64,000 nt of DNA from a virus: positions 1 through 64,000 of IMG/VR virus record IMGVR_UViG_3300032770_000019. The stretch is one strand, 5' to 3'. The notes under the pieces are model-generated. The model was given only the letters and a program-made list of their open reading frames with translations, did no database searches and was not told where the DNA came from. Shown here one piece after another: positions 1-64,000 of this stretch (positions are counted from its first letter, which is position 1; the number at the start of each line of letters is the position of its first letter). Made by a program: the position numbers and the translations under genes.

Positions 1-158
1 GCCGTTCTACTAGCTACCGGAAAGCCCGAAAGTGAAGTGAACGTCCAGCCGGTCTCGCTAGTACCCGATGACGGAGTATCCGCCGTTGCTGAACCGTTAT
101 AACCGTTCGTAGCAATGGTCGTTGACGGATTATTCCCGTATAGGGTAACGGTCGACAT
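1..158 (-). CDS. Partial structural-region protein, cut by the window edge
   Basis: The N-terminal 52 residues are visible. The protein begins MSTVTLYGNN and is rich in Ser, Thr, Gly and Ala, as in beta-rich virion surface proteins. Its ATG overlaps the stop codon of the preceding gene by one base (TAATG), so the two genes are translationally coupled. It lies in the head-gene operon and is probably a virion component. No family is recognised and the C-terminus lies outside the window. Confidence 0.6.
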   Translation of the reverse strand, partial: MSTVTLYGNNPSTTIATNGYNGSATADTPSSGTSETGWTFTSLSGFPVASRT

Positions 159-439
159 TAGTTAAGTCCGGATCCCCACAGCAGCACGTATCCGGCATCG
201 TTAGTTAGGCCGGAAGGCATTGTCAGTACCGTTCCGGTAAAGCTAACGGCGATCTCTACGAAGGAGGTCACCGAGATACATACCGCACGATTGATAAACT
301 GCATGACGCCCATTCCGCTGGAACCGACGTCAAGGGTATCTCCGGTGTTCACGTTACGTACAGCGATTAGCACCATACGGTCAGCTGAGCCGGACTGCAC
401 TACGACGTTTGCGTTCGTACCTGCTACTAAGGTTGCCAT
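158..439 (-). CDS. Small structural-region protein
   Basis: A 93-residue protein starting MATLVAGTNA. I chose the ATG four bases after the upstream stop rather than the longer frame. It alternates short hydrophobic strands with Gly, Ser and Thr turns and has no charged clusters, which suggests a small beta-sandwich virion protein such as a head decoration or fibre subunit. That is inference from position and composition only; no family is recognised. Confidence 0.65.
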   Translation of the reverse strand: MATLVAGTNANVVVQSGSADRMVLIAVRNVNTGDTLDVGSSGMGVMQFINRAVCISVTSFVEIAVSFTGTVLTMPSGLTNDAGYVLLWGSGLN

Positions 440-443
440 GTCA

Positions 444-890
444 CTACCACGCCACTCCACTTACTGAAACTGCCCCGGATGCAAACGTAACGGTATCGCC
501 GTTAATCACCGTGCTGGCAGAGATCGCTGTGCTAAGTGCGCCACCGAACCAGCGGAGTGGCGTACCTGCGATATCCCAGATCTCGGCACCGGCGACACCG
601 TCCGTCCAGGTACCGGTTGCCGTCCACTGCTGCTGGTTCGTCGAAGTGCAAACGGCACTCGAAGCTGCACCGAACGTAATGGCTACCGTGGAAGGAGCAG
701 TATAGCCCGGATCGTTGCCGCTGGTGAGCTCGGTACCGTTCGAGCCGTTGACGTTACCGTTACCCGCACCTTGCGTCTTGATCAAACGCAGGCGCAAGCC
801 AGTTGGCTGCGTTGGTAGCGAACCGCTAAGATTGAGAAAGTACGTAAGTATCGAGTTCGTCCGACCGGTATCGGTCATATACCACGACAT
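444..890 (-). CDS. Virion structural protein (head/fibre-associated type)
   Basis: A 148-residue protein. It opens with a segment giving a residue count for the product (TYFLNLSGSLP), has a middle stretch with NGTELTSGNDPGY followed by STVAITFGAA, and ends with NGDTVTFASGAV. This succession (short copies of GTE...GGY, then a TFG strand, then a NGDTVTF strand) is familiar from small virion proteins that many siphoviruses encode near their head or tail genes. The exact role is not known. It sits between two other small structural genes with almost no spacing. Confidence 0.7.
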   Translation of the reverse strand: MSWYMTDTGRTNSILTYFLNLSGSLPTQPTGLRLRLIKTQGAGNGNVNGSNGTELTSGNDPGYTAPSTVAITFGAASSAVCTSTNQQQWTATGTWTDGVAGAEIWDIAGTPLRWFGGALSTAISASTVINGDTVTFASGAVSVSGVAW

Positions 891-1132
891 TAGATAATAC
901 CTCCAAGCACGGGCGGAATACCTCCGACCATAGTGACGGTACCTGCCATAAAGGTGAAGTGAAGCGGATCGCTACCGTCACCGGAACAGCTCGGGTGGTG
1001 GTCGATCACCGCCGTACGATCGAAGAATTCGTGCTGCTGCGTCTCCGGGTTGAAACGCACCGCCGGATGACCCGGACCTATGATTTCGAAGCGTCGACAC
1101 CGATCGTTCTTGCACTGAATATGAATCGACAT
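890..1132 (-). CDS. Small hypothetical protein of the head operon
   Basis: An 80-residue protein whose N-terminus has a CKNDRC pair and whose middle has a HHPSC segment, which together could bind a metal ion. The C-terminus is Gly-, Pro- and Val-rich. It abuts the next gene upstream (stop at 1133) and its end overlaps the following start, so it belongs to the head operon. No family is recognised. Confidence 0.6.
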   Translation of the reverse strand: MSIHIQCKNDRCRRFEIIGPGHPAVRFNPETQQHEFFDRTAVIDHHPSCSGDGSDPLHFTFMAGTVTMVGGIPPVLGGII

Positions 1133-1936
1133 TTACTTTCCTTTCTGTGCGGCTGCGAGCTGACCGAGTAGTACCTTCCGCTGGGCGCGAAGTTGCGTAA
1201 GCTTTGACTGCAGTGCAGCCAGCGACGGAGCTTTCTTAGTCTTAGTAGCGGTCTTCTTTGTCGCGGAGGCCTTAGCAGCCGCTGAAGCCTTGGCAGAGGC
1301 GGCTTGCTGCTTAGCTGACTTACCGATCGTTTTCGATGCGGACTTCTTAGTCGCTTTCTTCGCTTTAATGTCAGCTTCGATAGCCGCTCGGGTAGTTACG
1401 ATCTGCGACTGAATCGACCGGAGCTTTCCCCGAATAGCCTTAATCTTAGCTGCTTTTGCACCGCTACCGGGTGCCGAGGCAAATTGGCCACCGGGTCCGT
1501 GGTTCGGGTTGAACAGCTCAATTACCTGCGCACTTATATTCGAATGCGCATGTACCTTTGTCTTCTCTTCGGCGAGAGCTTTTATCGCAGCGGCACGAAC
1601 TTCGGGATGTACATTACCGCCGCCCCGAGCCCAGCGACGGAGGATTCCCCACGCCATTGCAGAAGCTTCGCCCTTGCTTTTACCGTTCTTCATCATCGCG
1701 CCGACGATTTGCTCGAAATAGTCCGAATGCTTCTGTCCCTTTACGCCGTATAGTCCCGGACCGCCTGGCTTACCGTACGGCTTTGGCGTAACCGAAAGTC
1801 GTGCCGTTTGCGCGCTCACGGTACCTCCCTTCGGGTAATAGTATGCCGGGTCTTGCTTAGCTGCCTGTAGCCGATTGAGCTGCGTCCCGTAGTTGCCCAC
1901 CGAGGGTGCTATCTTCGAAGATCGTGAGATAGCCAT
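1133..1936 (-). CDS. Lys/Ala-rich head assembly protein, possible scaffold
   Basis: A 267-residue protein in two parts. Residues about 60-130 form a compact helical region (YFEQIVGAMMKNG, then a Gly-rich turn, then VHPEVRAAAIKALAEEK). After a linker with NPNHGPGGQFASAPG the last 110 residues are a Lys/Ala-rich helical tail that looks like a coiled coil. Its place between the MuF/effector genes and the missing capsid gene, together with the helical basic tail, fits a scaffold or head-maturation protein. Its start overlaps the preceding gene by 80 bases, so the true start may lie further in. Confidence 0.6.
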   Translation of the reverse strand: MAISRSSKIAPSVGNYGTQLNRLQAAKQDPAYYYPKGGTVSAQTARLSVTPKPYGKPGGPGLYGVKGQKHSDYFEQIVGAMMKNGKSKGEASAMAWGILRRWARGGGNVHPEVRAAAIKALAEEKTKVHAHSNISAQVIELFNPNHGPGGQFASAPGSGAKAAKIKAIRGKLRSIQSQIVTTRAAIEADIKAKKATKKSASKTIGKSAKQQAASAKASAAAKASATKKTATKTKKAPSLAALQSKLTQLRAQRKVLLGQLAAAQKGK

Positions 1937-2114
1937 TATTAAAGCCTTTCAGCGAGTCATACGCAGCTTGCGCACTACCGTACACGCGTATCTTATCATC
2001 CGCCATCTCCTGCAATGGCGGTATACTTCCGACAAGATTACCGTTTTCAAGCGAAATCGTACCCAACTTATCGCCGTTAAACGTCGTCACTTGAAGGCGT
2101 AGAGAATCCGCCAT
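1857..2114 (-). CDS. Small hypothetical head-operon protein
   Basis: An 85-residue protein beginning MADSLRLQVT. The internal ATG was chosen because GGAGGAG lies six bases upstream of it. The sequence is acidic and looks mixed alpha/beta (GTISLENGNLVGSIPPL, then DKIRVYGSAQAAYDSL). It overlaps both neighbours, which is usual in this operon. No family is recognised. Confidence 0.65.
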   Translation of the reverse strand: MADSLRLQVTTFNGDKLGTISLENGNLVGSIPPLQEMADDKIRVYGSAQAAYDSLKGFNNGYLTIFEDSTLGGQLRDAAQSATGS

Positions 2115-3169
2115 AGTCCACTCCTCCACTCATTAAGCGTCTCTATCGAAGTCGATAGATCTTCAAGCTGGTGCTGGTTTAGCTTACCCGTACTTCGGAG
2201 ATTCTTAAGCTCAGCTTCGATTCGATCGAGCTCCGCATTCGAAAAGTCACTAGGCTTAACGAGGTGTGCAAAGCCGGTCGGGTAGTGATTTACACTAGGA
2301 TGCCATGCGAACGAATGGTCAATCGGAATTGGAGTACCGTCCTGCGTTATCAGCCAGTTACCGTTGTTGCGATCACTATTAGCTATTAGCACGTCTAGCA
2401 GTCCGATTCGCTTAGCTTCCGGAGAGTCCTTAGCAGCGCGAATACGCTTATACGCAGCCACTACTCTATCCGCATGAGTAGTAGCGTTGTCGCTAGCTTC
2501 GTACGGTTCACTTTCTATTTCCGATGCCGTTTTACCATCGACGAGCGGCATTACTACTTTCTCGTTAAACTTGCTATATCCGCCACCTTCAGGACCTCGA
2601 TAAACGATCTGCGGCGCACCAGCTCCGATTATATCCGATATTTTAGATGCTAGCTCTTCGTGATTCGCATCACTCGGCGTAAGCGCGGCTTTGTGTACCC
2701 ACTTCGAGCCGTCTTTATACTCAACGATCTTAGTATCAGCTATCGCACCCTCGTGCTTCGGGCTACTTATATCGCGTTCCCCGGTCGATTGCGCCCTTTT
2801 CCAGCGGGCAATAGCTGGTTCGTAATGTCCGCCGGTAGCTTGTTCACCTACTAGGTGATGTCCAGCTTTCCTAGAGGCGATAACGGTAGCACGAATCTTC
2901 CTAACGCGAGGATCGTCTCTCGGGTACTTCGCCTGCATTTCTTGGCGCATAGCTAGCAATTCAGCATGGCTGTGACGTACTATCAAGCTGCCAATTGGTT
3001 CGTGATACCATTCCTCACCGGCTGCGGTACGTACGTATTCAGCTAGGTCGATCTGTGTGCTAAGCTGGAGCGGTTTACGCATCGCTTTTATTAGCTTAAT
3101 CAGCAAGCGTTCTTTTTTCGTCAGTGGAGGCTCAACTGCGTCGGAGGAGCTACTCAGCTTCGTAGTCAT
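2087..3169 (-). CDS. Modular virion-associated protein with HipA/PI-kinase-like domain
   Basis: A 360-residue protein. Residues about 42-110 (LAEYVRTAAGEEW through RKAGHHLVG) are a near-copy of a domain in the protein encoded just upstream. Residues about 180-355 carry a kinase-like core: a GGGYSKFNEK strand, the catalytic loop LIANSDRNNGNWL and a following IPIDHSFAW segment, as in HipA and phosphatidylinositol-kinase-like folds. It lies among head genes next to the MuF-like protein. This suggests an enzyme carried in the capsid and delivered to the host, or one acting on host proteins. The target is unknown. Confidence 0.7.
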   Translation of the reverse strand: MTTKLSSSSDAVEPPLTKKERLLIKLIKAMRKPLQLSTQIDLAEYVRTAAGEEWYHEPIGSLIVRHSHAELLAMRQEMQAKYPRDDPRVRKIRATVIASRKAGHHLVGEQATGGHYEPAIARWKRAQSTGERDISSPKHEGAIADTKIVEYKDGSKWVHKAALTPSDANHEELASKISDIIGAGAPQIVYRGPEGGGYSKFNEKVVMPLVDGKTASEIESEPYEASDNATTHADRVVAAYKRIRAAKDSPEAKRIGLLDVLIANSDRNNGNWLITQDGTPIPIDHSFAWHPSVNHYPTGFAHLVKPSDFSNAELDRIEAELKNLRSTGKLNQHQLEDLSTSIETLNEWRSGLWRILYAFK

Positions 3170-4926
3170 ACCGGTTGCAGCTCCTTATCTTGAATGTGTG
3201 CCTTCACGTATTCGCCAAACACCTTTGCCGCCGGTCGCGGATGCGAACTCATCGAATACTCGGCCCACAATTCAGCAAGCAGCTCGTTTGGAGTAGCCGT
3301 ACCGTACTCCGACACTGCGTGATTGAGTATAGACTTGTTACGCTTTATCCAATCTTGAATAACACCGGTGTTTATCCGATCGTCGAGGCGATCAAGGGAC
3401 TCTTGCGTTTGGCTATTAATCGTATCTGCGATGCTAGGATAATCCTTCAGCTCCGCAGGCGAATACTGAGCTTTCCATTCAGCAAGATCGGTATGATTTA
3501 GCTTAGGCGGTCCACTCGCCAGACCGATTGCACTAGCTAGTCGATTCCATAGGTCCTGATCACGACCGCCTCGCGGCAAGTGGCGATGCACCGAATGCCC
3601 AACCTCATGCGCTAGCGATCCCGCAAGTGCGTCATAGTGAGTATCGATAGGAACGTGAAAATTGTCTTCGGAATACGCTCTTCGGATATTAAGCCTTGGA
3701 TGCAGCTTAATATTGCCTCCGAATTCATTCGTTCCGCCAAGATAGGCACCCGGACGTGCAACCTTAACTTTACCTTCGTACTTCGGAGCTTGTACTGTTA
3801 CGTGAATACCACGAACGACACTCGGTACTAGCTTAGCTTGATGTTCCAACCCAACCCGAATCTTCTTTTGTATCTCAGCGATAGCACCGTACGTCTGGAG
3901 GTATTGCTGAACGCTCGGGTCGTCCTCGTTTACCGAAATGCCCCGGTATTTCGGTGCCGAAGTATACTCACCGGTAGACCTTAGTAGCTCTTTCTGATTC
4001 TCGTCCAGCGCGGTATCGTCGTTCGGATACGCTCGAATAGCTTCACGCGCGGTGTATCGATCGACAGCGTCGTGTACCGCTTTCACCGGAATACTAAGAT
4101 TCATCGCGGTATTCTCGTACGCATGCGCACTTGGCGTACCCGGCGGATCCTTCAGCATATTCTCACGAAGCGTATCCGAAACGTATTTATCCCTCTCGGC
4201 TAGTGTCTTACCGATAGCCCAATCCTTCACCTTAACAGTCGTAGGACGAAGCTTCTCGAGGGTACTAGGTCCGCTTTCTTGTGCACCTGCTAGGTGGTGT
4301 CCCGCCTTTCGGCTGGCTACGACAGCGGCGCGAATCTTCTTTACCCGCTCGTCACTACGCGGATACTTCGCCTGCATAGCAGTACGCATAGCTAGCAACT
4401 CAGAGTGCGAATGCTTAACGATTAGCGAACCGATAGGCTCGTGAAACCACTCCTCACCTGCGACAGTGCGAACGTATTCAGCTAGGTCGAGTACCTGCGA
4501 CCAGAGACCACTGGTTTGTAGCTGCTTCTTGTGGAACGAGTCCCACGGTCCCTTTTTCGTTTTAGCTGTACCGACCCACGCCATTGCCGGCGGATGATCG
4601 TTTAGTGACTTATATGCTACTAGTCGTGTATGACCGTCAATCGCCTTCAGCAACGGCATACCCGGTCGCTTGATCAAGATAACGGGCTTACGCCAACCAG
4701 CGGAGATACGCTTTGCGAACTTTGCTACCTTAGCTTGCTCCTTAGTACGCACCCGTTCGAAGATATTGTCGGTATAGTCAATCTGATCCAGTGGAACAGC
4801 GGACGGCTTCGCCCAAGTTAGATCGCTAAGCCAGTCCAACGCACGTTCGGGGTAGTCAACGCGGAGCTGCTTGGTAATACCTTCCAGCGGAGTATTCGTT
4901 AGCTCAATCTGTTGGAGGAGTAGCAT
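3166..4926 (-). CDS. Modular head-region protein: ParB-like domain, shared domain, zinc metallopeptidase
   Basis: A 586-residue protein with three parts. Residues about 45-115 resemble a ParB/sulfiredoxin-type domain (KPVILIKRPG, then KAIDGHTRLVAY). Residues about 148-225 match the N-terminal domain of the kinase-like neighbour almost residue for residue. The C-terminal third holds the zincin motif HEVGH near residue 437 and a second acidic helix NELLAELWAEY near 550, typical of a zinc peptidase. The start has a strong GGAGGAGG site. The architecture resembles toxin-like C-terminal modules attached to head proteins of other phages; delivery with the DNA is inference. Confidence 0.72.
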   Translation of the reverse strand: MLLLQQIELTNTPLEGITKQLRVDYPERALDWLSDLTWAKPSAVPLDQIDYTDNIFERVRTKEQAKVAKFAKRISAGWRKPVILIKRPGMPLLKAIDGHTRLVAYKSLNDHPPAMAWVGTAKTKKGPWDSFHKKQLQTSGLWSQVLDLAEYVRTVAGEEWFHEPIGSLIVKHSHSELLAMRTAMQAKYPRSDERVKKIRAAVVASRKAGHHLAGAQESGPSTLEKLRPTTVKVKDWAIGKTLAERDKYVSDTLRENMLKDPPGTPSAHAYENTAMNLSIPVKAVHDAVDRYTAREAIRAYPNDDTALDENQKELLRSTGEYTSAPKYRGISVNEDDPSVQQYLQTYGAIAEIQKKIRVGLEHQAKLVPSVVRGIHVTVQAPKYEGKVKVARPGAYLGGTNEFGGNIKLHPRLNIRRAYSEDNFHVPIDTHYDALAGSLAHEVGHSVHRHLPRGGRDQDLWNRLASAIGLASGPPKLNHTDLAEWKAQYSPAELKDYPSIADTINSQTQESLDRLDDRINTGVIQDWIKRNKSILNHAVSEYGTATPNELLAELWAEYSMSSHPRPAAKVFGEYVKAHIQDKELQPV

Positions 4927-5263
4927 GCGTTACCTCCTCCGACATCGCAGCCATTGCGGCGGACATTGATCCGTAGTCCGTTGCGAAGTTCGCATAGATC
5001 GAGTAGATTAGCGTGATGAAGATACCGAGCTTTAGCCACAACGCCGGTGCGAAAAAGAACAGACAAGTAATCAACGGGAAGTTAAGCAACCAGTAGTACA
5101 TCCCCCACTTATGCACGGCAAATTGCGACTTCGGATTGGTTTCGAGATCCCGTACGACGAACTTCAGCCAGCCGTGCTGCATCTGCGGTACCGGGTGGTA
5201 GTGGTGGTGATGTATTTCGACCACTCGCTCAAGTGGCTCACCCGGAATCTCAGGCATCGTCAC
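4904..5263 (-). CDS. Membrane protein with two transmembrane segments
   Basis: A 119-residue protein. The N-terminus is soluble and contains a natural histidine run (HHHHYHP), followed by two closely spaced hydrophobic segments (WLLNFPLITCLFFF and LGIFITLIYSIYA) and a short acidic tail. The GTG start overlaps the upstream stop as GTGA; an ATG two codons further in is an alternative. A membrane protein between MuF and the effector-like genes could help genome or protein delivery across the cell membrane, but that is a guess. Confidence 0.65.
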   Translation of the reverse strand: MTMPEIPGEPLERVVEIHHHHYHPVPQMQHGWLKFVVRDLETNPKSQFAVHKWGMYYWLLNFPLITCLFFFAPALWLKLGIFITLIYSIYANFATDYGSMSAAMAAMSEEVTHATPPTD

Positions 5264-5931
5264 CGTAGCATCTTCCCGTCTCTAAAGGGCTTACCGGGTT
5301 CGCAACGACAATTAACGTGAACCAGACCGGGCCAGCCAATCTTAGGAGGTTTTAGCGCACTAAAGTTTTTACCGTTTGCAGCACGACATTCAGGTGTCGT
5401 TTTGTCACTATCCATCCTTGCATACCAGCCGAGTACGTCACCGTAGCGATACCGCAGTCCGTCAATTTTACTGGCGGCAAGAACGCGCTGCTGAGCTGCT
5501 TGGATATGCTGCCCGAAGTAGCGATTCTCCTGAGCGTTTACCTGTCGTACTGCTTGTTCGTTTGTTAGACCTTGCGCGCTGTACTGCTTAAGCTGCCGTG
5601 TTACTCTCGCTACCGCAGTCGGTACGTAGGCTGCCCTACGCTGTTCGTTAAGCTGAATTACGTAACGCTGAGCAGCTCCGAGTCCTTCCATCTTCGGCAA
5701 CTGATACTTCTCTAGCGTATGCAGCACCGTTTCGAGTGCTTTTTCTTCCGTCTTGTCCTTTAGGTGAAGCAGTTGTATTAGCGATTCGTAGGTAGCAGTA
5801 GGTACGATCGCAGCAGCTAGCAATCCGGCTATTTGCGCAGCGACAAGTCCGCCTACAACCGCAGCTCCTGTACTAGGCGGTGGCGGTTGCTGCTGTACCG
5901 TACTAGACGGTTGCTGCTGGGGGCCTGCCAT
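5260..5931 (-). CDS. MuF-like minor head protein
   Basis: A 223-residue protein in the family of SPP1 gp7 / Mu gpF head-morphogenesis proteins. The diagnostic C-terminus is present: WYARMDSDKTTPECRAANG, then a FSALKPP stretch, then HVNCRCEP, with the expected Cys and His positions. The N-terminus is Gln/Pro-rich followed by an Ala-rich hydrophobic stretch. It follows portal with a short overlap, the usual order. MuF proteins sit at the portal vertex inside the head. The ATG was preferred to a TTG two codons upstream. Confidence 0.8.
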   Translation of the reverse strand: MAGPQQQPSSTVQQQPPPPSTGAAVVGGLVAAQIAGLLAAAIVPTATYESLIQLLHLKDKTEEKALETVLHTLEKYQLPKMEGLGAAQRYVIQLNEQRRAAYVPTAVARVTRQLKQYSAQGLTNEQAVRQVNAQENRYFGQHIQAAQQRVLAASKIDGLRYRYGDVLGWYARMDSDKTTPECRAANGKNFSALKPPKIGWPGLVHVNCRCEPGKPFRDGKMLR

Positions 5932-7414
5932 TACCAATCTTCGTCATCCCCGATGCTAGTTGACTTGCAGCTTGCGTTGCACCTGCAATCGTAGCTGCTC
6001 CCTGACCTTGCGGTGACTGATCAGCTGCTTTTGCCCTAGCAATCGCAGCCTGCGAAGTAAGCAACGCGTTCACCTTGTCCAGCGGGAGGTCGAATATCTC
6101 GGCCGCCTTCTCGGCAAGGAGTAGTACGTACTCATGCGGAACGCTTAGTGCCGGTGCGACTGCCATTGCCGTTAGCGCACTGGTAACAGCCTGCGCATTC
6201 GCTTCACTAAGGGGTGCAGCAGTAAGCCGAGGAATCTTCGCATTCGATCCCCACTTGTTTAGTACGCAGATCGGCATGATCACTTGCCGGGTAAACTCGT
6301 TACAGATCTCCGTAGTGAACGCTTGACGGGACTTGAGGAAGAAGTCACTTGCCGACTCGGCAAGGGCATATGAACCACGCCCCAGCGAGGCTTGCGTACC
6401 TAGCGTCAAGAACCCGGCAAGACAGCTATTACTCTGGTACGAGGAAAGGTACTGAATCGCCTGCTGGAATTGTTCGGCACCTTTCCCGCTGGACTCGATT
6501 ACCTCGAACAGCTTCTGTCCCGGTGGCGGTCTAAGAAAGCCTCCTACTGCGCTGGCCTTCATCGTGCTAATAGCTTCGGCAGCATCGTCAGCTTGAGGCT
6601 GGTCGCTACCGTAAACTGCTAGCTTCGGAAGTGATTGAGTCTCTAGGAACTGCAGCCAGAGAAACAGTACCTTCTGCTTTTGCTTGTACGCCCAGTACGC
6701 AACGTCCATATCGCTATAACCGGTCAACGGTGCACGATCAACTCCGTGTAGCAATACGAAGGCCCGAATCCTAGGGATATCCAAGTACCCGGTGAAGTTC
6801 TTGCCACCGATACCCGTTTCCTGGCTACTCCGCTGGGCCTTAGACGGTGACGTTGCGTACCACCAGGCTCGCTGTCTGAAACCGTCAAAGCGTGCCGTAT
6901 GTTCATCGCGTCGGATATCGCACGTAGAAGGCGGGCGCCACTGCAGGCTATCCATCATTACGGTATCATCGTCCTGCAGCGCGTAGTGCTTTTCGAAGAA
7001 CGCCTTCTTGTAAACGCAAGCTTGTACCATCTGCCCGATAATGACGTCCATACCGGGGTTAAAACCTCCGGCCTCCGGTGGCGACATCAGCTGCTGTTCG
7101 CACAGATCCAACTCACCGGTATCTCCCTTTGCACCGGTAAGGGAGTATGCGGTCTGTCTAGGTAGCAACGTAATTGCCTGCTCGACCATTCGGGCGTCTC
7201 CGTCACGGCTAAGCATTAGGTCCATATCGCGAGCTTTCCACTCGCCTACTTCGAAGACATCACCTTGACCGAACGAAGCAAACAAGCGAGTATAAGCGTC
7301 GAACTCGGTACCTATCTCAGCACCGAGAATCTGCTTCTTCTGCTTCGGTGTAAGCAGTGCTAGCTTGTTAAGCGGCTTAGCCCCGCCCTGGTTATAGTCG
7401 TCAGCTATCGCCAT
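5903..7414 (-). CDS. Portal protein (DUF935/Mu gp29-like)
   Basis: A 503-residue protein. Length, position between TerL and MuF and several segments fit portal proteins of the Mu gp29 type: an N-terminal helical region with FDAYTRLFASFG, a central FLQFLETQSLPKLAVYG-like stretch, and the late motif GRGSYALAESASDFF followed by FTTEICNEFTRQVI. The portal forms the dodecameric ring through which DNA enters and leaves the head. It starts four bases after the TerL stop codon. Confidence 0.85.
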   Translation of the reverse strand: MAIADDYNQGGAKPLNKLALLTPKQKKQILGAEIGTEFDAYTRLFASFGQGDVFEVGEWKARDMDLMLSRDGDARMVEQAITLLPRQTAYSLTGAKGDTGELDLCEQQLMSPPEAGGFNPGMDVIIGQMVQACVYKKAFFEKHYALQDDDTVMMDSLQWRPPSTCDIRRDEHTARFDGFRQRAWWYATSPSKAQRSSQETGIGGKNFTGYLDIPRIRAFVLLHGVDRAPLTGYSDMDVAYWAYKQKQKVLFLWLQFLETQSLPKLAVYGSDQPQADDAAEAISTMKASAVGGFLRPPPGQKLFEVIESSGKGAEQFQQAIQYLSSYQSNSCLAGFLTLGTQASLGRGSYALAESASDFFLKSRQAFTTEICNEFTRQVIMPICVLNKWGSNAKIPRLTAAPLSEANAQAVTSALTAMAVAPALSVPHEYVLLLAEKAAEIFDLPLDKVNALLTSQAAIARAKAADQSPQGQGAATIAGATQAASQLASGMTKIGNGRPPAATV

Positions 7415-7417
7415 AAC

Positions 7418-9226
7418 TCACCACAGTTCACCGCCATTGTTTGCGTAGTCAAAAACGTGCGGGTTAGGACGCCTAGCTGACGCACGATCACCTAGCTCGG
7501 AAATACGCCTCACCGCACGCAATCCGGGTTCGATTAGCTGCGGCGGATGCGGGTTCGGAGCCCATTCGTCATGCTCATCGTAACTCTCGCTATACTCGTG
7601 AATACGCGATTTACTAAATTCCGAGCTATCAGGCCACATCGTCATAACAACACAGTCACCGCAGTCCGGTGAACGCTTCAAGCGCTTACACACGGACTCT
7701 TTTGGCTCAAGCTCGATAATTCCACCGGTCCGTACCTTCCACTTCGGAATGGTAAGGTCCGTAATCAGGTCCTCTTCATCGGGAAGGCACAGTTCCCGTG
7801 GACCGTTGATCGGGTCCAGCAGTTCTCGGAGGTGCCAGTATGCTGCAGTACGTACATTAGCGAAGGAGAACTCATTCGTCTCGTCACGCTGGTACGCCTT
7901 CGCTGCACCGTTAAACGCGATAACCGGATACTTGCGTGCCCGAATATAATTTACAACTCCTACGCCAACTCCGACAGCGTCAACAACGGACGTGCAATTT
8001 GCCTGCTTCTCCATACGACCGACAAGGCGCGCTCCGGTCGTTTCGGTATCCTGCTGTCCCGTGCGTACCAGACTTTCGATAACGTGCCCGCGACGCGTAC
8101 TCATTACCGTTTCGTCAGTACCGCTATCCGCAACGTCGCAACCGAAAAACGTCCTACCTGGAATCGTAGGCTTACCAGCTGCCTCCCAGTCTTTCCAGCG
8201 GCGGATAGCCATTTCGACCCAGGACAGCGGGATGAGTCCTTCGCTACCTTCGGTCGGCGTTTGTCCGCGTACCTTACTCAGCCACAGCGACGATTCGCGC
8301 CAACGGGCAACTCCGCCTTCGTCGATAAACCGGGTGACCCCCCAGCGGTGCATCCGTTCATTGACCCACTCCGGGTTAAGCAACGCTTCGCGCCACTCTG
8401 CCCGAATGGACATTGGGTATTCCTTCACCGACCCATCGGCCGGAGGAATACCATTGTCGATCATGTACTGCTTAAGGTCCGGGTACTTGCTTACTTCGGC
8501 TTTAGTGAAGTTAGGAGAACGTAGTCCGTCGAGCTTGACGACGTTCCAGCCACTACCGGGTCGGACAACAGTCGCAAAATACGAGTCGGTGCTGTCCGGG
8601 TTGCCAATCGCCAATACGTGCGCCCGCCCGCTGGAAGCAAGAGTATCCGCAGCGATCCAGAGCGGCTCGGGAATTCCATCGGCTTCCTCCAAGATGATAA
8701 GGATAAAGCGTTCGTGAATACCCTGAAAGCTGGCTACCTCGGTAGGCCTACGGCCGAACGCTACCAGCTCGTCGCCAATGTGCCATTGCGGATACCCAGC
8801 TCGTGTAAGCCTGCCACGGAGTCCTGCCACTGCATGCACGCGGATCAGTTCGCGCCAAAGCACACTCTCTACCTGAGCGCTTGTCGGTGCCGTTGTAACG
8901 ACAAAAGCAGAACCCACGGCATGCGAGTCGATAAAATGACCGGTCTTTATCGCCGAGAAGCGGCTTTTCCCCTGAGCGTGGGCCGCTGGTACCGCCGTGT
9001 AGCGATTCCGAATTACCGACTCGTTGATCAGCCTCTGCTGCGGGGTCAGATACTGACCGACTTTCTCTCGACACCACTGCTCCAATGTGTCGGTATTTCG
9101 TGGCGCAAAGTGAGCTGCAGCGAGTAGAATAGGATCTGTCTCATCCAGTCGCTTCGACGGGGACAGAACCATTCCTTTTACACGGACCTGATTGCGGCTC
9201 GGACTCGTAGAACTCAATCGGACCAC
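7418..9226 (-). CDS. terL: Large terminase subunit
   Basis: A 602-residue packaging motor. The ATPase half has a Walker A-like AHAQGKSRFSA near residue 85 and a Walker B ILIILEEADGIPEP near 178. The nuclease half has the acidic strands FFGCDVADSGTDE (near 345), SVVDAVGVGVG and the late CGDCVVMTMW. It cuts concatemeric DNA and pumps it through the portal. The GTG start at 9226 has a weak ribosome site; an ATG 18 codons further in is an alternative but has its AAAAGGA directly adjacent. Confidence 0.9.
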   Translation of the reverse strand: MVRLSSTSPSRNQVRVKGMVLSPSKRLDETDPILLAAAHFAPRNTDTLEQWCREKVGQYLTPQQRLINESVIRNRYTAVPAAHAQGKSRFSAIKTGHFIDSHAVGSAFVVTTAPTSAQVESVLWRELIRVHAVAGLRGRLTRAGYPQWHIGDELVAFGRRPTEVASFQGIHERFILIILEEADGIPEPLWIAADTLASSGRAHVLAIGNPDSTDSYFATVVRPGSGWNVVKLDGLRSPNFTKAEVSKYPDLKQYMIDNGIPPADGSVKEYPMSIRAEWREALLNPEWVNERMHRWGVTRFIDEGGVARWRESSLWLSKVRGQTPTEGSEGLIPLSWVEMAIRRWKDWEAAGKPTIPGRTFFGCDVADSGTDETVMSTRRGHVIESLVRTGQQDTETTGARLVGRMEKQANCTSVVDAVGVGVGVVNYIRARKYPVIAFNGAAKAYQRDETNEFSFANVRTAAYWHLRELLDPINGPRELCLPDEEDLITDLTIPKWKVRTGGIIELEPKESVCKRLKRSPDCGDCVVMTMWPDSSEFSKSRIHEYSESYDEHDEWAPNPHPPQLIEPGLRAVRRISELGDRASARRPNPHVFDYANNGGELW

Positions 9227-9263
9227 CCAAGGTATATGTACCCAAGTGCTATCAGCTTGAAAC

Positions 9264-9887
9264 CTAAGGATCTATTGGCAGCGCAGTAGCAGGCTTCGTG
9301 TCTACTCCTTGCGCCTGCGAGAGCCACTTGTAGACAACCGACCGGACGTTATCATCCTCGGGATCTAGACCCAAGTCATAAAGCATTCCTCGGATAGCTT
9401 CTCCGACTCGTTCAGCAAGCCGTTCAGCCAGTCGAATACGTCTCTCCTCAATACCGGCCGCCAAAGCGGTTCGGCAAATACTAGCGAGGTGCTTTCGTTC
9501 GGACTGGTAAAGCTCAACCCAGAGAGCTCCGGCTGCTGACCAATCGCTTGTATCGATCTCATGAGATCCGACATATCCGCTAATCCTTCCACGCAACCAC
9601 AACGACCGAACGAACTGCTCAGGGTCGCTGTGCATTAGCTGCAAGCGAAGCCATTCGATATGACCAGCAGTGCGCCTAATCTCTTGCAGCAGTACTTCAC
9701 CGGGATCGCTATCGTCCGTGGGTGTACCGAAAAGCATTTCCCTGCGACGCTGATGAGCTGCCGTTAGCTGCACGCCTTCTGTCTTAGGAAGATTCGTTTT
9801 GCGCCTCGGTCCGCGTGTCTTAGTTGCTTTCCGAAACGCACCCGGGTTAGCAGCGATCTCCTCAGGCGTAATCTTAGAACCTTGCAC
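9264..9887 (-). CDS. Putative small terminase subunit, leaderless start
   Basis: A 207-residue protein directly before TerL. It begins with a basic tail (KATKTRGPRRKT) and then long charged helices, fitting a DNA-binding small terminase. A longer frame reaches 9923, but that start lies inside the promoter (-35 at 9918-9923). The GTG at 9887 is six bases after the -10 hexamer, at the expected transcription start, so I infer a leaderless mRNA. The family call rests mainly on position. Confidence 0.7.
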   Translation of the reverse strand: MQGSKITPEEIAANPGAFRKATKTRGPRRKTNLPKTEGVQLTAAHQRRREMLFGTPTDDSDPGEVLLQEIRRTAGHIEWLRLQLMHSDPEQFVRSLWLRGRISGYVGSHEIDTSDWSAAGALWVELYQSERKHLASICRTALAAGIEERRIRLAERLAERVGEAIRGMLYDLGLDPEDDNVRSVVYKWLSQAQGVDTKPATALPIDP

Positions 9888-9893
9888 CTTTGC

Positions 9894-9923
9894 AGCATAA
9901 CATGCTAAGGCCGTAATTGTCAA
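9894..9923 (-). promoter_or_regulatory. Late operon promoter for terminase
   Basis: Reading the minus strand there is a perfect TTGACA (9923-9918), an 18-base spacer and TATGCT (9899-9894). The predicted start falls on or next to the GTG at 9887. It is back to back with a plus-strand promoter at 9948-9977. It is the only strong minus-strand promoter I see for the head genes. Confidence 0.75.
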
Positions 9924-9947
9924 CAGTTTTTCGGTAAAAGCCTTCTT

Positions 9948-9977
9948 TTGACAACTTAACCCTTTCGGTTGTATACT
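9948..9977 (+). promoter_or_regulatory. Early promoter, divergent partner
   Basis: TTGACA, an 18-base spacer and TATACT. The ATG at 9986 begins eight bases after the -10 hexamer and no Shine-Dalgarno sequence precedes it, so the transcript is probably leaderless. The two divergent -35 boxes are about 25 bases apart, so one bound protein could control both directions. Confidence 0.8.
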
Positions 9978-9985
9978 GACAAATC

Positions 9986-10378
9986 ATGGACGAGCGTGCA
10001 TACTATCGCGTTCATCAGCAACTACGACGCAAACGCGGACCTGCAACTAAGTTCCGGTGTAGTGACTGTACCAAGCAGGCAAGCCAGTGGTCCTGGACGC
10101 ACGATACGAACCCGTTCCTACTCGAAAGCTACGAACCTCGATGCTACAGTTGCCATATGATCTACGATAGCGGCTTTTCCGGTCTCCTCTCGGACACTCC
10201 TAGAATACGAACCCCTCGGACGAAAGAAGAAAAAGAGCTGCGAAGGATACAAGGGGGTGTCCTAAGTCGTACCGGAAGCTGCGAGGAGGATGACGGGAAC
10301 GGACCTTGCGGTAAAGAAATCGCAGCACGCAGAAAGTGCTGGAAGCATTATCAACGATGGCGTAGATCGCTAACTTGA
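9986..10378 (+). CDS. HNH-like zinc-binding protein
   Basis: A 130-residue protein. A CSDCTKQASQWSWTHD segment followed by YEPRCYSCHMIYD gives the two Cys pairs and His of the small HNH-like zinc fold common in actinobacterial phages; a third part (RTGSCEEDD to CGKEIAARRKCWKHY) adds another Cys/His cluster. The catalytic histidine context is degenerate, so nuclease activity is uncertain. It is the first early gene, with a leaderless ATG. A similar domain recurs in the protein at 29586. Confidence 0.7.
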   Translation: MDERAYYRVHQQLRRKRGPATKFRCSDCTKQASQWSWTHDTNPFLLESYEPRCYSCHMIYDSGFSGLLSDTPRIRTPRTKEEKELRRIQGGVLSRTGSCEEDDGNGPCGKEIAARRKCWKHYQRWRRSLT

Positions 10379-10403
10379 CAGGTTTGTGATCATCTGCTAC
10401 ACT
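10375..10403 (+). promoter_or_regulatory. Early promoter
   Basis: TTGACA, a 17-base spacer and TACACT. The -35 overlaps the end of the upstream gene. A GGAGGTGACC ribosome site follows at 10412 and the ATG at 10425. Confidence 0.75.
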
Positions 10404-10424
10404 TAGTAAATGGAGGTGACCGCT

Positions 10425-10760
10425 ATGCCTACAATAGAGTTTGTAGCAATCAACGGTGACGAGTGGGAAACCGATCCGGATAACCCGGTGCGTACCGGAA
10501 CACGCGTTGTCGTAAAATACAGTGTTCTGAACAAGGGACGCACCGGAGTGGTAGTCGGTCTCGGACGCGCTACTAAGGCACACTCACACTGGATGACCTT
10601 TCACGAAGGAAATCCCGAGATTCCGTGTCCGTTCGGTGACTGGTGCGATATGCTTTGCGATAGCGAAGGTCCGCTGGTCCGTTACGATGACCAGGACCCG
10701 CGTGACGAGTCCGTGGACTTCTACTGCGGACAAGGTTCAAGTGCATTGGAGCCGCTATGA
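10425..10760 (+). CDS. Hypothetical early protein
   Basis: A 111-residue protein starting MPTIEFVAIN after an ideal GGAGGTGACC. An upstream in-frame ATG overlaps the ribosome site and was rejected. The sequence is acidic, has a Gly/Val beta stretch (GVVVGLGRAT) and two cysteines in CPFGDWCDMLC. Its stop overlaps the next start. No family is recognised. Confidence 0.75.
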   Translation: MPTIEFVAINGDEWETDPDNPVRTGTRVVVKYSVLNKGRTGVVVGLGRATKAHSHWMTFHEGNPEIPCPFGDWCDMLCDSEGPLVRYDDQDPRDESVDFYCGQGSSALEPL

Positions 10761-11197
10761 GCGACTTCGGATTCTCGGGGAGCGAACACGGGCTAACGGT
10801 TCCCCAGCGGAACACGCTTACCCGCCTTCTCACTCCGCAAACGGGTATGACACCGGGATTCGTAAGGCACGGTAGCTGCATCGGTGCGGACGATCAGTTT
10901 GGCTGGATCGCACATACGCTCGGCTACTGGGTCATCCTGCATCCGCCAAACAACCCGCGAAAGCGTGCGTACTCGTATTGCGATGAAATTCTACCCGAGG
11001 AGCCATACCTCACTCGCAATCATCATATCGTTGATAGCTCACCGCGAATGCTATTCGGTCCCGGTACAATGGAGGAAACGCTTCGGAGTGGTACGTGGGC
11101 TACCGTTCGCTATGCCAAAAAGGCCGAGCGTAATGGCGTGATCGTGCTACCAAACGGTACACCCGTGAACCTCTCCGAATACGTGACACGATACTAG
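10757..11197 (+). CDS. SLOG-like nucleotide-binding protein
   Basis: A 146-residue protein with an N-terminal FGFSGSEHGLT strand-turn, RHGSCIGADDQFGWIA, GYWVILHPPNN, a PYLTRNHHIVD stretch and LRSGTWATVRYAKKA. This order matches the YspA/DprA-related SLOG family seen in many actinobacterial phages, thought to bind nucleotides or nucleic acid. Its phage role is unknown. The ATG overlaps the upstream stop. Confidence 0.75.
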   Translation: MSDFGFSGSEHGLTVPQRNTLTRLLTPQTGMTPGFVRHGSCIGADDQFGWIAHTLGYWVILHPPNNPRKRAYSYCDEILPEEPYLTRNHHIVDSSPRMLFGPGTMEETLRSGTWATVRYAKKAERNGVIVLPNGTPVNLSEYVTRY

Positions 11198-11198
11198 C

Positions 11199-11227
11199 TT
11201 GACAGGCGTTTCCCGGTGTGCTAGCCT
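11199..11227 (+). promoter_or_regulatory. Early promoter
   Basis: TTGACA, a 17-base spacer and TAGCCT, then GGAGGTGACC at 11235 and an ATG at 11249. The promoter directly follows the stop codon of the SLOG-like gene. Confidence 0.75.
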
Positions 11228-11248
11228 GATACTTGGAGGTGACCAGGT

Positions 11249-11467
11249 ATGCTTTGGGAAGACAAGATCGAATTCGGACACGGTATCGAGACCGAGATAA
11301 GAGCACACACTACCGGTCACGGCATGTACGTAGACTTCTACCAGAGCGGCGACAAGCCGGTAGACGACCACGTGATGATCTTTCCCGAGGACATCGATAC
11401 GGTAATCGAATTCCTTCAGAAGTCGAAAAAGACCGCAGCCGAGAGGGAGGAAAAGGCGAATGCCTGA
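11249..11467 (+). CDS. Small hypothetical protein
   Basis: A 72-residue protein after a promoter and an ideal ribosome site. It contains a beta-like first half (HTTGHGMYVDFYQSG), an FPEDIDTVIEFLQKS helix and a Lys/Glu tail. Its end overlaps the following gene. No family is recognised. Confidence 0.7.
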   Translation: MLWEDKIEFGHGIETEIRAHTTGHGMYVDFYQSGDKPVDDHVMIFPEDIDTVIEFLQKSKKTAAEREEKANA

Positions 11468-11894
11468 GTATCGCATTACCGTAGAACGCAAGGAGCGCAA
11501 GCCGGATATCCAGATCAGCGCCTGCGGTAGTACGCATCACTGGGTAACGGAGTTCACGATGCACGGTGAATCGGAAAATACAGTGACGGCTCTAATAGAT
11601 GCCGCAGTGGCACGAAGGAGCCATCCGGCATTCCGCAGCGACCACTCGGCATTCCGCGAGGAAGGAGAGCTAGAAATGTTTACGCGCTTGCCCGAGGAGG
11701 GCGATCGAGTAGCGTTCCGCGAGAACGAGAGCACAGTTACCGAGGGTACCGTTACCCGAGTGTGGGACAAGCCGAAGAACAATCCGTATATCACTATCGT
11801 AACGGACGACAACCGGGCCTTCGTCCGGTTCCGCACACTAGTTAAAATGCTCCCAAAAGCGGACAAAGTGGACCGCACACTTCCCGAGCGGTAA
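11460..11894 (+). CDS. Hypothetical protein
   Basis: A 144-residue protein. The first half (YRITVERKERKP through HGESENTVTALID) looks alpha/beta, and the second half (VAFRENESTVTEGTVTRVW) looks like a small beta-barrel. An internal ATG near residue 73 sits after GGAGAG, so a second short product from the second half is possible. The stop lies just before the structured element at 11901. Confidence 0.65.
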   Translation: MPEYRITVERKERKPDIQISACGSTHHWVTEFTMHGESENTVTALIDAAVARRSHPAFRSDHSAFREEGELEMFTRLPEEGDRVAFRENESTVTEGTVTRVWDKPKNNPYITIVTDDNRAFVRFRTLVKMLPKADKVDRTLPER

Positions 11895-11900
11895 GTGTCA

Positions 11901-11985
11901 TGAAGCGCCAGCTCAGGGCACGCGTACTTTAGACGCGGACAGACATGCCAGTCCAGGGGCGACCGCGTCCGGAGCTGGCGCTTCA
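11901..11985 (+). ncRNA. Structured intergenic element, copy 1
   Basis: A perfect 14-base-pair stem joins 11901-11914 and 11972-11985 and encloses an inner 7-base-pair stem (GACGCGG with CCGCGTC). Inside lie the blocks CCAGCTCAGG, GGACAGACATGC and GAGCTGGCGC, separated by 19 and 23 bases. The same blocks with the same spacings recur at 44387-44460. No U-run follows, so it is not a normal terminator. Confidence 0.55.
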
Positions 11986-12028
11986 TCAGCTGAGCGTACA
12001 AGGCAGGGTACGGAGGAGAAGTTGGATC

Positions 12029-12262
12029 ATGGACGAAGCGGTTAAGTATCCGAAGATCACGGTAAAGCTTACCGGCGGTAGCGGCAACGCCTTTATGATC
12101 GTCGGAAAGATGCGACGTGAGCTGCGTATCGGACTAGAAAATACGTACAAGCTTAGTAGGGACGAGGCGAATTCGCTGGTTATCGCTTTCACGACCGAGG
12201 CGACCAGTGGCGATTACGACAAGGTACTACAAACGTGCATGAAGTGGGTGACCGTGAAATGA
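12029..12262 (+). CDS. Small hypothetical protein
   Basis: A 77-residue protein, MDEAVKYPKI, with GGAGGAG about 11 bases upstream. It has an N-terminal strand-Gly turn (VKLTGGSGNAFMIVGKM) and two helices, the second after SRDEANSLVIAF. Small alpha/beta folds of this kind are frequent in actinophage early regions, but no function is known. It is coupled to the next gene by ATGA. Confidence 0.7.
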   Translation: MDEAVKYPKITVKLTGGSGNAFMIVGKMRRELRIGLENTYKLSRDEANSLVIAFTTEATSGDYDKVLQTCMKWVTVK

Positions 12263-12591
12263 GTAACGTAGTAGCGATGTTTATCGCGTTCGACGACAAG
12301 GACGAGGGAGCTAAGTTCCTCGAAGCAGTACAGGAGCACAAGATAGCCGGTTACCCGGTGCCGATCAACCCGGACAGCGAATACGGTCGCTTCGCATGGC
12401 ATCGTACGAAGGTACTCGCGGTGTACCGTTCCGGTACCGAGGAAGCCAAACTTAACGGTCGGCAGCCCGGTTACGTTAAGGCCCTTATGGACGCGAGTGA
12501 CGAGGACCTTAACGACGCACTGAAAGTCCTCGGGCCTAGGTTCCGTAATCGGCTCCGTAAGGCACTTAAGCTAACCAGCTTGACAAGCTAA
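12259..12591 (+). CDS. Hypothetical protein
   Basis: A 110-residue protein starting MSNVVAMFIA at an ATGA overlap. It has an FDDKDEGAKFLEAV helix, a HRTKVLAVYRSG strand and a C-terminal RFRNRLRKALKL helix. No family is recognised. Its last codons overlap the following promoter. Confidence 0.7.
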   Translation: MSNVVAMFIAFDDKDEGAKFLEAVQEHKIAGYPVPINPDSEYGRFAWHRTKVLAVYRSGTEEAKLNGRQPGYVKALMDASDEDLNDALKVLGPRFRNRLRKALKLTSLTS

Positions 12592-12608
12592 TTCGTCTCT
12601 GCTAGTCT
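12580..12608 (+). promoter_or_regulatory. Early promoter
   Basis: TTGACA, a 17-base spacer and TAGTCT, overlapping the end of the upstream gene. A GAGGAGGTG site precedes the GTG at 12636. Confidence 0.75.
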
Positions 12609-12635
12609 TGAGCATGAAGGAGAGGAGGTGCGCAA

Positions 12636-13631
12636 GTGATTACCTACGAAGTGGTAGATGCCGAACCGCTCGACATCTTCCTAGGTGTTTGTCGTCGCTG
12701 CGTGCGCCCTCTGCGGGAGACCGACACGATTTACCCGCTGTCTTCGTGGGCCGACAAGCACTCTGCAAGTTGCCCGCAATGCCAGCGGCCCGTTCCGATG
12801 GAGCGGGTCTTCGGTGTCGAGATGGGCATGAACTGTGACGACCGTTGCATGGGTGCAACCGGTAATCACTGCGAATGCGCCTGCGGGGGCGTAAATCACG
12901 GCGGTATCTGGTCGGAGAAGGGTCAGGTGCTCGCTACCGCACTCAAGGCATACCGGGCAACGGCAGCTAAGCGGGAGGCGAACAAGGTGGCCCGACAGAA
13001 CGATAAGCAGCATCAGGCCGAGATCGCATTCAAGGAATGGATCAACGGTATGCCGCAGCGTCCGTTGGTCGAGTACCTGTTTAGCTATCGAGCTCAGCGT
13101 GACGACGGTACCGAAGAGTACCCGAACCCGTTCCTCGATTCCCTGACCGAGTGGCTGCTAAGTAAGAAGCCACTTACCGAGAAGCAGGTCATCGCTGGAA
13201 CACGCACGATGGAGCGTCGTCTTCATGCCCGTCAGGAAGCTATCAAGAAGCAGGTAGCTGACGCTAATCCGCACACGCATCCCGGTGAGCACCTTAGCAA
13301 CAAGCAGCTGACGCTGGGCATCTTCAAGTACCACGGTGACGTTTACGTGGTCAAGCCCAACAAGAAGGGCACTGCGTCCTACGCGATGAGGATGGTCGAG
13401 ATCCATTCGGACCGCCTTACCAGCGGGGGCGAGAAAGTGCACTGGGAGTGGGAGTACACTCCCGGTATTGTCCCGAAGCTCACCGAAGCTGATAGGCTTC
13501 CGGTTGAGGACGTCCAGGACCTAATGATTCGGTACGAGCGGTGCATCGTGTGCCACCACCCGATCAAGAGGGCGAAGACAATCGAGCGCATGATGGGAAA
13601 GACATGCGCGAGGAAGGTAGGGTTGCTGTGA
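12636..13631 (+). CDS. Large Cys-rich zinc protein
   Basis: A 331-residue protein with three Cys clusters. CRRCVRP and CPQCQRP form an N-terminal ribbon, then CDDRCMGATGNHCECACGG forms a dense cluster. At the end CIVCHHPI with KTCARKVG matches the short Cys motif often found at the end of phage proteins. The middle is charged and helical (about 100-210). Start is GTG with GAGGAGGTG upstream. It probably binds zinc and nucleic acid; the function is unknown. Confidence 0.7.
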   Translation: MITYEVVDAEPLDIFLGVCRRCVRPLRETDTIYPLSSWADKHSASCPQCQRPVPMERVFGVEMGMNCDDRCMGATGNHCECACGGVNHGGIWSEKGQVLATALKAYRATAAKREANKVARQNDKQHQAEIAFKEWINGMPQRPLVEYLFSYRAQRDDGTEEYPNPFLDSLTEWLLSKKPLTEKQVIAGTRTMERRLHARQEAIKKQVADANPHTHPGEHLSNKQLTLGIFKYHGDVYVVKPNKKGTASYAMRMVEIHSDRLTSGGEKVHWEWEYTPGIVPKLTEADRLPVEDVQDLMIRYERCIVCHHPIKRAKTIERMMGKTCARKVGLL

Positions 13632-13750
13632 AGTGCTACCGATGCATCAAGCACGCCGGTAAGCGGCGGCACTGGTGCATCGGCTTTGCGTTCCCCAACG
13701 GGAACCCCGTTCCGTGTCAGTGCGGATGCGAACTACGAAGGAGAAGGTAA
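13628..13750 (+). CDS. Forty-residue zinc-finger-like peptide
   Basis: Starts at a GTG overlapping the upstream stop (GTGA) and ends in TAATG with the next gene. The sequence MKCYRCIKHAG continues to HWC and CQCGC, with six cysteines in 40 residues. Strong coupling on both sides supports it despite its size. It could be a metal-binding micro-protein. Confidence 0.6.
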   Translation: MKCYRCIKHAGKRRHWCIGFAFPNGNPVPCQCGCELRRRR

Positions 13751-14001
13751 TGGCGAAGGCCACGATCAAGGAGCTCAAGGAGTTCTTCGACTCCCCCGCG
13801 GTGCAGACCAAGGAGATGATGCGCCTCAAGAAGGACCCGGTCGGACCGAACGGTGAGCCGCCGGTGGAGCTCCCGGACTACGACGAGATCGCTAACGGGA
13901 TCGGTGACGGCACCTTCACCTACCCGGACGTGAGCGAGGACCGGAAGGCGATCGCCAGCCAGCGGACGGACGCGCTGGGAGTCCCGCAGCTGCGAAGCTG
14001 A
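13750..14001 (+). CDS. Small acidic protein with host-like codon use
   Basis: An 83-residue protein, MAKATIKELKE, with GAAGGAGAAGG upstream. The third codon positions are much richer in G and C than in the surrounding genes, as in the gene at 14260, which suggests high expression or later acquisition. No family is recognised. It is followed by the conserved leader hairpin at 14004. Confidence 0.7.
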   Translation: MAKATIKELKEFFDSPAVQTKEMMRLKKDPVGPNGEPPVELPDYDEIANGIGDGTFTYPDVSEDRKAIASQRTDALGVPQLRS

Positions 14002-14003
14002 CC

Positions 14004-14090
14004 CCTGAACGTCCTGCTCAACGGGTACCTAACCGCCGTAAAAAGCGAGATGCGTCACGAACCCCGTTGAGCAGGGCCTTGAGGGAAAGG
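14004..14090 (+). ncRNA. Conserved leader hairpin, copy A
   Basis: A 13-base-pair perfect stem (14013-14025 with 14063-14075), extendable by a G-C and a G-U pair, encloses a 37-base loop. The 5' flank is TGAACGTCC and the 3' flank CCTTGAGGGAAAGGAG runs straight into the ribosome site of the next gene. Copies B (15036) and C (36746) share both flanks but have different stem sequences. Confidence 0.6.
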
Positions 14091-14098
14091 AGATGACG

Positions 14099-14188
14099 AT
14101 GGACGACGACGATCCTAACGAAGAGGCGTACGTGAGCGAACTGTTCGCGGACGCGACACAAGAGGTACGCGATCAAGATCCGGCTTGA
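14099..14188 (+). CDS. Acidic 29-residue peptide
   Basis: MDDDDPNEEAYVSELFADA followed by a short tail; net strongly acidic. AAAGGAG lies six bases before the ATG, and the ribosome site follows directly on the conserved hairpin. Its stop codon overlaps the next promoter. It may be a real micro-protein or a leader for the hairpin control. Confidence 0.5.
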   Translation: MDDDDPNEEAYVSELFADATQEVRDQDPA

Positions 14189-14213
14189 CATGCCATTCCG
14201 GGCATGATAGCCT
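14185..14213 (+). promoter_or_regulatory. Strong promoter for the AAKP/acidic-tail gene
   Basis: TTGACA, a 17-base spacer and TAGCCT. The spacer contains a short inverted repeat (TGCC...GGCA). The gene at 14260 follows after a leader of about 40 bases. Confidence 0.75.
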
Positions 14214-14259
14214 GGTCATTACATAGGGAAGCAACCGCAACAGAGGAGTGGATTTAGAA

Positions 14260-14988
14260 ATGGCTACTGTGTCCCAGCAGCTGCGCGCCAAGAAGCCGGC
14301 TGCCGCTAAGCCCGCAGCCAAGCCAGTCGCTGCGAAGCCTCAGGCGGCTAAGCCAAAGGCACCGGCGCCTAAGCCTCCGCAGCCGACCGAGCCTGAGGTC
14401 GAGAAGAAGGAAGAGCTGACCCCGGAGCAGAAGGCCGCAATCAAGGAGGAGAAGAAGAAGGCAGCTTTCGCGAAGCTGAAGGCCCGTGCCGAGGAGAAGA
14501 AGAAGGTCAAGGTCGCCGCCCGCAAGGAAGCGATGAAGTCCCTCAAGGGCGAGCTCGAGGTCGGTCAGCACGTCTTCATGACGCGCGCCAGCTATTACGG
14601 CTGCGAGGCCGTAGTGGAGGGCTTCGAGGAGGTCCGGGGTCGTAACCTGGTCGTGCTCAAGGTCGTCAGCACCAAGAAGGGTCGCGCCCTCGAGGACGAC
14701 AAGACCTATATCCGCAAGGTGTCGCCGAAGTTCGTTCAGGACGAGCGCCCGACCGAGCCTTACGTGAAGCGCCGGGCCACCGCCGCCTCCGATGAGGCCG
14801 AAGAGGAGGCACCGGAGGAGCTCGAAATCGAGGAGGAAGAGGCCGAGCTCGAGGACGAGGAAGGCGAAGAGGAGTCCGAGGAGGAGGAAGAGTCTGAGGA
14901 GGAGGAGGAGGAAGAGGCCACCGAGGACGACTCCGAATCGGAGGAGGACGAGGACTCCGACGAAGAGGATGAAGAGAGCTGGGGCTAA
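14260..14988 (+). CDS. Bipolar charged protein: AAKP repeats and a hyperacidic tail
   Basis: A 242-residue protein. Residues about 10-45 are Lys/Ala/Pro repeats (KPAAAKPAAKPVAAKPQAAKP), like histone H1 or HU tails. Residues 50-100 form a Lys/Glu helix. Residues about 105-175 are a folded SH3/KOW-like strand region (VGQHVFMTRASYYGCEAVV). The last 60 residues are almost all Glu, Asp and Ser. It has its own promoter and GC-rich codons, which suggests high expression. It could be a nucleoid-like or DNA-mimic protein acting on host chromatin or transcription; the function is inferred. Confidence 0.75.
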   Translation: MATVSQQLRAKKPAAAKPAAKPVAAKPQAAKPKAPAPKPPQPTEPEVEKKEELTPEQKAAIKEEKKKAAFAKLKARAEEKKKVKVAARKEAMKSLKGELEVGQHVFMTRASYYGCEAVVEGFEEVRGRNLVVLKVVSTKKGRALEDDKTYIRKVSPKFVQDERPTEPYVKRRATAASDEAEEEAPEELEIEEEEAELEDEEGEEESEEEEESEEEEEEEATEDDSESEEDEDSDEEDEESWG

Positions 14989-14998
14989 TCCCAAGCAT

Positions 14999-15035
14999 CC
15001 GGGTGCCGTTACCGATACGCTCTGACGGCACCCGG
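14999..15035 (+). terminator. Stable hairpin after the acidic-tail gene
   Basis: A perfect 11-base-pair stem (CCGGGTGCCGT with ACGGCACCCGG) and a 15-base loop, ten bases after the stop codon. It has no U-run. It may terminate transcription or protect the 3' end of an abundant mRNA. Confidence 0.5.
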
Positions 15036-15203
15036 ACTTCAACGTCCGGCTGGAACCGACGTTACTCGCAGGCAAAGGTGTCGAACCGGCGATCCGGAAT
15101 ACGAGCAGCCAGTCCTAGGCGGTCTGTCAGTCCGGGTAGGTAGACACAGCTAGCTGTAGCGGTGGTCAGTGGAGGCGTTTCAGCCGGGCCTTGAGGAAAA
15201 GGA
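15036..15203 (+). ncRNA. Conserved leader hairpin, copy B
   Basis: CTTCAACGTCCGGC at the 5' side pairs with GTTTCAGCCGGGCC at the 3' side over about 13 pairs (15044-15056 with 15177-15189). CCTTGAGGAAAAGGAGGG then leads into the ATG at 15209. Unlike copies A and C, the loop is about 120 bases and contains a perfect palindrome ACAGCTAGCTGT. No ORF is convincing inside it. Confidence 0.5.
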
Positions 15204-15208
15204 GGGAC

Positions 15209-15343
15209 ATGCCCCGTTACAGTTACAACAAGTGGTTCGGCTTCAATACCGAATTCACGGAGGCGGATCGCGTTCCGCCTCCGGGTGTACCGAAAATGGC
15301 TAAAAAGCATCCGAAGAAACGCAAGCGAAAGAAGGCGAAATGA
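15209..15343 (+). CDS. Basic 44-residue peptide
   Basis: MPRYSYNKWFGF at the start and a Lys/Arg-rich end (KKHPKKRKRKKAK). AAAGGAGGG lies directly upstream, and the stop overlaps the next ATG (ATGA). The basic tail suggests nucleic-acid or membrane binding. It follows the conserved leader hairpin. Confidence 0.6.
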   Translation: MPRYSYNKWFGFNTEFTEADRVPPPGVPKMAKKHPKKRKRKKAK

Positions 15344-15498
15344 ACGCCGGAGAAATCGCCTCGCTGGTAACTGCCGTAGTGGCGTGCCTCGGAGCACTTA
15401 CCGCGTACCTCAAGTCACGTACGGCTACTAAGCAAGCAGCTGCCACCAAAGCCCAGCTTGACGCGCATGTCGATTCTTATCGTCACCTTTCCAAGTAA
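15340..15498 (+). CDS. Small single-span membrane protein
   Basis: A 52-residue protein. Residues 5-24 (EIASLVTAVVACLGALTAYL) form one transmembrane segment, followed by a basic and polar tail. It is coupled to the upstream peptide by ATGA. No family is recognised; its location among early genes makes a lysis role unlikely. Confidence 0.6.
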   Translation: MNAGEIASLVTAVVACLGALTAYLKSRTATKQAAATKAQLDAHVDSYRHLSK

Positions 15499-15543
15499 CG
15501 TCACCGCCCGTCGCTTCGTGGACGCTAGGAAAGGCACAACGTT

Positions 15544-15795
15544 ATGTCGAATGGTACTACCGAGAACGCAGATGCAACGCCGAGTCAATGGAATAGCGGG
15601 AAGCCTCCGACACACGGTTACTACCTCGGTGCCTGGCGACACGGAGACAGATGGTTCGTTAGCGAGCTATGGTACAACCCCGATAGCGTCTACACCGGCT
15701 GGTGGACCGGAAGAGGCTATCTTGAAGAACGCTCAGATCCACGAAGCGTACAAGTACAGTACTGGATGCCGATGCCCGATGCACCTAAGTCCTGA
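15544..15795 (+). CDS. Small Trp-rich protein
   Basis: An 83-residue protein. The segment PPTHGYYLGAWRHGDRW, then SELWYNPDSV, then GWWTGRGYLEE and YWMPMPDAP, is a pattern seen in small phage and bacterial proteins of the DUF551 type. AGGAAAGG precedes the ATG. The function of that family is unknown. Confidence 0.65.
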   Translation: MSNGTTENADATPSQWNSGKPPTHGYYLGAWRHGDRWFVSELWYNPDSVYTGWWTGRGYLEERSDPRSVQVQYWMPMPDAPKS

Positions 15796-17116
15796 GCAAA
15801 TCAAAGCAGCGAACCTCTTTCTCGAGCACGAAACGTTTGCTTGCTATGATCCGCAAGGAGCTGGGAAAACGGCAGTAGCAATTAACGCTGCTGTTGAACA
15901 CGGTCAGTTTCCCGTTCTAATTGTACTTCCAGCTCACTTGATACCGCAATGGCGAATGCAGCTTGAACTCTGGGGCGTACCAGCGGAGGAGATCGCCACT
16001 GCCCCGAGAGGTTGCGGTCCTGCGATTAGGCACGCCGCACTACAAAGTGACTGTGCTTTCACGCTTGTATCGTACAACACCCTTGCAAGCTACGACTATA
16101 TGCCGGAGTGCTTGGACCCTCGCTGGAAAGCATACGTATTTGACGAGAGCCATCGAATGGGGCGCAACGGTAAAGGGCAAGCGTGGCATCATGCTAAGCT
16201 GCTGCGTACTAAGTCACGGACAAAGCACACGCACACTCCGATTTGGCTGCTTTCGGGCACACCCCTAGTAAAGAACGCAGTCGACGTTTGGCCACTACTA
16301 TTCCTCGTTAACAAGTACAAGTACGGTAACCGCGAAAGGTTTGCTCGTGATACCTGCCATACCTACCAAGGCGACTACAGCCTGCAAATCGGTGCTGTCA
16401 AAGATACCCATGCCTTTCATCAGCTGCTTGGCCAGCATAGCATTCGTAGATCATGGCGTGAAATTCCGAGCCTCGCTGGACTGTCGAGAAGGGACGTTAA
16501 CCTTCCACTGGAGCTTGCTCCGAAGGATCTCAACCGACACCGTGAAATCAAAAGGAACTACCGAGATCCGGAGACCGGAGAGCCACTGAATAGCTCGGCT
16601 CAGATGATTCACGCGCTGAGGCGTTTGACCATATCAGCCAAGGTGGAGGCGGTGACAGAATTCGTACAGGACCACCCAGGAAGGTTGTTGCTCCTCGCCT
16701 GGTACAGGTCAAGCGCCCATTCCCTGGCCACCGCGGTTTCGCGTGTCAACAAAGTACCGATTGCCTACGTTGACGGGGGCACACCGGAAAGACAACGCGA
16801 ACATGCGTTTAGCACGTACAGTAGCGATTCGAATTGCATATTCGTTGGTACAATCGGCTCGATGGCGGAAGGGTGGGACGGCTTCCAGCGGATCGGGCAT
16901 CAGGTACTATTTGCGGAGCAGCATTACCTTTCAGCAACGAACGAACAGGCCGTTGCGCGCGTCCTTCGTCGCGGTCAATCGCAGCCAGTTCTGGTATACT
17001 GGATGTATGCACTTAAAAGCTTTGATATGCGCGTACGTCGCGTTGCTAAGAAACGCCAAGCTGATATCGACGAAGCGCTAGGAGAGTTCTTGAAGGAGGA
17101 AGAATGGCGCCAGTAA
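15779..17116 (+). CDS. Snf2/DEAD-type helicase
   Basis: A 445-residue SF2 helicase. The start was taken at MHLSPEQIKAANLFL because it precedes the first helicase motif; the open frame extends far upstream. Motif I is PQGAGKT (about residue 25), motif II DESH (about 122), motif III LLSGTPL, then the C-terminal domain with FVGTIGSMAEGWDG and motif VI QAVARVLRRGQ. It overlaps the upstream gene by 17 bases. Phage proteins of this class assist replication or recombination. Confidence 0.85.
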   Translation: MHLSPEQIKAANLFLEHETFACYDPQGAGKTAVAINAAVEHGQFPVLIVLPAHLIPQWRMQLELWGVPAEEIATAPRGCGPAIRHAALQSDCAFTLVSYNTLASYDYMPECLDPRWKAYVFDESHRMGRNGKGQAWHHAKLLRTKSRTKHTHTPIWLLSGTPLVKNAVDVWPLLFLVNKYKYGNRERFARDTCHTYQGDYSLQIGAVKDTHAFHQLLGQHSIRRSWREIPSLAGLSRRDVNLPLELAPKDLNRHREIKRNYRDPETGEPLNSSAQMIHALRRLTISAKVEAVTEFVQDHPGRLLLLAWYRSSAHSLATAVSRVNKVPIAYVDGGTPERQREHAFSTYSSDSNCIFVGTIGSMAEGWDGFQRIGHQVLFAEQHYLSATNEQAVARVLRRGQSQPVLVYWMYALKSFDMRVRRVAKKRQADIDEALGEFLKEEEWRQ

Positions 17117-17487
17117 AGTACTCGATAGGGCGTCTCACGGACCTGCTTACCGATGCTGCGAAAACGAAATACGCGAAGGACCTGCTATGCGCTCGGGACG
17201 TTTGCGATAAGCTAGCAGAAGCAGTACCGCCACCTAAGGAAGGTCGAAGCGCAACATACAATACGCTAGCCTTGCTAATGTCAGTGAACGTCATCATCAC
17301 ACCAGACAGTCCGCCGGGTCACTTTCGTCTCGTTAGACACGACAACTGCAAGGTGAACGACCCGTGGACGGAAATCGATAGTACCGACGGAGGCGGAATT
17401 GTCTACGTAGCTCCTCCAGCTTCGCCACCGCCACTTACCGTTTCGCATTCTGAATGTTCGATTCTAGAAGAAGGAGTACTCGAATGA
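17104..17487 (+). CDS. Hypothetical protein
   Basis: A 127-residue protein with GGAGGAAG before the ATG. The first half is helical (SIGRLTDLLTDAAKTKYAK) and the second beta-rich and Pro-rich (IVYVAPPASPPP). It overlaps the helicase end by 13 bases and is coupled to the next gene by ATGA. No family is recognised. Confidence 0.65.
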   Translation: MAPVKYSIGRLTDLLTDAAKTKYAKDLLCARDVCDKLAEAVPPPKEGRSATYNTLALLMSVNVIITPDSPPGHFRLVRHDNCKVNDPWTEIDSTDGGGIVYVAPPASPPPLTVSHSECSILEEGVLE

Positions 17488-17891
17488 GCACCGAGGAAAT
17501 CGAAGCGCATAACCACCTACCGGTAGCTCCGTGCAAGCCGGACTGCCCGGGATACGCAAGCGTTCAAGTAGAGAAAGCAACTTCAGCACTCGTTACCGTT
17601 GAGTACGAGTTTGCCGCCGTCCAGCGGGAGGCGGATGAACGGTTGCCTATCGGCTGGTGCAACGCATGCGTCGCCAACGCTAAGAACGCTCAGGACCAAG
17701 GACTACCGGCGGATGCGATTCACGCAGGCGTTACAACAATCGCTCAGATTCAGAAGCTTAAGCTTCCCGATCAGCCGATGCCCGTAACGGTCGTTATCCC
17801 ACTTCCTTCGTGCCTATACCACATTGGTATCGATAAGTCCGGCTCGCGAAGGATTCAGGTAGCTGACGGTCCACTACCTCCTCGCGTTTGA
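17484..17891 (+). CDS. Hypothetical protein with paired cysteines
   Basis: A 135-residue protein from the ATGA overlap. CKPDC near the start and CNAC in the middle may form a zinc site; the rest contains a helical DAIHAGVTTIAQIQ stretch and a beta-rich end (MPVTVVIPLP). No family is recognised. The following promoter overlaps its stop. Confidence 0.65.
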   Translation: MSTEEIEAHNHLPVAPCKPDCPGYASVQVEKATSALVTVEYEFAAVQREADERLPIGWCNACVANAKNAQDQGLPADAIHAGVTTIAQIQKLKLPDQPMPVTVVIPLPSCLYHIGIDKSGSRRIQVADGPLPPRV

Positions 17892-17917
17892 CAGGCCTGT
17901 AGGTAATCGGGTATACT
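17888..17917 (+). promoter_or_regulatory. Promoter with palindromic spacer
   Basis: TTGACA, an 18-base spacer and TATACT. The -35 is embedded in the palindrome ACAGGCCTGT, and the spacer continues TAGGTAATCGG, closely like the promoters at 21906 and 29004. The GTG at 17924 begins six bases after the -10, so translation is probably leaderless. Confidence 0.8.
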
Positions 17918-17923
17918 TTAAGG

Positions 17924-18130
17924 GTGCGATGGTTTAAGCGAAAGAAAAAGACAACGGGCGGTCTTGGCAATACGCTGCGCACCCTCGAAACACCGTCCGA
18001 GTACGACCAGCGAGCAGCTTTCTACGGTCGTTGCAAGAAGTGTAACGAGCCGCTCGATATATGCTTGACCGCTGACCCTCGTAGGGACACCTATTATCTC
18101 TACTGTCCTAGTTGCGGGAAACGCCAATGA
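17924..18130 (+). CDS. Zinc-ribbon protein, leaderless start
   Basis: A 68-residue protein with a basic start (MRWFKRKKKTT) and a CKKC...CPSC ribbon. No ribosome site precedes the GTG; it sits at the predicted transcription start. The stop overlaps the next gene as ATGA. Its partner is a helix-turn-helix regulator, so it may be a regulator too. Confidence 0.65.
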   Translation: MRWFKRKKKTTGGLGNTLRTLETPSEYDQRAAFYGRCKKCNEPLDICLTADPRRDTYYLYCPSCGKRQ

Positions 18131-18426
18131 ACCCGGTAGATACGTTTCGCAGGAACATGCGCTATTATCGATTGAAGCGCGGCTGGACGTTCCAGGAGCT
18201 ATCTCACTACTCAGGAGTGTCGGACTCCGTCCTAGCAAAGTTCGAGCGCTCACGATCTCGTGGACTGTCGCTTAGATCCGCTATAGAAATAGCTAGGTCA
18301 CTTGAGGTGACAATGGACGATATGCTACGGGTTCAGGTAATACAAGAAAGCGAGATAGAAGATATGGAATACGAAATACGCTCACGATCCTCCCGCGCAG
18401 GAGCACTAAATCGGAGATCCGAATGA
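18127..18426 (+). CDS. XRE-family helix-turn-helix regulator
   Basis: A 99-residue protein. Residues about 8-60 match the XRE fold: RYYRLKRGWTFQELSHYSG then SDSVLAKFERSR and AIEIARSLEVTMDDML. It probably binds phage operators, perhaps the palindromes at the -35 of its own promoter or at 29060. In Streptomyces XRE regulators often act with DUF397 proteins, and this phage encodes one at 21532. Confidence 0.8.
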   Translation: MNPVDTFRRNMRYYRLKRGWTFQELSHYSGVSDSVLAKFERSRSRGLSLRSAIEIARSLEVTMDDMLRVQVIQESEIEDMEYEIRSRSSRAGALNRRSE

Positions 18427-19646
18427 AGGAACTAGTATTTCCGCCTAACTGGAAGCAGCGACCGGTTCCTAAGGAACGCAAAGGTAAGTTCCTAGTAAGC
18501 GTAAACGAGCTTAACTCTTTCCAGCGGTGCCGCCGTGCGTGGGATATCACGTCACCGTCACGCCAGTCATTGCACCGTATCGGTATGCCCGTCCCTGCGT
18601 TGCACATTGGTAGTGCCGTTCACTATTCAATGGCTTCGCTGGCTCTCGGTGGCGATCCGGTAGCTGCCGCGTTGATCTTCTACGAGGATAGCAAGGAGCA
18701 GCTGGAAAAGAAGTATATCGAAACGGTCGGCGCACCCCTTAGTAGTCAAGAACTAGCGATATTGGCGGAACAACGTGACCAAGTCGTTGATATGGTTCGA
18801 GCTTATACTGCTCGCTACGGAAAGCGTAACCCTACTAAACCTTATAAGATTGTTGCGCCAGAAGTCACGTTCGAGATACCGCTCGTTCCAGATTACGGCA
18901 TATACCTCGTTGGGACTATTGACCGCGTGCATGTCGATGCTTACGGTAATCCTATACCTGGCGAGGTAAAGACCTACAAAGCCAAGCCGAATAAGACCGG
19001 CTGGCGCTATAACCATCAAGTGTACGGTTACGCAGCTGCGCTACAGGTGCTAACGCGTAAGAGGGTACCGTTGGCGCTATACGATGGAATACGCAAGAAA
19101 GCACCCGAGCCTCCTAGGATATTGAAAGATGGAACGGTATCTACAGCTTGGATTGATACTACATACGATCTTTACCGAGCTACGCTCCTCGAAGTGTATA
19201 ACGGTGATAAAAGTGTACTTGTTCACCCGGCGTACGCTCCGCTATTGCAGCGTCTGTGGAACCGTGATCACTCCGCAGACAGTGCGTTCCATACGAGGTT
19301 CCGGGTGCCGATATCACAACACGCGATCGAACTATGGTGGGACCAAGCTCAGGTACTAGCAATGGAGATGGCGCATTCTCCGATAATCTACCCGAACTTC
19401 GACTGGCAGGGTTGTCCGTTGTGTCGGGTACGCGATCTATGCCACGCCATTCAAGGAGGAGAACTTCAAGCTCAAGACGTAATTCGTAGCGAATTTACTA
19501 GGGGGCTAACACATACACGACAGGCAAAGCACGTAGCAACGCCGCAGAATGTCAAAAGCATCGATGACCTCATCGCGTTCGCTGGCGAAATGTCACCGGA
19601 CAGACCGTTCGAGATATCCACGGAGGCAGAAAGTGACCCGAGTTGA
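18423..19646 (+). CDS. PD-(D/E)XK nuclease of the Cas4/RecB type
   Basis: A 407-residue protein. An early FQRCRRAWDI cysteine, the nuclease core GTIDRVHVD followed by GEVKTYKA, and a late CPLCRVRDLC give the iron-sulphur cysteine arrangement and the catalytic D...ExK of Cas4-like exonucleases. Such phage enzymes process DNA ends in recombination-dependent replication. It is coupled to the upstream regulator by ATGA. Confidence 0.85.
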   Translation: MKELVFPPNWKQRPVPKERKGKFLVSVNELNSFQRCRRAWDITSPSRQSLHRIGMPVPALHIGSAVHYSMASLALGGDPVAAALIFYEDSKEQLEKKYIETVGAPLSSQELAILAEQRDQVVDMVRAYTARYGKRNPTKPYKIVAPEVTFEIPLVPDYGIYLVGTIDRVHVDAYGNPIPGEVKTYKAKPNKTGWRYNHQVYGYAAALQVLTRKRVPLALYDGIRKKAPEPPRILKDGTVSTAWIDTTYDLYRATLLEVYNGDKSVLVHPAYAPLLQRLWNRDHSADSAFHTRFRVPISQHAIELWWDQAQVLAMEMAHSPIIYPNFDWQGCPLCRVRDLCHAIQGGELQAQDVIRSEFTRGLTHTRQAKHVATPQNVKSIDDLIAFAGEMSPDRPFEISTEAESDPS

Positions 19647-19855
19647 ACGCAGCTGCAGCGACACACGCTAGGACTTCGCATGTAACGATTAAGGAGCTCA
19701 GAAGGCGAATTCGCAGCGAGCAGACACTTCGCTATCGCTCACTACGTGAGCTTAAAGATAGCGGACTTTCCTATCGCGCCATTTCAAAGCTCACGGGTAT
19801 TCCGAGGAGCACCGTCGCGTACGTACTAAACAACCCGGAGGAGTGGTACCAATGA
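19643..19855 (+). CDS. Small helix-turn-helix protein
   Basis: A 70-residue protein from a TTG overlapping the upstream stop. The segment GLSYRAISKLTGIPRSTVAY is a clear helix-turn-helix as in resolvase-like and transposase-like DNA-binding domains. The N-terminal 20 residues may not be translated, as the start is weak. Confidence 0.65.
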   Translation: MNAAAATHARTSHVTIKELRRRIRSEQTLRYRSLRELKDSGLSYRAISKLTGIPRSTVAYVLNNPEEWYQ

Positions 19856-20430
19856 GTAAGCCTGAGATTTACGTGTCAATCGACATCGAGACCGATGGTC
19901 CGGTAGCCGGAATCAATTCAATGCTGTCGCTAGGTGCAGCAGCATTCGTGGACGATCCGGTTACGCCACTCGATGAGTTCTACGACAAGCTCGCTCCACT
20001 TTTCGGAATGGTATCGAATCCGGAAACGATGAAGTGGTGGGAAACGCAGACCGAGGCATACGCCGAAGCAACACGAAATCCGAGCGCACCGCACGAAGTA
20101 GTAGCTGCCTTCAATATCTGGTGCGAAAAGCTTTCTAGCGACGGAAAGCTAATCGCGGTCGCCTGGCCAGCGGCATTCGACTTTCCCTTCGTCAACTACT
20201 ACATGCACGCGTTCCTAGGAAAGAATCCACTAGGCTTCGCTTGTCTCGACATCCGCAGCTATGCGAATGGCTTGATGAAGGAAGCTAACTACTACGGTCT
20301 CAAGGAGGAAGAGGTTCGTCACGTAGTCGGTGAGATCGACAAAACGGACCTACGTCCGCACTTCGCTATCGACGATGCGATCGAACAAGGCCGTCTCTTC
20401 ATGGCACTACGAAAGCTGACATCGCAATGA
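19852..20430 (+). CDS. 3'-5' exonuclease, Rv2179c-like
   Basis: A 192-residue DnaQ-fold exonuclease. SIDIETDGP carries the first Asp and Glu, WWETQTEAY is a hallmark of the Rv2179c-like exoribonuclease family, AAFDFPFVNYY has the second Asp and HFAIDDAIEQG the final His and Asp. It may degrade RNA or proofread DNA. The family is largely actinobacterial and phage. Start at ATGA overlap. Confidence 0.82.
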   Translation: MSKPEIYVSIDIETDGPVAGINSMLSLGAAAFVDDPVTPLDEFYDKLAPLFGMVSNPETMKWWETQTEAYAEATRNPSAPHEVVAAFNIWCEKLSSDGKLIAVAWPAAFDFPFVNYYMHAFLGKNPLGFACLDIRSYANGLMKEANYYGLKEEEVRHVVGEIDKTDLRPHFAIDDAIEQGRLFMALRKLTSQ

Positions 20431-20612
20431 GCAAGATTACGAAAGCCGAAGCAGCAGCTATCGGTCGCCGAACGATTACTGAGGAGCGTAAGAAGAGAGA
20501 AGCTAAAGCGAGGGACATGTTTCAGCGAGGAAGGAAAATACCCTATATCGCCTACTATCTCGAGGTAAGCGAAAAGACCGTTTACCGCTATCTGAAAGGA
20601 ATGCTGAAGTGA
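20427..20612 (+). CDS. Small helix-turn-helix protein
   Basis: A 61-residue, strongly basic protein. RGRKIPYIAYYLEVSEKTVY matches a helix-turn-helix of the DNA-invertase/transposase type. It starts at an ATGA overlap and ends with another overlap. It is the third small DNA-binding protein in this operon. Confidence 0.7.
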   Translation: MSKITKAEAAAIGRRTITEERKKREAKARDMFQRGRKIPYIAYYLEVSEKTVYRYLKGMLK

Positions 20613-20893
20613 GGCCGCTCTTTGTCGATGGTCCGTGGAAAGGTCGCGACGAGGAAGTATCGACCGACAATATCCAGCGGGGGCTTGCAGTCGAAGATAG
20701 CGGTCCCGACAAGGCTTTCGGTAGTCGTCCTAACCAGCCGGTGATCTACCACTTTCATCAGTTCGTGCTGCTTGGCCACGTGCTAATTATCGGCTCAGTG
20801 CAAACGAACCTGCAGGCGATAGCGTTCTCGGATATGAAGGACCTATTCGACGTCGTTACTAGCGACAGGGCAAAGGCAGCTCAGCAGCAATGA
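20609..20893 (+). CDS. Hypothetical protein
   Basis: A 94-residue protein from a GTGA overlap. MRPLFVDGPWKG opens the sequence, and a FHQFVLLGHVLIIGSV stretch is hydrophobic but probably a buried strand. No family is recognised. Confidence 0.6.
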   Translation: MRPLFVDGPWKGRDEEVSTDNIQRGLAVEDSGPDKAFGSRPNQPVIYHFHQFVLLGHVLIIGSVQTNLQAIAFSDMKDLFDVVTSDRAKAAQQQ

Positions 20894-21114
20894 ACGTATA
20901 CGTAGTAACGGAGCTTTCGCTCTTCGGTGCGATCAACGTCATCGGTATCTACATAGACGAAGTCGAGGCGCTTAGAGAAGCCAATAAGTCAACGATGCGT
21001 AAGGTAGGTACGTTTCCGTTGCTTGGCGACTTGACAAAATTGTCAGTTGCGCCTATCCTGAAGACTGGAGGTGACGAAGGTGATCAGAGTAGGAGAGAGC
21101 TGGCGGACCCGTAA
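20890..21114 (+). CDS. Hypothetical protein overlapping a promoter
   Basis: A 74-residue protein from an ATGA overlap. The first 45 residues look folded (YVVTELSLFGAINVIGIY), while the last 25 are encoded by promoter and ribosome-site DNA of the next operon. The C-terminus is therefore constrained by regulation. Confidence 0.55.
   Translation: MNVYVVTELSLFGAINVIGIYIDEVEALREANKSTMRKVGTFPLLGDLTKLSVAPILKTGGDEGDQSRRELADP
21031..21059 (+). promoter_or_regulatory. Early promoter inside a coding region
   Basis: TTGACA, a 17-base spacer and TATCCT, followed by GGAGGTGAC and a GTG at 21080. The spacer has a small inverted repeat (TTGACAAAATTGTCA), a possible operator over the -35. Confidence 0.75.
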
Positions 21115-21307
21115 CGGACATCGTCGCTGGGTGTCGATGCCGCTAGGACTTCTCGTGCTGTTCTTCGCGATTACGTGGCCATACTGGGCGGTACTTTACT
21201 CGATCAAGCTGATCGTGCTACTGTTCTATATTTGCTACTGCATTGTGCGGTGGCTCGTCATAACGATAGGTGAGATTCATGGGGCTTATACACACGCACG
21301 CGAGTAA
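21080..21307 (+). CDS. Small membrane protein
   Basis: A 75-residue protein. After a basic start (MIRVGESWRTRNGHRRW) come two hydrophobic segments (PLGLLVLFFAITW and KLIVLLFYICYCIV). The GTG was chosen for its spacing to GGAGGTGA. It may change the host membrane early in infection; no family is recognised. Confidence 0.65.
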   Translation: MIRVGESWRTRNGHRRWVSMPLGLLVLFFAITWPYWAVLYSIKLIVLLFYICYCIVRWLVITIGEIHGAYTHARE

Positions 21308-21560
21308 GCAGCGTGACAAGGCACAAGCTAAGGAAGCTAAGGCTACTGCTAAGCTGGCGAAGGCCGAGCGCAAGCAGCTGAGCAACCAGCGGGGACCGGC
21401 TAACCAGTGGGACGACATTCTCGCTGGCTTCGAATCGGGCGAGATAACCTGGGAGGACCTTGGTCGCATGCAGAAGATGCAAATGCCGATCGGTTACCAG
21501 ATAAAGTGCAAGGCAGCGGAAAGGAAGGCTAATGCTCGGAAGTCGGTGGACAAAGTCTAG
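21279..21560 (+). CDS. Lys/Ala-rich protein with SHOCT-like end
   Basis: A 93-residue protein. The first 40 residues are a charged helix (KAQAKEAKATAKLAKAERK); then WDDILAGFESGEITWEDLGRM resembles a short SHOCT-like helix pair. The ATG at 21279 has TAGGTGAG upstream. It overlaps both neighbours. Confidence 0.6.
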   Translation: MGLIHTHASKQRDKAQAKEAKATAKLAKAERKQLSNQRGPANQWDDILAGFESGEITWEDLGRMQKMQMPIGYQIKCKAAERKANARKSVDKV

Positions 21561-21864
21561 CGATAGTGCCTACAACGGTAACTGCGTAGAGGCTAAGTTC
21601 GTAAGGTCCAACCATAGTACGGGGAATGGTGCCTGCGTGGAGATTAGCTACAACAAGTCCAGCCATAGCTCCTGCGGTGAATGCGTGGAAGTAGGTTATA
21701 AAAAGTCCAGTCGTAGTACTAATAACGGAGCCTGCGTAGAGACTGGCGGACCGAACTGCTGCGGAGCCGTCCACGTACGCGACTCGAAGAACCCGGAAGG
21801 CGGAATTCTGTCGTTCAGTCCGGAAGCGTGGCAGAAGTTCGTCGATACACTCAAGACCACTTAG
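21532..21864 (+). CDS. DUF397-family protein with amplified repeats
   Basis: A 110-residue protein. The ending AVHVRDSKNPEGGILSF and the W-KSS...NCVE start are the DUF397 signature. DUF397 proteins are small partners of XRE regulators in Streptomyces and relatives. Here the KSS(x)S...CVE unit occurs four times in a row before the normal ending, where family members usually have one. It probably came from a host and expanded. It may interfere with host WhiJ/DUF397 regulation. Confidence 0.8.
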   Translation: MLGSRWTKSSDSAYNGNCVEAKFVRSNHSTGNGACVEISYNKSSHSSCGECVEVGYKKSSRSTNNGACVETGGPNCCGAVHVRDSKNPEGGILSFSPEAWQKFVDTLKTT

Positions 21865-21865
21865 A

Positions 21866-21902
21866 GTAGAAACCCGGTTACGTCTAGTAGCCGGGTTTCT
21901 AC
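21866..21902 (+). terminator. Hairpin terminator after the DUF397 gene
   Basis: A 12-base-pair perfect stem (GTAGAAACCCGG with CCGGGTTTCTAC) and a 13-base loop, two bases after the stop codon. Only a short T-rich stretch follows. It separates the operon from the promoter at 21906. Confidence 0.65.
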
Positions 21903-21905
21903 CTA

Positions 21906-21935
21906 TTGACAGGCCTGTAGCAAATCGGATAGACT
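21906..21935 (+). promoter_or_regulatory. Promoter with palindromic spacer
   Basis: TTGACA, an 18-base spacer and TAGACT. It shares TTGACAGGCCTGTAG and AATCGG with the promoters at 17888 and 29004, including the ACAGGCCTGT palindrome. GGAGGTGACC and a GTG at 21956 follow. Confidence 0.8.
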
Positions 21936-21955
21936 TAAATCAGGAGGTGACCGCA

Positions 21956-22210
21956 GTGGACATCGAAGAGCTCAAGAAGCTGTGGCAGAAGCTCGGCGGC
22001 AGTATGAATCAGGACGTTCCCGAAGCGGTATTCGAGGCAGCCATCGAATTCGGCGATAACGAAGGCTGGGACATAGTCTTCGATGAAAAGATGGACCCGC
22101 TCGATCTCGGCTACCAGGACTGGAATCCGCAGATGCTAGCGGTCGTTCTCGTTCTGCTGCATATCAGTCGCGGTGCGGTTCCGAACTTCGTAATGGAAGC
22201 TCCGTTCTAA
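21956..22210 (+). CDS. Acidic hypothetical protein
   Basis: An 84-residue protein after promoter and GGAGGTGACC. Acidic, with a KKLWQKLGGSM start, a GDNEGWDIVFDEKMDPLD middle and a hydrophobic MLAVVLVLLHIS helix. The GTG at 21956 was chosen for spacing. It is coupled to the next gene by TAATG. Confidence 0.7.
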   Translation: MDIEELKKLWQKLGGSMNQDVPEAVFEAAIEFGDNEGWDIVFDEKMDPLDLGYQDWNPQMLAVVLVLLHISRGAVPNFVMEAPF

Positions 22211-22371
22211 TGGCGCGTATCGTTATTACCGTAACCGATCAGGAAGCCGATGAGATTCGCGAGTGGCTGAAAACTCACGAGAAGCTTACTCTGCGCCCTA
22301 TAGGCGGTAGCAGGCTATGGCACGTACTCGGTGCTGAGATAGAAGAGAAGGTGCGAGAATGGCCAGGCTAG
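22210..22371 (+). CDS. Small hypothetical protein
   Basis: A 53-residue protein (MARIVITVTDQEADEIREW) with a strand-helix-strand pattern. It starts at TAATG and overlaps the next gene by 13 bases. Position and coupling support it; no family is recognised. Confidence 0.6.
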   Translation: MARIVITVTDQEADEIREWLKTHEKLTLRPIGGSRLWHVLGAEIEEKVREWPG

Positions 22372-22784
22372 TACTACTGAGCTTCAAAGACAACGCTGAG
22401 GCTGAACGCCTAGCTCAGAACTTGACGGAGAACGAAGGCGATATCAGTACCGTCATTCCCTGTACGGCTCATATCGAATGGGTTATCGCTCAGCCGACAA
22501 AAGCGTGTCAGTGCGGGCTGTCTGAGCAGCCGGTAAAACGCTCGCGTAGGCGTAAAGGACTTAACCGTACCAGCGCAGATGCGTTCTCGAAAGGTAGGCG
22601 TTTCGGCTGGTGGTGCCATGCTACGTGCCACCGCGTTTCGCGAGGCGTGCTGGAACGCTTTGTCGCCAATCTGACTAACGGCAACTACGACCTGCTACCG
22701 GAAATCCTCGACGATCCCGAACGCGTGCCCAACGACATGCGTCGCTTCCACGACTTCATGCCGAACATTCGGAGCAAGCGATGA
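22359..22784 (+). CDS. Hypothetical protein with CQC motif
   Basis: A 141-residue protein. Its start MARLVLLSFKDNAEAER resembles the previous small protein's strand-helix start. A CQCGLSEQ and WWCHATCH pair may form a zinc site around a basic loop. The end is helical. No family is recognised. Confidence 0.65.
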   Translation: MARLVLLSFKDNAEAERLAQNLTENEGDISTVIPCTAHIEWVIAQPTKACQCGLSEQPVKRSRRRKGLNRTSADAFSKGRRFGWWCHATCHRVSRGVLERFVANLTNGNYDLLPEILDDPERVPNDMRRFHDFMPNIRSKR

Positions 22785-22918
22785 AAGTTATTCGCGTAAC
22801 CGTCATCGTTGACAAACAAGGACATATTAGTATCGAGGCGTACGGTCCGCTAAAGGAAGGCGGACTTACGGTACTCCTAGAGGAAGCCGCCAAGATAGCT
22901 AAGGAAGCAGGAAAGTAG
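22781..22918 (+). CDS. Small hypothetical protein
   Basis: A 45-residue protein (MKVIRVTVIVDKQG) with two strands and a C-terminal helix (EEAAKIAKEAGK), starting at an ATGA overlap. It looks like a fragment of the ferredoxin-like fold but no family is recognised. Confidence 0.55.
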   Translation: MKVIRVTVIVDKQGHISIEAYGPLKEGGLTVLLEEAAKIAKEAGK

Positions 22919-23077
22919 GTGATCACTACTCTTCAAGATCTTATCCTGCAACTAGTAGATCTATCGAATAGCGGTCAGAAGAACGTAACCGTAAACGTAT
23001 CCGGACGCTGGGTCCAAATACGCAGCGTAACCGTAGATCCGAACGGGTTCGGTGCGTTTATTAACACGGAGGAGTAA
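22919..23077 (+). CDS. Small hypothetical protein
   Basis: A 52-residue protein from a GTG adjoining the upstream stop. It has a helix (LQDLILQLVDLS) and strands (KNVTVNVSG). It overlaps the next start by TAATG, and its last codons (GGAGGAG) form that gene's ribosome site. Confidence 0.5.
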   Translation: MITTLQDLILQLVDLSNSGQKNVTVNVSGRWVQIRSVTVDPNGFGAFINTEE

Positions 23078-23325
23078 TGGATACTCACGAGCTAGTCGTA
23101 GCATTCGTGGCAGTGCGTTTCATCGCAGAGGCGGAGGTATATCCCGTCTGGGAAGCGTATAACCAAATGGTCCTAGGAAGTAGCTTTCCCGATGAAAAGC
23201 TGCCTCCCACTCCAAGTCGCACCGAGCTCACGGAAGTAGCAACTAAGCTAATGAAGCAGGCCCTTGTAGCCTTGCCCGAGGACGAAAAGGCGGAAGTAAT
23301 ACGTCTACTTAAAGAGCGACTGTGA
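23077..23325 (+). CDS. Helical hypothetical protein
   Basis: An 82-residue protein with GGAGGAG directly before the ATG. It is helical throughout (HELVVAFVAVRFIAEAEVY, then ATKLMKQALVALPEDEKAE). The stop overlaps the following GTG. No family is recognised. Confidence 0.6.
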   Translation: MDTHELVVAFVAVRFIAEAEVYPVWEAYNQMVLGSSFPDEKLPPTPSRTELTEVATKLMKQALVALPEDEKAEVIRLLKERL

Positions 23326-23693
23326 ATACCGCACTAGGTCCGGTAGCGTGGCTAAACCGACGCGAGCCGTATACGATACTTAAGCGACGGCTATCACAAA
23401 TGCGTCAGCTCGAGTTGCTACAGGAAATACTCGAGCTGAATCCGGGCTGCTTTAGCGCAGCTAGACTTTCACGTGACGGTCTGATAGCGGAGATTCTTAA
23501 CTATTACGACCTGCTAACTATCGAGTGCGTCGATTGTCCCGTATGCTGGGCTAGCGGGAGAACGCCTTGCTTTCCGAGCATTACGTACATTAAAGGCGTT
23601 AAGAACAGCGTTTACCCTACGCAAACGGAGCTCTATCGTCCGTACCATACCCAGCGGAGGACGCGTGCAATTAGAAAGGTCGGACTGCGTTAG
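23322..23693 (+). CDS. Hypothetical protein with Cys cluster
   Basis: A 123-residue protein from a GTGA overlap. A helical first half with QLELLQEILELNPGC, then CVDCPVCWASGRTPC, a four-Cys motif that probably binds zinc, and a basic tail. No family is recognised. Confidence 0.6.
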   Translation: MNTALGPVAWLNRREPYTILKRRLSQMRQLELLQEILELNPGCFSAARLSRDGLIAEILNYYDLLTIECVDCPVCWASGRTPCFPSITYIKGVKNSVYPTQTELYRPYHTQRRTRAIRKVGLR

Positions 23694-23944
23694 TGGCTAA
23701 GATAAGCGAACCACGAATAGTCCTAATTGCGCACTGTAAGGACCCGGACTGCGACTGGAGCGAAGCACTAGAGGACACTCCAGTCGGTCACGGCCTAGAG
23801 CACTGTAACGCGTTTGCACACCCAGTAACGGAAATGCTAATCAGTGCGTATGATATGCTACCGGATGACTCGGACAAGCTGCATAAGGAGGCACGTAATG
23901 GATCGGCTAGAGCAGGCGGAAAAAGCACTCAAGGACCTGCGTAG
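23693..23944 (+). CDS. Small zinc-finger-like protein
   Basis: An 83-residue protein from a GTG. HCKDPDCDW and HGLEHCNAFAHP give a C2H2-like arrangement; the rest is acidic. Its last 47 bases overlap the next gene, whose ribosome site lies inside it. Confidence 0.6.
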   Translation: MAKISEPRIVLIAHCKDPDCDWSEALEDTPVGHGLEHCNAFAHPVTEMLISAYDMLPDDSDKLHKEARNGSARAGGKSTQGPA

Positions 23945-24389
23945 CGCAATCCGTGAAGGACACGAGATACTGCAAGGCTTCAAGGAAGCAATACGTGAAG
24001 CACGCGAGTTCGAAAAGCATCAGCTTAGTCAGGACACGATAAAGCAGAAAATCGAAGATAAGCTAATAGCTGGACTAAAGGAGTTCGAGGAAGCACTAGC
24101 TAAGGCTATTAGCGATGCAACGCAAGCTACCTACGATCGCTTTGACCTACTAGCGTCGATAATGCTAGGTGAAGACGCTGAAAGTGCTAAGAAAGGAATG
24201 CCGCCTATCGAGGAGCTAATCAAGCGCTATCGTGCTACCGCCGCGCGCCCGCCAGTAGCTGTTCTTACCGACAACGACCTAAAAGTCGGACTAGAGAAGA
24301 TGCGAAAGGAACGCAATGCAAGCTCAAGACCTAAACTCCGAGATTTGCCTAGCACTTCACGAGGGCCCGGTACTACAGACGTTCAATAG
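23898..24389 (+). CDS. Coiled-coil protein
   Basis: A 163-residue protein starting MDRLEQAEKALKDL with AAGGAGG upstream. Residues 1-85 are a heptad-like charged coiled coil; the rest is helical with a GMPPIEELIKRYR segment. It could be an oligomeric scaffold or anti-host protein. No family is recognised. Confidence 0.65.
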   Translation: MDRLEQAEKALKDLRSAIREGHEILQGFKEAIREAREFEKHQLSQDTIKQKIEDKLIAGLKEFEEALAKAISDATQATYDRFDLLASIMLGEDAESAKKGMPPIEELIKRYRATAARPPVAVLTDNDLKVGLEKMRKERNASSRPKLRDLPSTSRGPGTTDVQ

Positions 24390-24513
24390 CAATATTACCT
24401 CCGTAGGTACGGTTTTCTCCGAACCGGGTCAAGCTTGGTTCGAGATACAAACGAACGAAGGTACTAAGCAGGTAATCGTACGCGATGCCGTAGGCCAGCC
24501 GGAAGCAACATAG
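24316..24513 (+). CDS. Small hypothetical protein overlapping the coiled-coil gene
   Basis: A 65-residue protein starting MQAQDLNSEI with AAAGGAAC upstream. It overlaps the previous gene by 74 bases, long for this genome, so either start or end may be wrong. A beta-rich end (AWFEIQTNEGTKQVIV). Two hairpins follow its stop. Confidence 0.5.
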   Translation: MQAQDLNSEICLALHEGPVLQTFNSNITSVGTVFSEPGQAWFEIQTNEGTKQVIVRDAVGQPEAT

Positions 24514-24535
24514 ACATTTGTCATACAAATCATCA

Positions 24536-24585
24536 GATACCCCCATGGGTATCGCCATTTACCTAAAGCTACCTTTAGGTAAATG
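24536..24585 (+). terminator. Two tandem hairpins
   Basis: GATACCCCCATGGGTATC forms a 7-base-pair hairpin at 24536-24553, and CATTTACCTAAAG with CTTTAGGTAAATG forms a 13-base-pair stem with a 4-base loop at 24556-24585. The second is a strong candidate terminator or RNA-stability element. The surrounding sequence is AT-rich. Confidence 0.6.
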
Positions 24586-24632
24586 CGTTTCACCGGATAA
24601 AACCGAACTCTTTAGGACAGGAAAATAAGCCA

Positions 24633-25052
24633 ATGACTAATCAAACGGAACGTCCGGAAGACACTGTCCGCAGGCTAGCACGTGAGCTTACCGAGCTCGA
24701 GTCCGCAACACTAACACCGCGCGTAAAGGCGCAAGCATCAATAATCGATGCATTCCTCGACAAGAAGACAAGCGGCATCTACCAAGCTCAGCCACTAGCA
24801 CAAACCTGGACCCGGGTCGCAAAGATTGCTGAAGAAGCAGGCGAAGCTATCAGCGAGCTAATCGCGGCAACCGGTGCGAACCCGCGTAAAGGCGTTATTG
24901 AAGGCGCATACGAAAAAATGCTACAAGAGATCGCCGACGTATGGTGCACGGCACTCTTCGCGCTGATGCACTTCACCAAGGATGCGGACGAAACGGAACG
25001 CATCCTCTCGGAATCTCTGGAAAAGGCATATCAGCGGGTTCAGGGTACTTAA
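24633..25052 (+). CDS. MazG-like nucleotide pyrophosphohydrolase
   Basis: A 139-residue protein. WTRVAKIAEEAGEAISEL with the ExxE pattern, a NPRKG turn and QEIADVWCTALFAL are the MazG-like all-alpha motifs. Such phage enzymes hydrolyse NTPs or ppGpp and may tune nucleotide pools or remove unmodified dGTP analogues. ACAGGAAA precedes the ATG. Confidence 0.82.
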   Translation: MTNQTERPEDTVRRLARELTELESATLTPRVKAQASIIDAFLDKKTSGIYQAQPLAQTWTRVAKIAEEAGEAISELIAATGANPRKGVIEGAYEKMLQEIADVWCTALFALMHFTKDADETERILSESLEKAYQRVQGT

Positions 25053-25055
25053 GTC

Positions 25056-25085
25056 TTGACAGGCCTATAAAGTGTCTGATATGCT
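25056..25085 (+). promoter_or_regulatory. Promoter of the replication operon
   Basis: TTGACA, an 18-base spacer starting GGCCTAT, and TATGCT. The transcript starts near 25092 and has a leader of about 115 bases before the primase ATG. Confidence 0.8.
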
Positions 25086-25207
25086 AGCCCTTTAAGGGTT
25101 AGGTAGGGAGAAAGGGCCTGGGGAGGTGACGACCCAAGCCCTTTCTCAGGAGGTCCGGCGACCAGACCGGAAGCTCCTTCCAACCTCCCGTGCCGGCAGG
25201 AGGTCAT
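25086..25207 (+). promoter_or_regulatory. Structured leader that can occlude the primase ribosome site
   Basis: Three hairpins can form. GAGAAAGGGC...GCCCTTTCTC (25108-25147) carries a decoy GAGGTGAC in its loop. AGGAG/TCCGG with CCGGA/CTCCT spans 25148-25178. ACCTCC at 25183-25188 pairs exactly with the true Shine-Dalgarno GGAGGT at 25199-25204. The upstream AGGAGGT at 25148 could compete for the same ACCTCC and free the site. This is the layout of a translational switch; the ligand or factor is unknown. Confidence 0.6.
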
Positions 25208-26062
25208 ATGGATAGGCTATCAGGCTCCAAAAGCCCTGTCAAGTTCGACCTTTTCGTTGCGCAACAGCTAATTGACAGTGGTACTCCGCTGGTTATCGCT
25301 AAGTCGATGCCGAACGGAAAAGTCAATCCTATCGAGAAGGCATGGCAGGACAAAACGCCTGACCAGCGGACACTCGACCAATGGTTGAGCGGTGTCGGTA
25401 CCGTTCTGGGTGCCGTCATGGGTCGTACGTACGATGTCTTCGATTTCGACCCGCAAAATGGCTGTTCACTAGCCGAGTTTCTCGATTATTACGCCTCGCT
25501 TGGCAATAAGTCTCTTTGTGTGCAAGCCATAACCGCTACACCATCGGGCGGTCACCATCTTTGGGTACGTACCCTACAAAAGCCAAAGCGCAATCCTATT
25601 ACTCGCGGAGTTGACTATCAAGGTCAACGCACCTGGGTAGCCATTCCGCCTTCACGCAAGCCGAGCAAAGTCACCGGCGAAGTTTTGCCATACAAGTGGC
25701 TAGAGTACAATCCAGATGGAGGAACCGGCAATGACTCTGGCCTTGCTATTTGGACAGCGCTGTCGCAATGGCCGAACCATTCTCCGCTACCATCGAAACG
25801 CGAAGCGCAGCACCGCGAGTCCGAGAAAGTCACACGTTCCGACGTACGCGAATACCGAAAGGACGGACTACCTCCGAACTCGGATCACGACAACCTACTA
25901 AGCCATATCACCTTCCTCCTATGCCTATGGGGAGCAAACGAGAATGTCGCACTCGAAATATGGCAAGACATCGTGGACAATACCGAACTCAAAGGACGCG
26001 AATACGAAGCGGAGCGTGACTTCTACCGTCACTGGAATGGAGCGTTGCGGAAGCTAAGATGA
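25208..26062 (+). CDS. Prim-pol type DNA primase
   Basis: A 284-residue protein of the bifunctional primase/polymerase N-terminal family. VFDFDPQNG gives the catalytic DxD, TPSGGHHLWVRT and GVDYQGQRTWVAIPPS the later motifs with the conserved His. It is immediately followed by a SF3 helicase, the usual split primase-helicase pair. ATG at 25208 has a GGAGGT site that lies in a hairpin. Confidence 0.85.
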   Translation: MDRLSGSKSPVKFDLFVAQQLIDSGTPLVIAKSMPNGKVNPIEKAWQDKTPDQRTLDQWLSGVGTVLGAVMGRTYDVFDFDPQNGCSLAEFLDYYASLGNKSLCVQAITATPSGGHHLWVRTLQKPKRNPITRGVDYQGQRTWVAIPPSRKPSKVTGEVLPYKWLEYNPDGGTGNDSGLAIWTALSQWPNHSPLPSKREAQHRESEKVTRSDVREYRKDGLPPNSDHDNLLSHITFLLCLWGANENVALEIWQDIVDNTELKGREYEAERDFYRHWNGALRKLR

Positions 26063-27420
26063 GCAAAGAAGCTGATGAGCTCCTCAAGGACCGTAGCACT
26101 ATCGGTGATTACACGCAATCCGAATACGCGGATCGCTTTACAGAAGAATACGGTGATCGCTTCCGTTACATACCTCCAGAGGACCGATGGCTAAACTATA
26201 GCGACGGACGATGGCGCGAGGATCAATACGACGCAGCATTCCACTTCGCGGAAAAAATGTGTCGTCAGATTCTCGAAGACACTCCGAAAATGTCTAGCAG
26301 CGGAACAAAGACAAATCCGTACCGCGAAGTAGCACGCTCACGTTGCAGTGCAGCCAGTATCGCAGCGGTATGCCGAATAGCACGCACGAAGCGACCGATC
26401 GTAACAACCCGCGACAAATTCGACGCTAATCCGTACTTGCTCAACACACCAAACGGCACATACGACCTGCTAACTGGCGAGATACTCCCGCACGACTCGA
26501 AGCACATGATTACGCACATAACCAGCGGAGTATACTCCCCGGATATCGAAGCACCCGAAGACTTTACGGAATACTTCGATGAGGTACAAACGCTTGAATG
26601 GCAAGAACAGCTATGGCGAGCGGTTGGCTGCTCACTTCTCGGAGTGTTCGGTGAATACGCCTTCCTCCACACCGGTAGTGGCGGTAACGGTAAATCCACC
26701 TTTCTCGATCTCGTAGGTGAAGCGTTGGGCGACTACGCTGATGAGGCCAGCTGGAAGGTCCTCCACAAAATCGGTGAAGAAGCTCACGAAACCATTCTCG
26801 AAGACCTTCGCGGAAAACGCGTATCGATCATTCATATGGGCTCGCGAAGTCTCTCACCCGAGCAACTGCGGCTACTCGTATCGGAATCGACCGTAAAGGC
26901 GCGTGGCATGCGCGAAAACATGCACACGTTTCGCGCATCGCATACCTTCCACGTATCAATGAACAATCCGCCTCCGATGAACGACCTTGACGCCAGTGTT
27001 CGGAGGCGATTGCTGATTGTACCGTGGAACGTAACTGTCCGTGAGCCCGACCCGATGCTAAAAGAGCGCCTACGAATAACCGCCAAAGACTATGTGCTAA
27101 CGCAGCTGATCGATGGCTACCAGCGGTGGTCGCTTGCGCAATTCCCCCGTGATCCTACCGAAGCGCAATTCAGCAAAAACCCGATATATGCTTTCGGTAC
27201 TACGTGCTGCGAATTCGACCCGACCTACAGCGAACTAACCGAAAATCTCTATGCAGCTGCTCAGCGATGGGCAGAGGACACCGGTGAAAAGCTACCATCT
27301 CCGGCGATCTTCGGACGGACTCTTAGCCGCACCTTTAACCTTTCCAGCTATCGTACTAGCGGCTCCCCAAGAAGGAAAGGTTGGTCGGGTATTCGGCTTA
27401 TTACCGACTACCATGTCTAA
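26059..27420 (+). CDS. SF3 helicase, phage/plasmid P4/D5 type
   Basis: A 453-residue protein. An N-terminal D5-like domain (about 30-180) with NTPNGTYDLLTG leads to the SF3 ATPase: Walker A GSGGNGKSTFLDL, the acidic segment ILEDLRGKRVSIIHMG, then FRASHTFHVSMNNPPPMND and RRRLLIVPWN. It unwinds DNA at the origin; the iteron region starts right after its stop. It is coupled to the primase by ATGA. Confidence 0.88.
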   Translation: MSKEADELLKDRSTIGDYTQSEYADRFTEEYGDRFRYIPPEDRWLNYSDGRWREDQYDAAFHFAEKMCRQILEDTPKMSSSGTKTNPYREVARSRCSAASIAAVCRIARTKRPIVTTRDKFDANPYLLNTPNGTYDLLTGEILPHDSKHMITHITSGVYSPDIEAPEDFTEYFDEVQTLEWQEQLWRAVGCSLLGVFGEYAFLHTGSGGNGKSTFLDLVGEALGDYADEASWKVLHKIGEEAHETILEDLRGKRVSIIHMGSRSLSPEQLRLLVSESTVKARGMRENMHTFRASHTFHVSMNNPPPMNDLDASVRRRLLIVPWNVTVREPDPMLKERLRITAKDYVLTQLIDGYQRWSLAQFPRDPTEAQFSKNPIYAFGTTCCEFDPTYSELTENLYAAAQRWAEDTGEKLPSPAIFGRTLSRTFNLSSYRTSGSPRRKGWSGIRLITDYHV

Positions 27421-27705
27421 CATAGGCTAGGACACTATCTTTTATAAGATACTGAGGCGATAGGACATGATAAGGACATGGTACCTAAACACCTTCTACT
27501 GCAAGGACACGATAGGACACGTAAATACACCACATATACCATGTACCTTACATGCACCCGTAAGGTTACATGTATGAATCCCAACGTTCTCAACTTTCGT
27601 GTCCTATCGTGTCCTTGCAGTAGACGGTGCTTAGGATCGTATCCAGCGTACGCATACCGACCGTGTCCAAAACCATGTCCTGGCCTACGAAGGAGATAGC
27701 CTAGG
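27421..27705 (+). other. Candidate replication origin: iterons and long inverted repeat
   Basis: At least five copies of a GGACA(C/T) iteron (TAGGACACTAT, TAGGACATGAT, AAGGACATGGT, AAGGACACGAT, TAGGACACGT) on one side are mirrored by TGTCC copies on the other. A 38-base inverted repeat (27484-27521 with 27598-27635) matches at 36 positions. A smaller hairpin (ACCTTAC with GTAAGGT) sits in the middle of the AT-rich loop. There is no convincing gene. Position directly after the helicase gene supports origin function. Confidence 0.65.
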
Positions 27706-27707
27706 TA

Positions 27708-27887
27708 ATGCTAAAATGGCTATGGCGCCAAATACGCCTAACCTTTCACGACGTTCGCAAGAACTTCGACGCTAATGGTACGTGCAACTACTGCGGTAGC
27801 AAATGGCTACAATGCGAAACATGCAAAGGCTGGTTCTACGGAACGCACCATTGCCCGCCCTTGACAACCACTAAGGAAATCGGATAG
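27708..27887 (+). CDS. Small zinc-ribbon protein
   Basis: A 59-residue protein with GGAGATAG upstream. CNYCGSKWLQCETCKG, then HHCPP, form a treble-clef-like zinc site. Its last codons encode the promoter of the next gene. Position beside the origin may point to a DNA-binding role. Confidence 0.65.
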   Translation: MLKWLWRQIRLTFHDVRKNFDANGTCNYCGSKWLQCETCKGWFYGTHHCPPLTTTKEIG

Positions 27888-27890
27888 GCT
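27861..27890 (+). promoter_or_regulatory. Promoter of the secreted-protein gene
   Basis: TTGACA, an 18-base spacer and TAGGCT, inside the end of the zinc-ribbon gene. The ATG at 27929 follows with GGGAGAG. Confidence 0.7.
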
Positions 27891-27928
27891 TGTCCTGCAT
27901 AGCAATTCACCCCGCACTAGGGAGAGAC

Positions 27929-28783
27929 ATGCACAAGCTTTCATTCTTGGCTATTGCTGCGTTTGCGGCACTGGCCACCATCTTCGGCACCGTGGCGGCC
28001 TCCGCCTCGATCATCGGTGACCCGGCGGTGGTTACCGCTAACGGTGAGGCCGGCTACTTTGCCGACATGAACGGTCCGGGTCACTTCACCACGGCTAAGG
28101 ACCAGTTCTACATCCGCAAGGCCGCCGAGCAGATGACCCCGTACTGCAGCAGCTACCCCTGCACGCCGAATCCGAAGTGGAGTGGAATCGGCATCCAGCT
28201 GGGCAACGACTCAAGCAACAATGTGGCGCAGCTTGGTATCGTTCGTAACGGACCGGACTGCGTGGCGAATCAGTTCGAGGTCGGCTGGAGTAACGGAACA
28301 CTCTCGGCAACTACTGGAACGAACACGACGCCACTGAACTCAGGCGGTATCTTGCCGACGTTCCATCCGATGGTTCCCGCTCTGTGCGTTCCGCAGGGCG
28401 ATACGCTCAAGCTGAACCTCACGGAAGTGCATCCCGGAGTGTACGAGGCGTATGCGAAGGACGTAACGCTCGGCATCTCGTCCAGTAAGGGCTTTGCCTC
28501 CCTCGACTTCCCGGACAACGCTGGCTTCGGCGTGGTGCAGGATATCGGTAGCCGGAGTGCTCCCGCCAACAACAAGTACGTTCACTTCGCCTATATCGAC
28601 CTGAGCGACAACATCGGGGCACACAACGACGGCCTGCTGAACTCAGGCGGTGACTGGTCCGTTACCGGAGTGGCGTCCAACCCCGCTGGTAACAGCTCGA
28701 CGCCATACCTCGTTGCACCGTCCGTCCTTACCGGTCAGGGTCATCACTTCGACATCTTCGTCGGTGCCCTGACCGGCGCCTAA
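27929..28783 (+). CDS. Secreted protein of unknown function
   Basis: A 284-residue protein. Residues 1-27 are a signal peptide: MHK, a hydrophobic core LSFLAIAAFAALATIFG and an AxA cut site near ASAS. The mature part is beta-rich, has two Cys pairs (including CSSYPC) and ends in HHFDIFVGALTGA. GC-rich codons unlike its neighbours suggest transfer or high expression. It has its own promoter and a strong structured terminator region, so it is a separate unit. It could modify the host surface or act outside the cell. The family is not recognised. Confidence 0.75.
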   Translation: MHKLSFLAIAAFAALATIFGTVAASASIIGDPAVVTANGEAGYFADMNGPGHFTTAKDQFYIRKAAEQMTPYCSSYPCTPNPKWSGIGIQLGNDSSNNVAQLGIVRNGPDCVANQFEVGWSNGTLSATTGTNTTPLNSGGILPTFHPMVPALCVPQGDTLKLNLTEVHPGVYEAYAKDVTLGISSSKGFASLDFPDNAGFGVVQDIGSRSAPANNKYVHFAYIDLSDNIGAHNDGLLNSGGDWSVTGVASNPAGNSSTPYLVAPSVLTGQGHHFDIFVGALTGA

Positions 28784-28786
28784 AAA

Positions 28787-28911
28787 GACCCTGCCCGGAC
28801 CCCCGAAGGTAAGCCAGGCCTAGGTAGCTTTTCAGCGACGTTCCGCTGGGGTAGGCTAACAGCTGAGAAGCCGAACGGCCGGCTATCAAGAGTACGGGGT
28901 CTGGGCAGGTC
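28787..28911 (+). ncRNA. Structured RNA candidate downstream of the secreted-protein gene
   Basis: The ends (28787-28803 and 28896-28911) form a long stem with one bulge (GACC...GGACCCC with GGGGTC...GGTC). Inside, AGCC-GGCC pairs with GGCCGGCT, and GCTTTTCAGC with GCTGAGAAGC or CAGCG with CGCTG make alternative inner hairpins. It begins four bases after the stop codon. The compact nested fold looks like a stable noncoding RNA or 3' protecting element. Confidence 0.5.
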
Positions 28912-28917
28912 CAGAAC

Positions 28918-28983
28918 CCGAAAAGGCCCTCACGGGGGAACACCCGGTTGACCCCCGCACCGGGAATGTGAGGGCCTTTTCGG
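28918..28983 (+). terminator. Long terminator-like hairpin
   Basis: A 16-base-pair perfect stem (CCGAAAAGGCCCTCAC with GTGAGGGCCTTTTCGG) encloses a second GGGGG/CCCCC hairpin. The T-run lies inside the stem, so it may work in both directions. It separates the secreted-protein unit from the promoter at 29004. Confidence 0.75.
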
Positions 28984-29003
28984 TCGCTTAACCTAAAAAT
29001 CTT

Positions 29004-29033
29004 TTGACAGGCCTGTAGCAAATCGGCTATACT
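29004..29033 (+). promoter_or_regulatory. Promoter with palindromic spacer
   Basis: TTGACA, an 18-base spacer and TATACT; the spacer matches the promoter at 21906 at 17 of 18 positions. An ATG at 29041 begins seven bases after the -10. Confidence 0.82.
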
Positions 29034-29040
29034 TGTAGAC

Positions 29041-29199
29041 ATGACAGGTGAGTCGCGACGCAGTATACTGCAGTATATCTGCGGGGAGGTATTCACACCG
29101 TTTAGCGAGGTACAACCTGACCCCGTATGGGGTACTCGTGAGAGAGCGACTGGACGGACCTCCCCTGCCACCCTACTAAACGGAGGTGACAACGATGGC
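29041..29199 (+). CDS. Leaderless 52-residue peptide
   Basis: MTGESRRSILQY followed by a Pro/Thr-rich end; the stop overlaps the next gene by five bases. The ATG lies at the predicted transcription start. Its codons 7-14 contain the palindromes at 29060. It may be a short leader peptide or a real small protein. Confidence 0.45.
29060..29083 (+). promoter_or_regulatory. Double palindrome, candidate operator
   Basis: GCAGTATACTGC is a perfect 12-base palindrome, and an overlapping second near-palindrome GCAGTATATCTGC follows, sharing its outer bases. They lie 20-40 bases after the predicted transcription start, a normal place for repressor binding. Confidence 0.5.
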
Positions 29200-29614
29200 T
29201 AGAATGACCCGTGGCGAAGTCATGGCGCTGGCAAGGCAGGCAGCCAAAGCTATGGCGGATCTCGAACGATTGACCGAGCAGTACGGAGAGGACAAGCCTC
29301 CCGGTACGGTTATCCGGTTCCGTAAGCGCTTTCCGTCTCGCAACTGGGATGCATTCCCGACCACCTATGCGCAGCAACAGGTACTGCTGGCAGCTCAGAA
29401 CATGCCGTACACCTACGCTGCCATTCGTGCGGACAACGGTAAGTGGTACGTCACCGGCGTCTCGAAAGCCATATCGAACGAGGGTGTCGAGTGGGAAGAG
29501 CTTCTCGACTTCATGGACGAAGGCGTACCAGCGGAGGGTTTCGAAATCTGGCCCGCCACGAAGGCCGCCATCGAGACCGAAGAAGGTGCCGAAGTTGCCC
29601 CTAACGCTGAGTAG
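29195..29614 (+). CDS. Hypothetical protein
   Basis: A 139-residue protein after GGAGGTGACAACG. A helical start (GEVMALARQAAKAMADLERL), then an FRKRFPSRNWDAF segment and a beta-rich YTYAAIRADNGKWYVTG that resembles small DNA-binding proteins of actinophages. No family is certain. Confidence 0.7.
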   Translation: MARMTRGEVMALARQAAKAMADLERLTEQYGEDKPPGTVIRFRKRFPSRNWDAFPTTYAQQQVLLAAQNMPYTYAAIRADNGKWYVTGVSKAISNEGVEWEELLDFMDEGVPAEGFEIWPATKAAIETEEGAEVAPNAE

Positions 29615-29999
29615 ATCGTACGATAGCGTTGGCTATGCCGGACGCCATCTTAGAGTAAAGAGGGTCCGGGGACGTGCTACTCAGCATTCCTGCTTTGCTT
29701 GCGGCGAGCAAGCACGTGACTGGTCGCAGATACACGATACGGACGGACTAGATGTCTATGAAGATTACGTACCGATGTGCCGAAGCTGCCATCGCGACTA
29801 CGATAACGCACATCCACGGGGAGAACGAAATAGCCATTCGAAGCTAACCGAGAGCGACGTTCGAGCTATTAGAGAGAGGCTCCCCGAACCGAAGGGCGTA
29901 CGACACCCGGAATGCATCGCACTTTCCGAAGAGTTCGGCGTCTCGACGGCAACTATCTGGGAGATAGCTACTCGAAGGACGTGGCGCCGTGTCTATTAA
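29586..29999 (+). CDS. HNH-like endonuclease with helix-turn-helix
   Basis: A 137-residue protein. CFACGEQARDWSQIHD and YVPMCRSCHRDYDN form the HNH zinc fold. Residues about 75-130 (SKLTESDVRAIRERL, then LSEEFGVSTATIWEIA) form a NUMOD-like and helix-turn-helix DNA-binding tail, as in homing endonucleases. The start is uncertain: GTG at 29586 was chosen, after GAAGAAG. Confidence 0.7.
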   Translation: MPKLPLTLSRSYDSVGYAGRHLRVKRVRGRATQHSCFACGEQARDWSQIHDTDGLDVYEDYVPMCRSCHRDYDNAHPRGERNSHSKLTESDVRAIRERLPEPKGVRHPECIALSEEFGVSTATIWEIATRRTWRRVY

Positions 30000-31221
30000 A
30001 CTCAGCGACGACCAGCAGAGCGCACTGGATACCATTCTCGACTGGAGCAAGGGTGCAGCGATCGACCCGGACGATCGACCGCACATTATCCGTGGTGCTA
30101 CGCTAACGCTCGGCGGTTACGCAGGCACGGGTAAAACCACCTTGCTCGGACAGTTGCCGCGCTACTTCCCCGGTAAGCATATTCACTTTGCGAGCTATAC
30201 GGGTAAAGCGGTAAGCGTGCTCAAGCAGAAACTGCCCGCTGGTTCGGAGGTGTCCACACTTCACCGTTTGCTTTACCGACCACGACCGCAGAACGTTTGC
30301 AAGCTGACCGGTGAAGTGGTCCTCTACGCCGGAGGTACCTGTCCGAAGCATACGCCAACCGGTGAAGCTCCGGAGGCTAAGGACGGCTGCGAGACGGTAA
30401 AGAAGCTGGAATGGTCTCCGGTGATGAACCCGTTGCACGGTATCGACCTGGTAGTGGTTGACGAAGCCTCGATGGTGAACGATAAGATCTGGACCGACCT
30501 TACCCGCTGGGGTGTCCCCGTACTGGCGGTCGGTGATCACGGTCAGCTACCGCCAATTAAGTCCGAGTTCAACCTGATGGAGAAGCCCGACATCCGACTC
30601 GAGCGAATCCTGCGTCAGGCCGAAGGCTCGCCGATCATTCAGATGTCGATCCAGGCTCGTACGCGAGGCGGAATTCGCAATGGTGATTACGGTCAGGGTT
30701 GCGTAAAGATATCACGAAGCCAGATGATCAACTACGAAATGGACCCCGACAACGGCGACCTGATCATCGTTGGCTATAACCGTACACGTAACGAGCTGAA
30801 CGATGCCATGCGCTCACTACTAGGCCGAAGTGGCACACCGAAGGTCGGTGACATCGTAATCTGCCTACGGAACAACTACGAGGCAGGTATCTTCAACGGC
30901 ATGCGGGGTCGTATCAAGGAAATCGAAATCGCTAAGGACGACACGGCATTCGCTACCATCGGAATGATGGACGAAGGCTTCGACTTCACTGGCGAGATAT
31001 ACCTACCGCAATTCAGACAACCGAAAACGCAACAGCAAGTGGGTCGCTGGTTGTCTCTGTTCGATTACGGCTACGCTATGACGTGCCACAAGGCGCAAGG
31101 CTCACAGGCCGATCGCGTCATGGTAATCGAAGAATACCTGCCGCAAAGCGACCCGAAGCGCTGGCTATACACCGCAGTAACCCGAGCAGCCAAGGAGTTG
31201 ATCGTAGTTGGACAACGGTAA
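29989..31221 (+). CDS. RecD/Dda-like SF1 helicase
   Basis: A 410-residue helicase. Walker A GYAGTGKTTLL, motif II VVVDEASMV, motif III AVGDHGQLPPI, then RQAEGSPI and the late YAMTCHKAQGSQADRVMV and WLYTAVTRAAKELIVV. It also has an inserted Cys/His stretch (CPKHTPTGEAPEAKDGC), possibly a zinc loop. It works in replication fork restart or DNA repair. Confidence 0.88.
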   Translation: MSIKLSDDQQSALDTILDWSKGAAIDPDDRPHIIRGATLTLGGYAGTGKTTLLGQLPRYFPGKHIHFASYTGKAVSVLKQKLPAGSEVSTLHRLLYRPRPQNVCKLTGEVVLYAGGTCPKHTPTGEAPEAKDGCETVKKLEWSPVMNPLHGIDLVVVDEASMVNDKIWTDLTRWGVPVLAVGDHGQLPPIKSEFNLMEKPDIRLERILRQAEGSPIIQMSIQARTRGGIRNGDYGQGCVKISRSQMINYEMDPDNGDLIIVGYNRTRNELNDAMRSLLGRSGTPKVGDIVICLRNNYEAGIFNGMRGRIKEIEIAKDDTAFATIGMMDEGFDFTGEIYLPQFRQPKTQQQVGRWLSLFDYGYAMTCHKAQGSQADRVMVIEEYLPQSDPKRWLYTAVTRAAKELIVVGQR

Positions 31222-31390
31222 AGTACGCACACGCATTACTCTAGAATGCGATCATACATATTCGCATCCGGGACCGCCTAACGAAATCGAACGAGTTACT
31301 GAAGCGCATAAAGAACCGAAAGTACTATGTCCGACGTGCAGAGTGTCGCTGCGAATAGTAAACACGCAGATAGTAGTTAAAAAGAGGTGA
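31208..31390 (+). CDS. Small Cys/His protein
   Basis: A 60-residue protein from a TTG overlapping the helicase end. CDHTYSH and CPTC form a possible zinc site. The start is weak. No family is recognised. Confidence 0.55.
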   Translation: MDNGKVRTRITLECDHTYSHPGPPNEIERVTEAHKEPKVLCPTCRVSLRIVNTQIVVKKR

Positions 31391-31396
31391 CCAGCA

Positions 31397-32218
31397 GTGG
31401 GTAGATATCAGGACACGATCGAGTTCCTCGAAGTCGATCGCATTCACGCCAATCCCGACAACCCGCGCAAGGAAGCCGGCGACGTAACCGACCTAGCTAA
31501 CTCGATCGAAGAGATCGGCATGGTACAACCGGTCTCCGTTCGTGGCGATAGCCGCTTCGGTACCGGTCACTACATTCTCGATTCGGGTCTCCGTCGCTGG
31601 ACGGCAGCGAGACTAGCCGGTACCGCAAAGATACCCGCACGAATCTACATGATGTCTCCCGGTGAGGACCCCGTAGAGCGTACCTTGCTCGTAGGCCTTT
31701 CCGACGTTCACAGCGAAGAGCTTAACCCGATGGAAAAGGCTTTCGCGTTTGCTCGCCTCCGTGACCTGACGGACCCGCCTCGTCCCCAAAACGATATTGG
31801 TCGGCTGTGTGGTGTTACCGGAGCAACGGTGAGCTACTACCTGTCACTACTCGAGCTCTCGGTTAAGACGCAGGAAGCCGTAGCTAACGGCAGAGTTAGC
31901 GTAGAGCTTGCCGTTAAGTCAGTACGCCAGGAGCGAGCACGTAAGCGACGCAAGAAAGGGCATAAGCCGTCCACCGCTGGGTGGGAACCGGACGCGTTTA
32001 ACGAAAAGCACTTCCTGTCACGCAAAGCCAAAGCGCTGTGCGACTCGCGAGGCCATTCGAATAGGCGTCGCCATGGCGGTGCATGTCACGGCTGCTGGGA
32101 GACCACTATCCGCATGGACGAGGCAAAGGTACAGCAGATCGCATGGCGTGAGCAAGGCTACGACCTTCCGTACCAAGACCCGGCAACTAACCTGCTAAGG
32201 AGTGCACTGACGCCATGA
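31397..32218 (+). CDS. ParB-like nuclease domain protein
   Basis: A 273-residue protein after AGAGGTGACC. Residues 10-100 are the ParB/Srx fold (IHANPDNPRKE, then YILDSGLRRWTAARLAG), residues 120-175 a helix-turn-helix (IGRLCGVTGATVSYYLSLLEL), and the end has a CDSRGH...HGGACHGC zinc-like segment. Phage ParB-like proteins may be nucleases or transcription regulators. Confidence 0.8.
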   Translation: MGRYQDTIEFLEVDRIHANPDNPRKEAGDVTDLANSIEEIGMVQPVSVRGDSRFGTGHYILDSGLRRWTAARLAGTAKIPARIYMMSPGEDPVERTLLVGLSDVHSEELNPMEKAFAFARLRDLTDPPRPQNDIGRLCGVTGATVSYYLSLLELSVKTQEAVANGRVSVELAVKSVRQERARKRRKKGHKPSTAGWEPDAFNEKHFLSRKAKALCDSRGHSNRRRHGGACHGCWETTIRMDEAKVQQIAWREQGYDLPYQDPATNLLRSALTP

Positions 32219-32439
32219 CATTCGAATACCCAGCGGAAGTAGTGTTCGAACGCGCAGAAGCTCTCCGAACACTTGACAGGGAGCGCACAGCACTACAAGC
32301 ACACATCGCAGCGGACCACGAAGTGCTAAAGCGTATCTGGGACCTGCACCGTAGTGATAACTTCCTAAGTCCGTACTGTACCGGCTGCGAGCTCGCATGG
32401 CCTTGCCCGACCATTAGAGCGTTCGATGCCGCAATTTGA
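32215..32439 (+). CDS. Small hypothetical protein
   Basis: A 74-residue protein at an ATGA overlap; a helix-rich start (VVFERAEALRTLDRERTAL) and a YCTGCELAWPC four-residue Cys pattern. The pattern (helix then CxxC...WPC) is often seen in actinophage early proteins. No function is known. Confidence 0.6.
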   Translation: MTFEYPAEVVFERAEALRTLDRERTALQAHIAADHEVLKRIWDLHRSDNFLSPYCTGCELAWPCPTIRAFDAAI

Positions 32440-32740
32440 CGAGCGCCATTGCCTTCAATATGCCCTCGTCTTCGGCTTGCAGTATCCGTACGCTCCGGCG
32501 GTATACGGTACCGAAGGTATGTCCGACCACGAAATCCTCCGCTGGCTACAAAGCCACTGCGATAACCTTTCGCCGTCCGCTCAGTACAAGCTTAAGCATA
32601 GCGATCTTAAAGGCGGTTCGCCGATACCTGGCGTCTCTATCGTACGACATAACAAGTGTATAGTCTGCGGTACGGATTCGCCCTGTGCGAAGCGAATCGT
32701 TGAACGTAGCAACTTCTGGAGGAAGGTGTTCGGTCGATGA
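32426..32740 (+). CDS. Hypothetical protein with Cys motif
   Basis: A 104-residue protein overlapping both neighbours. YALVFGLQYPYAPAVYG and HNKCIVCGTDSPC are the notable segments, the second probably a zinc site. No family is recognised. Confidence 0.6.
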   Translation: MPQFDERHCLQYALVFGLQYPYAPAVYGTEGMSDHEILRWLQSHCDNLSPSAQYKLKHSDLKGGSPIPGVSIVRHNKCIVCGTDSPCAKRIVERSNFWRKVFGR

Positions 32741-33012
32741 GAATAGATGAAGAAATCGGCGTAAGTTACCGGCAGATCGACTGGTGGACGCGTCAGGGGT
32801 ATCTTAACGTAACCGGTAACGGCAGTGGGACGATGCGCAACTTCACCAACGTCGAAAAGGAAGTTGCTCGCTTGATGGGCCGCCTTGTTCGTGTCGGCTT
32901 TGCACCGAAGTCAGCCGCCGGTATTGCCCGTGTCGCAGTGGAGGAACATGCAAGTACCCTCGACCTGGGTGACAATATCGAATTGCAGATCGGTGCACCA
33001 GTTACTGTCTGA
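32737..33012 (+). CDS. MerR-like helix-turn-helix protein
   Basis: A 91-residue protein. IGVSYRQIDWWTRQGYL followed by GSGTMRNFTNVEKEVARLM is the MerR-type winged helix seen in many actinophages as a small regulator or excisionase-like protein. No integrase is in sight, so regulation is the better guess. Confidence 0.8.
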   Translation: MRIDEEIGVSYRQIDWWTRQGYLNVTGNGSGTMRNFTNVEKEVARLMGRLVRVGFAPKSAAGIARVAVEEHASTLDLGDNIELQIGAPVTV

Positions 33013-33033
33013 CCGGCTACACAAGTACTGCAG

Positions 33034-33123
33034 CTGTCAGACCGGGAGCGTGTCAATGTGACCAAGTCGGTGACAGGCACCGTCCTGAGCACCTGAGGAA
33101 TTTTAGCCAAACCCGTAGGTGCT
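33034..33123 (+). promoter_or_regulatory. Structured leader before the gene with tandem repeats
   Basis: CTGTCA (33034) pairs with TGACAG (33071), and AGCACCT (33088-33094) pairs with AGGTGCT (33117-33123), which also forms the ribosome site right before the GTG at 33124. The site would be hidden when this stem forms. I see no promoter here. Confidence 0.4.
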
Positions 33124-33789
33124 GTGGTTGGACCCATGATGACCCTGCCCCACCCAAAACTGAAAGGTACTACATTGACAGAGTTCGGCAAGGAATTTCG
33201 CCGTACTACATTGACAGAGTTCGGCAAGGAATTTCGCCAGAGAATGCACGACGAGCAGGACGTTGACCAGCGGGCATTCCGTGATCTCGACATACCGGTG
33301 TTTCGAACGGTACCGTATTCGGTTCCGCTGGGCAGGCGTTACGTATACGATAATCGCACACCGCAGATTAAGATGTCGGACTACAACTACGTGCCGGTGC
33401 TAAAGCAGCTAACGCAAGATAGCATACTCATCGAGTGGGACATTGCATATACGAAGGAAGCCCTAGAGACCTTTATCGAGTACTGCAAAGACCAGCCGCA
33501 AATCGTACACGTTGCACCGTATAAGCTTTACCCGATAAGCACTGCACTTGAAAAGCCGGTATGGGTACATCGTACCTATGAGCCAATGTGGTGGGTCAAT
33601 CGCTACGACCCGTACTGTCAGCTATTCGGTTTCGGCTTTGTCTACCTCCCGCTGGATGCCGTTCACGCTTTCCTCGAAACTAAGCCTGAAAAGGCTGACG
33701 ATGCACGATTCTCGAAATGGTACTGGGAAACGTACAAGACAGCAACACCGATACACTGGAACGTCGAAATCATTCACTTGCATTGGTAG
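33124..33789 (+). CDS. Hypothetical protein with a tandem 12-residue repeat
   Basis: A 221-residue protein. The N-terminus holds two perfect copies of TTLTEFGKEFR with one extra residue. The folded part (about 50-221) has APYKLYPIST, KPVWVHRTYEPMWW and FGFGFVYLPLDA, and a final HWNVEIIHLHW, a pattern I have met in phage proteins of unknown function that look like glycosyltransferase relatives. The call is tentative. GTG at 33124 or the TTG inside the repeat could be used. Confidence 0.6.
   Translation: MVGPMMTLPHPKLKGTTLTEFGKEFRRTTLTEFGKEFRQRMHDEQDVDQRAFRDLDIPVFRTVPYSVPLGRRYVYDNRTPQIKMSDYNYVPVLKQLTQDSILIEWDIAYTKEALETFIEYCKDQPQIVHVAPYKLYPISTALEKPVWVHRTYEPMWWVNRYDPYCQLFGFGFVYLPLDAVHAFLETKPEKADDARFSKWYWETYKTATPIHWNVEIIHLHW
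33167..33238 (+). repeat. Perfect 36-base tandem duplication
   Basis: Two identical units of 36 bases, 33167-33202 and 33203-33238, each containing ACATTGACAGAG and AAGGAATTTCG. They are in frame and look recent, as there is no difference between them. Confidence 0.9.
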
Positions 33790-33798
33790 GAGCAGCTA

Positions 33799-34002
33799 AT
33801 GTCGCCGGAGATGGAAAGCATCAGCAGAGTACGCTCGCTGGTTAGCTGGCTGCGGAAGACCGGAAAGCAACCGACCAGCTACCCGAAGCTTAGTGCGATG
33901 ACCGAGACCGAAGTACGCGAAGCGAAGTACTTCGCCAGCGGAATCTATCCGATGCCTGTCCGCTGGACGCGTAGGCTTTTTGAGCTTGCAAGGCAGGACT
34001 AA
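33799..34002 (+). CDS. Small basic protein
   Basis: A 67-residue protein with TAGGAGC upstream. VRSLVSWLRKTGKQPTSY and VREAKYFASGIYPMPVRWT are the main segments; the whole looks helical and could bind DNA. No family is recognised. Confidence 0.6.
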   Translation: MSPEMESISRVRSLVSWLRKTGKQPTSYPKLSAMTETEVREAKYFASGIYPMPVRWTRRLFELARQD

Positions 34003-34014
34003 TTCTGCTAAACT
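33986..34014 (+). promoter_or_regulatory. Probable early promoter
   Basis: TTGCAA, a 17-base spacer and TAAACT, then GAGAGGTGACC and an ATG at 34034. The -35 is off consensus, but the layout is the same as in the other operons. Confidence 0.55.
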
Positions 34015-34033
34015 CAAAGGGAGAGGTGACCCG

Positions 34034-34390
34034 ATGGGAAAACGGTTTAGCGGTACGAAATCAGGTGGTTCACGAACTAGTATCGGCGTTGCGGTAACGC
34101 TTGATTACGCTGAAACGCGAGACATGCGTGAACGCCTACTGCACAAGCGAGGAGCCGGTATTGCGCCCGGACATCAGCCAAACGGCTTCCCGCACTTCAG
34201 TAGCTCAAAGCACCACCGTTGCCTATGCCTCAATAGATGCTGTCTCGGACCGGCCGGCTGCATCTGCCCCGACTGTCCGTGTACTGTGCAAACGGTAGAA
34301 ACGTGCTTCGCGTGCGGTGACCCAGCGACGAATCGCGTACAAGGCGAATGGCTATGTAGCCCCTGCAAGAAGGAGTTCGAAAGTGAATAG
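34034..34390 (+). CDS. Cys-rich zinc protein
   Basis: A 118-residue protein with ten cysteines. CLCLNRCCLGPAGCICPDC followed by CFACGDPATNR and CSPC are probably two or more zinc sites; the N-terminus is basic and Gly-rich. It follows its own promoter and AGAGGTGACC. No family is recognised. Confidence 0.65.
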   Translation: MGKRFSGTKSGGSRTSIGVAVTLDYAETRDMRERLLHKRGAGIAPGHQPNGFPHFSSSKHHRCLCLNRCCLGPAGCICPDCPCTVQTVETCFACGDPATNRVQGEWLCSPCKKEFESE

Positions 34391-34532
34391 TAAAAATATC
34401 CCGATACTAATTCTTCCGAAGATTTCGGACGATCTAAATGCCGAACTCCCGGAAGCCGTCGCTGAGCTAATTCTACCTAACCGGGAGGTAAAAAATGAGA
34501 CACGTAAGACCGCCTTCGGGTCGGCAATCTGA
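34383..34532 (+). CDS. Small hypothetical protein
   Basis: A 49-residue protein from a GTG overlapping the upstream stop; ends at the overlap TGATG with the next gene. Hydrophobic start (IPILILPKI), acidic middle. Supported by coupling only. A second frame with an ideal ribosome site (34495) lies inside it. Confidence 0.5.
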   Translation: MNSKNIPILILPKISDDLNAELPEAVAELILPNREVKNETRKTAFGSAI

Positions 34533-35398
34533 TGACAACGCCACCGAGAGTAACAAAACCGAAGCCACCTGTAAAGTCGCCTTCCGAAGCGGCACCGGAG
34601 AATGGTGCCAGTGCTGGTACTACTGCACCCGATACCACGTCCAGCTCAGCGGCCCCGTGGAGTCCGGTCAGTAAGGTCGCACACTTCCAAGGCCTCTCGC
34701 TGGCCTTGTTCGGTCCACCGGGGGTCGGTAAAACGACACTCCTGGCTACTGCACCGGACCTGCTTCTCGTTAACTTCGATCCGGACCTTACCTCGCTGCA
34801 AGATCGCGATGACGTAATGACGTGGCCCGGTGAAAAGCAAGGCGGTGTCGTAAAGAGCTGGCAGCAGATCAGTGCGTTTAGTGCGCAAATGCTACGCAGA
34901 AAGCATCCGTTCAAGACGGTAGCGTTCGACACGATTAACGGTATGTACGACCTGGCATACCAGAACGTAACGGAAAGAGGCAGTCCGAACCGCGATGGTA
35001 GGCAGATTTTCGGAGAGGCTAACGACCTGGTTCTCGGCATTGTCAAGGACTGGTGCATGGCAGCACGCGAGACCGGTATCAACGTTGTCTTCTCAGCGCA
35101 CAGCGAAGAAAAGCAGGACGGAGAAAACGGTCCCCTTGTGCTTCGCATGTCTATCACGCCAGGTGTCGTCAAAGGCACTTACCAGCGGGTCAGCAATGTC
35201 GGCTGTCTGCTGGAGCTCCCGGGAGTCGGACGGCACCGTAAGCTGTACCTTCATAACACCGCAAAAATCGTCGCAAAGGTGCATCAGCCGAAATCCGGAC
35301 CGCAACTCCCGCTGGAAATCGTCGATCCCGACCTCGGCAAGATGATCGACCACATTAAAGGCGTCAAGCCATACCCGAAGCCGGAGGTAAAGAAGTGA
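34532..35398 (+). CDS. Sak4-like RecA-fold ATPase
   Basis: A 288-residue protein. After a low-complexity Pro/Ala/Ser N-terminus (about 45 residues) comes the ATPase: Walker A GPPGVGKTTLL, LLLVNFDPDL, VAFDTINGM (Walker B-like) and VVFSAHSEEK. It belongs with phage AAA_24/Sak4 single-strand annealing ATPases used in recombination, here beside nucleases and the SSB-like DUF669 gene. Confidence 0.82.
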   Translation: MTTPPRVTKPKPPVKSPSEAAPENGASAGTTAPDTTSSSAAPWSPVSKVAHFQGLSLALFGPPGVGKTTLLATAPDLLLVNFDPDLTSLQDRDDVMTWPGEKQGGVVKSWQQISAFSAQMLRRKHPFKTVAFDTINGMYDLAYQNVTERGSPNRDGRQIFGEANDLVLGIVKDWCMAARETGINVVFSAHSEEKQDGENGPLVLRMSITPGVVKGTYQRVSNVGCLLELPGVGRHRKLYLHNTAKIVAKVHQPKSGPQLPLEIVDPDLGKMIDHIKGVKPYPKPEVKK

Positions 35399-35607
35399 TT
35401 CTTAAGCTACTTCAACGCATTTCGCCACGCCCCTGTCAGCTCTGCGGACGGAAGTACGGCGTACGCCGTAACTACATAAGGCTATGGAACGGTACGCGCT
35501 TTACTCTTTGCATCTCCTGCGTATACCGCACCGGCCTTGCTACCGTCATTGACGAAGTCAGTAGAAACATCGTCGCACGCTATCAGGACGCAGAATGCCC
35601 TTCCTAA
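35395..35607 (+). CDS. Small zinc-finger-like protein
   Basis: A 70-residue protein from a GTGA overlap. CQLCGRKYGVR and CISC are the zinc pairs; the rest is basic. It may be a nucleic-acid binding partner of the recombination proteins around it. Confidence 0.65.
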   Translation: MILKLLQRISPRPCQLCGRKYGVRRNYIRLWNGTRFTLCISCVYRTGLATVIDEVSRNIVARYQDAECPS

Positions 35608-36155
35608 TTGCAGCTATAGCCATACTCGTAATCGTAGCTGTCGTTCTCTACGTTCGTAAGCGTCCGGAGCCGTTTACGGGTATCAATCCCGCAATGCTGG
35701 AGGAGAAGAACGCAGAGATAACTGAGCTGCGACAGCAGCTAGAACAAGCTAATCTTCGGACGTTTCGTATACAAGACGAAGCCGCACTCGCGCTGAAAGA
35801 AGAACGTCACCGCCTACAACTGGAATGGGCGGAGACAAAGCGAGCCGATCGAAAGGCGAGTAATGAACGCTCACGGTCCGCACTGGTTGCGAAAATTGCG
35901 GAACATATGGCACCTTTCCTCCCCGGCTTCGCGTTCAATCCGAAAGACGCTAGACATATCGGAGAGCTCATTGACTTCATCGTATACGATGGCTTGGAAG
36001 ATGGCGAAATACGCGAGGTGGTATTTCTAGAGGTAAAGACACGACGCACCGGTCGAGTATCGAACCCTCGCGAAAGGCTTCTTAAAGAAGCTATCGATGC
36101 TGGAAGGGTTAGTTACCGGGTGTTCGTACCCGAAGTAATACGTAAGCAGTCTTGA
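35595..36155 (+). CDS. Membrane-anchored nuclease related to Holliday resolvases
   Basis: A 186-residue protein. Residues 4-21 are a hydrophobic anchor (LIAAIAILVIVAVVLYV), then a coiled coil (about 35-85), then the Endonuc_Holl-like domain: FLPGFAFNPKDARHIGE, LIDFIVYDGLEDG and VVFLEVKTRRTG with the catalytic ExK. Relatives (COG4741) are membrane-anchored. It may degrade or process DNA at the membrane. Confidence 0.8.
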   Translation: MPFLIAAIAILVIVAVVLYVRKRPEPFTGINPAMLEEKNAEITELRQQLEQANLRTFRIQDEAALALKEERHRLQLEWAETKRADRKASNERSRSALVAKIAEHMAPFLPGFAFNPKDARHIGELIDFIVYDGLEDGEIREVVFLEVKTRRTGRVSNPRERLLKEAIDAGRVSYRVFVPEVIRKQS

Positions 36156-36181
36156 CACATTCGTAGTGGCTGATATATGCT
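36152..36181 (+). promoter_or_regulatory. Promoter of the SSB/7-deazaguanine/polymerase operon
   Basis: TTGACA, an 18-base spacer and TATGCT; TATAT repeats overlap the -10. GACCC...GGGTC forms a short hairpin in the leader, and AAAGGAGG precedes the ATG at 36231. Confidence 0.75.
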
Positions 36182-36230
36182 ATAGGTACGGGCAAATGAC
36201 CCGCCCGACAAGGGTCAAAGGAGGATCCCC

Positions 36231-36662
36231 ATGCCGGTTACCGTTGACCTCACTGGCGTTACCGCCGGTGGACCGGAACCGTGGGAAGCCGGAAACTACC
36301 CGGCTATCATCACGAAGGCGGAAATCAAGCCGTCAAGGAGCTCAGGAGAGGACGCGCTTTACCTCGACCTGGCAATGACCAAGGAAAGCGAGGACGGAGA
36401 GGACCCCGAAGAGCGTACGCTCCGCTGGAATACGTCCATGCAGACTAAGCAGCTCGGGCGTTTCAAGCAGCTGCTTATCCGACTCGGATTCGAGTTCCCG
36501 GAGGAAGGAGCATTCGAGTTCGACGAGCAAGACCTGGTCGGTCAGGAGTGCGTGGCTAGGCTTACGCTAGAGCCGCACTATCGCGACCCGGAGCGTATGA
36601 CGAACAAGGTAGCCGAAATTCTCGGCACCGACACCGATGGACAAGGAGACTGGGGCGGATGA
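36231..36662 (+). CDS. DUF669-like single-stranded DNA binding protein
   Basis: A 143-residue protein. EAGNYPAIITKAEIKP, SGEDALYLDLAMTKES and RTLRWNTSMQTK are the DUF669 pattern, an OB-fold family of phage ssDNA-binding proteins. The C-terminus (GTDTDGQGDWGG) is acidic and Gly-rich as in SSB tails. It leads the operon with the polymerase, consistent with replication. Confidence 0.75.
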   Translation: MPVTVDLTGVTAGGPEPWEAGNYPAIITKAEIKPSRSSGEDALYLDLAMTKESEDGEDPEERTLRWNTSMQTKQLGRFKQLLIRLGFEFPEEGAFEFDEQDLVGQECVARLTLEPHYRDPERMTNKVAEILGTDTDGQGDWGG

Positions 36663-36745
36663 ACAGCGGTAGTAGCGGCAGTAACGTGGACGCGATGTAC
36701 ACGGGCAACACGAATCCGTTCCTGGTGCGCGTGAAGGTTAGCTAA
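36659..36745 (+). CDS. 28-residue peptide
   Basis: MNSGSSGSNVDAMYTGN and a basic end, at an ATGA overlap. The stop codon lies in an 18-base perfect palindrome (GAAGGTTAG/CTAACCTTC). It may be a leader peptide for the structured element that follows. Confidence 0.45.
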   Translation: MNSGSSGSNVDAMYTGNTNPFLVRVKVS

Positions 36746-36750
36746 CCTTC
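36733..36750. promoter_or_regulatory. Perfect 18-base palindrome
   Basis: GAAGGTTAGCTAACCTTC is its own reverse complement. It overlaps the stop of the small peptide gene and abuts the conserved leader hairpin C. It could be an operator or part of the RNA fold. Confidence 0.55.
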
Positions 36751-36815
36751 CTTGAACGTCCGGCTCAAACGGACCTTCCTGAGACATGCCCGTCTGAGCC
36801 GGACCTTGAGGGGAG
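36746..36815 (+). ncRNA. Conserved leader hairpin, copy C
   Basis: The flank TTGAACGTCC begins a stem of 14 out of 15 pairs (36758-36772 with 36790-36804), then CCTTGAGGGGAGAG leads to the TTG at 36823. Unlike A and B, its loop contains GACATGCCCGTC, the core also found in the elements at 11937 and 44416, and so links the two families. Confidence 0.6.
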
Positions 36816-36822
36816 AGTTACG

Positions 36823-37215
36823 TTGCTAACACGTTTTGTTATCGGAGTAGATCCCGGTGGAGTATACACCGGTATAGCAGTATACAACGTAGAAGATCGA
36901 AGGTTCATTATCCACGGAGAATATGTCGAGCCGGACTCGGTGTGGAGTATCATTTGTCGATATCCGCGTTCGCAAACGCGGGTACTCGTAGAGGACTTTC
37001 GCGGATCGGGAAGGCTTACTAAATATCGTAAGCGCACCATAGCAGTTCTCGGTTTTATCTACTGGAGCTGTAAGTACAACGGAATAGCAGTTGCGATGGT
37101 TATGCCGGATGCTCGATTGTCGAACGTTAGCAACGTACCGGCTGACATTCGAGGTAAGGACGAAATTGCGGCAGCAGCTCACGTACTTAGTTACCTAGAG
37201 AGGAACAATGTATAG
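36823..37215 (+). CDS. RuvC-like Holliday junction resolvase
   Basis: A 130-residue protein. VIGVDPGGVYTGIAVY carries the first Asp, VLVEDFRGSG the Glu, and GKDEIAAAAHVLSYL the last acidic residues of the RuvC/RNase H fold. Phage members resolve branched DNA before packaging. The start is TTG with GGGGAGAG upstream. Confidence 0.8.
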   Translation: MLTRFVIGVDPGGVYTGIAVYNVEDRRFIIHGEYVEPDSVWSIICRYPRSQTRVLVEDFRGSGRLTKYRKRTIAVLGFIYWSCKYNGIAVAMVMPDARLSNVSNVPADIRGKDEIAAAAHVLSYLERNNV

Positions 37216-37627
37216 CATCAGCAAGGAGTTTGCGTTTAGCGCGGCTCATCGCTTGGATAAGCTACCAGCGGATCATCCGTGTTCACGCATTCACGGACAT
37301 AACTACGTCGTAACGGTAGTGCTAGCCCAAGCACGTGTAATGCCGCTGGAAGGTTGGATTCGTGACTTCGGTGACCTTGACAAGTTCAAGGACCATATCG
37401 ATACGTACTTCGACCACCGCTGGCTAGGACACGGTACGCTACTCGACGGAGATCCGGTTACTTCCGGAGATGGAACGTACACTACGCCAGCGATAGGCTT
37501 CAATCCGACAGCCGAGAACCTGGCCAAGCACTTCTATGACATAGCAAGAGATACCTATCCGGAAACGTGGAAGGTAGGCGTAAGCGAAACGCCTAAGACG
37601 ATTGCGTGGTATAGCAATGGCGCGTGA
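37208..37627 (+). CDS. queD: QueD, 6-carboxytetrahydropterin synthase
   Basis: A 139-residue enzyme. FSAAHRLDK (zinc His), CSRIHGHNY (catalytic Cys and two zinc His), then IRDFGDLDKFKDHID and PTAENLAKHFY are the QueD/PTPS motifs. It converts dihydroneopterin triphosphate to CPH4 in the preQ0 pathway. It overlaps both neighbours. Confidence 0.93.
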   Translation: MYSISKEFAFSAAHRLDKLPADHPCSRIHGHNYVVTVVLAQARVMPLEGWIRDFGDLDKFKDHIDTYFDHRWLGHGTLLDGDPVTSGDGTYTTPAIGFNPTAENLAKHFYDIARDTYPETWKVGVSETPKTIAWYSNGA

Positions 37628-38378
37628 CTGGCTACTAGTTAGTGAGACGTTCTATACCCTACAAGGCGAAGGTCCGTCCAGCGGTACGCCTGCGTTCTTC
37701 GTTCGGCTAGGGTCGTGCGATCTATCGTGTAAGTGGTGCGATACTCCGTACACGTGGGCATTCGGCGACAAGGCCGAGCTGCACGAAAGCGGTAAGCGTT
37801 ACACGCCACTTGAAGAGCTCGGTCGGGTACAGATCCTCGATGCTGTTAGCGAGATTCGTACACGTAAGCCTCCGCTGGTCGTTATTACCGGTGGCGAGCC
37901 GTTGCTGCAACTCGAATCGGTTGCGGTACTCGTCAGCGCGTGTAACGAAGAACCGAACGGTCCGCGCTTCGAAATCGAGACGGCAGGTACGCACGCACCG
38001 TACGAGCTCGGAGTATTCGAAAACGTAAGCTTCAACGTATCGCCTAAGCTACGTTCCAGCGGTAACTCGGTCGAAAAGGCCTATAAGCCGGACGTGCTTG
38101 AAGCCTACTGCGGCCTTAAGAATCGAGTCCGCTGGAAGTTCGTACCTGAAACGCGTTTCGGTAGCTCCGCCGAGCTCGTTAGGGATATAGGCGAAATCGA
38201 AACTATCGTAGAAACGCACCGCATCGCACCTGGGGACGTATGGCTAATGCCGTGCGCCACGACCATCGAAGAGCTTGATCGAGGGCTGAAACTCCTTGCA
38301 CCTGTAGTACTGGCACGCCACTGGAATCTCACCGATCGTACACATATCCGTATTTGGGGTAACTCGCGTGGACACTGA
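37617..38378 (+). CDS. queE: QueE, 7-carboxy-7-deazaguanine synthase
   Basis: A 253-residue radical SAM enzyme. FYTLQGEGPSSGTPAFFVRL leads to CDLSCKWCDTPY, the radical SAM CxxxCxxC, then VITGGEPLLQ and FEIETAGTH. It converts CPH4 to CDG. The ATG at 37617 overlaps queD by 11 bases. Confidence 0.93.
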   Translation: MARDWLLVSETFYTLQGEGPSSGTPAFFVRLGSCDLSCKWCDTPYTWAFGDKAELHESGKRYTPLEELGRVQILDAVSEIRTRKPPLVVITGGEPLLQLESVAVLVSACNEEPNGPRFEIETAGTHAPYELGVFENVSFNVSPKLRSSGNSVEKAYKPDVLEAYCGLKNRVRWKFVPETRFGSSAELVRDIGEIETIVETHRIAPGDVWLMPCATTIEELDRGLKLLAPVVLARHWNLTDRTHIRIWGNSRGH

Positions 38379-38928
38379 TAAGCTAGAAAAGGCCGTACAG
38401 TCCATTCTAAAAGAGCTCGGTTACAAGCCCGATGAGCACATGAAACGGACGCCTGCTCGCGTAGCTGAATGGCTGATGGACTTCGAAGCAGTCGATCTAA
38501 ATGGCGCCGGTCGCATACTCGAAGTGGTATTTCCCGAGAACGTCCCCGGCTCGCTAGTTATCGTTGGACCGGTAGAGTATCGCTCACTATGTGCGCACCA
38601 TCTCTTGCCGGTAAACGGTAAAGCGTGGGTTGGTTACCTTCCGGACGACGGTATCTGCGGCCTATCCAAGCTGGCGCGCTTGGTCGAATACTTCGCGACA
38701 AGGCTTACCGTTCAGGAACGCGTAACGAATCAGATCGCCGATGCGATTGAAGAGTTCCTTAAGCCGAAAGGTTGCATGGTCGTTGTTAGTGCTACGCATA
38801 TGTGCATGAGCTTCCGAGGAGTTCGTGACGGAGATGCGTCCACCGTTACCAGCGCAGTACGTGGCGTTCACGAGACAAGTGACAACGCACGAAGCGAATT
38901 TCTTTCGCTAATGAAAGGATACCGATGA
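38368..38928 (+). CDS. folE: FolE, GTP cyclohydrolase I
   Basis: A 186-residue enzyme. RTPARVAEWL, then CAHHLLPV and SATHMCMSFRG with the zinc Cys/His residues, and GLSKLARLVEYFA identify type IA GTP cyclohydrolase I. It makes dihydroneopterin triphosphate from GTP, the first step of 7-deazaguanine synthesis. GTG start. Confidence 0.93.
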   Translation: MDTDKLEKAVQSILKELGYKPDEHMKRTPARVAEWLMDFEAVDLNGAGRILEVVFPENVPGSLVIVGPVEYRSLCAHHLLPVNGKAWVGYLPDDGICGLSKLARLVEYFATRLTVQERVTNQIADAIEEFLKPKGCMVVVSATHMCMSFRGVRDGDASTVTSAVRGVHETSDNARSEFLSLMKGYR

Positions 38929-39725
38929 AGCTGTCGCACCTGGTTCCAACGTCGATGCTGAGCGAGCTACCGGAACAACAGACAACGCATCTAGCGCTGG
39001 CGAATCTGATAACGGATGACGAAGAGTATCGAGACTTCTACTGTCGGCTAGTAACCAGCGGACATACGGTCATTCTCGATTACCCGGCTCACGAACGTCT
39101 CGATATCGATCTTGAGCAGTGGTTGGGTGCCGTTGAGATTCTACGACCTTCCGCAGTCGTCCTACCGGACAGTATCGACAGCGCGGACGAAACGCTACTA
39201 CAAGCGGGTATAGCAATTCGCATGCTGCTTCGAAAGACGCTTAACCAGACACCGGAGTATATCGGAGTACCGCACGGTAAAACGCAGAAGGAGTACCTCG
39301 CGTGCGCCGAAAAGCTATGGCGATACGGCTGCCGCTGGTTCGGTATCTCTCTCGAACGGCAACTAAGCGATGCGGACGCTCTAAATCTTCGACAGCAGCG
39401 ACTCGAAGGACTACTTACTAATACGTATACGAAAACCTCAAAGTATCACCTCCTCGGTATCTCGGAGACAGCTAGCGAGCTTATCGACCCGTTCTTTCAG
39501 GAGCATTGCGGAACGGCGGATGCTTCGAAATTCGCTGTCTGGTGGCTAACCAGCTGGGATAGTGCCGTTCCGTATCCGAAGGACGTTCCGATAAACCGTC
39601 CGTATCCGGGGCGTAAAGCCCTTGGCGGAAGCGTAGATTACTTCAACTACTGCGGGGTAAGTACCGGACTCCAGTGGTATCTGGAGCGGTGGTCCGTCTT
39701 CGCTGAGAAAGGTGAACCTGAGTGA
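38925..39725 (+). CDS. dpdA: DpdA-like DNA 7-deazaguanine transglycosylase
   Basis: A 266-residue member of the TGT superfamily. SAVVLPDSIDS carries a likely catalytic Asp, IGVPHGKTQKEYLACAEKL and WFGISLERQ follow TGT-type phage proteins, and YHLLGISETAS is a later strand. In phages DpdA exchanges guanine for preQ0 in DNA. It lies between folE and queC, which supports DNA rather than tRNA modification. Confidence 0.82.
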   Translation: MKLSHLVPTSMLSELPEQQTTHLALANLITDDEEYRDFYCRLVTSGHTVILDYPAHERLDIDLEQWLGAVEILRPSAVVLPDSIDSADETLLQAGIAIRMLLRKTLNQTPEYIGVPHGKTQKEYLACAEKLWRYGCRWFGISLERQLSDADALNLRQQRLEGLLTNTYTKTSKYHLLGISETASELIDPFFQEHCGTADASKFAVWWLTSWDSAVPYPKDVPINRPYPGRKALGGSVDYFNYCGVSTGLQWYLERWSVFAEKGEPE

Positions 39726-41032
39726 GTGGTATTTTTGCGAATCTAATTAGGACAGACGATGCCGGTATTCGCCACGACACGTTTATGCAAATTAAGCGTA
39801 GCGGAGATCGCGGTCGCGACGGACTCGGACTAGTTACCATTCGTGACGGTGAAATCGCCGAAGATCGCTCAATTGAAAGAAAAGCTTCAACGCTTCGCGA
39901 GCCCGGCTTTTCGACCAAATTCGACGGTACAGCATCGCAGCTAATCGGCTGCGCGTATAGTGGCGACTATGCTAATTCGTTTAAGAAAGCCGAATCCGTT
40001 CCGCCGTTCGTTAGTTACGATCGCACTTGGGTCGTTTCGCTAGACGGTATCGTAGTCGGCCTTACCGGTCAGCAAGTAGCTGATACGCTTAGTCGTGACG
40101 GGTTCTCCTGCCTTCACGACTTCAAAGGACAGTTCGCGCTACTAGCGTTTCACGTTTCGCAGCCCAACCGTATCTACTTCGCGAATACGTCCAAGCCACT
40201 TTACGGTCTGTATGATTCGCTAGGTCGAGTCGTACGAGTAGCCAGCCAGCGGAAGTACTTCGAAAGCTTTTACCACCCGACGCGTTCACCGCAGCCGTTC
40301 GAGATGGGTCCGAATCTCTACGGAATGCTAAGCAGCGAGGGTATACTGTCTACGTACCCGCTACCCGTAGAGAAAGGTAGCGGCTCGCTGATACTGTGCG
40401 GAGGTGGCCTGGATAGCCTAGTAGCTTCGTACGACGTAGCCGCACGTTTTCCCGATGAGCCACTAGCGTTGCTATTCTTCGACTACGGTCAGCGAGCAGC
40501 CGTACCCGAGTGGAAAGCTACGTGCGAAATTGCACACGCACTCGGTAAGCTACCCGGAGCAGTACAGCATCCGCTGCCATCCTTTAGCCATACCACACTG
40601 GTCGAAGGTAATATCGAAACGACTCCGGTAGCGGGTGTGCCGTCCGAATGGTGTCCCGCACGGAATACGGTACTGATGGCGCACGCACTTAGCTATGCCG
40701 AGGCAGGTAACTACGCTCGTATCGTAACCGGTATTAACGCTACAGCGGCCGATGCGTATGCAGACAACGAGAAGGAATGGCTTAACAAGTGTCGCTCGCT
40801 GGTTCCGTATGCCGTAAACGATCGTAGTATCGATCTTGTTGCGCCTCTCGAGAATCTAACTAAGACGGAGATCGTTAAGCTCGGGAAGGTGCTAAAGGTA
40901 CCGTGGACCAGCTGGAGTTGCTACGGGGGCGGAGAAAAACACTGCGGGGAATGCTCAAGCTGTCGAGCTCGTAGAGCGGCGTTCCGAGGCGCAGGCGTAA
41001 AAGACTCTACCGAATACGAGTACACGCCATGA
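39722..41032 (+). CDS. queC: Amidotransferase-QueC fusion
   Basis: A 436-residue protein. Residues 1-215 resemble a class II glutamine amidotransferase (MSGIFANL, RSGDRGRDGLGL), but the nucleophilic Cys after Met is Ser. Residues about 220-436 are QueC: LILCGGGLDSLVAS, EWCPARNTVLMAHAL and CYGGGEKHCGECSSC. QueC makes preQ0 from CDG. GAT-QueC fusions are linked to conversion of preQ0 to archaeosine; the Ser makes that step uncertain here. The GTG overlaps the DpdA stop. Confidence 0.88.
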   Translation: MSGIFANLIRTDDAGIRHDTFMQIKRSGDRGRDGLGLVTIRDGEIAEDRSIERKASTLREPGFSTKFDGTASQLIGCAYSGDYANSFKKAESVPPFVSYDRTWVVSLDGIVVGLTGQQVADTLSRDGFSCLHDFKGQFALLAFHVSQPNRIYFANTSKPLYGLYDSLGRVVRVASQRKYFESFYHPTRSPQPFEMGPNLYGMLSSEGILSTYPLPVEKGSGSLILCGGGLDSLVASYDVAARFPDEPLALLFFDYGQRAAVPEWKATCEIAHALGKLPGAVQHPLPSFSHTTLVEGNIETTPVAGVPSEWCPARNTVLMAHALSYAEAGNYARIVTGINATAADAYADNEKEWLNKCRSLVPYAVNDRSIDLVAPLENLTKTEIVKLGKVLKVPWTSWSCYGGGEKHCGECSSCRARRAAFRGAGVKDSTEYEYTP

Positions 41033-41223
41033 TATGTCGCGTATGCTGTCTTTCAGACGACCATAGCAGCTGTCCCGGCGGTACCTGGTGCGATTGTCAG
41101 CACATGCCGAGATCAGCTAAGCTCGTCTTGCCGGTAAGCAAGAAATCGGTTACAATGGTAGTAACCGGCACAATTAGTAGTGAGAACGCAGGGATTGCCC
41201 TAGGTGAAACGAACACTAAGTAA
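41029..41223 (+). CDS. Small Cys-rich protein
   Basis: A 64-residue protein. CRVCCLSDDHSSC and WCDCQH are the metal-binding-like part, followed by a beta-rich tail (TMVVTGTISSEN). It overlaps the polymerase start by 20 bases. No family is recognised. Confidence 0.6.
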   Translation: MICRVCCLSDDHSSCPGGTWCDCQHMPRSAKLVLPVSKKSVTMVVTGTISSENAGIALGETNTK

Positions 41224-43735
41224 CGGTTGTCACGGCTGTCCTTGGATACCGGGTAAGGGTCGAGGATGGTGCGGCGGTAGCGGACCAGCGAAGGCACGCT
41301 TGGTTATCGTTGGCGAGGGTCCCGGAGATACCGAAACCGTTACCGGTCGTCCTTTTAGCGGTAAGTCAGGCGAGCTGCTGAACGCAACGCTAAAAAAATG
41401 CGACATTAAGCGAAGTGAGTGCTATGGCACGAATTCGGTGCAGTGCAATATCAAGCCGAACTCCGCAGAGCTGGCTAGTTGCCGTCCTAGGCTTATCGAA
41501 GAAATAAAGGCCAGGGGTCCTTCGCTGGTACTTGTCCTAGGAAAGATTGCGTGGCAGCAGCTCAGTGGCTCACGAGAAGCCCTCACAAACGTAATCGGAA
41601 CGCTATGGTGGCAGGAAGATATCGGTGTATGGCTCATACCGACCTGGCACCCAGCGGCCATCCTTCGGGGAGGTGGCGGTGACACGCGCTTTCCGGACTT
41701 CGCTAATGCGATATACCGTGCATCGCGCTTCCTCTCGGGTGCTGAGGACCTACCTGATCCGAGTCCGAAGGTACCGTTCCCTTGGACGTTTTTCCGTACT
41801 CCCGAAGGTGCAATAAAGGCATTCAAGTACTTTGAGCGACAGGCTGAACTTTACGGCAGACTGACAATTGCCGCGGACACTGAATCCCAATCACCGGGCC
41901 GCTGGCCACACCCGGAAAGCGACCGCTGGCTGATGCATCAGATGTACGACGGAAAGAGGGCCTGTGCAATCGATATCACCGCACAAAACGAACGCAGCAC
42001 AGCCTATCTACGTCGCCTACTTGCCAATAAGCGTATCATTTGGACGATGCATAACGGTGCAGCTTACGACCTCCGAGTCTTTCGTCATAATCTCGGAATG
42101 TGTCCTCCGGATGATAACGTACGGGATACTATGGTCCTGGGTATTGGCTTGTCGGAACGCAAACAGGCAATCGGTCTCGAGCCACTATCGCGAGTTTACC
42201 TCAACGCACCTGCGTACAAAAAGGCCCTCAAGAACAGTGGCTACCGACATGCTAAAGGCCCGCAAAACGAGCAGCAGTGGCGATTCCTAGCGCGCTATGG
42301 CGTTGAAGACGTCTATCTCGGTTGGCACCTCAATCGGGTACTTCCCGCCATAGTTCGTGAAGAAGGCACGATGGGCCTGTGCCGTAACGTTCTTATGCCG
42401 CTGGCATTGACGTGCGGTCGAATAGCCGGTCGTGGCTTCGAAATAGATATGAAACAATTGCATAAGCTAAACGAGCTTTGGGGAGGAAAGGCAGCTGAGC
42501 TCACGGGGGAACTGCAAGAGCTGGCTACTGAAGCTGGCTGGCCTCTCTACCCGGAGATCGCTAAGGCGAAAGACGGGTTGTTTAATCCTCGTAGTCACCT
42601 ACAGTTGGCTCATTTGGCGTACGATGTACTTGAGCTCAGCCCGACCGATGGTACAACTAATAGAAAGTACACTTCTAAGTGGGACGGCGGTCGTAGTCTT
42701 CGTAGCGTGGATCAAGATTTCTTGATGGGACACTCCGACACTAAGATGTGTCAGTTGATGTCGCGATTGCGTACCTACGATAAGCTGCACCGAACATACG
42801 TTAAGACCATTGAGCGAGAGGTAGCTCTCGATCCTAACGGCCTAATTCATCCCGACTTTAAGTATGGTGATACGGTAACGGGTAGGCTGGTAGTTAGACC
42901 GCTACTTCAAGTGCTACCGCATTACGGAGCTCATAGCCAGCTGGCAGATGAGGACTTCGCACAAGAAACACGAAGAATGTTCCCGGCGAGAAAGGGTTAC
43001 GTAATCGTTTCAGCTGACTTTAAGCAGCTGGAAATGAGGATAGCATGGGCACTCAGTGGCGACACGAAACTCGGAATTGCGCTGTCCAGCGGAGACGTTC
43101 ACGCGAACACCGCTTCGTATATGTTCCGCAAGCCAAAAGAAACGGTTACCAGCGGAGACCGTCATGCTGCGAAGCGGGTCTCCTTCGGTGTTGCCTACAA
43201 CCGCAGTGCTTTTACGCTTGCGCGTGGTCCGCTGCTGGAGGTCTTGGGTGGCGTTGACGTATCCGAACATGTCCGTCAGGCGAAGGCACAGCAGTATATT
43301 GACGCGTTCTGGGACGGGTATCCGGACTACTATGCGTACCACCAGTGGTGCAAGGAGGAAGCACTCCGTACCCGTGAACTGACCACGCCATTCGGTAGAA
43401 AGCGCCGCTGGGGACTAATTACGGATGAAACTCGGCGAGAGATTGAGAATCAGGCGGTAAACTTCCCGATTCAGAGCACCGCTGGAGATATGTGCTCGAT
43501 GTCCCTTGTACGGTGTGAAAAGGAGCTCGGAAGGCGCAAGCTCGGCTTTCCGTTGTACACAGTTCACGATGAAGTAGTATTCGAGCTTAAGATCGCAACG
43601 CTACCGCAGGCGCTTCGAGTAATCACCGACGTAATGACCGACCCGCCATTCGATGCCGGTGATGCGCAGTTCCCGATCGACATAAAGGTAGGCCCGAACC
43701 TAGGCGACCTAGAGCCGTGGACCGGAGTGCTATGA
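41204..43735 (+). CDS. DNA polymerase I with N-terminal family-4 uracil-DNA glycosylase-like domain
   Basis: An 843-residue protein. Residues 1-190 match family-4 UDG: CHGC, VGEGPGDTETVTGRPF, SVQCNIKPNSAELASC (the four iron-sulphur Cys) and LIPTWHPAAILRG. Residues 215-400 are a 3'-5' exonuclease (AADTES, MHNGAAYDLRVF, GVEDVYLGW). Residues 480-843 are the polymerase: motif A VSADFKQLEMRIAW (about 605), KRVSFGVAYNR, motif C YTVHDEVVFEL (about 785). There is no 5' nuclease. Start is GTG. Confidence 0.92.
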   Translation: MKRTLSNGCHGCPWIPGKGRGWCGGSGPAKARLVIVGEGPGDTETVTGRPFSGKSGELLNATLKKCDIKRSECYGTNSVQCNIKPNSAELASCRPRLIEEIKARGPSLVLVLGKIAWQQLSGSREALTNVIGTLWWQEDIGVWLIPTWHPAAILRGGGGDTRFPDFANAIYRASRFLSGAEDLPDPSPKVPFPWTFFRTPEGAIKAFKYFERQAELYGRLTIAADTESQSPGRWPHPESDRWLMHQMYDGKRACAIDITAQNERSTAYLRRLLANKRIIWTMHNGAAYDLRVFRHNLGMCPPDDNVRDTMVLGIGLSERKQAIGLEPLSRVYLNAPAYKKALKNSGYRHAKGPQNEQQWRFLARYGVEDVYLGWHLNRVLPAIVREEGTMGLCRNVLMPLALTCGRIAGRGFEIDMKQLHKLNELWGGKAAELTGELQELATEAGWPLYPEIAKAKDGLFNPRSHLQLAHLAYDVLELSPTDGTTNRKYTSKWDGGRSLRSVDQDFLMGHSDTKMCQLMSRLRTYDKLHRTYVKTIEREVALDPNGLIHPDFKYGDTVTGRLVVRPLLQVLPHYGAHSQLADEDFAQETRRMFPARKGYVIVSADFKQLEMRIAWALSGDTKLGIALSSGDVHANTASYMFRKPKETVTSGDRHAAKRVSFGVAYNRSAFTLARGPLLEVLGGVDVSEHVRQAKAQQYIDAFWDGYPDYYAYHQWCKEEALRTRELTTPFGRKRRWGLITDETRREIENQAVNFPIQSTAGDMCSMSLVRCEKELGRRKLGFPLYTVHDEVVFELKIATLPQALRVITDVMTDPPFDAGDAQFPIDIKVGPNLGDLEPWTGVL

Positions 43736-43926
43736 TCTATACGACACAGGAAGGCGTATGGCATAATCACCGCAAGTGTCAGTGGGAGTATATGAGTCGG
43801 GCTGGACAGTGCGTAGCGTGGATAACGGATGAGATGCTGTATCGTGCCGTTCCGGAGATGCTGCTACAGCATCATAGCCACGTAATCCGGGCTATTGCGA
43901 GAGAGGCATTTCATGGACTGGTTTGA
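43732..43926 (+). CDS. Small hypothetical protein
   Basis: A 64-residue protein from an ATGA overlap with the polymerase. YTTQEGVWHNHRKCQWEY is His/Trp/Cys-rich; the second half is helical. No family is recognised. Confidence 0.55.
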   Translation: MIYTTQEGVWHNHRKCQWEYMSRAGQCVAWITDEMLYRAVPEMLLQHHSHVIRAIAREAFHGLV

Positions 43927-44452
43927 CGTAATAGCAGACAAGCGAGTGCCGCCAGGTCTTGCTATTCTAGTAAGTGGGGAGAGCGTTGTGGCGATGCAAG
44001 GGTATACTACAATTGAGCAGAGCGGCGAAGAAGTGTGGATACCGGCTCCGCTGGTTGATGCGATCAAGGTGATGGTCGGTACCTTCCAAGCGAAGAGCGC
44101 TGACTACTCGGACACCGATGATCAGTGGGATAGCAACTTTGCGATGACCGCTGAGCAGTTCGATCTTAATCGATACGAAGCATGCGAGTTTAACGTTGTT
44201 CAAAAGCTAGCGCGACTACGTGCCCTTAGGCGTAGAGGAACTGCTCCGGTAAACGAATCGGTAGAAGACACCTATCGTGACATGATGAACTACGCCACCT
44301 ACGCGTACGCACTTTACCTAGAGGAAACTGCGCCAAAACCCGCCAAAGTGGACACGCAGATCGAGCAGTATACCCTGCCCAAAGACCCAGCTCAGGACGC
44401 GGTCTCTCGGGGCGTGGACAGACATGCAGGTCACCAGACACCGACCACCTGA
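43913..44452 (+). CDS. DUF1599/MazG-related protein
   Basis: A 179-residue protein. FQAKSADYSDTDDQWDSNF, FNVVQKLARLRAL and VEDTYRDMMNYATYAYAL match the DUF1599-type nucleotide-modification-associated domain, found next to modified-base and nucleotide genes. The C-terminal 20 residues are encoded by the structured element at 44387. A role in nucleotide pools with the 7-deazaguanine pathway is plausible. Confidence 0.72.
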   Translation: MDWFDVIADKRVPPGLAILVSGESVVAMQGYTTIEQSGEEVWIPAPLVDAIKVMVGTFQAKSADYSDTDDQWDSNFAMTAEQFDLNRYEACEFNVVQKLARLRALRRRGTAPVNESVEDTYRDMMNYATYAYALYLEETAPKPAKVDTQIEQYTLPKDPAQDAVSRGVDRHAGHQTPTT

Positions 44453-44460
44453 GCTGGCGC
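44387..44460 (+). ncRNA. Structured element, copy 2
   Basis: CCAGCTCAGG pairs with CCTGAGCTGG as a 10-base-pair stem closing 74 bases. GGACAGACATGC lies 19 bases after the first block and 23 before GAGCTGGCGC, as in the copy at 11908. It covers the end and stop codon of the DUF1599-like gene. Inner pairing differs from copy 1. Confidence 0.55.
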
Positions 44461-44607
44461 GATGCAAACCACGTGCCCCGGGCAGGGTTCCTCCTGTAAC
44501 TGGTTGAACTCTCAACGATCCGGTACACCCGCGTCCAGCGGCATGTCAAGCGGTTCCAGCGTCTGTCTTGTCACAGCTCCCCGGGCATAAACCCGCGGTC
44601 TCCCCGT

Positions 44608-44635
44608 GTTGTACCAGTTGTACAACTGGAACAAC
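44608..44635. promoter_or_regulatory. 28-base near-perfect palindrome
   Basis: A perfect 16-base core CCAGTTGTACAACTGG is flanked by GTTGT and ACAAC with one mismatch on each side. It ends 14 bases before the ATG at 44650. It could be an operator or a hairpin near the ribosome site. The rest of 44453-44649 shows no gene and no convincing promoter. Confidence 0.55.
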
Positions 44636-44649
44636 GAAGGGATCATGAT

Positions 44650-45054
44650 ATGGCCACCATCCTCAGGACCGTAGAGGAAAAGGGTCACTGGACCGAAGGA
44701 ACCCCGGGACATTGGAAGCCGCTCCCTAAGGGTAAGCGGGAATGGGTCCCCGGGGAAGATCGCGAATGGGTCGTGGACGGCTACGAAACGGTCCGCGAGC
44801 AGGTCGTGAACCCGACAGCGGTTGGAAGCCGAAAGGGTTCCGTCACCAAGAAGCGCGTGGAAGCGTGGCAGAAGGGTACGGGAAGGCGTAACCGTTCCGC
44901 CTACCAGGCAAGGGCACTGGCATCCGCACAAGGTGTTCTCGCCCCCGCTAATACCCGGTACACCCGTGACCCGCAATCCGTGACCAAGCAGTACCTTCCC
45001 GGATTCGCAACCCTCAGCGAGGGCGATGTCGTCCCCGTAGTTTACCCGAGGTGA
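44650..45054 (+). CDS. Basic Trp-rich protein with host-like codons
   Basis: A 134-residue protein. The first half has repeated short GHW and EW segments (GHWTEGTPGHWKPLPKGK, then EWVPGEDREWV); the second is basic. Codons are GC-rich, unlike the DNA polymerase operon. GAAGGGA lies upstream. It begins a new small operon. No family is recognised. Confidence 0.65.
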   Translation: MATILRTVEEKGHWTEGTPGHWKPLPKGKREWVPGEDREWVVDGYETVREQVVNPTAVGSRKGSVTKKRVEAWQKGTGRRNRSAYQARALASAQGVLAPANTRYTRDPQSVTKQYLPGFATLSEGDVVPVVYPR

Positions 45055-45058
45055 CCAA

Positions 45059-45268
45059 GTGAACATGAAGCGGCGCGAAAAGGTAATCCGCGAAGCCAAT
45101 GCGAAGTGGGCCGGAAAAGTACACCCCGGAACGCGATTCAGCACCGACTTCGAAACCGGTTGCGTGGCCATCGAAGAGCCCGATCAGTTCGGTTCGTTCG
45201 GTGCGCTGGACAGCGAGGGCGTGGAGTGCGGTTTCAGCCTCACGATGGTAAAGGAGATCGAGTCATGA
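45059..45268 (+). CDS. Small hypothetical protein
   Basis: A 69-residue protein after GAGGTGACC with a GTG start. KVIREANAKWAGKVHPGTR and a beta-rich acidic second half. It is coupled to the next gene by ATGA. No family is recognised. Confidence 0.65.
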   Translation: MNMKRREKVIREANAKWAGKVHPGTRFSTDFETGCVAIEEPDQFGSFGALDSEGVECGFSLTMVKEIES

Positions 45269-45765
45269 ACGAGGTTACGCAGACCGCAGAAGATCGTGCA
45301 TTCAGCGCGTGGTACAAGAAGGAGTTCGGCCGTCCGGTCGACCCGTTCGATGACAACGTCAAGGTGTACCGCTCAGCGTGGGAGGGGAGCCGGAAGTACG
45401 CCGAAACGGTGATAAAGCGGCCCTCGGTTTACGCCACGCCGTGGGACTTCCAGCCGAATAGCTATGCCCGCAACCTCGAAGAGGCCACGGTTCAGAAGAT
45501 CGCAGAGGTCTACTGGTCCGTAGCTACTTCGAATAACAACGCGCTGGCGAGCTATCAAAGTCGCACGTACAAGGCAGCTAACAACGCGCTGGTCGCCGCC
45601 ATCGCTGAAGTATATCAGTTGCCGAACAAGAAGGCTCGTCAGGTGCGTAACCTGGTGAGCGAATACGGACCGCACGAGTCGTTGGTCGAAACGGGACATA
45701 CCACGGGCGTTCGCAGTTTCGTTGAAGCAGTTCGGGCGGACCCCGAAGCCGGAAAGGAGATCTGA
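45265..45765 (+). CDS. Hypothetical protein
   Basis: A 166-residue protein starting MNEVTQTAED at an ATGA overlap; the open frame extends far upstream but without a site. It is helical in the second half (AANNALVAAIAEVYQLPNKK). An FSAWYKKEFGRPVDPFDD segment stands out. No family is recognised. Confidence 0.65.
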   Translation: MNEVTQTAEDRAFSAWYKKEFGRPVDPFDDNVKVYRSAWEGSRKYAETVIKRPSVYATPWDFQPNSYARNLEEATVQKIAEVYWSVATSNNNALASYQSRTYKAANNALVAAIAEVYQLPNKKARQVRNLVSEYGPHESLVETGHTTGVRSFVEAVRADPEAGKEI

Positions 45766-45767
45766 CA

Positions 45768-45956
45768 ATGAACGAGCAAGAGTTCCGCGAGTGGCTCACC
45801 GAAGTGCTTATCGAGCACGCCGATAACTATCCCGATGAGGAAGCACACGTTTCCTCGTTCGCAGAAGAAGACCTGATGACGAACAACGAAGGTCTGGTCG
45901 TGACCATGCCGCACGGACAGGGCGAGTTCCAGCTCACGATTCACAAGACGGAGTAG
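45768..45956 (+). CDS. Small acidic protein
   Basis: A 62-residue protein, pI clearly acidic, with GGAAAGGAG upstream. EFREWLTEVLIEHADNYP and a beta-like end (EFQLTIHKTE). No family is recognised. Confidence 0.6.
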   Translation: MNEQEFREWLTEVLIEHADNYPDEEAHVSSFAEEDLMTNNEGLVVTMPHGQGEFQLTIHKTE

Positions 45957-45958
45957 CA

Positions 45959-46147
45959 ATGTATAAGATCGAAGTGACCGAAGCTCGCGACAAGCATGCG
46001 CAGCGGGAAGGTAAAAGCGCGGTTCGCTTTCGCTGGTCGTCACAGCAGGAGACAGTGGTCGACCTGACCACCGAGGAACTGCGAGAGCTTTTCGCAGCCA
46101 TCTACGGTCGGTTGTTCGCAATCGTTAAGGAAGGACCACAGTCATGA
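45959..46147 (+). CDS. Small hypothetical protein
   Basis: A 62-residue protein (MYKIEVTEARDKHAQREGK) with beta strands and a final helix (TEELRELFAAIYGRLF). Two bases separate it from the upstream stop, and it overlaps the next gene by ATGA. Confidence 0.6.
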   Translation: MYKIEVTEARDKHAQREGKSAVRFRWSSQQETVVDLTTEELRELFAAIYGRLFAIVKEGPQS

Positions 46148-46470
46148 CTAACGTAAACCCGACACCGGACCGGAGTAGGAAAGGTCCACTTACCGATTTC
46201 GATGTCATGCGCGAGATCATGGATGACTGGGACGGTGAGATATACGTTCGCGAGGCACCGTTCGAGCAGGTCCTGCAAGACTTCTACGGGAACCTGATGG
46301 ACGACCTTCACGACTCGAGAGGCGATTCCGACTACCAGCGGGACGTGCTGGAGCGGATGGCGATTATCGAGAGGTGGCTCAAGGTATTCCGCGTGACGCC
46401 GTTCCCGACATTCAGCGAGGCCGACAAAGCAAGGGAAATCGAGCCGGTGGGGCTGGCACCCGAACGGTAG
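46144..46470 (+). CDS. Acidic helical protein
   Basis: A 108-residue protein from an ATGA overlap. Highly acidic (DFDVMREIMDDWDGEIY, then QDFYGNLMDDLHDSRG). Such acidic helical proteins are sometimes anti-restriction or DNA-mimic, but that is a guess. Confidence 0.6.
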   Translation: MTNVNPTPDRSRKGPLTDFDVMREIMDDWDGEIYVREAPFEQVLQDFYGNLMDDLHDSRGDSDYQRDVLERMAIIERWLKVFRVTPFPTFSEADKAREIEPVGLAPER

Positions 46471-46520
46471 CGAAGAGCATCCGAGGACTTCCTCGGTTAC
46501 CTGGCACAGAAGGAGGAGAA

Positions 46521-47264
46521 GTGAACACGACCAAGCTGGACCGTATACGTAAGCTTCTTCAGAAGGCGGAGCATATCCGCAATATGCCGGCGGAGGGGCT
46601 AACGCCAGAGCTCGAGAAGGAGGCTGATGCCCTTCGGGATAGTGCTTTCGCAATGGCCGCGAAGTACCATATCGATGCAGCGTTGGCAGCCAAAACCGGT
46701 ACACCCCGCGAGGAGCCGGAAAAAGTGAAGAGTATCTTTATCACGTTCGGTAAGCCGCAGGTTCAGCTCGACGTTCTCGCTAACGGTATTAGCAAGGCGA
46801 TGGGCTGTAAGATGATCGTAGTCGAGAAAGGTACGAGCCAGTACAAGGCGCACGTGTTCGGCTTCGAGAGCGACGTAACGATGTTCCGCATGCTATGGAA
46901 CTCTGTGCTAGTTCAAGGCGAACGCGCGTGTGCTGCTTCGTATCACGGCCCAGCGGGGAGGCTCTATCGTCGTTATCGTAGGTCGTGGTGGCAGTCATTT
47001 GCTAACGCAGTACTGCCTCGAGTGCGTCAGATGTACGCTAAGGCGGAAAAGGAAAGCGGAGCCAGCAGCACCTCAACCGAAATCGCCTTGCGTGACCGTT
47101 CGCTGGACGTCCAGCGGGAGGTCGAAAGTGTCTATGCGGAACTACGTAAGGGACGGCGCTCATCTACCCGATACAACGAAGGTGGCTACGCTGGTCGCGA
47201 GGCAGGAAAGCGCGTTGACATTGGCGCAGGAAAGCTCGGAGGCGGAAAAAAGGAGATATCTTGA
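46521..47264 (+). CDS. DUF2786-containing protein
   Basis: A 247-residue protein from a GTG with AAGGAGGAG upstream. KLDRIRKLLQKAEHIRN and ADALRDSAFAMAAKYHID are the DUF2786 motif; a conserved SYHGPAGRLYRRYRRSWW and the basic Gly-rich end follow. The family is common in Streptomyces and phages; its role is unknown. Confidence 0.75.
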   Translation: MNTTKLDRIRKLLQKAEHIRNMPAEGLTPELEKEADALRDSAFAMAAKYHIDAALAAKTGTPREEPEKVKSIFITFGKPQVQLDVLANGISKAMGCKMIVVEKGTSQYKAHVFGFESDVTMFRMLWNSVLVQGERACAASYHGPAGRLYRRYRRSWWQSFANAVLPRVRQMYAKAEKESGASSTSTEIALRDRSLDVQREVESVYAELRKGRRSSTRYNEGGYAGREAGKRVDIGAGKLGGGKKEIS

Positions 47265-47289
47265 CAGGAATGTAGTAATCGGATAGACT
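47261..47289 (+). promoter_or_regulatory. Promoter, variant of the palindromic type
   Basis: TTGACA, a 17-base spacer and TAGACT, overlapping the end of the DUF2786 gene. GGAATGTAGTAATCGG replaces GGCCTGTAGCAAATCGG of the main type. GGAGGTGACC and an ATG at 47308 follow. Confidence 0.8.
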
Positions 47290-47307
47290 GAGTATGGAGG
47301 TGACCAG

Positions 47308-47682
47308 ATGCGCAGAAAGACCACTACACAGATAGTTACCAGGCGCACCGCTGCGAGGAGGGCACGAAAGCGCGAAGCTCTCGAGAAGCAACGGGCACAG
47401 GCCCGACAGCGTGTCGTCGAACCTGAAACGATCGGACAGGCCCGTGTCTGGGAGCGTAAGTTTAAGCGCTATCAGATAGCTGGCTTGTGTAACGCGTGTG
47501 CATCCCAGGCAGCCTGGGGTCACGCGATGGGATTCGGTAAGATCAAAGACCCGTGTGCCGAGTGCCAGCCCATCGTAAACGCGTTCCCGAACGACGGACC
47601 ACGTGGTAGCAAGTGGCGTAAGTGCCTAATCAAGCTCGAGTACCTATCCCAAAGCGAGATCGAGGAGATCGGTCTATGTTGA
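47308..47682 (+). CDS. Basic zinc-binding protein
   Basis: A 124-residue protein. A long Arg-rich helix (RRTAARRARKREALEKQRAQ) precedes CNACASQAAWGHAMG and CAEC, probably a zinc site, and an acidic end. The mix fits a nucleic-acid binding regulator. No family is recognised. Confidence 0.65.
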   Translation: MRRKTTTQIVTRRTAARRARKREALEKQRAQARQRVVEPETIGQARVWERKFKRYQIAGLCNACASQAAWGHAMGFGKIKDPCAECQPIVNAFPNDGPRGSKWRKCLIKLEYLSQSEIEEIGLC

Positions 47683-47822
47683 ACGGAATGCGAGTGCGAA
47701 ATCGCATCAGTGGGCGCACTGCTACGGTGGAATACGCCACCGAGAACGGTATATTTGTCCGCTACGACGATACGCCCGACGAAGTAGCTGGCGGGTCGTT
47801 CCGAGCATTCCGAGAGGAGTAA
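47676..47822 (+). CDS. Small beta-rich protein
   Basis: A 48-residue protein starting MLNGMRVRNR with GAGGAG upstream. GMRVRNRISGRTATVEY and GIFVRYDD give an SH3-like small barrel; similar small proteins are common in actinophages. It overlaps the upstream gene by seven bases. Confidence 0.6.
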   Translation: MLNGMRVRNRISGRTATVEYATENGIFVRYDDTPDEVAGGSFRAFREE

Positions 47823-47825
47823 GCG

Positions 47826-48197
47826 ATGAGCATCGAGCCAACGGTTACCGCGTTCTGCATGGTCGGTGGTCACCCAGCGGAGGAGCTTACCGTTAACGGT
47901 GACCTTCCAGCTGGTTGGACGAAGGTCCGTGCCACAATGCAGACCCTTAACGGACACTGGATGGCGGACCCGAATTCGCCGGCTTCGATTCTCCATTGTC
48001 CGGCACACCCCGTAGACGCTTATCAGCCCTCGCGAAAGACCAACTGGGACGGTAAAATCTGGGTGCTGGTCACCTTTAGCCTCCCCACAGAAGTAGAGGT
48101 CTTTGACCAGGACCCGAGTAAGACAATCGAGCTGGAAGTAAACCAGGTCCTATACGAAGCGAACATTAACGGTGGCGACAGCAGGGAGGTAAGGTAA
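47826..48197 (+). CDS. Hypothetical protein
   Basis: A 123-residue beta-rich protein with GAGGAGTAAGCG upstream. CMVGGHPAEEL and ILHCPAHP may bind metal. No family is recognised. Confidence 0.6.
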   Translation: MSIEPTVTAFCMVGGHPAEELTVNGDLPAGWTKVRATMQTLNGHWMADPNSPASILHCPAHPVDAYQPSRKTNWDGKIWVLVTFSLPTEVEVFDQDPSKTIELEVNQVLYEANINGGDSREVR

Positions 48198-48487
48198 TGC
48201 CTGCGCCAACAGGACCGAAAACGAAGAAGAGAGTCGGTCTGTGGCGTCGGATTAAGTGGCGGTTTTTTACCGTAGCTGTTTCCTGGCCCGGGATGCCCTC
48301 GCGTAAGACTTGTCCTGACTGTAAGAGCGCTGGCTATCTACGCAATACGCCGGAGACACCGACGCAACGTGTACCCCTGCGTGGACATAAAGCAGGCTTT
48401 CCTTGCGACACGTGTAAAGGCCGCGGTACCGTTGTTGATACTAACTATCCTTCGTTTGCCGGTACCGGTAGGCCGCGAAAGCGTTAG
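48197..48487 (+). CDS. DnaJ-type zinc-finger protein
   Basis: A 96-residue protein. After a basic region, CPDCKSAGYL and CDTCKGRGTVV are two DnaJ-like CxxCxGxG repeats. Last gene of the plus-strand region; its stop overlaps that of the convergent minus-strand gene. Confidence 0.68.
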   Translation: MPAPTGPKTKKRVGLWRRIKWRFFTVAVSWPGMPSRKTCPDCKSAGYLRNTPETPTQRVPLRGHKAGFPCDTCKGRGTVVDTNYPSFAGTGRPRKR

Positions 48488-48663
48488 TCTCTTTCCTTCG
48501 AAATAAGACCGCGCTTATACGCAATAGCAGTGTACTTAGCTATCGTACTTTGAGCTACGCCGAATCGCCGAGCAAGAACTCGCTGCGGCGTTCCGTGATT
48601 CGCAACTATTCGCCTGATAAGATCTTCACGTTCCGTGTTCGTGAAACGTCGTACACCGTACAT
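48484..48663 (-). CDS. Small helix-turn-helix protein
   Basis: A 59-residue protein read on the minus strand: MYGVRRFTNTEREDLIRRI, then TPQRVLARRFGVAQSTIAK, a clear helix-turn-helix. It is the last minus-strand gene after the lysis genes and meets the plus operon tail to tail, with overlapping stops. It may regulate the late or early operons. The ribosome site is weak. Confidence 0.62.
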   Translation of the reverse strand: MYGVRRFTNTEREDLIRRIVANHGTPQRVLARRFGVAQSTIAKYTAIAYKRGLISKERD

Positions 48664-48701
48664 CTACTTTGTCCTGTCATCGCGAACCCAAAGGCCAGGC
48701 G

Positions 48702-48763
48702 GGGCAGGCGTTAACCGTTCCAGTCCTGAGCACCTCCGGACCTTTACGGGTTAACGCCTGCCC
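48702..48763 (-). terminator. Strong hairpin between lysis gene and helix-turn-helix gene
   Basis: A 15-base-pair perfect stem (GGGCAGGCGTTAACC with GGTTAACGCCTGCCC) encloses a small GTCC...GGAC hairpin. It lies in the gap between the NlpC/P60 gene and the small regulator. No U-run follows on either strand. It may reduce read-through from the long late transcript. Confidence 0.55.
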
Positions 48764-48779
48764 TGCCCATGCGGTTATA

Positions 48780-49238
48780 TCACCCGGCACCCCTGATATG
48801 GAAGAACATTGTCGGGACCCATCCCCACCCGTAAGCTATCCAGCCAATGGGCTGTCCCGTTTCGTGTGCGCCGAACGTATGTCCCCAGCGGACGAATAGC
48901 TCTACGTGTCCACTACCGTAGAAGGCCAGGTCGCCCTTAACGGGATGACTAGTAGGCTGAAGCTCCCCGCTGGCTACGTCGGCTAGCATTTCGTAGGTCG
49001 TTCGCGGTAGGCGAATACCGGCGTGGGCGTACGCCTTCATCACCAGGCCACTACAGTCGTAGCCATACGGACCGGTACCGCCCCACACGTACGGCTTACC
49101 TGCTTGTGTCCGGGCCCAGTAGAACGCTACTAGGCGTTTGGGTAATGTCGATGCACTAGCACCCGTACTCTGGCACGCTGCGAACAGCGCTACGATGGTA
49201 AACGCTAGGGTTATCGCGAAGATAATGCGCCGTTTCAT
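48780..49238 (-). CDS. NlpC/P60 cell wall peptidase
   Basis: A 152-residue protein. Residues 1-30 form a signal peptide (MKRR, IIFAITLAFTIVALF) with a possible lipobox at FAAC. The peptidase has YDCSGLVMKAYAHAG with the catalytic Cys, GDLAFYGSGHVELFV with the His. It cuts peptide links in peptidoglycan. A GGAGC site lies upstream. It could anchor to the membrane if the lipobox is used. Confidence 0.85.
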   Translation of the reverse strand: MKRRIIFAITLAFTIVALFAACQSTGASASTLPKRLVAFYWARTQAGKPYVWGGTGPYGYDCSGLVMKAYAHAGIRLPRTTYEMLADVASGELQPTSHPVKGDLAFYGSGHVELFVRWGHTFGAHETGQPIGWIAYGWGWVPTMFFHIRGAG

Positions 49239-49453
49239 TAAAGCTCCAGTTGCGAGTTTTCTCCGGGAGTCTCGTGCTGACCCGGTACGTGTCGATGCCC
49301 GTACCAGTCCTCTCGGGCACGCGTTACCTTATCGAAGGTAGCAAGGCAGTCCGTCAGATAGGCTGCCAGGATGAAGTCAGGCGTATTAGAACCGTTCTCG
49401 GCGGAATGCTCGTTGAGTAGTTCCTCTAGGCCCTTGCGTAGGCTAGCAGCCAT
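49238..49453 (-). CDS. Small protein of the lysis region
   Basis: A 71-residue protein starting MAASLRKGLEELLNEH; the longer frame upstream is a shadow. DFILAAYLTDCLATFDKVT and REDWYGHR are typical of a small helical protein that actinophages often encode near lysis genes. Function unknown. Confidence 0.65.
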   Translation of the reverse strand: MAASLRKGLEELLNEHSAENGSNTPDFILAAYLTDCLATFDKVTRAREDWYGHRHVPGQHETPGENSQLEL

Positions 49454-50123
49454 CGTAAGGAGCCCAGTCGCTGGTCCCATCGGCTCGGACGGTATTCCAG
49501 AAGATCTCGGTCTGGTAGGCGAAATCGGCCTTACCGAACAGAGCAGGATCGCCACCATGAGCGACCCAAGTAGAGAACGAGAACTGGTAGGCGCCCCAGT
49601 GTCCGCTGGCGTTCCAAATCTGTGCATCACCGCCACTTTCGTGCTGGATAACGCACGCCTGGAATGCGCCCATACCAGCGACGCTTACGGTTGTCGTAGA
49701 CCGGTAGCTGTGCGAGCCCGAATAGTGTTGCACGGAGGCGAGTCGCGTGTGCCGCTGGACAGGCTTCGGAATGGCTGCGAGAGCCGTCTCGGTAATCCAC
49801 TTCTTCTTCGGGTGCCATGACTCGAGGGTTAGGCGTTCACCGACACGAATGACGTTCGGGTTCTTGTTGTGCCACCGATTGACTAGCCATAGCGCGGGCC
49901 AGCGGGAGGCGTGTCCGTAGAACTTCTTAGCCAGTGCACTGAGAGTGTCACCGGGACGAACGTAGTAGAACCATTTAGTGCGCACTCGCTCCGAGAAGGA
50001 GGTATGCGTAAGTGCCCTAACCGGCACACCCTCGGTCGAACGTATTGCGGAATGCGAAGGGACGGTGAGAAGGAACGGGACGGTAATAGCTGAAAGAGTA
50101 GGAGCTAGCCAAGCTTTTGACAC
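49443..50123 (-). CDS. LysM and Rpf-like transglycosylase wall protein
   Basis: A 226-residue protein. A signal peptide (about 1-26), a LysM domain (YYVRPGDTLSALAKKFYG, to GERLTLESW), a linker and an Rpf-like lysozyme domain (FQACVIQHESGGDAQIWNA, then GAYQFSFSTW) with its catalytic Glu in HESGG. It cleaves glycan strands of peptidoglycan. Start GTG with AAGGGA. Confidence 0.83.
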   Translation of the reverse strand: MSKAWLAPTLSAITVPFLLTVPSHSAIRSTEGVPVRALTHTSFSERVRTKWFYYVRPGDTLSALAKKFYGHASRWPALWLVNRWHNKNPNVIRVGERLTLESWHPKKKWITETALAAIPKPVQRHTRLASVQHYSGSHSYRSTTTVSVAGMGAFQACVIQHESGGDAQIWNASGHWGAYQFSFSTWVAHGGDPALFGKADFAYQTEIFWNTVRADGTSDWAPYDGC

Positions 50124-50166
50124 GAGTTTTCCCTTGTTCGTGCTTCGGCGTGACCCTAAGCGAAAT

Positions 50167-50199
50167 ACACTGCTAGGGCGACGCCCGGATACGCAGTGT
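50167..50199 (-). other. Small nested hairpin
   Basis: ACACTGC...GCAGTGT (7 pairs) encloses GGGC-GAC-GCCC, in the gap between two lysis genes. It could be an attenuator or RNA-stability element. The rest of 50124-50254 shows no gene. Confidence 0.4.
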
Positions 50200-50254
50200 T
50201 AATTGAGGTCCTCCCTCTTGAGAACGCTAGTTTAGGCCAGCGTCCACGACAGTT

Positions 50255-50893
50255 TTACGGGGTAAGCGTCCAGGAACCGAAGTGATGCTCCTCGACGTCA
50301 ACGTCGGCTGATCCCCCGAAGGCAGTCGAACCATTCTGGTAAAGCTGTGCGCGAGTATCGATATGTCCGCCGGACCACGCAACGGTTTGGAAGCCGTACG
50401 TGATAAGCTGCGCATCGAATAGTCGCTTGATTAGCCAGTACCCGCCGTACGCAGCGGAAAGGTGCAGGCCTCGCTCCGCCTGAATTACGTACCAGTAGTC
50501 AGCCAGCGGCCCGAGCTTAGCACGCGCATTTGACGGAGTATCCGAGAGGTGAGGCGCAAAGTCGGGTACATCGAAGTCCGCCGCGAAGTAGCACGGCTCC
50601 GACCGAATCGGATGACCGTCCGGCGGTGCAACGGAGCGTGCTTGCTGGCGGAAGACGCGAATGTCCTCATACGCCTGCTTAGCCCCGAGTAGTGCTTGCT
50701 TCGCCCCGTACTCGAACAACGAAATAATGCGAATTCCGGCCTGCGATAGCTCCGACGCTTCCGAATGGTCGAGGAACTTCGGCGGTTGCGAACCTTCGCC
50801 AAAGTAGCGACCAACGGCATATACGCCAGCTGCCTTAAGCTGCGCAATGGTCGGATGCTGAAAGGCATAGTCGACAACCAGCAATTTGCTCAT
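50255..50893 (-). CDS. DUF1906 glycoside-hydrolase-like endolysin, leaderless
   Basis: A 212-residue protein of the Rv2525c/DUF1906 type: VDYAFQHPTIAQLKAAGVYA, GRYFGEGSQPP, CYFAADFDVPDF and WYVIQAERGLHLSAAYGGY are the TIM-barrel strands. It has no signal peptide. No Shine-Dalgarno precedes the ATG, which lies six bases after a -10-like TAGGCT. It is probably one of the lytic wall enzymes. Confidence 0.8.
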   Translation of the reverse strand: MSKLLVVDYAFQHPTIAQLKAAGVYAVGRYFGEGSQPPKFLDHSEASELSQAGIRIISLFEYGAKQALLGAKQAYEDIRVFRQQARSVAPPDGHPIRSEPCYFAADFDVPDFAPHLSDTPSNARAKLGPLADYWYVIQAERGLHLSAAYGGYWLIKRLFDAQLITYGFQTVAWSGGHIDTRAQLYQNGSTAFGGSADVDVEEHHFGSWTLTP

Positions 50894-50899
50894 GAGGAA

Positions 50900-50928
50900 A
50901 GCCTAACAGCCACTTACAGATTCGGCAA
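50900..50928 (-). promoter_or_regulatory. Lysis promoter with leaderless start
   Basis: Reading minus: TTGCCG, a 17-base spacer and TAGGCT, then six bases to the ATG at 50893. The surroundings are AT-rich. Confidence 0.55.
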
Positions 50929-50959
50929 GGCGCAAAATAACAGCCAATTTATAAAATCT

Positions 50960-51358
50960 TTACCGATAGTGCTTCCACGGTAGGCGTACTTTCCATTCGT
51001 GTAGGTGACCTAGAAGCACCGTTCGAGATAGTACCGTACCGGCTACGACACCTAGAGCTACTACTGTAAAACGAATAAGTAGCCATTCCGGTAGAGTAAC
51101 TCCGAAATCGAGCTTAAGAATCGGTCCAAGAAGAGCGAGAGCTACTCCGAGATCCAGTGAAACGTACATACGTCCGGCAACGTTATGCCACCACGGAGTA
51201 AGACATGTATACAGAATAACAAAAAGCACCGACCCCCAGAAAGCTGCACGGAGTACGATCTGCGTACCGATCCAGTCAGCATCGCGCAACGGAAGAACAA
51301 AAGCTAGTACGGCACCAACGATAAGAAGTACCAAGGTCCGAAATACTTTCAGCGACAC
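50960..51358 (-). CDS. Holin-like membrane protein
   Basis: A 132-residue protein with about four hydrophobic segments (TLVLLIVGAVLAFVLPL, FWGSVLFVILYTCL, LGVALALLGPIL, FTVVALGVVAGTVL) and a PWWHNVAGRM turn and basic end. Location next to endolysin genes fits a holin; many actinophage holins share the PWW...GR feature. GTG start. Confidence 0.7.
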   Translation of the reverse strand: MSLKVFRTLVLLIVGAVLAFVLPLRDADWIGTQIVLRAAFWGSVLFVILYTCLTPWWHNVAGRMYVSLDLGVALALLGPILKLDFGVTLPEWLLIRFTVVALGVVAGTVLSRTVLLGHLHEWKVRLPWKHYR

Positions 51359-51359
51359 C

Positions 51360-51569
51360 TTAGCTCTTTCCGTACCTATCTGAGAGCGCCTGAAATGCTA
51401 GTTCGGCAAGATGGTTACCGTTGGCAAGTCTCGTTAGCTGTACGCGCACTGCCTCGTCCTCCTGTTCCAACTTCCGCTCCTGTTCCGAGCGCAACTTCCT
51501 AGCATCCTCTAGCTGTACTTCCGCCTTCTCCAGATCGCAATCACGGACTTTCCTGCGAAGGAATCGCAC
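51360..51569 (-). CDS. Small coiled-coil protein of the lysis region
   Basis: A 69-residue protein starting at a GTG with GAGGAGGAG six bases upstream; the longer frame with ATG at 51647 has no good site. A charged coiled coil (EKAEVQLEDARKLRSEQERK). It overlaps its neighbour by 29 bases. Confidence 0.6.
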   Translation of the reverse strand: MRFLRRKVRDCDLEKAEVQLEDARKLRSEQERKLEQEDEAVRVQLTRLANGNHLAELAFQALSDRYGKS

Positions 51570-51840
51570 GAGAGTCTCCTCCTCGAACGCGTACACCGGT
51601 AAGCGCCTCCGCAATAAGACTCGAAGCGTGTACGGCCGTATCGGCACGCGCTATAGCGGCCTCCAAGGCTCGGTCCTTTTCTTTCAATGCTTCCTCTAGC
51701 TTATCCCCACGGGCTACCTCCCGATCAAACTCCGTATCAGTATGCATCTTACCTGAAAGAATAAGCGTAAGCCAAATAACAACAACGGTAAGAGCACCGC
51801 TGCCGCCACTTATTAGCGAAACCAGACTTTCGACACTCAC
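51541..51840 (-). CDS. Single-span membrane protein
   Basis: A 99-residue protein. Residues about 14-30 (SGALTVVVIWLTLILSG) form a transmembrane segment followed by a charged coiled coil. Such proteins may be holin-like or spanin-like partners. The GTG overlaps the upstream stop as GTGA. Confidence 0.65.
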   Translation of the reverse strand: MSVESLVSLISGGSGALTVVVIWLTLILSGKMHTDTEFDREVARGDKLEEALKEKDRALEAAIARADTAVHASSLIAEALTGVRVRGGDSRAIPSQESP

Positions 51841-52910
51841 TTCGCCCTCTGTGCTAGAACTTGTGACAGTATGGACGACAAGTCAGTCTTGTACGATAGG
51901 TACGGTGTTACTGAGCCTAGCTCGGTAGTTGAATCGTATTCGTATTGTCCGACCATGAACTGAATCGGACCCATTACTACTTCGCCACCGAATGGCGAGT
52001 CAACTATCAGTAGGCGTACTACCTCTCCGGCTTGCTCGGCCGCAAGATCCACCGGAGTACCGCCTGCGTTTAGGTACTGACCCGGAGCGACAGTGAAAGC
52101 CGTAGAGAACGGTGCCCGCTGGTATTTTGATAGTACGTCACTGGCTATGCTACGAGCGGCACTACCCGAGAGTACACCTTGACCGGTAAGGTCAATGTAA
52201 TCTTCGTTTTCTCCGTGTGCCGCAACCAGCGAAGCATTCTGGACGGAGGTAAGTCCGTATGTCGTAACGCCGCTCTTGGTATTGTCGGTAGCCGTATACT
52301 TCACGTAGATAGTATTTACGTCAGCGTTAATGGTCCGTCCGGGACCAACGGTAGCCACTAGCAAACGCGTTACCGTACTTGGTACGCTAGTCACCTGCAA
52401 GGTAGCACTGCGATCGAGATACCAGATCTGCGGAGGCGAAATCATCATTCCGTTAAGGAAGTCGGTAATCGACTGCGACCCACTATCCACGGACTGACCG
52501 AGATAGCCACTACTGATACCGGGATTGATCCACGGCAAGCCTCGCGAAATCGCTTCATTTATCGCGTCGTTCTGATTCCACGTAGACCAGATGTCAAGGA
52601 AGTTGGCTCCGAGCGTACCGATTCCGTTAGCCGTTACGTTCCAGCCAGTAGCCGTTTGTACAGGCTCCGTCATTTGACCGTACCAGATACGACTAGCACC
52701 GAGAAACGCTTCGCAGTACCTACCGGGATCAATTGCCGGAACGCGATACGCCGGGTCGCTATTAAGCGTACACGTAAGCTGCGCATCCCCGCCTGGTCGC
52801 GTAGAGCTATACTTCAGCTGGTTAACGATACCGTACGAGCCCAACCAGCGGGGGTCGCTACCGTCCGGACGCTTTGTCCGAATCTGAGCTAGTGCACTAC
52901 GCCAGACCAT
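51837..52910 (-). CDS. Minor tail protein
   Basis: A 357-residue beta-rich protein. GRYCEAFLGASRIWYGQM, then DIWSTWNQNDAINEAI and YLDRSATLQVTSVP resemble tail-hub or tip proteins of siphoviruses that follow the distal tail gene. Role inferred from position and composition. Confidence 0.72.
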   Translation of the reverse strand: MVWRSALAQIRTKRPDGSDPRWLGSYGIVNQLKYSSTRPGGDAQLTCTLNSDPAYRVPAIDPGRYCEAFLGASRIWYGQMTEPVQTATGWNVTANGIGTLGANFLDIWSTWNQNDAINEAISRGLPWINPGISSGYLGQSVDSGSQSITDFLNGMMISPPQIWYLDRSATLQVTSVPSTVTRLLVATVGPGRTINADVNTIYVKYTATDNTKSGVTTYGLTSVQNASLVAAHGENEDYIDLTGQGVLSGSAARSIASDVLSKYQRAPFSTAFTVAPGQYLNAGGTPVDLAAEQAGEVVRLLIVDSPFGGEVVMGPIQFMVGQYEYDSTTELGSVTPYLSYKTDLSSILSQVLAQRAK

Positions 52911-52916
52911 TTCTAA

Positions 52917-53216
52917 CTAACCGAGTCCGATCATCGATTTTGCGTACGCCATTGGATCGCCGGAAGGTGCGGCTACGTTACCGCCTCCGGTAAGCCACGC
53001 GTACGTAGCTGCTGCTTGGTCGAGCATTCCGAGAATGTTGGCCTTATCTACGGTATCTCCCTCGTAGAAATCGGCGGTGTCAAGCGTACCGGCAGCTAGC
53101 TCTACCGCACAACGCTCGTCGAGCAGCATTAGCTGGTAGAGACCGTCGATTGCCCGATTAAGCTGCTCCGTAGCACGCGCTTCAAGAGTCGCACGGGTAA
53201 AGTTACCGAGTGTCAT
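52917..53216 (-). CDS. Small tail-region protein
   Basis: A 99-residue helical protein with AAGGAGAG upstream. LNRAIDGLYQLMLLDERCAVELAAG is the main helix region; the end is Gly/Pro-rich. It lies between minor tail genes. No family is recognised. Confidence 0.65.
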   Translation of the reverse strand: MTLGNFTRATLEARATEQLNRAIDGLYQLMLLDERCAVELAAGTLDTADFYEGDTVDKANILGMLDQAAATYAWLTGGGNVAAPSGDPMAYAKSMIGLG

Positions 53217-53246
53217 TTCTCTCCTTTTTAAGGCTTCGGGTACTCT

Positions 53247-53678
53247 TTAGGTGTCGATCGGGAAGCTACTGTTGACAGACATATTAGTTGTTGCAGGTGC
53301 GCTGGTAGTAACTCCGTAGCAAGCAATATTTCCACTACTATCGATACGGAAGGCACCGTCGTTATACGTAACCGAGTTATCTCTCCTAGCCATAATCCAC
53401 TGGTTATGTAGCGGTCGATATCCGACCGGTAGGACGGCAATGGTAGTTCCGTCCGCAGTAGTAGTGCCGACGCTTGCCTGACCGGTAAGCAGAACACTTC
53501 GCTGGTCGTTAGACAGTCGAAACTGGAAGGTAGGCGATGAAGATCCCCAGCCATTCGCAAAGTTACCGACCGGCTGCCAGGAATCCGCAAACGCAGTGTT
53601 GTTAAAGCGTCGCTGGAGTTCGATAAGCTGCTCGCGAAGTGCACGCGCCCACGTTGGAGTACCGACTTGAACGCCCAT
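53247..53678 (-). CDS. Minor tail protein with beta-rich end
   Basis: A 143-residue protein. After a helix (WARALREQLIELQRRF) comes a beta-rich domain: WQPVGNFANGWG, FRLSNDQRSVLLTGQAS, LPVGYRPLHNQWI and SGNIACYGV. This order matches small phage receptor-binding or fibre-tip domains (structurally like tail-needle tips). Tail tip role is inferred. Confidence 0.7.
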   Translation of the reverse strand: MGVQVGTPTWARALREQLIELQRRFNNTAFADSWQPVGNFANGWGSSSPTFQFRLSNDQRSVLLTGQASVGTTTADGTTIAVLPVGYRPLHNQWIMARRDNSVTYNDGAFRIDSSGNIACYGVTTSAPATTNMSVNSSFPIDT

Positions 53679-56600
53679 TTACATCGTCCTATCGGTACGC
53701 CAGCTTGGCGTGTACACTAGAACGATGTTCGGTGCACCTTCGATGCAGTACGCAAGCAAGTTTGTATCCGGAATCTGAAGCTGGAGTGGACCGCCACTTA
53801 CTAGGCTGCTACCTAGGACGGATTGTGCGGAGTCTCGATCTTGCTGCGTTCCAAGAACTCTACCGATGTCGTGAAGGGTCGAAGGCTCGTCAACGTAGAA
53901 TGTCGTATAGGTAACGGGCGAGCTAATTAGCACCAGCTGACCCTGCGTATCCAGGAAGAAGCAGTCCAAGAAGCGATCATTGGTATCCGTGCTGGTTACG
54001 GTAATCGTGTAGTACGCAAGGTAGTTGTCCGGAGCAACATCTAGAACCGGGAGGGTAATCTCTCCTACTGTTACGAATCCGTTACCTAGGGGTAGGTTGT
54101 TAGGCGTAATTGTCGTACTAACCGACAAGGGGCTAGCAGCACCGCCGTCATTCGGGTACTGCTTTACGGTAACAGTAAGCGTACGGGAATTAGCAGGAGT
54201 GTCCCACGAATAGGCTACAAGCACTACGGAATACGTGCCGTTGAATTGCGGGTTAGCCGCTGGGTCAAGGGACGAAACCGCGTACTCGGTACCGCCATTG
54301 GGAACGTCGCCGCCGTTACCGACACCTACTAGCGGCATGAGGTTTGCCGGCGTATTCGTACCCGGAATGTGTAGCAAGCATGTCTGGAATGGCGGATATA
54401 CCGGCGTGTACGTCAGCTGCACCTGACCGTTACCACCGGTACCGCTGTAGTGATACGTACCTCCCGTTCCGGAGGAGTTACCGCTGGCACCGCCTCCCGG
54501 GTTACCGCCGTTAAGGCCGCCGTAGTTACCGGGTAGTGTACCGCCGTTTGCGCCACGACCACCGCCAGTAACTGCGGCACCTCCGGTAGCACCGGACGCA
54601 TTATTACCAGCGGCAGAAGTACCGGCAGCTGAACCGCCACCGCCGGAATGCCCGCCGCTACCGCCTACACCGGCAGCTCCCGAACCACCGGCATGTCCTC
54701 CCGTACCTGCTGCTCCTCCAGCTCCTGCGGTACCCGAAGAACCGCCGGTTAGTGCATTACCACCGTTCTTACCCGAGTTAGCAGTTACCGTTACGGAGTC
54801 ACCGGTAAACGTCGTGGTACCTTGCGCACCGGGAAAGTCCACGTAGAGGCTATACATATTACCAGCGGTGACCGCTACTGAAGCGTTAGCTGCCGTTCCG
54901 CCACCGCCAGCTCCGCCAGCGCAGGCGTTAGCCCCTTCCGAATCTCCCGAGTTACCACCTGAGCCGGTATTAAGAACGGAGACGGTACTGACACCGAATG
55001 GACACGTCCACTGATAGTTACCGGGAGAGTTGAACGTAACGGTTTGGGCTACTCCGGAGCCTTGCGGTTGAGCTGCCTGAATTGATACCGGAGTCCGAGC
55101 GGTACCGAGAGCACCATTAATCTGGTACATATAGCCACGGTTATTCGTCACCGGATTCAAGGACACCGGGTTAGCCGTGAGAACGTCCAGCGACGGGACG
55201 GTATACCGCAGCTTCTGAGCTGACTTCCAGTTGGTAATCGTGATTGACCAGCCGGTGACGTTCGCCCAGTTAAACTGAGTGCTCGAAGGTAGGGGTACGC
55301 TTACGTACTGCCATTTCGGAGCAGAAAGCTTCATGCTGGCACGCACCTGATACGTTTTACCGAATGTTAGCGTAAGTCCGTTGCTATCGGTTAGCGTATA
55401 GAATAGGTGGATGTCGGCTTTCTTTGTCGTACCCCAGAGATAGTTCCAGCCCCATACCGTTGGATCAGCCGAGAAGCCTAGCCAGTGTCCGAGCGAAGCT
55501 TGACCGGTAAGGTTTAGCGACAAGCCGGTCTTCGAGTACACTGCCCAGTTATTATTCCTAGTATAGCCAGTATACTGCGCAGCTACGTTACCTTGCTTGG
55601 CGGAGCTAATACCCTTCCATAGCGACGGGAAACTACTCTGGAACTGCTCAATAGTCACCGGCGAAACGGGAGCCGATCCGGTTCCAGCCAGCGGGTTGAC
55701 GAACGTAACGGTCTGCGGTTGCTCACTACGACCGAACGGTGCCGCTGGTATGCTAAGGGTAAGCGTTCCTACGTACGTGGTACGATCGCGTCTGCTGGAG
55801 TAGTCAAGGGCGGATTGGTTTGCACGGTAGCAGTTGTAGATCATTGGCTCCGCAAGCAGATCCGTAAATGCGGATGCGGAGGAGTTGGCACCGTCGTCAA
55901 GGTAAAGGTAGTTAGTGTTAGGCGGAGTACCGATAAAGCCGATCGTTATAAAGCACTCAATGGCACCGGTTGGAGCTATACCCGCAATGCTAATCTGCTG
56001 AAAGCCGTCACTTGACTGCAGTGTTATGTTGCTTTGAACCGTAGCCGCTGAGATAACGGTATGCGAGCTGTTGCGAAACTGGATGCTGATATAGCAAGTA
56101 AAGGCAGCGGTGATTTGCGCCCAAATGCTGAACCCTGCACCCTGACCTGGAGATATAGAAACGACCGGACCAGTGATTGACGGGTACGCGGTCGAACCAT
56201 TAGGCTGTATGCGTCCCGAGTACGTACCGCCATGTGCGTACGTTGAGCTTTGAGTAAGGCCTGCACCATTTATGGCGGTCCAACCGGAGACACCCGATTC
56301 AAAGCTACCGTTACTAATAACGGCCGGACTAGGCGTTCCTGCGGCATAGTTATCGCGAATCCACGTTATGATGAATTCGTCTTGGTCGATAAGCTGAAGT
56401 AGCGTTTCCCGCGAGCTGGCCAGCGTAGGGTAGTCCGGAGCTTGAATGACTATCGGAAGCGTCATCAAGCGATTACCGGTTCGCGTACCGAACGGGCGCT
56501 CTCCGTCGAGAATGTTCTCTACCGTAGTATCGACAATCGGTAGTGGCGCACCCTGGTCATAGCCGGGCGACAAAGAGAAGATAGAACCGACCCCGCTGGC

Positions 56601-56681
56601 ACTTTGGCATTGCGGCAAGGTACAGTTAACGCCACCGCCTAGTAGTTCGATAGCGTTCGCAATAACGAGACTGTCGCTCAT
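53679..56681 (-). CDS. Large distal tail/tip protein with carbohydrate-binding-like and glycine-rich domains
   Basis: A 1000-residue protein. The N-terminal 120 residues resemble a Sipho_tail/Dit domain (DGERPFGTRTGNRLMTLPI). About 120-275 is a jelly-roll with SGVSGWTAINGAGLT and SGRIQPNGS typical of CBM4/9. About 585-730 is a Gly-rich stretch with GAGGAAGTGGHAGGSG, like polyglycine tip domains of receptor-binding proteins. The rest is beta-rich. It probably binds the host envelope. Confidence 0.78.
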   Translation of the reverse strand: MSDSLVIANAIELLGGGVNCTLPQCQSASGVGSIFSLSPGYDQGAPLPIVDTTVENILDGERPFGTRTGNRLMTLPIVIQAPDYPTLASSRETLLQLIDQDEFIITWIRDNYAAGTPSPAVISNGSFESGVSGWTAINGAGLTQSSTYAHGGTYSGRIQPNGSTAYPSITGPVVSISPGQGAGFSIWAQITAAFTCYISIQFRNSSHTVISAATVQSNITLQSSDGFQQISIAGIAPTGAIECFITIGFIGTPPNTNYLYLDDGANSSASAFTDLLAEPMIYNCYRANQSALDYSSRRDRTTYVGTLTLSIPAAPFGRSEQPQTVTFVNPLAGTGSAPVSPVTIEQFQSSFPSLWKGISSAKQGNVAAQYTGYTRNNNWAVYSKTGLSLNLTGQASLGHWLGFSADPTVWGWNYLWGTTKKADIHLFYTLTDSNGLTLTFGKTYQVRASMKLSAPKWQYVSVPLPSSTQFNWANVTGWSITITNWKSAQKLRYTVPSLDVLTANPVSLNPVTNNRGYMYQINGALGTARTPVSIQAAQPQGSGVAQTVTFNSPGNYQWTCPFGVSTVSVLNTGSGGNSGDSEGANACAGGAGGGGTAANASVAVTAGNMYSLYVDFPGAQGTTTFTGDSVTVTANSGKNGGNALTGGSSGTAGAGGAAGTGGHAGGSGAAGVGGSGGHSGGGGSAAGTSAAGNNASGATGGAAVTGGGRGANGGTLPGNYGGLNGGNPGGGASGNSSGTGGTYHYSGTGGNGQVQLTYTPVYPPFQTCLLHIPGTNTPANLMPLVGVGNGGDVPNGGTEYAVSSLDPAANPQFNGTYSVVLVAYSWDTPANSRTLTVTVKQYPNDGGAASPLSVSTTITPNNLPLGNGFVTVGEITLPVLDVAPDNYLAYYTITVTSTDTNDRFLDCFFLDTQGQLVLISSPVTYTTFYVDEPSTLHDIGRVLGTQQDRDSAQSVLGSSLVSGGPLQLQIPDTNLLAYCIEGAPNIVLVYTPSWRTDRTM

Positions 56682-59600
56682 GTCTGCGCAGCTCCGTGAA
56701 TCGAAGCAGTCATTGCCTGATGTGCCGTGCCGTTAAGAACACGTCCCATTGCGGCGCCCATCTGCGGACCGCTGGCTTTAACGCATGCAATCAACTGATC
56801 AAGCTTTCGTCCAATGTCGTCACCGTTAGCTCCCTTTGCCAGTGCGATAAACGCACGACGCTCTTCCGGAGTTAGTACCTCTTCCATTCCTCCGGTACGG
56901 TTAGTGACTAGGCGAGTTCCTGGCGGAAGTGGTCCGCCCTTGTCGTACCAGCCGTACGCTTGTTCGTGTGCCCACGCTTTTTCCGGCGTTCCGTATATCG
57001 ATCTAATGTAGTTGTGCATCCAAACGATTTGGTCGCCGGCACCGCCGCTGTTAGCTGAGCGGTCACCGGAAAGGTTAAGACCGTATCCACCGTACTCGTT
57101 ACCGAGAGATCCTCCGCCACCAGGAACACCGTGACCTAGTGCCTGAGCGATGCCCAACGCACCGGAACCCGGATTCTGTGCACGGCTGTTCCAGCCAGCT
57201 TCACGCATTTCGACAGCGTTCCACGCTAGCCAGTTCTGTCCGGTACTCCATTCCGGGTACATTCGTCTGGCCAGCGCAGCATTTTGTCCAGCTGTTCCGC
57301 CTGGCGTAAGTGCTCCGGTAATTCCGGCTGCTGTCTGAGCAGCGATGTTTTCCGCTTTAAACGCATGTGCCTTAATACCGCCGAACAGTCCCTCCATTAG
57401 TGACTTTCCTCCTTCGAACATTACGCTCGAAGGACTAAACCAGCCCCAAATCTTCTTAAAGATGCTAATGATTCCGTCAGCAAAACTAGTGAAGAAGTGC
57501 TCGATATCTCCTGCGATACTTTTGGCACCGTTCCAGATACTTGTTATCGCAGTCTTACCGATAGCGTACATTCCACTACCGAGGCGACTAAATGCTCCGA
57601 GTATCTTACCGGGTATTGCTTCGAAGAAGCTTACGATATCGCCCCAGACGTTCTTGATCGTTGAGAACATCGAATTCCACGCATTCGACGCATTGGTCTT
57701 CATACCGGACCAAACGTCGTTAGCGAAATTCTTTATGCTATTCCATACTCCCTTTAGCCATCCGAATATCGTATTCCAGATATTCTGAATGAACTGCCAG
57801 ATCTGTTCGTGATACTTGTAGATTACGCCACCGACACCGAGAAGTAGTGGCCACCACTGCTTAGCAAAGTTGAGAAAGTCGTTCCACGTTCCCTTTAGGA
57901 AGCTTACGATAGCGTCCCAGGTCTTGACAATTACGTTCCAGATCTGCGCATGATACTTCACGATCAGCGTTACGAGAATAGCTATTGCAATACCTATTGC
58001 CACAAACGGGTTCGTCGCCATTGCAAGAGTAAGAAGCTTCCATGCAATTACCAGTCCGGCTAGTACCGGAAGCATCGGCTTAAGTGCGCCTTCGAGTAGG
58101 GTAGTAAGCCACCTAACAATCTCAGTAAACGTCGGTACCAGCGGGAGAAGCAGTTTCAGGAGCGCGGATAGAACGGCTGCCGCCTGCCCGGCTAGCAGCG
58201 CAACGAACTGCGCAAACAAGTTAATGATCTGCGGTAGTACCGGTGCAAGGCCAACGAGAAGAGCTTCGATTACCTTAGCCAGTGGCTTGAGAACTTCGTC
58301 AAGCGCATTGGCTAGTACGAACATAACGCCGGAATTTTCGAGTACCTGGAAGACACTAGCAAACGCCTGCGCAAATACCTTCAAGCCGGGAGAGATCGCA
58401 ATAATCAGGTCGGCTACCAGCTTTAGGGAGCTAGCCAAACTACCAATTACCGCGGCAGCCAGCTTTCCTAGTACTTCGCCAACGGAAACGATAATCGGCT
58501 CAACTGCTTCGAACGCCTTAGTAAACGCAACAATTACGGGTCCGAGAAGCTTAGCAAAGACGCTGGCGAGCGTTCCAATAATCGGTAGCAACTGTCCGAT
58601 TGCTCCGAGAACGGCTTTAAGCACCTGAGCCGAGTCCGCCACCGCTGGTGCCATATCTCGGAAGAAGCCACTAAGGTCCTTACCCAGCTCTTCGAATACC
58701 TGTGCTAGGGTACCCATCACCGGAACGGTAGCCTTTACGAGCTCAATCAGTCCCGGGAAGATATCCTTGACGAGTCCTAGTAGCGTATCAACGAACGGTG
58801 CAAACGCAGGTGCCGCTGCCGACATTAGATCGAGGACCTGCTTAATAACGCCGGCAAGGCTATTAAAGATCGGCTGCAACTGCGGTGCGATGGTCTTAAA
58901 AATACTGGTCAGCTGCGGGAGAATTGCGTGTACGAGCTGCGTTACCTGACCAAGGATCTTCGTAATTGCCGGTACCATCGGAGCAAAGGCTGCTTCAATG
59001 GTCGTAGTTAGCGATCCCGTTACCTGCTTGCCAGCGGCATTCTGACCGCCGAATAGACTAGTAAAGGCGCTCTTTAGCTGCGGGCTAGCAGCTGCTAGCT
59101 TAGCGGTCAGGCCACCGATAAGAGCGACGCCCATTCCGATACCGGTAAAGCCGCCAAGTGCCGGAAGGGTAGCCATTGCCGAAGCAATACCGGTTGCTAG
59201 TGCACCGGTCTTACCGAACGTTGTATTAGAAAGGAACGAACGAATGAAGTGGTAACCGTAGTTGCGACCGGCATCGTCAGCCGAGTTACTTCCTCCCCCG
59301 CCACCGCCTCCCTTAAAGATAGCAGTAACTAGCCCGATAGTACGGGACTTAAAGCTAGAGCTAAAGTGCGACCCCGACTCACTACCGGCGGCATCCGCTG
59401 AGGCATCGTCCGCCTGCACCCGTACCTTTTCGGTAACCTCTCCAGGTGCACTAATCCCGGGACCGACCTGTACCTGTCGGACATTCTGCGTAACCGTACC
59501 GGCAGTGGCTTGACGGACGACATTCTGCGTAACGTCCTGTACGACCCGCTGGGTATCCGTTCCGCTAACTCCGGCACCGAGCTGCGGTGAGCCGCCTCTA

Positions 59601-59923
59601 AGCTGGTTCTGCAACTGCTGACGCAACAGGCGCTGCAGGGTCTGGTCGGTACCCGTTCCGATAAGACCGATGCCACCCGGCGCAGCTGCGGACTGCTCTA
59701 GCTTCTTAAGGAGTGTCGGATCGCTTCCGAGTAGCCCCTGACCTTGCGCCTCTACTCGGCTACGGTGACCTCCCTCGACATCCGTCTTTACCTTGATCGT
59801 AATGTCTTTAGAAAGCTCCGCGCGCAGCTTATCGTAATCGGCCCTAGCAGCGTTTACATCCCGCTGGAACTGGTCGCGCTTAAGTGTTAGCGTAGCCTCG
59901 ATTGCACCGGCATCGAATGTCAT
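56678..59923 (-). CDS. Tape measure protein with transglycosylase-like domain
   Basis: A 1081-residue protein. It starts with a coiled coil (LKRDQFQRDVNAARADYDK), has a long hydrophobic centre (about 230-690), amphipathic repeats rich in WNxI (WQFIQNIWNTIFGWLKG) and, at about 905-1020, a lysozyme-like domain with REAGWNSRAQNPGSGALGIA and GYGLNLSGDRS. It sets tail length and helps DNA entry. Its end overlaps the distal tail gene. Confidence 0.88.
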   Translation of the reverse strand: MTFDAGAIEATLTLKRDQFQRDVNAARADYDKLRAELSKDITIKVKTDVEGGHRSRVEAQGQGLLGSDPTLLKKLEQSAAAPGGIGLIGTGTDQTLQRLLRQQLQNQLRGGSPQLGAGVSGTDTQRVVQDVTQNVVRQATAGTVTQNVRQVQVGPGISAPGEVTEKVRVQADDASADAAGSESGSHFSSSFKSRTIGLVTAIFKGGGGGGGSNSADDAGRNYGYHFIRSFLSNTTFGKTGALATGIASAMATLPALGGFTGIGMGVALIGGLTAKLAAASPQLKSAFTSLFGGQNAAGKQVTGSLTTTIEAAFAPMVPAITKILGQVTQLVHAILPQLTSIFKTIAPQLQPIFNSLAGVIKQVLDLMSAAAPAFAPFVDTLLGLVKDIFPGLIELVKATVPVMGTLAQVFEELGKDLSGFFRDMAPAVADSAQVLKAVLGAIGQLLPIIGTLASVFAKLLGPVIVAFTKAFEAVEPIIVSVGEVLGKLAAAVIGSLASSLKLVADLIIAISPGLKVFAQAFASVFQVLENSGVMFVLANALDEVLKPLAKVIEALLVGLAPVLPQIINLFAQFVALLAGQAAAVLSALLKLLLPLVPTFTEIVRWLTTLLEGALKPMLPVLAGLVIAWKLLTLAMATNPFVAIGIAIAILVTLIVKYHAQIWNVIVKTWDAIVSFLKGTWNDFLNFAKQWWPLLLGVGGVIYKYHEQIWQFIQNIWNTIFGWLKGVWNSIKNFANDVWSGMKTNASNAWNSMFSTIKNVWGDIVSFFEAIPGKILGAFSRLGSGMYAIGKTAITSIWNGAKSIAGDIEHFFTSFADGIISIFKKIWGWFSPSSVMFEGGKSLMEGLFGGIKAHAFKAENIAAQTAAGITGALTPGGTAGQNAALARRMYPEWSTGQNWLAWNAVEMREAGWNSRAQNPGSGALGIAQALGHGVPGGGGSLGNEYGGYGLNLSGDRSANSGGAGDQIVWMHNYIRSIYGTPEKAWAHEQAYGWYDKGGPLPPGTRLVTNRTGGMEEVLTPEERRAFIALAKGANGDDIGRKLDQLIACVKASGPQMGAAMGRVLNGTAHQAMTASIHGAAQT

Positions 59924-60294
59924 AGCCGCTTACCTGCGATCGGTAGCTCCGGAGGCTTCTCTAGCCAATCAGCTTTACCTGAGATAGGCGTAACGTTGAT
60001 ACCTACCTGTTCAAGCGTTAGCTGTCGACCGCCGCTGGTATTCGTACCCGGCTGAGCAGTAGAAGGAGACGCATCCGGGTTGCCCATCGCACCCTCCTTC
60101 TGAAAGCCTTCGAGGTACATTCGCTTCTTATACCACTCGAGCTCTTCCCATTCCTCCGGTTCATAGCCAAGATATCGCTTTGCGGCGTAGTAGATCAGGC
60201 GCCTTTCACTGTACGCATCGGCGGGAGCTGCAGTAGCTGACCATTGCCCGGAGCCCGATTCGTCGTAGCGGCGCCAAAGTCTTCCGGGCGCAGC
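59920..60294 (-). CDS. Frameshifted extension of the tail assembly chaperone
   Basis: The -1 frame relative to the chaperone below is open from 60294 to the stop at 59920. It reads SGSGQWSATAAPADAYSER, then RRLIYYAAKRYLGYEPEEW and further. An ATG at 60120 is inside and probably not the start. The pair just before the tape measure is the classic place for a programmed frameshift. I could not identify the slip sequence; the shift must occur within 60197-60294. Confidence 0.65.
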   Translation of the reverse strand, partial: AAPGRLWRRYDESGSGQWSATAAPADAYSERRLIYYAAKRYLGYEPEEWEELEWYKKRMYLEGFQKEGAMGNPDASPSTAQPGTNTSGGRQLTLEQVGINVTPISGKADWLEKPPELPIAGKRL

Positions 60295-60656
60295 TCACCC
60301 GCAAGCCAAACGAAGAAGCGCATCCGGATACGTAGCGGAAGCTTAAGCAGCTGTGCCTCGCTAGGCTGATTCTTGCACAGCTTAGCGAAGATCTTAGCCA
60401 TCTGCTTCATGACGTCCGCGATACCGATAGTTGCATCCTCAGGAAGGTCAGCTAGCGCGATAAGCAGTTCCTCCGGTGAGGTATCACTATCGGTAATACC
60501 GACCTGCTCCAGGACATTCTTCGACATTCCGGAGAGATCCTTGAATAGAGTATCGATAGCCTTGTCGGACGGCTCGGGTATCGTTCCCTTTCCCGCATCG
60601 AACCTGGTGAAGTCCCAGTCGAGCGGCTCGACAATTGTTCCTGCATCGAAGCCCAT
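60195..60656 (-). CDS. Tail assembly chaperone
   Basis: A 153-residue acidic helical protein starting MGFDAGTIVEPLDWDF. KAIDTLFKDLSGMSKN and LADLPEDATIGIADVMKQ are typical helices. It lies between major tail and tape measure genes. Most ribosomes would stop at 60195 and some would shift to the extension. Confidence 0.75.
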   Translation of the reverse strand: MGFDAGTIVEPLDWDFTRFDAGKGTIPEPSDKAIDTLFKDLSGMSKNVLEQVGITDSDTSPEELLIALADLPEDATIGIADVMKQMAKIFAKLCKNQPSEAQLLKLPLRIRMRFFVWLAGELRPEDFGAATTNRAPGNGQLLQLPPMRTVKGA

Positions 60657-60668
60657 TTCGCCTTCCCC

Positions 60669-61277
60669 TTACGAGGTAGCGTTGGCCAGGAAGTCCGAGA
60701 TCGCGATCTGGCTGAGGTCGCACAGTGCGTTCAGCGTAATCGGGTAAAGTCGGGCATTCGCGGCACGACGGAAGTTGGTCGTAACGGTACCAGCGGACAT
60801 AATCTTCGGAACGTAGTACACCCGGGGGTAGCCGAGGTTATTCGTCCCTAGAAGTGCGCACGCCAGCAGTGCGAAGTTCGTGGAAAGCTTGAGTACCTGC
60901 ATCTGCGGCTGACCTGCACCGGCAGCGTAAGGCGTAATGGTACCGCCACCGCCGTATGCTAGGTTAATATTGACGAGGTTTTCCTCCGAAAGCGTAGTGG
61001 TAATCTGGAAGGTCGCCGTACTAACCAGCGAGGCAACCGGAATCGGAGTTTCCTCGATCTGAATCAGCGACATGTTCGGCGTGAAGGCGTTCTGGACCCC
61101 CTGGTCCGTTGCGCCATTGTACGTCCAACCGCTGGTAGCCCACTGAGTCGAGTCACCGTAGTTGTCCAGCGATGGCGGAGCAGTTCCGTACGGTGCCGTA
61201 AAGAGGTAAGCCACTCCGTACAGCACCTGCGTGGTATCGTATGCCGGTGGGATGAACTCGGTACCGAGGTTAGCCAC
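60669..61277 (-). CDS. Major tail protein
   Basis: A 202-residue beta-rich protein. TAPYGTAPPSLDNYG, then ATSGWTYNGATDQGV and ATFQITTTLSEENL fit the major tail tube protein family of actinophages; position before the chaperones supports this. GGAGGATAACCA precedes the GTG. Confidence 0.8.
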   Translation of the reverse strand: MANLGTEFIPPAYDTTQVLYGVAYLFTAPYGTAPPSLDNYGDSTQWATSGWTYNGATDQGVQNAFTPNMSLIQIEETPIPVASLVSTATFQITTTLSEENLVNINLAYGGGGTITPYAAGAGQPQMQVLKLSTNFALLACALLGTNNLGYPRVYYVPKIMSAGTVTTNFRRAANARLYPITLNALCDLSQIAISDFLANATS

Positions 61278-61289
61278 TGGTTATCCTCC

Positions 61290-61664
61290 TTACGGTGAAA
61301 CGGTAGGAATCGAAATGACGGCAGCAGCTACGGTCGTTGTTACGCCGGAAAGCGTAATAACCATCGTCCCGCCAGGCTGGAAGTTCTGGTTGAAGTGCGC
61401 CGGGCTATACGGTCCTAGGATCCACGACTTGGTTGTCGGGATGCTTACCGTACGAGTATTCGTAGGAACGACCGATTCGATCGCTGCAGTAATAACCGGA
61501 GTGCAGATCAGCGTGCCCGTGCTACCGTTGTAGATAATAACACCGAGGTTGCCGCTGTTCGCGAAGGCAATACCGTTACCCGATGTAATCGAAACCAGCG
61601 CCGCATTCGAGATATCGACACCGTTTTGGCTGATTGCTACGGGAGCCAGTGTAGTGTTCGCCAT
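61290..61664 (-). CDS. Small beta-rich structural protein
   Basis: A 124-residue Ser/Thr/Val-rich protein with AGNGIAFANSGNLGVIIYN. It lies between tail terminator and major tail genes and may be a head decoration or tail completion protein. Its start overlaps the upstream stop. Confidence 0.65.
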   Translation of the reverse strand: MANTTLAPVAISQNGVDISNAALVSITSGNGIAFANSGNLGVIIYNGSTGTLICTPVITAAIESVVPTNTRTVSIPTTKSWILGPYSPAHFNQNFQPGGTMVITLSGVTTTVAAAVISIPTVSP

Positions 61665-61960
61665 TACTGCTCCTCGATGTCGATACCGGCTTCACGAGCC
61701 GCACGGAGGAGAGGTCCGACCCTATCCGGCTTGACCGGGGTCCAGTCCGTACCGATTTCGATACCGCACCAGATGAAGCCGATAGCGTTAGGCGTTACCA
61801 CCCGCAGCTTCGGTCCTTCCACTTCCGTTTTCTCGGTAGCCACTACCTCTTCTCCCGCTGGCCTACCGGCACCCGGAGGATTCGGTGGTGCATCGCCTTG
61901 CGGCACCGACAAGGGCAGCGTAGGCTGCGGCTTGCTTTCGTCCTCCCACGCTTCGCTCAT
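61664..61960 (-). CDS. Acidic hypothetical protein
   Basis: A 98-residue protein. An acidic, Pro-rich first half (about 1-50) and a folded second half with LRVVTPNAIGFIWCGIEIG and a DRVGPLLRAAREAG helix. It sits in the head-tail connector region. No family is recognised. Confidence 0.6.
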   Translation of the reverse strand: MSEAWEDESKPQPTLPLSVPQGDAPPNPPGAGRPAGEEVVATEKTEVEGPKLRVVTPNAIGFIWCGIEIGTDWTPVKPDRVGPLLRAAREAGIDIEEQ

Positions 61961-61963
61961 TTT

Positions 61964-62407
61964 TCACACTCCAATCACAGCACGATACGTGCACGTATAG
62001 TCATAGCGGAAAGCCTGATCCGGAGGTCCTAGCGGTGCCGGCGAACCAGCGGCGCGTGTCACCAACGACACCTTGGTGTCGATACTTACTAGGTCGTTGG
62101 CGAAGTTTAGCGTTACCGGAAACTTCGCATTCAGAATCCGAAAATCGATATCCTGAGCGAGGATCTCACCGCTGGCCTGGTTGTTCTGATCGCTCCGCAC
62201 ACGCACCTGAAAGGTAGGCTGGTCTACGGCTCCTTCCATTGCGTATCCGAGTCCCGGCAAAAGGGTCACCGTGATTAGGCGATCCGGCATTTCGTGTATG
62301 TACGGACCCATCATTATCGCAGGCCAGCTGATCGGCGGAGTGGGCGGAAGTGTCGAAAGGGATGCAAGCCAATCGACCAGCGTTCCGACCGTCAATGCCG
62401 GCATCAC
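61964..62407 (-). CDS. Tail terminator-like protein
   Basis: A 147-residue protein. LVDWLASLSTL, HEMPDRLITVTLLPG, QPTFQVRVRSD and a last YDYTCTYRAVIGV follow the pattern of tail completion (terminator) proteins in siphoviruses. Position after the connector gene supports this. Confidence 0.72.
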   Translation of the reverse strand: MMPALTVGTLVDWLASLSTLPPTPPISWPAIMMGPYIHEMPDRLITVTLLPGLGYAMEGAVDQPTFQVRVRSDQNNQASGEILAQDIDFRILNAKFPVTLNFANDLVSIDTKVSLVTRAAGSPAPLGPPDQAFRYDYTCTYRAVIGV

Positions 62408-62985
62408 GCACCGCCTTTGTAGTTCGGCGGATGTTCGTGATGCTCAACGTGCCACCAGATCCAGCCAAGAAGTTCCGGAGGCAGCGGAGTACGCCGTGCC
62501 TTTTCTCGCAGCTCTTCTTCGGTCAAGCGATGCACCTGCGGAGGTCGCTCGTAAACGACCTCATCGTTATCCGTGACTGAAGGGTGACCGGAGTGATGAA
62601 GATCGCCCCACAGGAACGGTGCATGACCTTCGACACCGCCGATACCGGCAAGGTCCTCAACAGCATCCCGCATCGCACGGTGAAGCCCGCCCTCTTCGAA
62701 GGCCTGCCGGGCAATCTCCTCGAAGTACTCGTCACGATGTTCGTAAAGCGGTACCTCTAGGTACTTAGCCATTCCGCCGCGCGGGTGATGCAGATCGAGG
62801 CGCTCGTGCTGGTAATGCGCATAGATCTGATCCACGACTACGTGTCCAACGAGGTCCCCGTGACCTACCCTTTCGGATAGCTCACGAAGACCCTCATCGA
62901 ACGTTCGTGTCACCGTACCTGCCTTGAATGTACCTAAGCGACCAGCTAATCTGACGGCGCGCATTCCGACGAGAACGTCTAGCAC
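62404..62985 (-). CDS. Head-tail connector protein
   Basis: A 193-residue protein. YAHYQHERLDLHHPRGGMAK and LYEHRDEYFEEIARQ resemble HK97 gp10-like connector proteins of actinophages. The last part is His/Glu/Pro-rich. Position between the adaptor and terminator genes fits. Confidence 0.7.
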   Translation of the reverse strand: MLDVLVGMRAVRLAGRLGTFKAGTVTRTFDEGLRELSERVGHGDLVGHVVVDQIYAHYQHERLDLHHPRGGMAKYLEVPLYEHRDEYFEEIARQAFEEGGLHRAMRDAVEDLAGIGGVEGHAPFLWGDLHHSGHPSVTDNDEVVYERPPQVHRLTEEELREKARRTPLPPELLGWIWWHVEHHEHPPNYKGGA

Positions 62986-62997
62986 GCCACCAGTTTC

Positions 62998-63189
62998 TCA
63001 CGCGTTGTCTTCCCGTTCCGCCTTAGCAGCTTCGAGTAGATCGCCGAGCTGCCTGTGGAAGTACTCGACGTGCTGAGCGTTCTCGGTAATCTCTACCGAA
63101 GACACGCGGCTCTGCTGCACCCAAAGATCGACGCCAAGGTTGCCGCCGATAACGATGTTCTGACCGTCACGTCTTGCGTGCAACGTCAC
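62998..63189 (-). CDS. Small head-tail joining protein
   Basis: A 63-residue protein with a GTG start. VIGGNLGVDLWVQQSRVS and a helix (EYFHRQLGDLLEAAKAE) at its end. Probably a small connector or stopper protein. No family is certain. Confidence 0.6.
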   Translation of the reverse strand: MTLHARRDGQNIVIGGNLGVDLWVQQSRVSSVEITENAQHVEYFHRQLGDLLEAAKAEREDNA

Positions 63190-63205
63190 TAGTCGTCACC
63201 GCCCA

Positions 63206-63727
63206 CTAGATAATTCCCCAATCTTCCAGCGCAGGGTCGATTGACGGTCCTTGTCCATCGTCGCTTCCCTGCGAAATCTTTAGTCCGACATCCGACAGCT
63301 GGAACATCGGAACGGTCTGAGCGCCCGTTGAACCGCCCGGCTGGAATACCGAAGGACCTGAACGTGTAGGCGGTACATCGGCATCCGTAGTTGGCGTGCT
63401 ATCCAGCAGGCCCTGCTTGATCTGCGTTAGGGTCGTCCTAGCATCCTGGTACTGCAACACGACCGGGTGGTACTGATCGAGAGACTTACCTTTACGGTAT
63501 GCCAAGGTTGCGTAGTACGACCCCAACGCGATAACCACACCGCAGACCAGCGACGGGGCATTGTCCGCCGTGTAGGTCGTTCCGGTCGTTGCATCTACAA
63601 GGTCTTGTCCCCGCTGGATGTGCCTAGCGAGTTGCTCGTCAGTGAGCTCACCGCACGTACCGACCACGTTACCATCCGGGGCAACCGCTTCCCGAATGTC
63701 CTGCGGCAGTACGTACGGATCGCTCAT
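63206..63727 (-). CDS. Head-tail adaptor
   Basis: A 173-residue protein. LTDEQLARHIQRGQDLVDATT and LGSYYATLAYRKGKSLDQY are the helical bundle seen in gp6/gp15-like adaptors; the C-terminal 60 residues are Pro/Gly/Ser-rich. It follows the small gene behind the capsid position. Confidence 0.72.
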   Translation of the reverse strand: MSDPYVLPQDIREAVAPDGNVVGTCGELTDEQLARHIQRGQDLVDATTGTTYTADNAPSLVCGVVIALGSYYATLAYRKGKSLDQYHPVVLQYQDARTTLTQIKQGLLDSTPTTDADVPPTRSGPSVFQPGGSTGAQTVPMFQLSDVGLKISQGSDDGQGPSIDPALEDWGII

Positions 63728-63943
63728 CTACTCCTCCTCGTTGCCCTTTCCGTACACTTGGGCCTTTTCCGCATCGTTGAGCTTGCGAATGGCTCCCTTG
63801 CGCAGGAACTCCTCGGCGAGCGACCTACGCATACGGACATGCCGGTTAGCCTGAACCAGCGTTCCGTGGCTGCTGATCGGACGCAGCGTAACTGCATGCA
63901 CGATCGGCTCGGCCGCCGGGGCCTCCACTTCAGTATCGGACAC
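63728..63943 (-). CDS. Small head protein
   Basis: A 71-residue protein. A short acidic start, then TLRPISSHGTLVQANRHVRM and LAEEFLRKGAIRKL; small proteins like this often follow the major capsid gene. GTG start with AGGGAGG upstream. Confidence 0.62.
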   Translation of the reverse strand: MSDTEVEAPAAEPIVHAVTLRPISSHGTLVQANRHVRMRRSLAEEFLRKGAIRKLNDAEKAQVYGKGNEEE

Positions 63944-63956
63944 TTTACCTCCCTTG

Positions 63957-64000
63957 CTAGTTCAGAAGCGTACCGGACTGGGCACCGGCAAAGCTACCGC
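63957..64000 (-). CDS. C-terminal end of a head protein, cut by the window edge
   Basis: The frame reads GSFAGAQSGTLLN and a stop. By position it could be the end of the major capsid protein. If base 64000 were joined directly to base 1, the gene starting at 158 would stop after two codons, so sequence between the ends seems to be missing. Confidence 0.5.
   Translation of the reverse strand, partial: GSFAGAQSGTLLN

Follow-up and report, generated by a model that had tools for sequence, protein, structure and literature searches.

Among phages that place 7-deazaguanines in their DNA, two kinds of gene set are relevant here. A set with a stand-alone QueC gives dPreQ0 in Rosebush and CAjan (PMC6884629), whereas a catalytic Gat-QueC in the place of QueC gives dG+, as in phage 9g (PMC6884629) and in Vid5, whose DNA carries this base (PMC8306585). 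The Gat-QueC of 9g has been suggested to channel preQ0 to DpdA and not to the tRNA pathway (PMC6884629). The locus described here has the gene content of the dG+ phages, but its Gat half has lost the glutaminase site.

The window, the 64,000-nucleotide stretch that we analysed, is part of the 72,494-bp IMG/VR virus record IMGVR_UViG_3300032770_000019, which contains tailed-phage genes (terminase, portal, tape measure and endolysins). Five overlapping + strand genes occupy positions 37208-41032, with a RuvC-like ORF on one side and a UDG-PolA fusion on the other; all features of the cluster given below are on the + strand. QueD (6-carboxytetrahydropterin synthase, 37208..37627) is matched by Pfam PTPS (3.1e-27), by the PHROG QueD family and, under its cut-off, by TIGR03367 (2.8e-22), and carries the CxxxHGH zinc/catalytic motif. 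QueE (7-carboxy-7-deazaguanine synthase, a radical SAM protein, 37620..38378) is matched by the QueE-like PHROG 2076 (4.4e-50) and contains CxxxCxxC; its ATG at 37620 was chosen over a mechanical TTG call at 37602. FolE (GTP cyclohydrolase I, 38368..38928) is recognised by Pfam (8.8e-54) and, over its cut-off, by NF006826. A compact DpdA-type DNA guanine transglycosylase of 266 aa (38925..39725) and a Gat-QueC fusion of 436 aa with a GTG start (39722..41032) complete the cluster, the latter with a Pfam QueC match at residues 223-423 (2.3e-40). Thus the initial annotation, which had claimed a complete preQ0 pathway together with a DpdA, is borne out for all five genes by profile or fold matches, each where it had been placed. 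At the DNA level, no relatives were found among 50,697 phage records.

Some observations on neighbouring genes may be of separate interest. Downstream, at 41204-43735, a UDG-superfamily domain forms the N-terminus of a family A DNA polymerase, a fusion kept in related phages (~60-75% identical), and just 3' of it lies an ORF (43895-44452) with DUF1599, the 'nucleotide modification associated domain 1'. DUF1599-like ORFs are likewise found downstream of the polymerase in the related contigs L011, L013 and L016. An ORF at 33124-33789 has an in-frame tandem duplication, TTLTEFGKEFR, near its start.

The transglycosylase has no Pfam match and was identified by its fold. Its AlphaFold model has a pLDDT of 70, with low confidence in the last quarter; the top PDB match is 7ui4, the DNA preQ0 insertase DpdA (E 2e-5), followed by tRNA-guanine transglycosylase structures, so that the earlier DpdA call is right. 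Asp52 and Asp199 are its candidate catalytic residues. A tblastn search matched a Flavobacterium phage 'DNA guanine transglycosylase' (1e-4), and hhalign gave no significant match between the window protein and the 9g type, from which it is a separate, compact subtype. Flavobacterium and Cellulophaga phages have relatives of it, and some viral contigs that carry a stand-alone QueC have more distant ones; the nearest subtype that has a QueC partner (L003, L004) accompanies a stand-alone QueC, the combination known to yield dPreQ0 in Rosebush and CAjan, which speaks for this base here too. However, the subtype of the window protein also occurs in Flavobacterium immuto together with QueF and in phiST, which has no gene annotated as QueC, so the DpdA subtype alone does not fix the inserted base.

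The Gat-QueC begins MSGIF, where active members begin MCGI. GTG 39722 is the sole start that retains the first strand of the fold; since an in-frame TGA lies immediately upstream and one has to go some 20 codons downstream to reach another start, this N-terminus is real. An upstream start that would supply the Cys is ruled out by the same stop. Nor is Ser2 a sequencing error, because four further IMG/VR contigs carry the same Ser and the accompanying changes. The structure model (pLDDT 90.4, pTM 0.88) has a class-II amidotransferase fold and, after it in the same chain, a QueC domain. For the Gat half (39722..40369) the fold matches include GlmS and asparagine synthetase as well as PurF and beta-lactam synthetase, and the whole model matches the Gat-QueC of Vid5 over its full length (E 2e-37, TMq 0.83). 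Catalytic Gat-QueCs were present in the alignment behind the model, which therefore shows a compatible fold and not autonomous folding. Structure prediction had been named in the initial annotation as a check on the amidotransferase fold; the fold is present, and that reading holds.

Loss of the nucleophile, which was the only change noted initially, is real but is the smallest part of the alteration. Ser2 (39725..39727) stands in place of the N-terminal Cys that glutamine-dependent formation of archaeosine calls for: all five members of the clade have Ser, whereas the other 57 distinct full-length Gat-QueCs from IMG/VR all have Cys, as do those cellular Gat-QueCs that have a recognisable N-terminus. 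Residues Arg73, Asn98 and Asp123 of GlmS (E. coli numbering) have established roles in class-II amidotransferases; in an alignment with a GlmS they correspond to Tyr79, Asp108 and Thr115 of the window protein. The glutamine-binding Arg is thus a Tyr (39956..39958; Tyr 5/5 versus Arg 45/45) and the oxyanion Asn an Asp (40043..40045; Asp 5/5 versus Asn 45/45), with the adjoining Gly109 kept; L013 has an Asp at the position aligned with Thr115, and the loop leading to this second substrate-binding Asp is missing in the clade. Compared with the 45 catalytic viral Gat-QueCs, the alterations comprise Cys2, the Arg of RAEPTTE, the Asn of HNGT and the glutamine loop. Twelve Gat positions with a conservation of 90% or more in these 45 proteins (RG.D, P95, G109 and others) are nevertheless kept in the first four clade members. 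Glutaminase family models find matches in catalytic Gat-QueCs but none in the window Gat-QueC. It had been suggested that the domain might fail to release ammonia; given the absent Cys, release of ammonia from glutamine seems very unlikely.

The four further proteins of this type found in IMG/VR scans (L011, L012, L013, L182) all begin MSG[IL]; L013 probably starts at 278, judging by its overlap with dpdA, and an upstream GTG also exists. The clade shares its descent with the other Gat-QueCs, with which it has the RGRDG motif in common: in a tree of QueC domains it groups with L016 (SH-aLRT 96) beside other Gat-QueCs, and a split with SH-aLRT 89 (midpoint root) separates them from stand-alone QueC. 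Two sister phages (L014-L016 and L183-L187) have the same operon and the same GGGLDS P-loop, but QueC alone and no Gat, and QueC evidently works without Gat in both. In the polymerase tree the L016 and L183 phages pair (89/92) beside L011 (100/100); the root of the phage group is not placed by distant outgroups. With this pairing it is simplest to suppose that Gat was lost once, although the QueC tree is too weak to decide the matter. In L016 no remnant of Gat was found in the gap between dpdA and queC; the place of Gat is taken by an unrelated 76-aa ORF (6466-6696) of unknown function.

Two observations were made on other records. In Bacillus phage BSTP8 (L097) the gene at 2992-3663 is annotated as glutamine amidotransferase / QueC and has a QueC domain only. 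In the 349-kb Vibrio phage V07 (MT135025.1, 281665-282597) the Gat-QueC equals that of the 58-kb siphophage BA3 in score and identity to our query, and the V07 record is possibly a chimeric assembly.

The altered Gat domain is conserved. In the clade, Gat halves are 33-43% identical at a QueC identity of 48-56% (34-44% in a separate pairwise comparison of four of them), and in catalytic pairs with a QueC identity of 48-60% Gat identity averages 32.5%; relative to QueC, Gat of the clade diverges no faster than catalytic Gat. This comparison does not favour a simple relaxed decay of the Gat half. Moreover, five new residues at former active-site positions, S2, C77, Y79, P94 and D108, are invariant in all five proteins. 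Invariance is found at 5 of the 11 fully switched sites, as against 15 of the 163 sites that are variable in catalytic proteins (Fisher p=0.0036, identical under two alignment settings, an optimistic value, given the shared ancestry of the clade sequences). The pattern nevertheless speaks for selection of some kind, and five new invariant residues are more than a mere scaffold needs, which counts against a purely structural role.

The QueC half (7-cyano-7-deazaguanine synthase, 40370..41029) retains its known essential residues. In the E. coli enzyme Y35, R99, Y131 and Y189 cannot be dispensed with (PMC13329287), and their equivalents Y255, R314, Y346 and Y401 are retained. The zinc motif Cys400, 408, 411, 414 (40919..40963) is invariant in 49/49 aligned rows. 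Only the P-loop departs from the canonical SGGxDS: its first Ser is replaced, giving GGGLDS (40400..40417), with GGG in the clade and its Gat-less sisters and SGG in 45/45 others. The change from Ser to Gly could slow QueC or halt it at the amide. As it affects only the first P-loop Ser, and does so across the whole group, synthesis of preQ0 is to be expected, with reduced certainty.

We consider it rather likely that this is a glutaminase-dead Gat-QueC whose QueC half makes preQ0, that DpdA inserts it, that the phage DNA carries dPreQ0, and that Gat is kept as a module. FolE, QueD and QueE would supply 7-carboxy-7-deazaguanine, from which the QueC half would form preQ0 using ATP and free ammonia, and the compact DpdA would swap guanines in phage DNA for preQ0. 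The Gat half would neither bind nor hydrolyse glutamine, so that preQ0 would not be amidinated to archaeosine and dPreQ0 would stay. The domain may be retained for structure, docking or channelling; the channelling suggested for 9g offers, by analogy, a possible reason for keeping it as a docking module. Within the 72-kb record, which is possibly incomplete, models for QueF, TGT and GATase_7 (PF13537) revealed no QueF, no TGT/ArcS-like protein and no second class-II GATase; a weak QueF match falls within the FolE gene and is not real. The initial annotation had left preQ0, archaeosine or an unusual product as outcomes. The first is now favoured, and archaeosine has become unlikely with the whole glutamine site lost and no other archaeosine synthase or GATase found in the record.

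Other readings have to be weighed against dPreQ0 with a retained module. The fusion architecture and an operon like that of dG+ phages would fit archaeosine still being made, with Ser2 as nucleophile or with free or host-derived ammonia in the stead of glutamine. We regard this as highly improbable: the glutamine-binding Arg, Asp and loop, kept in 45/45 catalytic Gat-QueCs, are lost too, and the same phage group has relatives with QueC only. The P-loop change throughout the clade, together with the presence of this DpdA subtype in a phage without a gene annotated as QueC, is what could speak for a QueC half that stops short of preQ0, leaving the amide (dADG) or the carboxylate (dCDG) in DNA; since the zinc site is retained, as are all four residues on which preQ0 formation by the E. 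coli enzyme depends, such a product is improbable.

The remaining alternatives concern the Gat half itself. That it is a functionless relic heading for deletion is suggested by its lost catalytic residues and by its absence from the L016 and L183 phages, which adjoin L011 in the polymerase tree. However, the frame is open and the length full in five divergent phages, constraint equals that of catalytic Gats, and new residues have become invariant, which makes a relic quite unlikely. The same invariant residues, fixed despite low Gat identity, are the reason why a rebuilt pocket merits attention. Ser2, exposed after removal of Met, could form with Tyr79, Asp108 and Cys77 a new catalytic or ligand site for something other than glutamine, with possibly a different 7-deazaguanine base as the result; the Gat/QueC divergence agrees with this, and Ntn hydrolases with a Ser nucleophile are known. 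On the other hand, two sister phages dispense with the domain, an Asp for the oxyanion Asn disfavours hydrolysis, and the sequences are few (five, related) and suggest no substrate, so that we hold a rebuilt site to be unlikely, if less remote than a relic. Its boldest form, in which the N-terminal Ser, Tyr79 and Asp108 make the former glutaminase pocket a new active site and the phage DNA carries a 7-deazaguanine base formed by an undescribed reaction, is improbable.

The two-domain architecture is also that of the archaeal Gat-QueC archaeosine synthase of Sulfolobales and Thermoproteales, which differs in having the Cys wherever its N-terminus is recognisable and in acting on tRNA (PMC6884629). 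With the dG+ proteins of 9g and Vid5 the window protein shares the fusion, the fold (TMq 0.83 to Vid5), the zinc motif and the partners FolE, QueD, QueE and DpdA. However, it is only about 30% identical to them, is without the Gat Cys, Arg, Asn, Asp and glutamine loop, and has a GGGLDS P-loop and a different, compact DpdA subtype. In fold class it resembles, as an analogy only, beta-lactam and carbapenam synthetases (PDB matches 1mb9, 1jgt and 1q15), in which a Cys-less Ntn amidotransferase domain is likewise joined to an ATP-pyrophosphatase domain; the amidotransferase domains of these enzymes have lost the Cys, but substrates and lineage are different. The expected chemistry, with preQ0 made and inserted but not amidinated, is that of Rosebush and CAjan, whose stand-alone QueC has no Gat domain, whereas here a dead Gat is kept in five phages. 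Phages with the same kind of operon thus form a natural series with a catalytic Gat, a dead but conserved Gat, or no Gat, and to read the annotation 'Gat-QueC' as 'dG+ phage' would be wrong for some of them.
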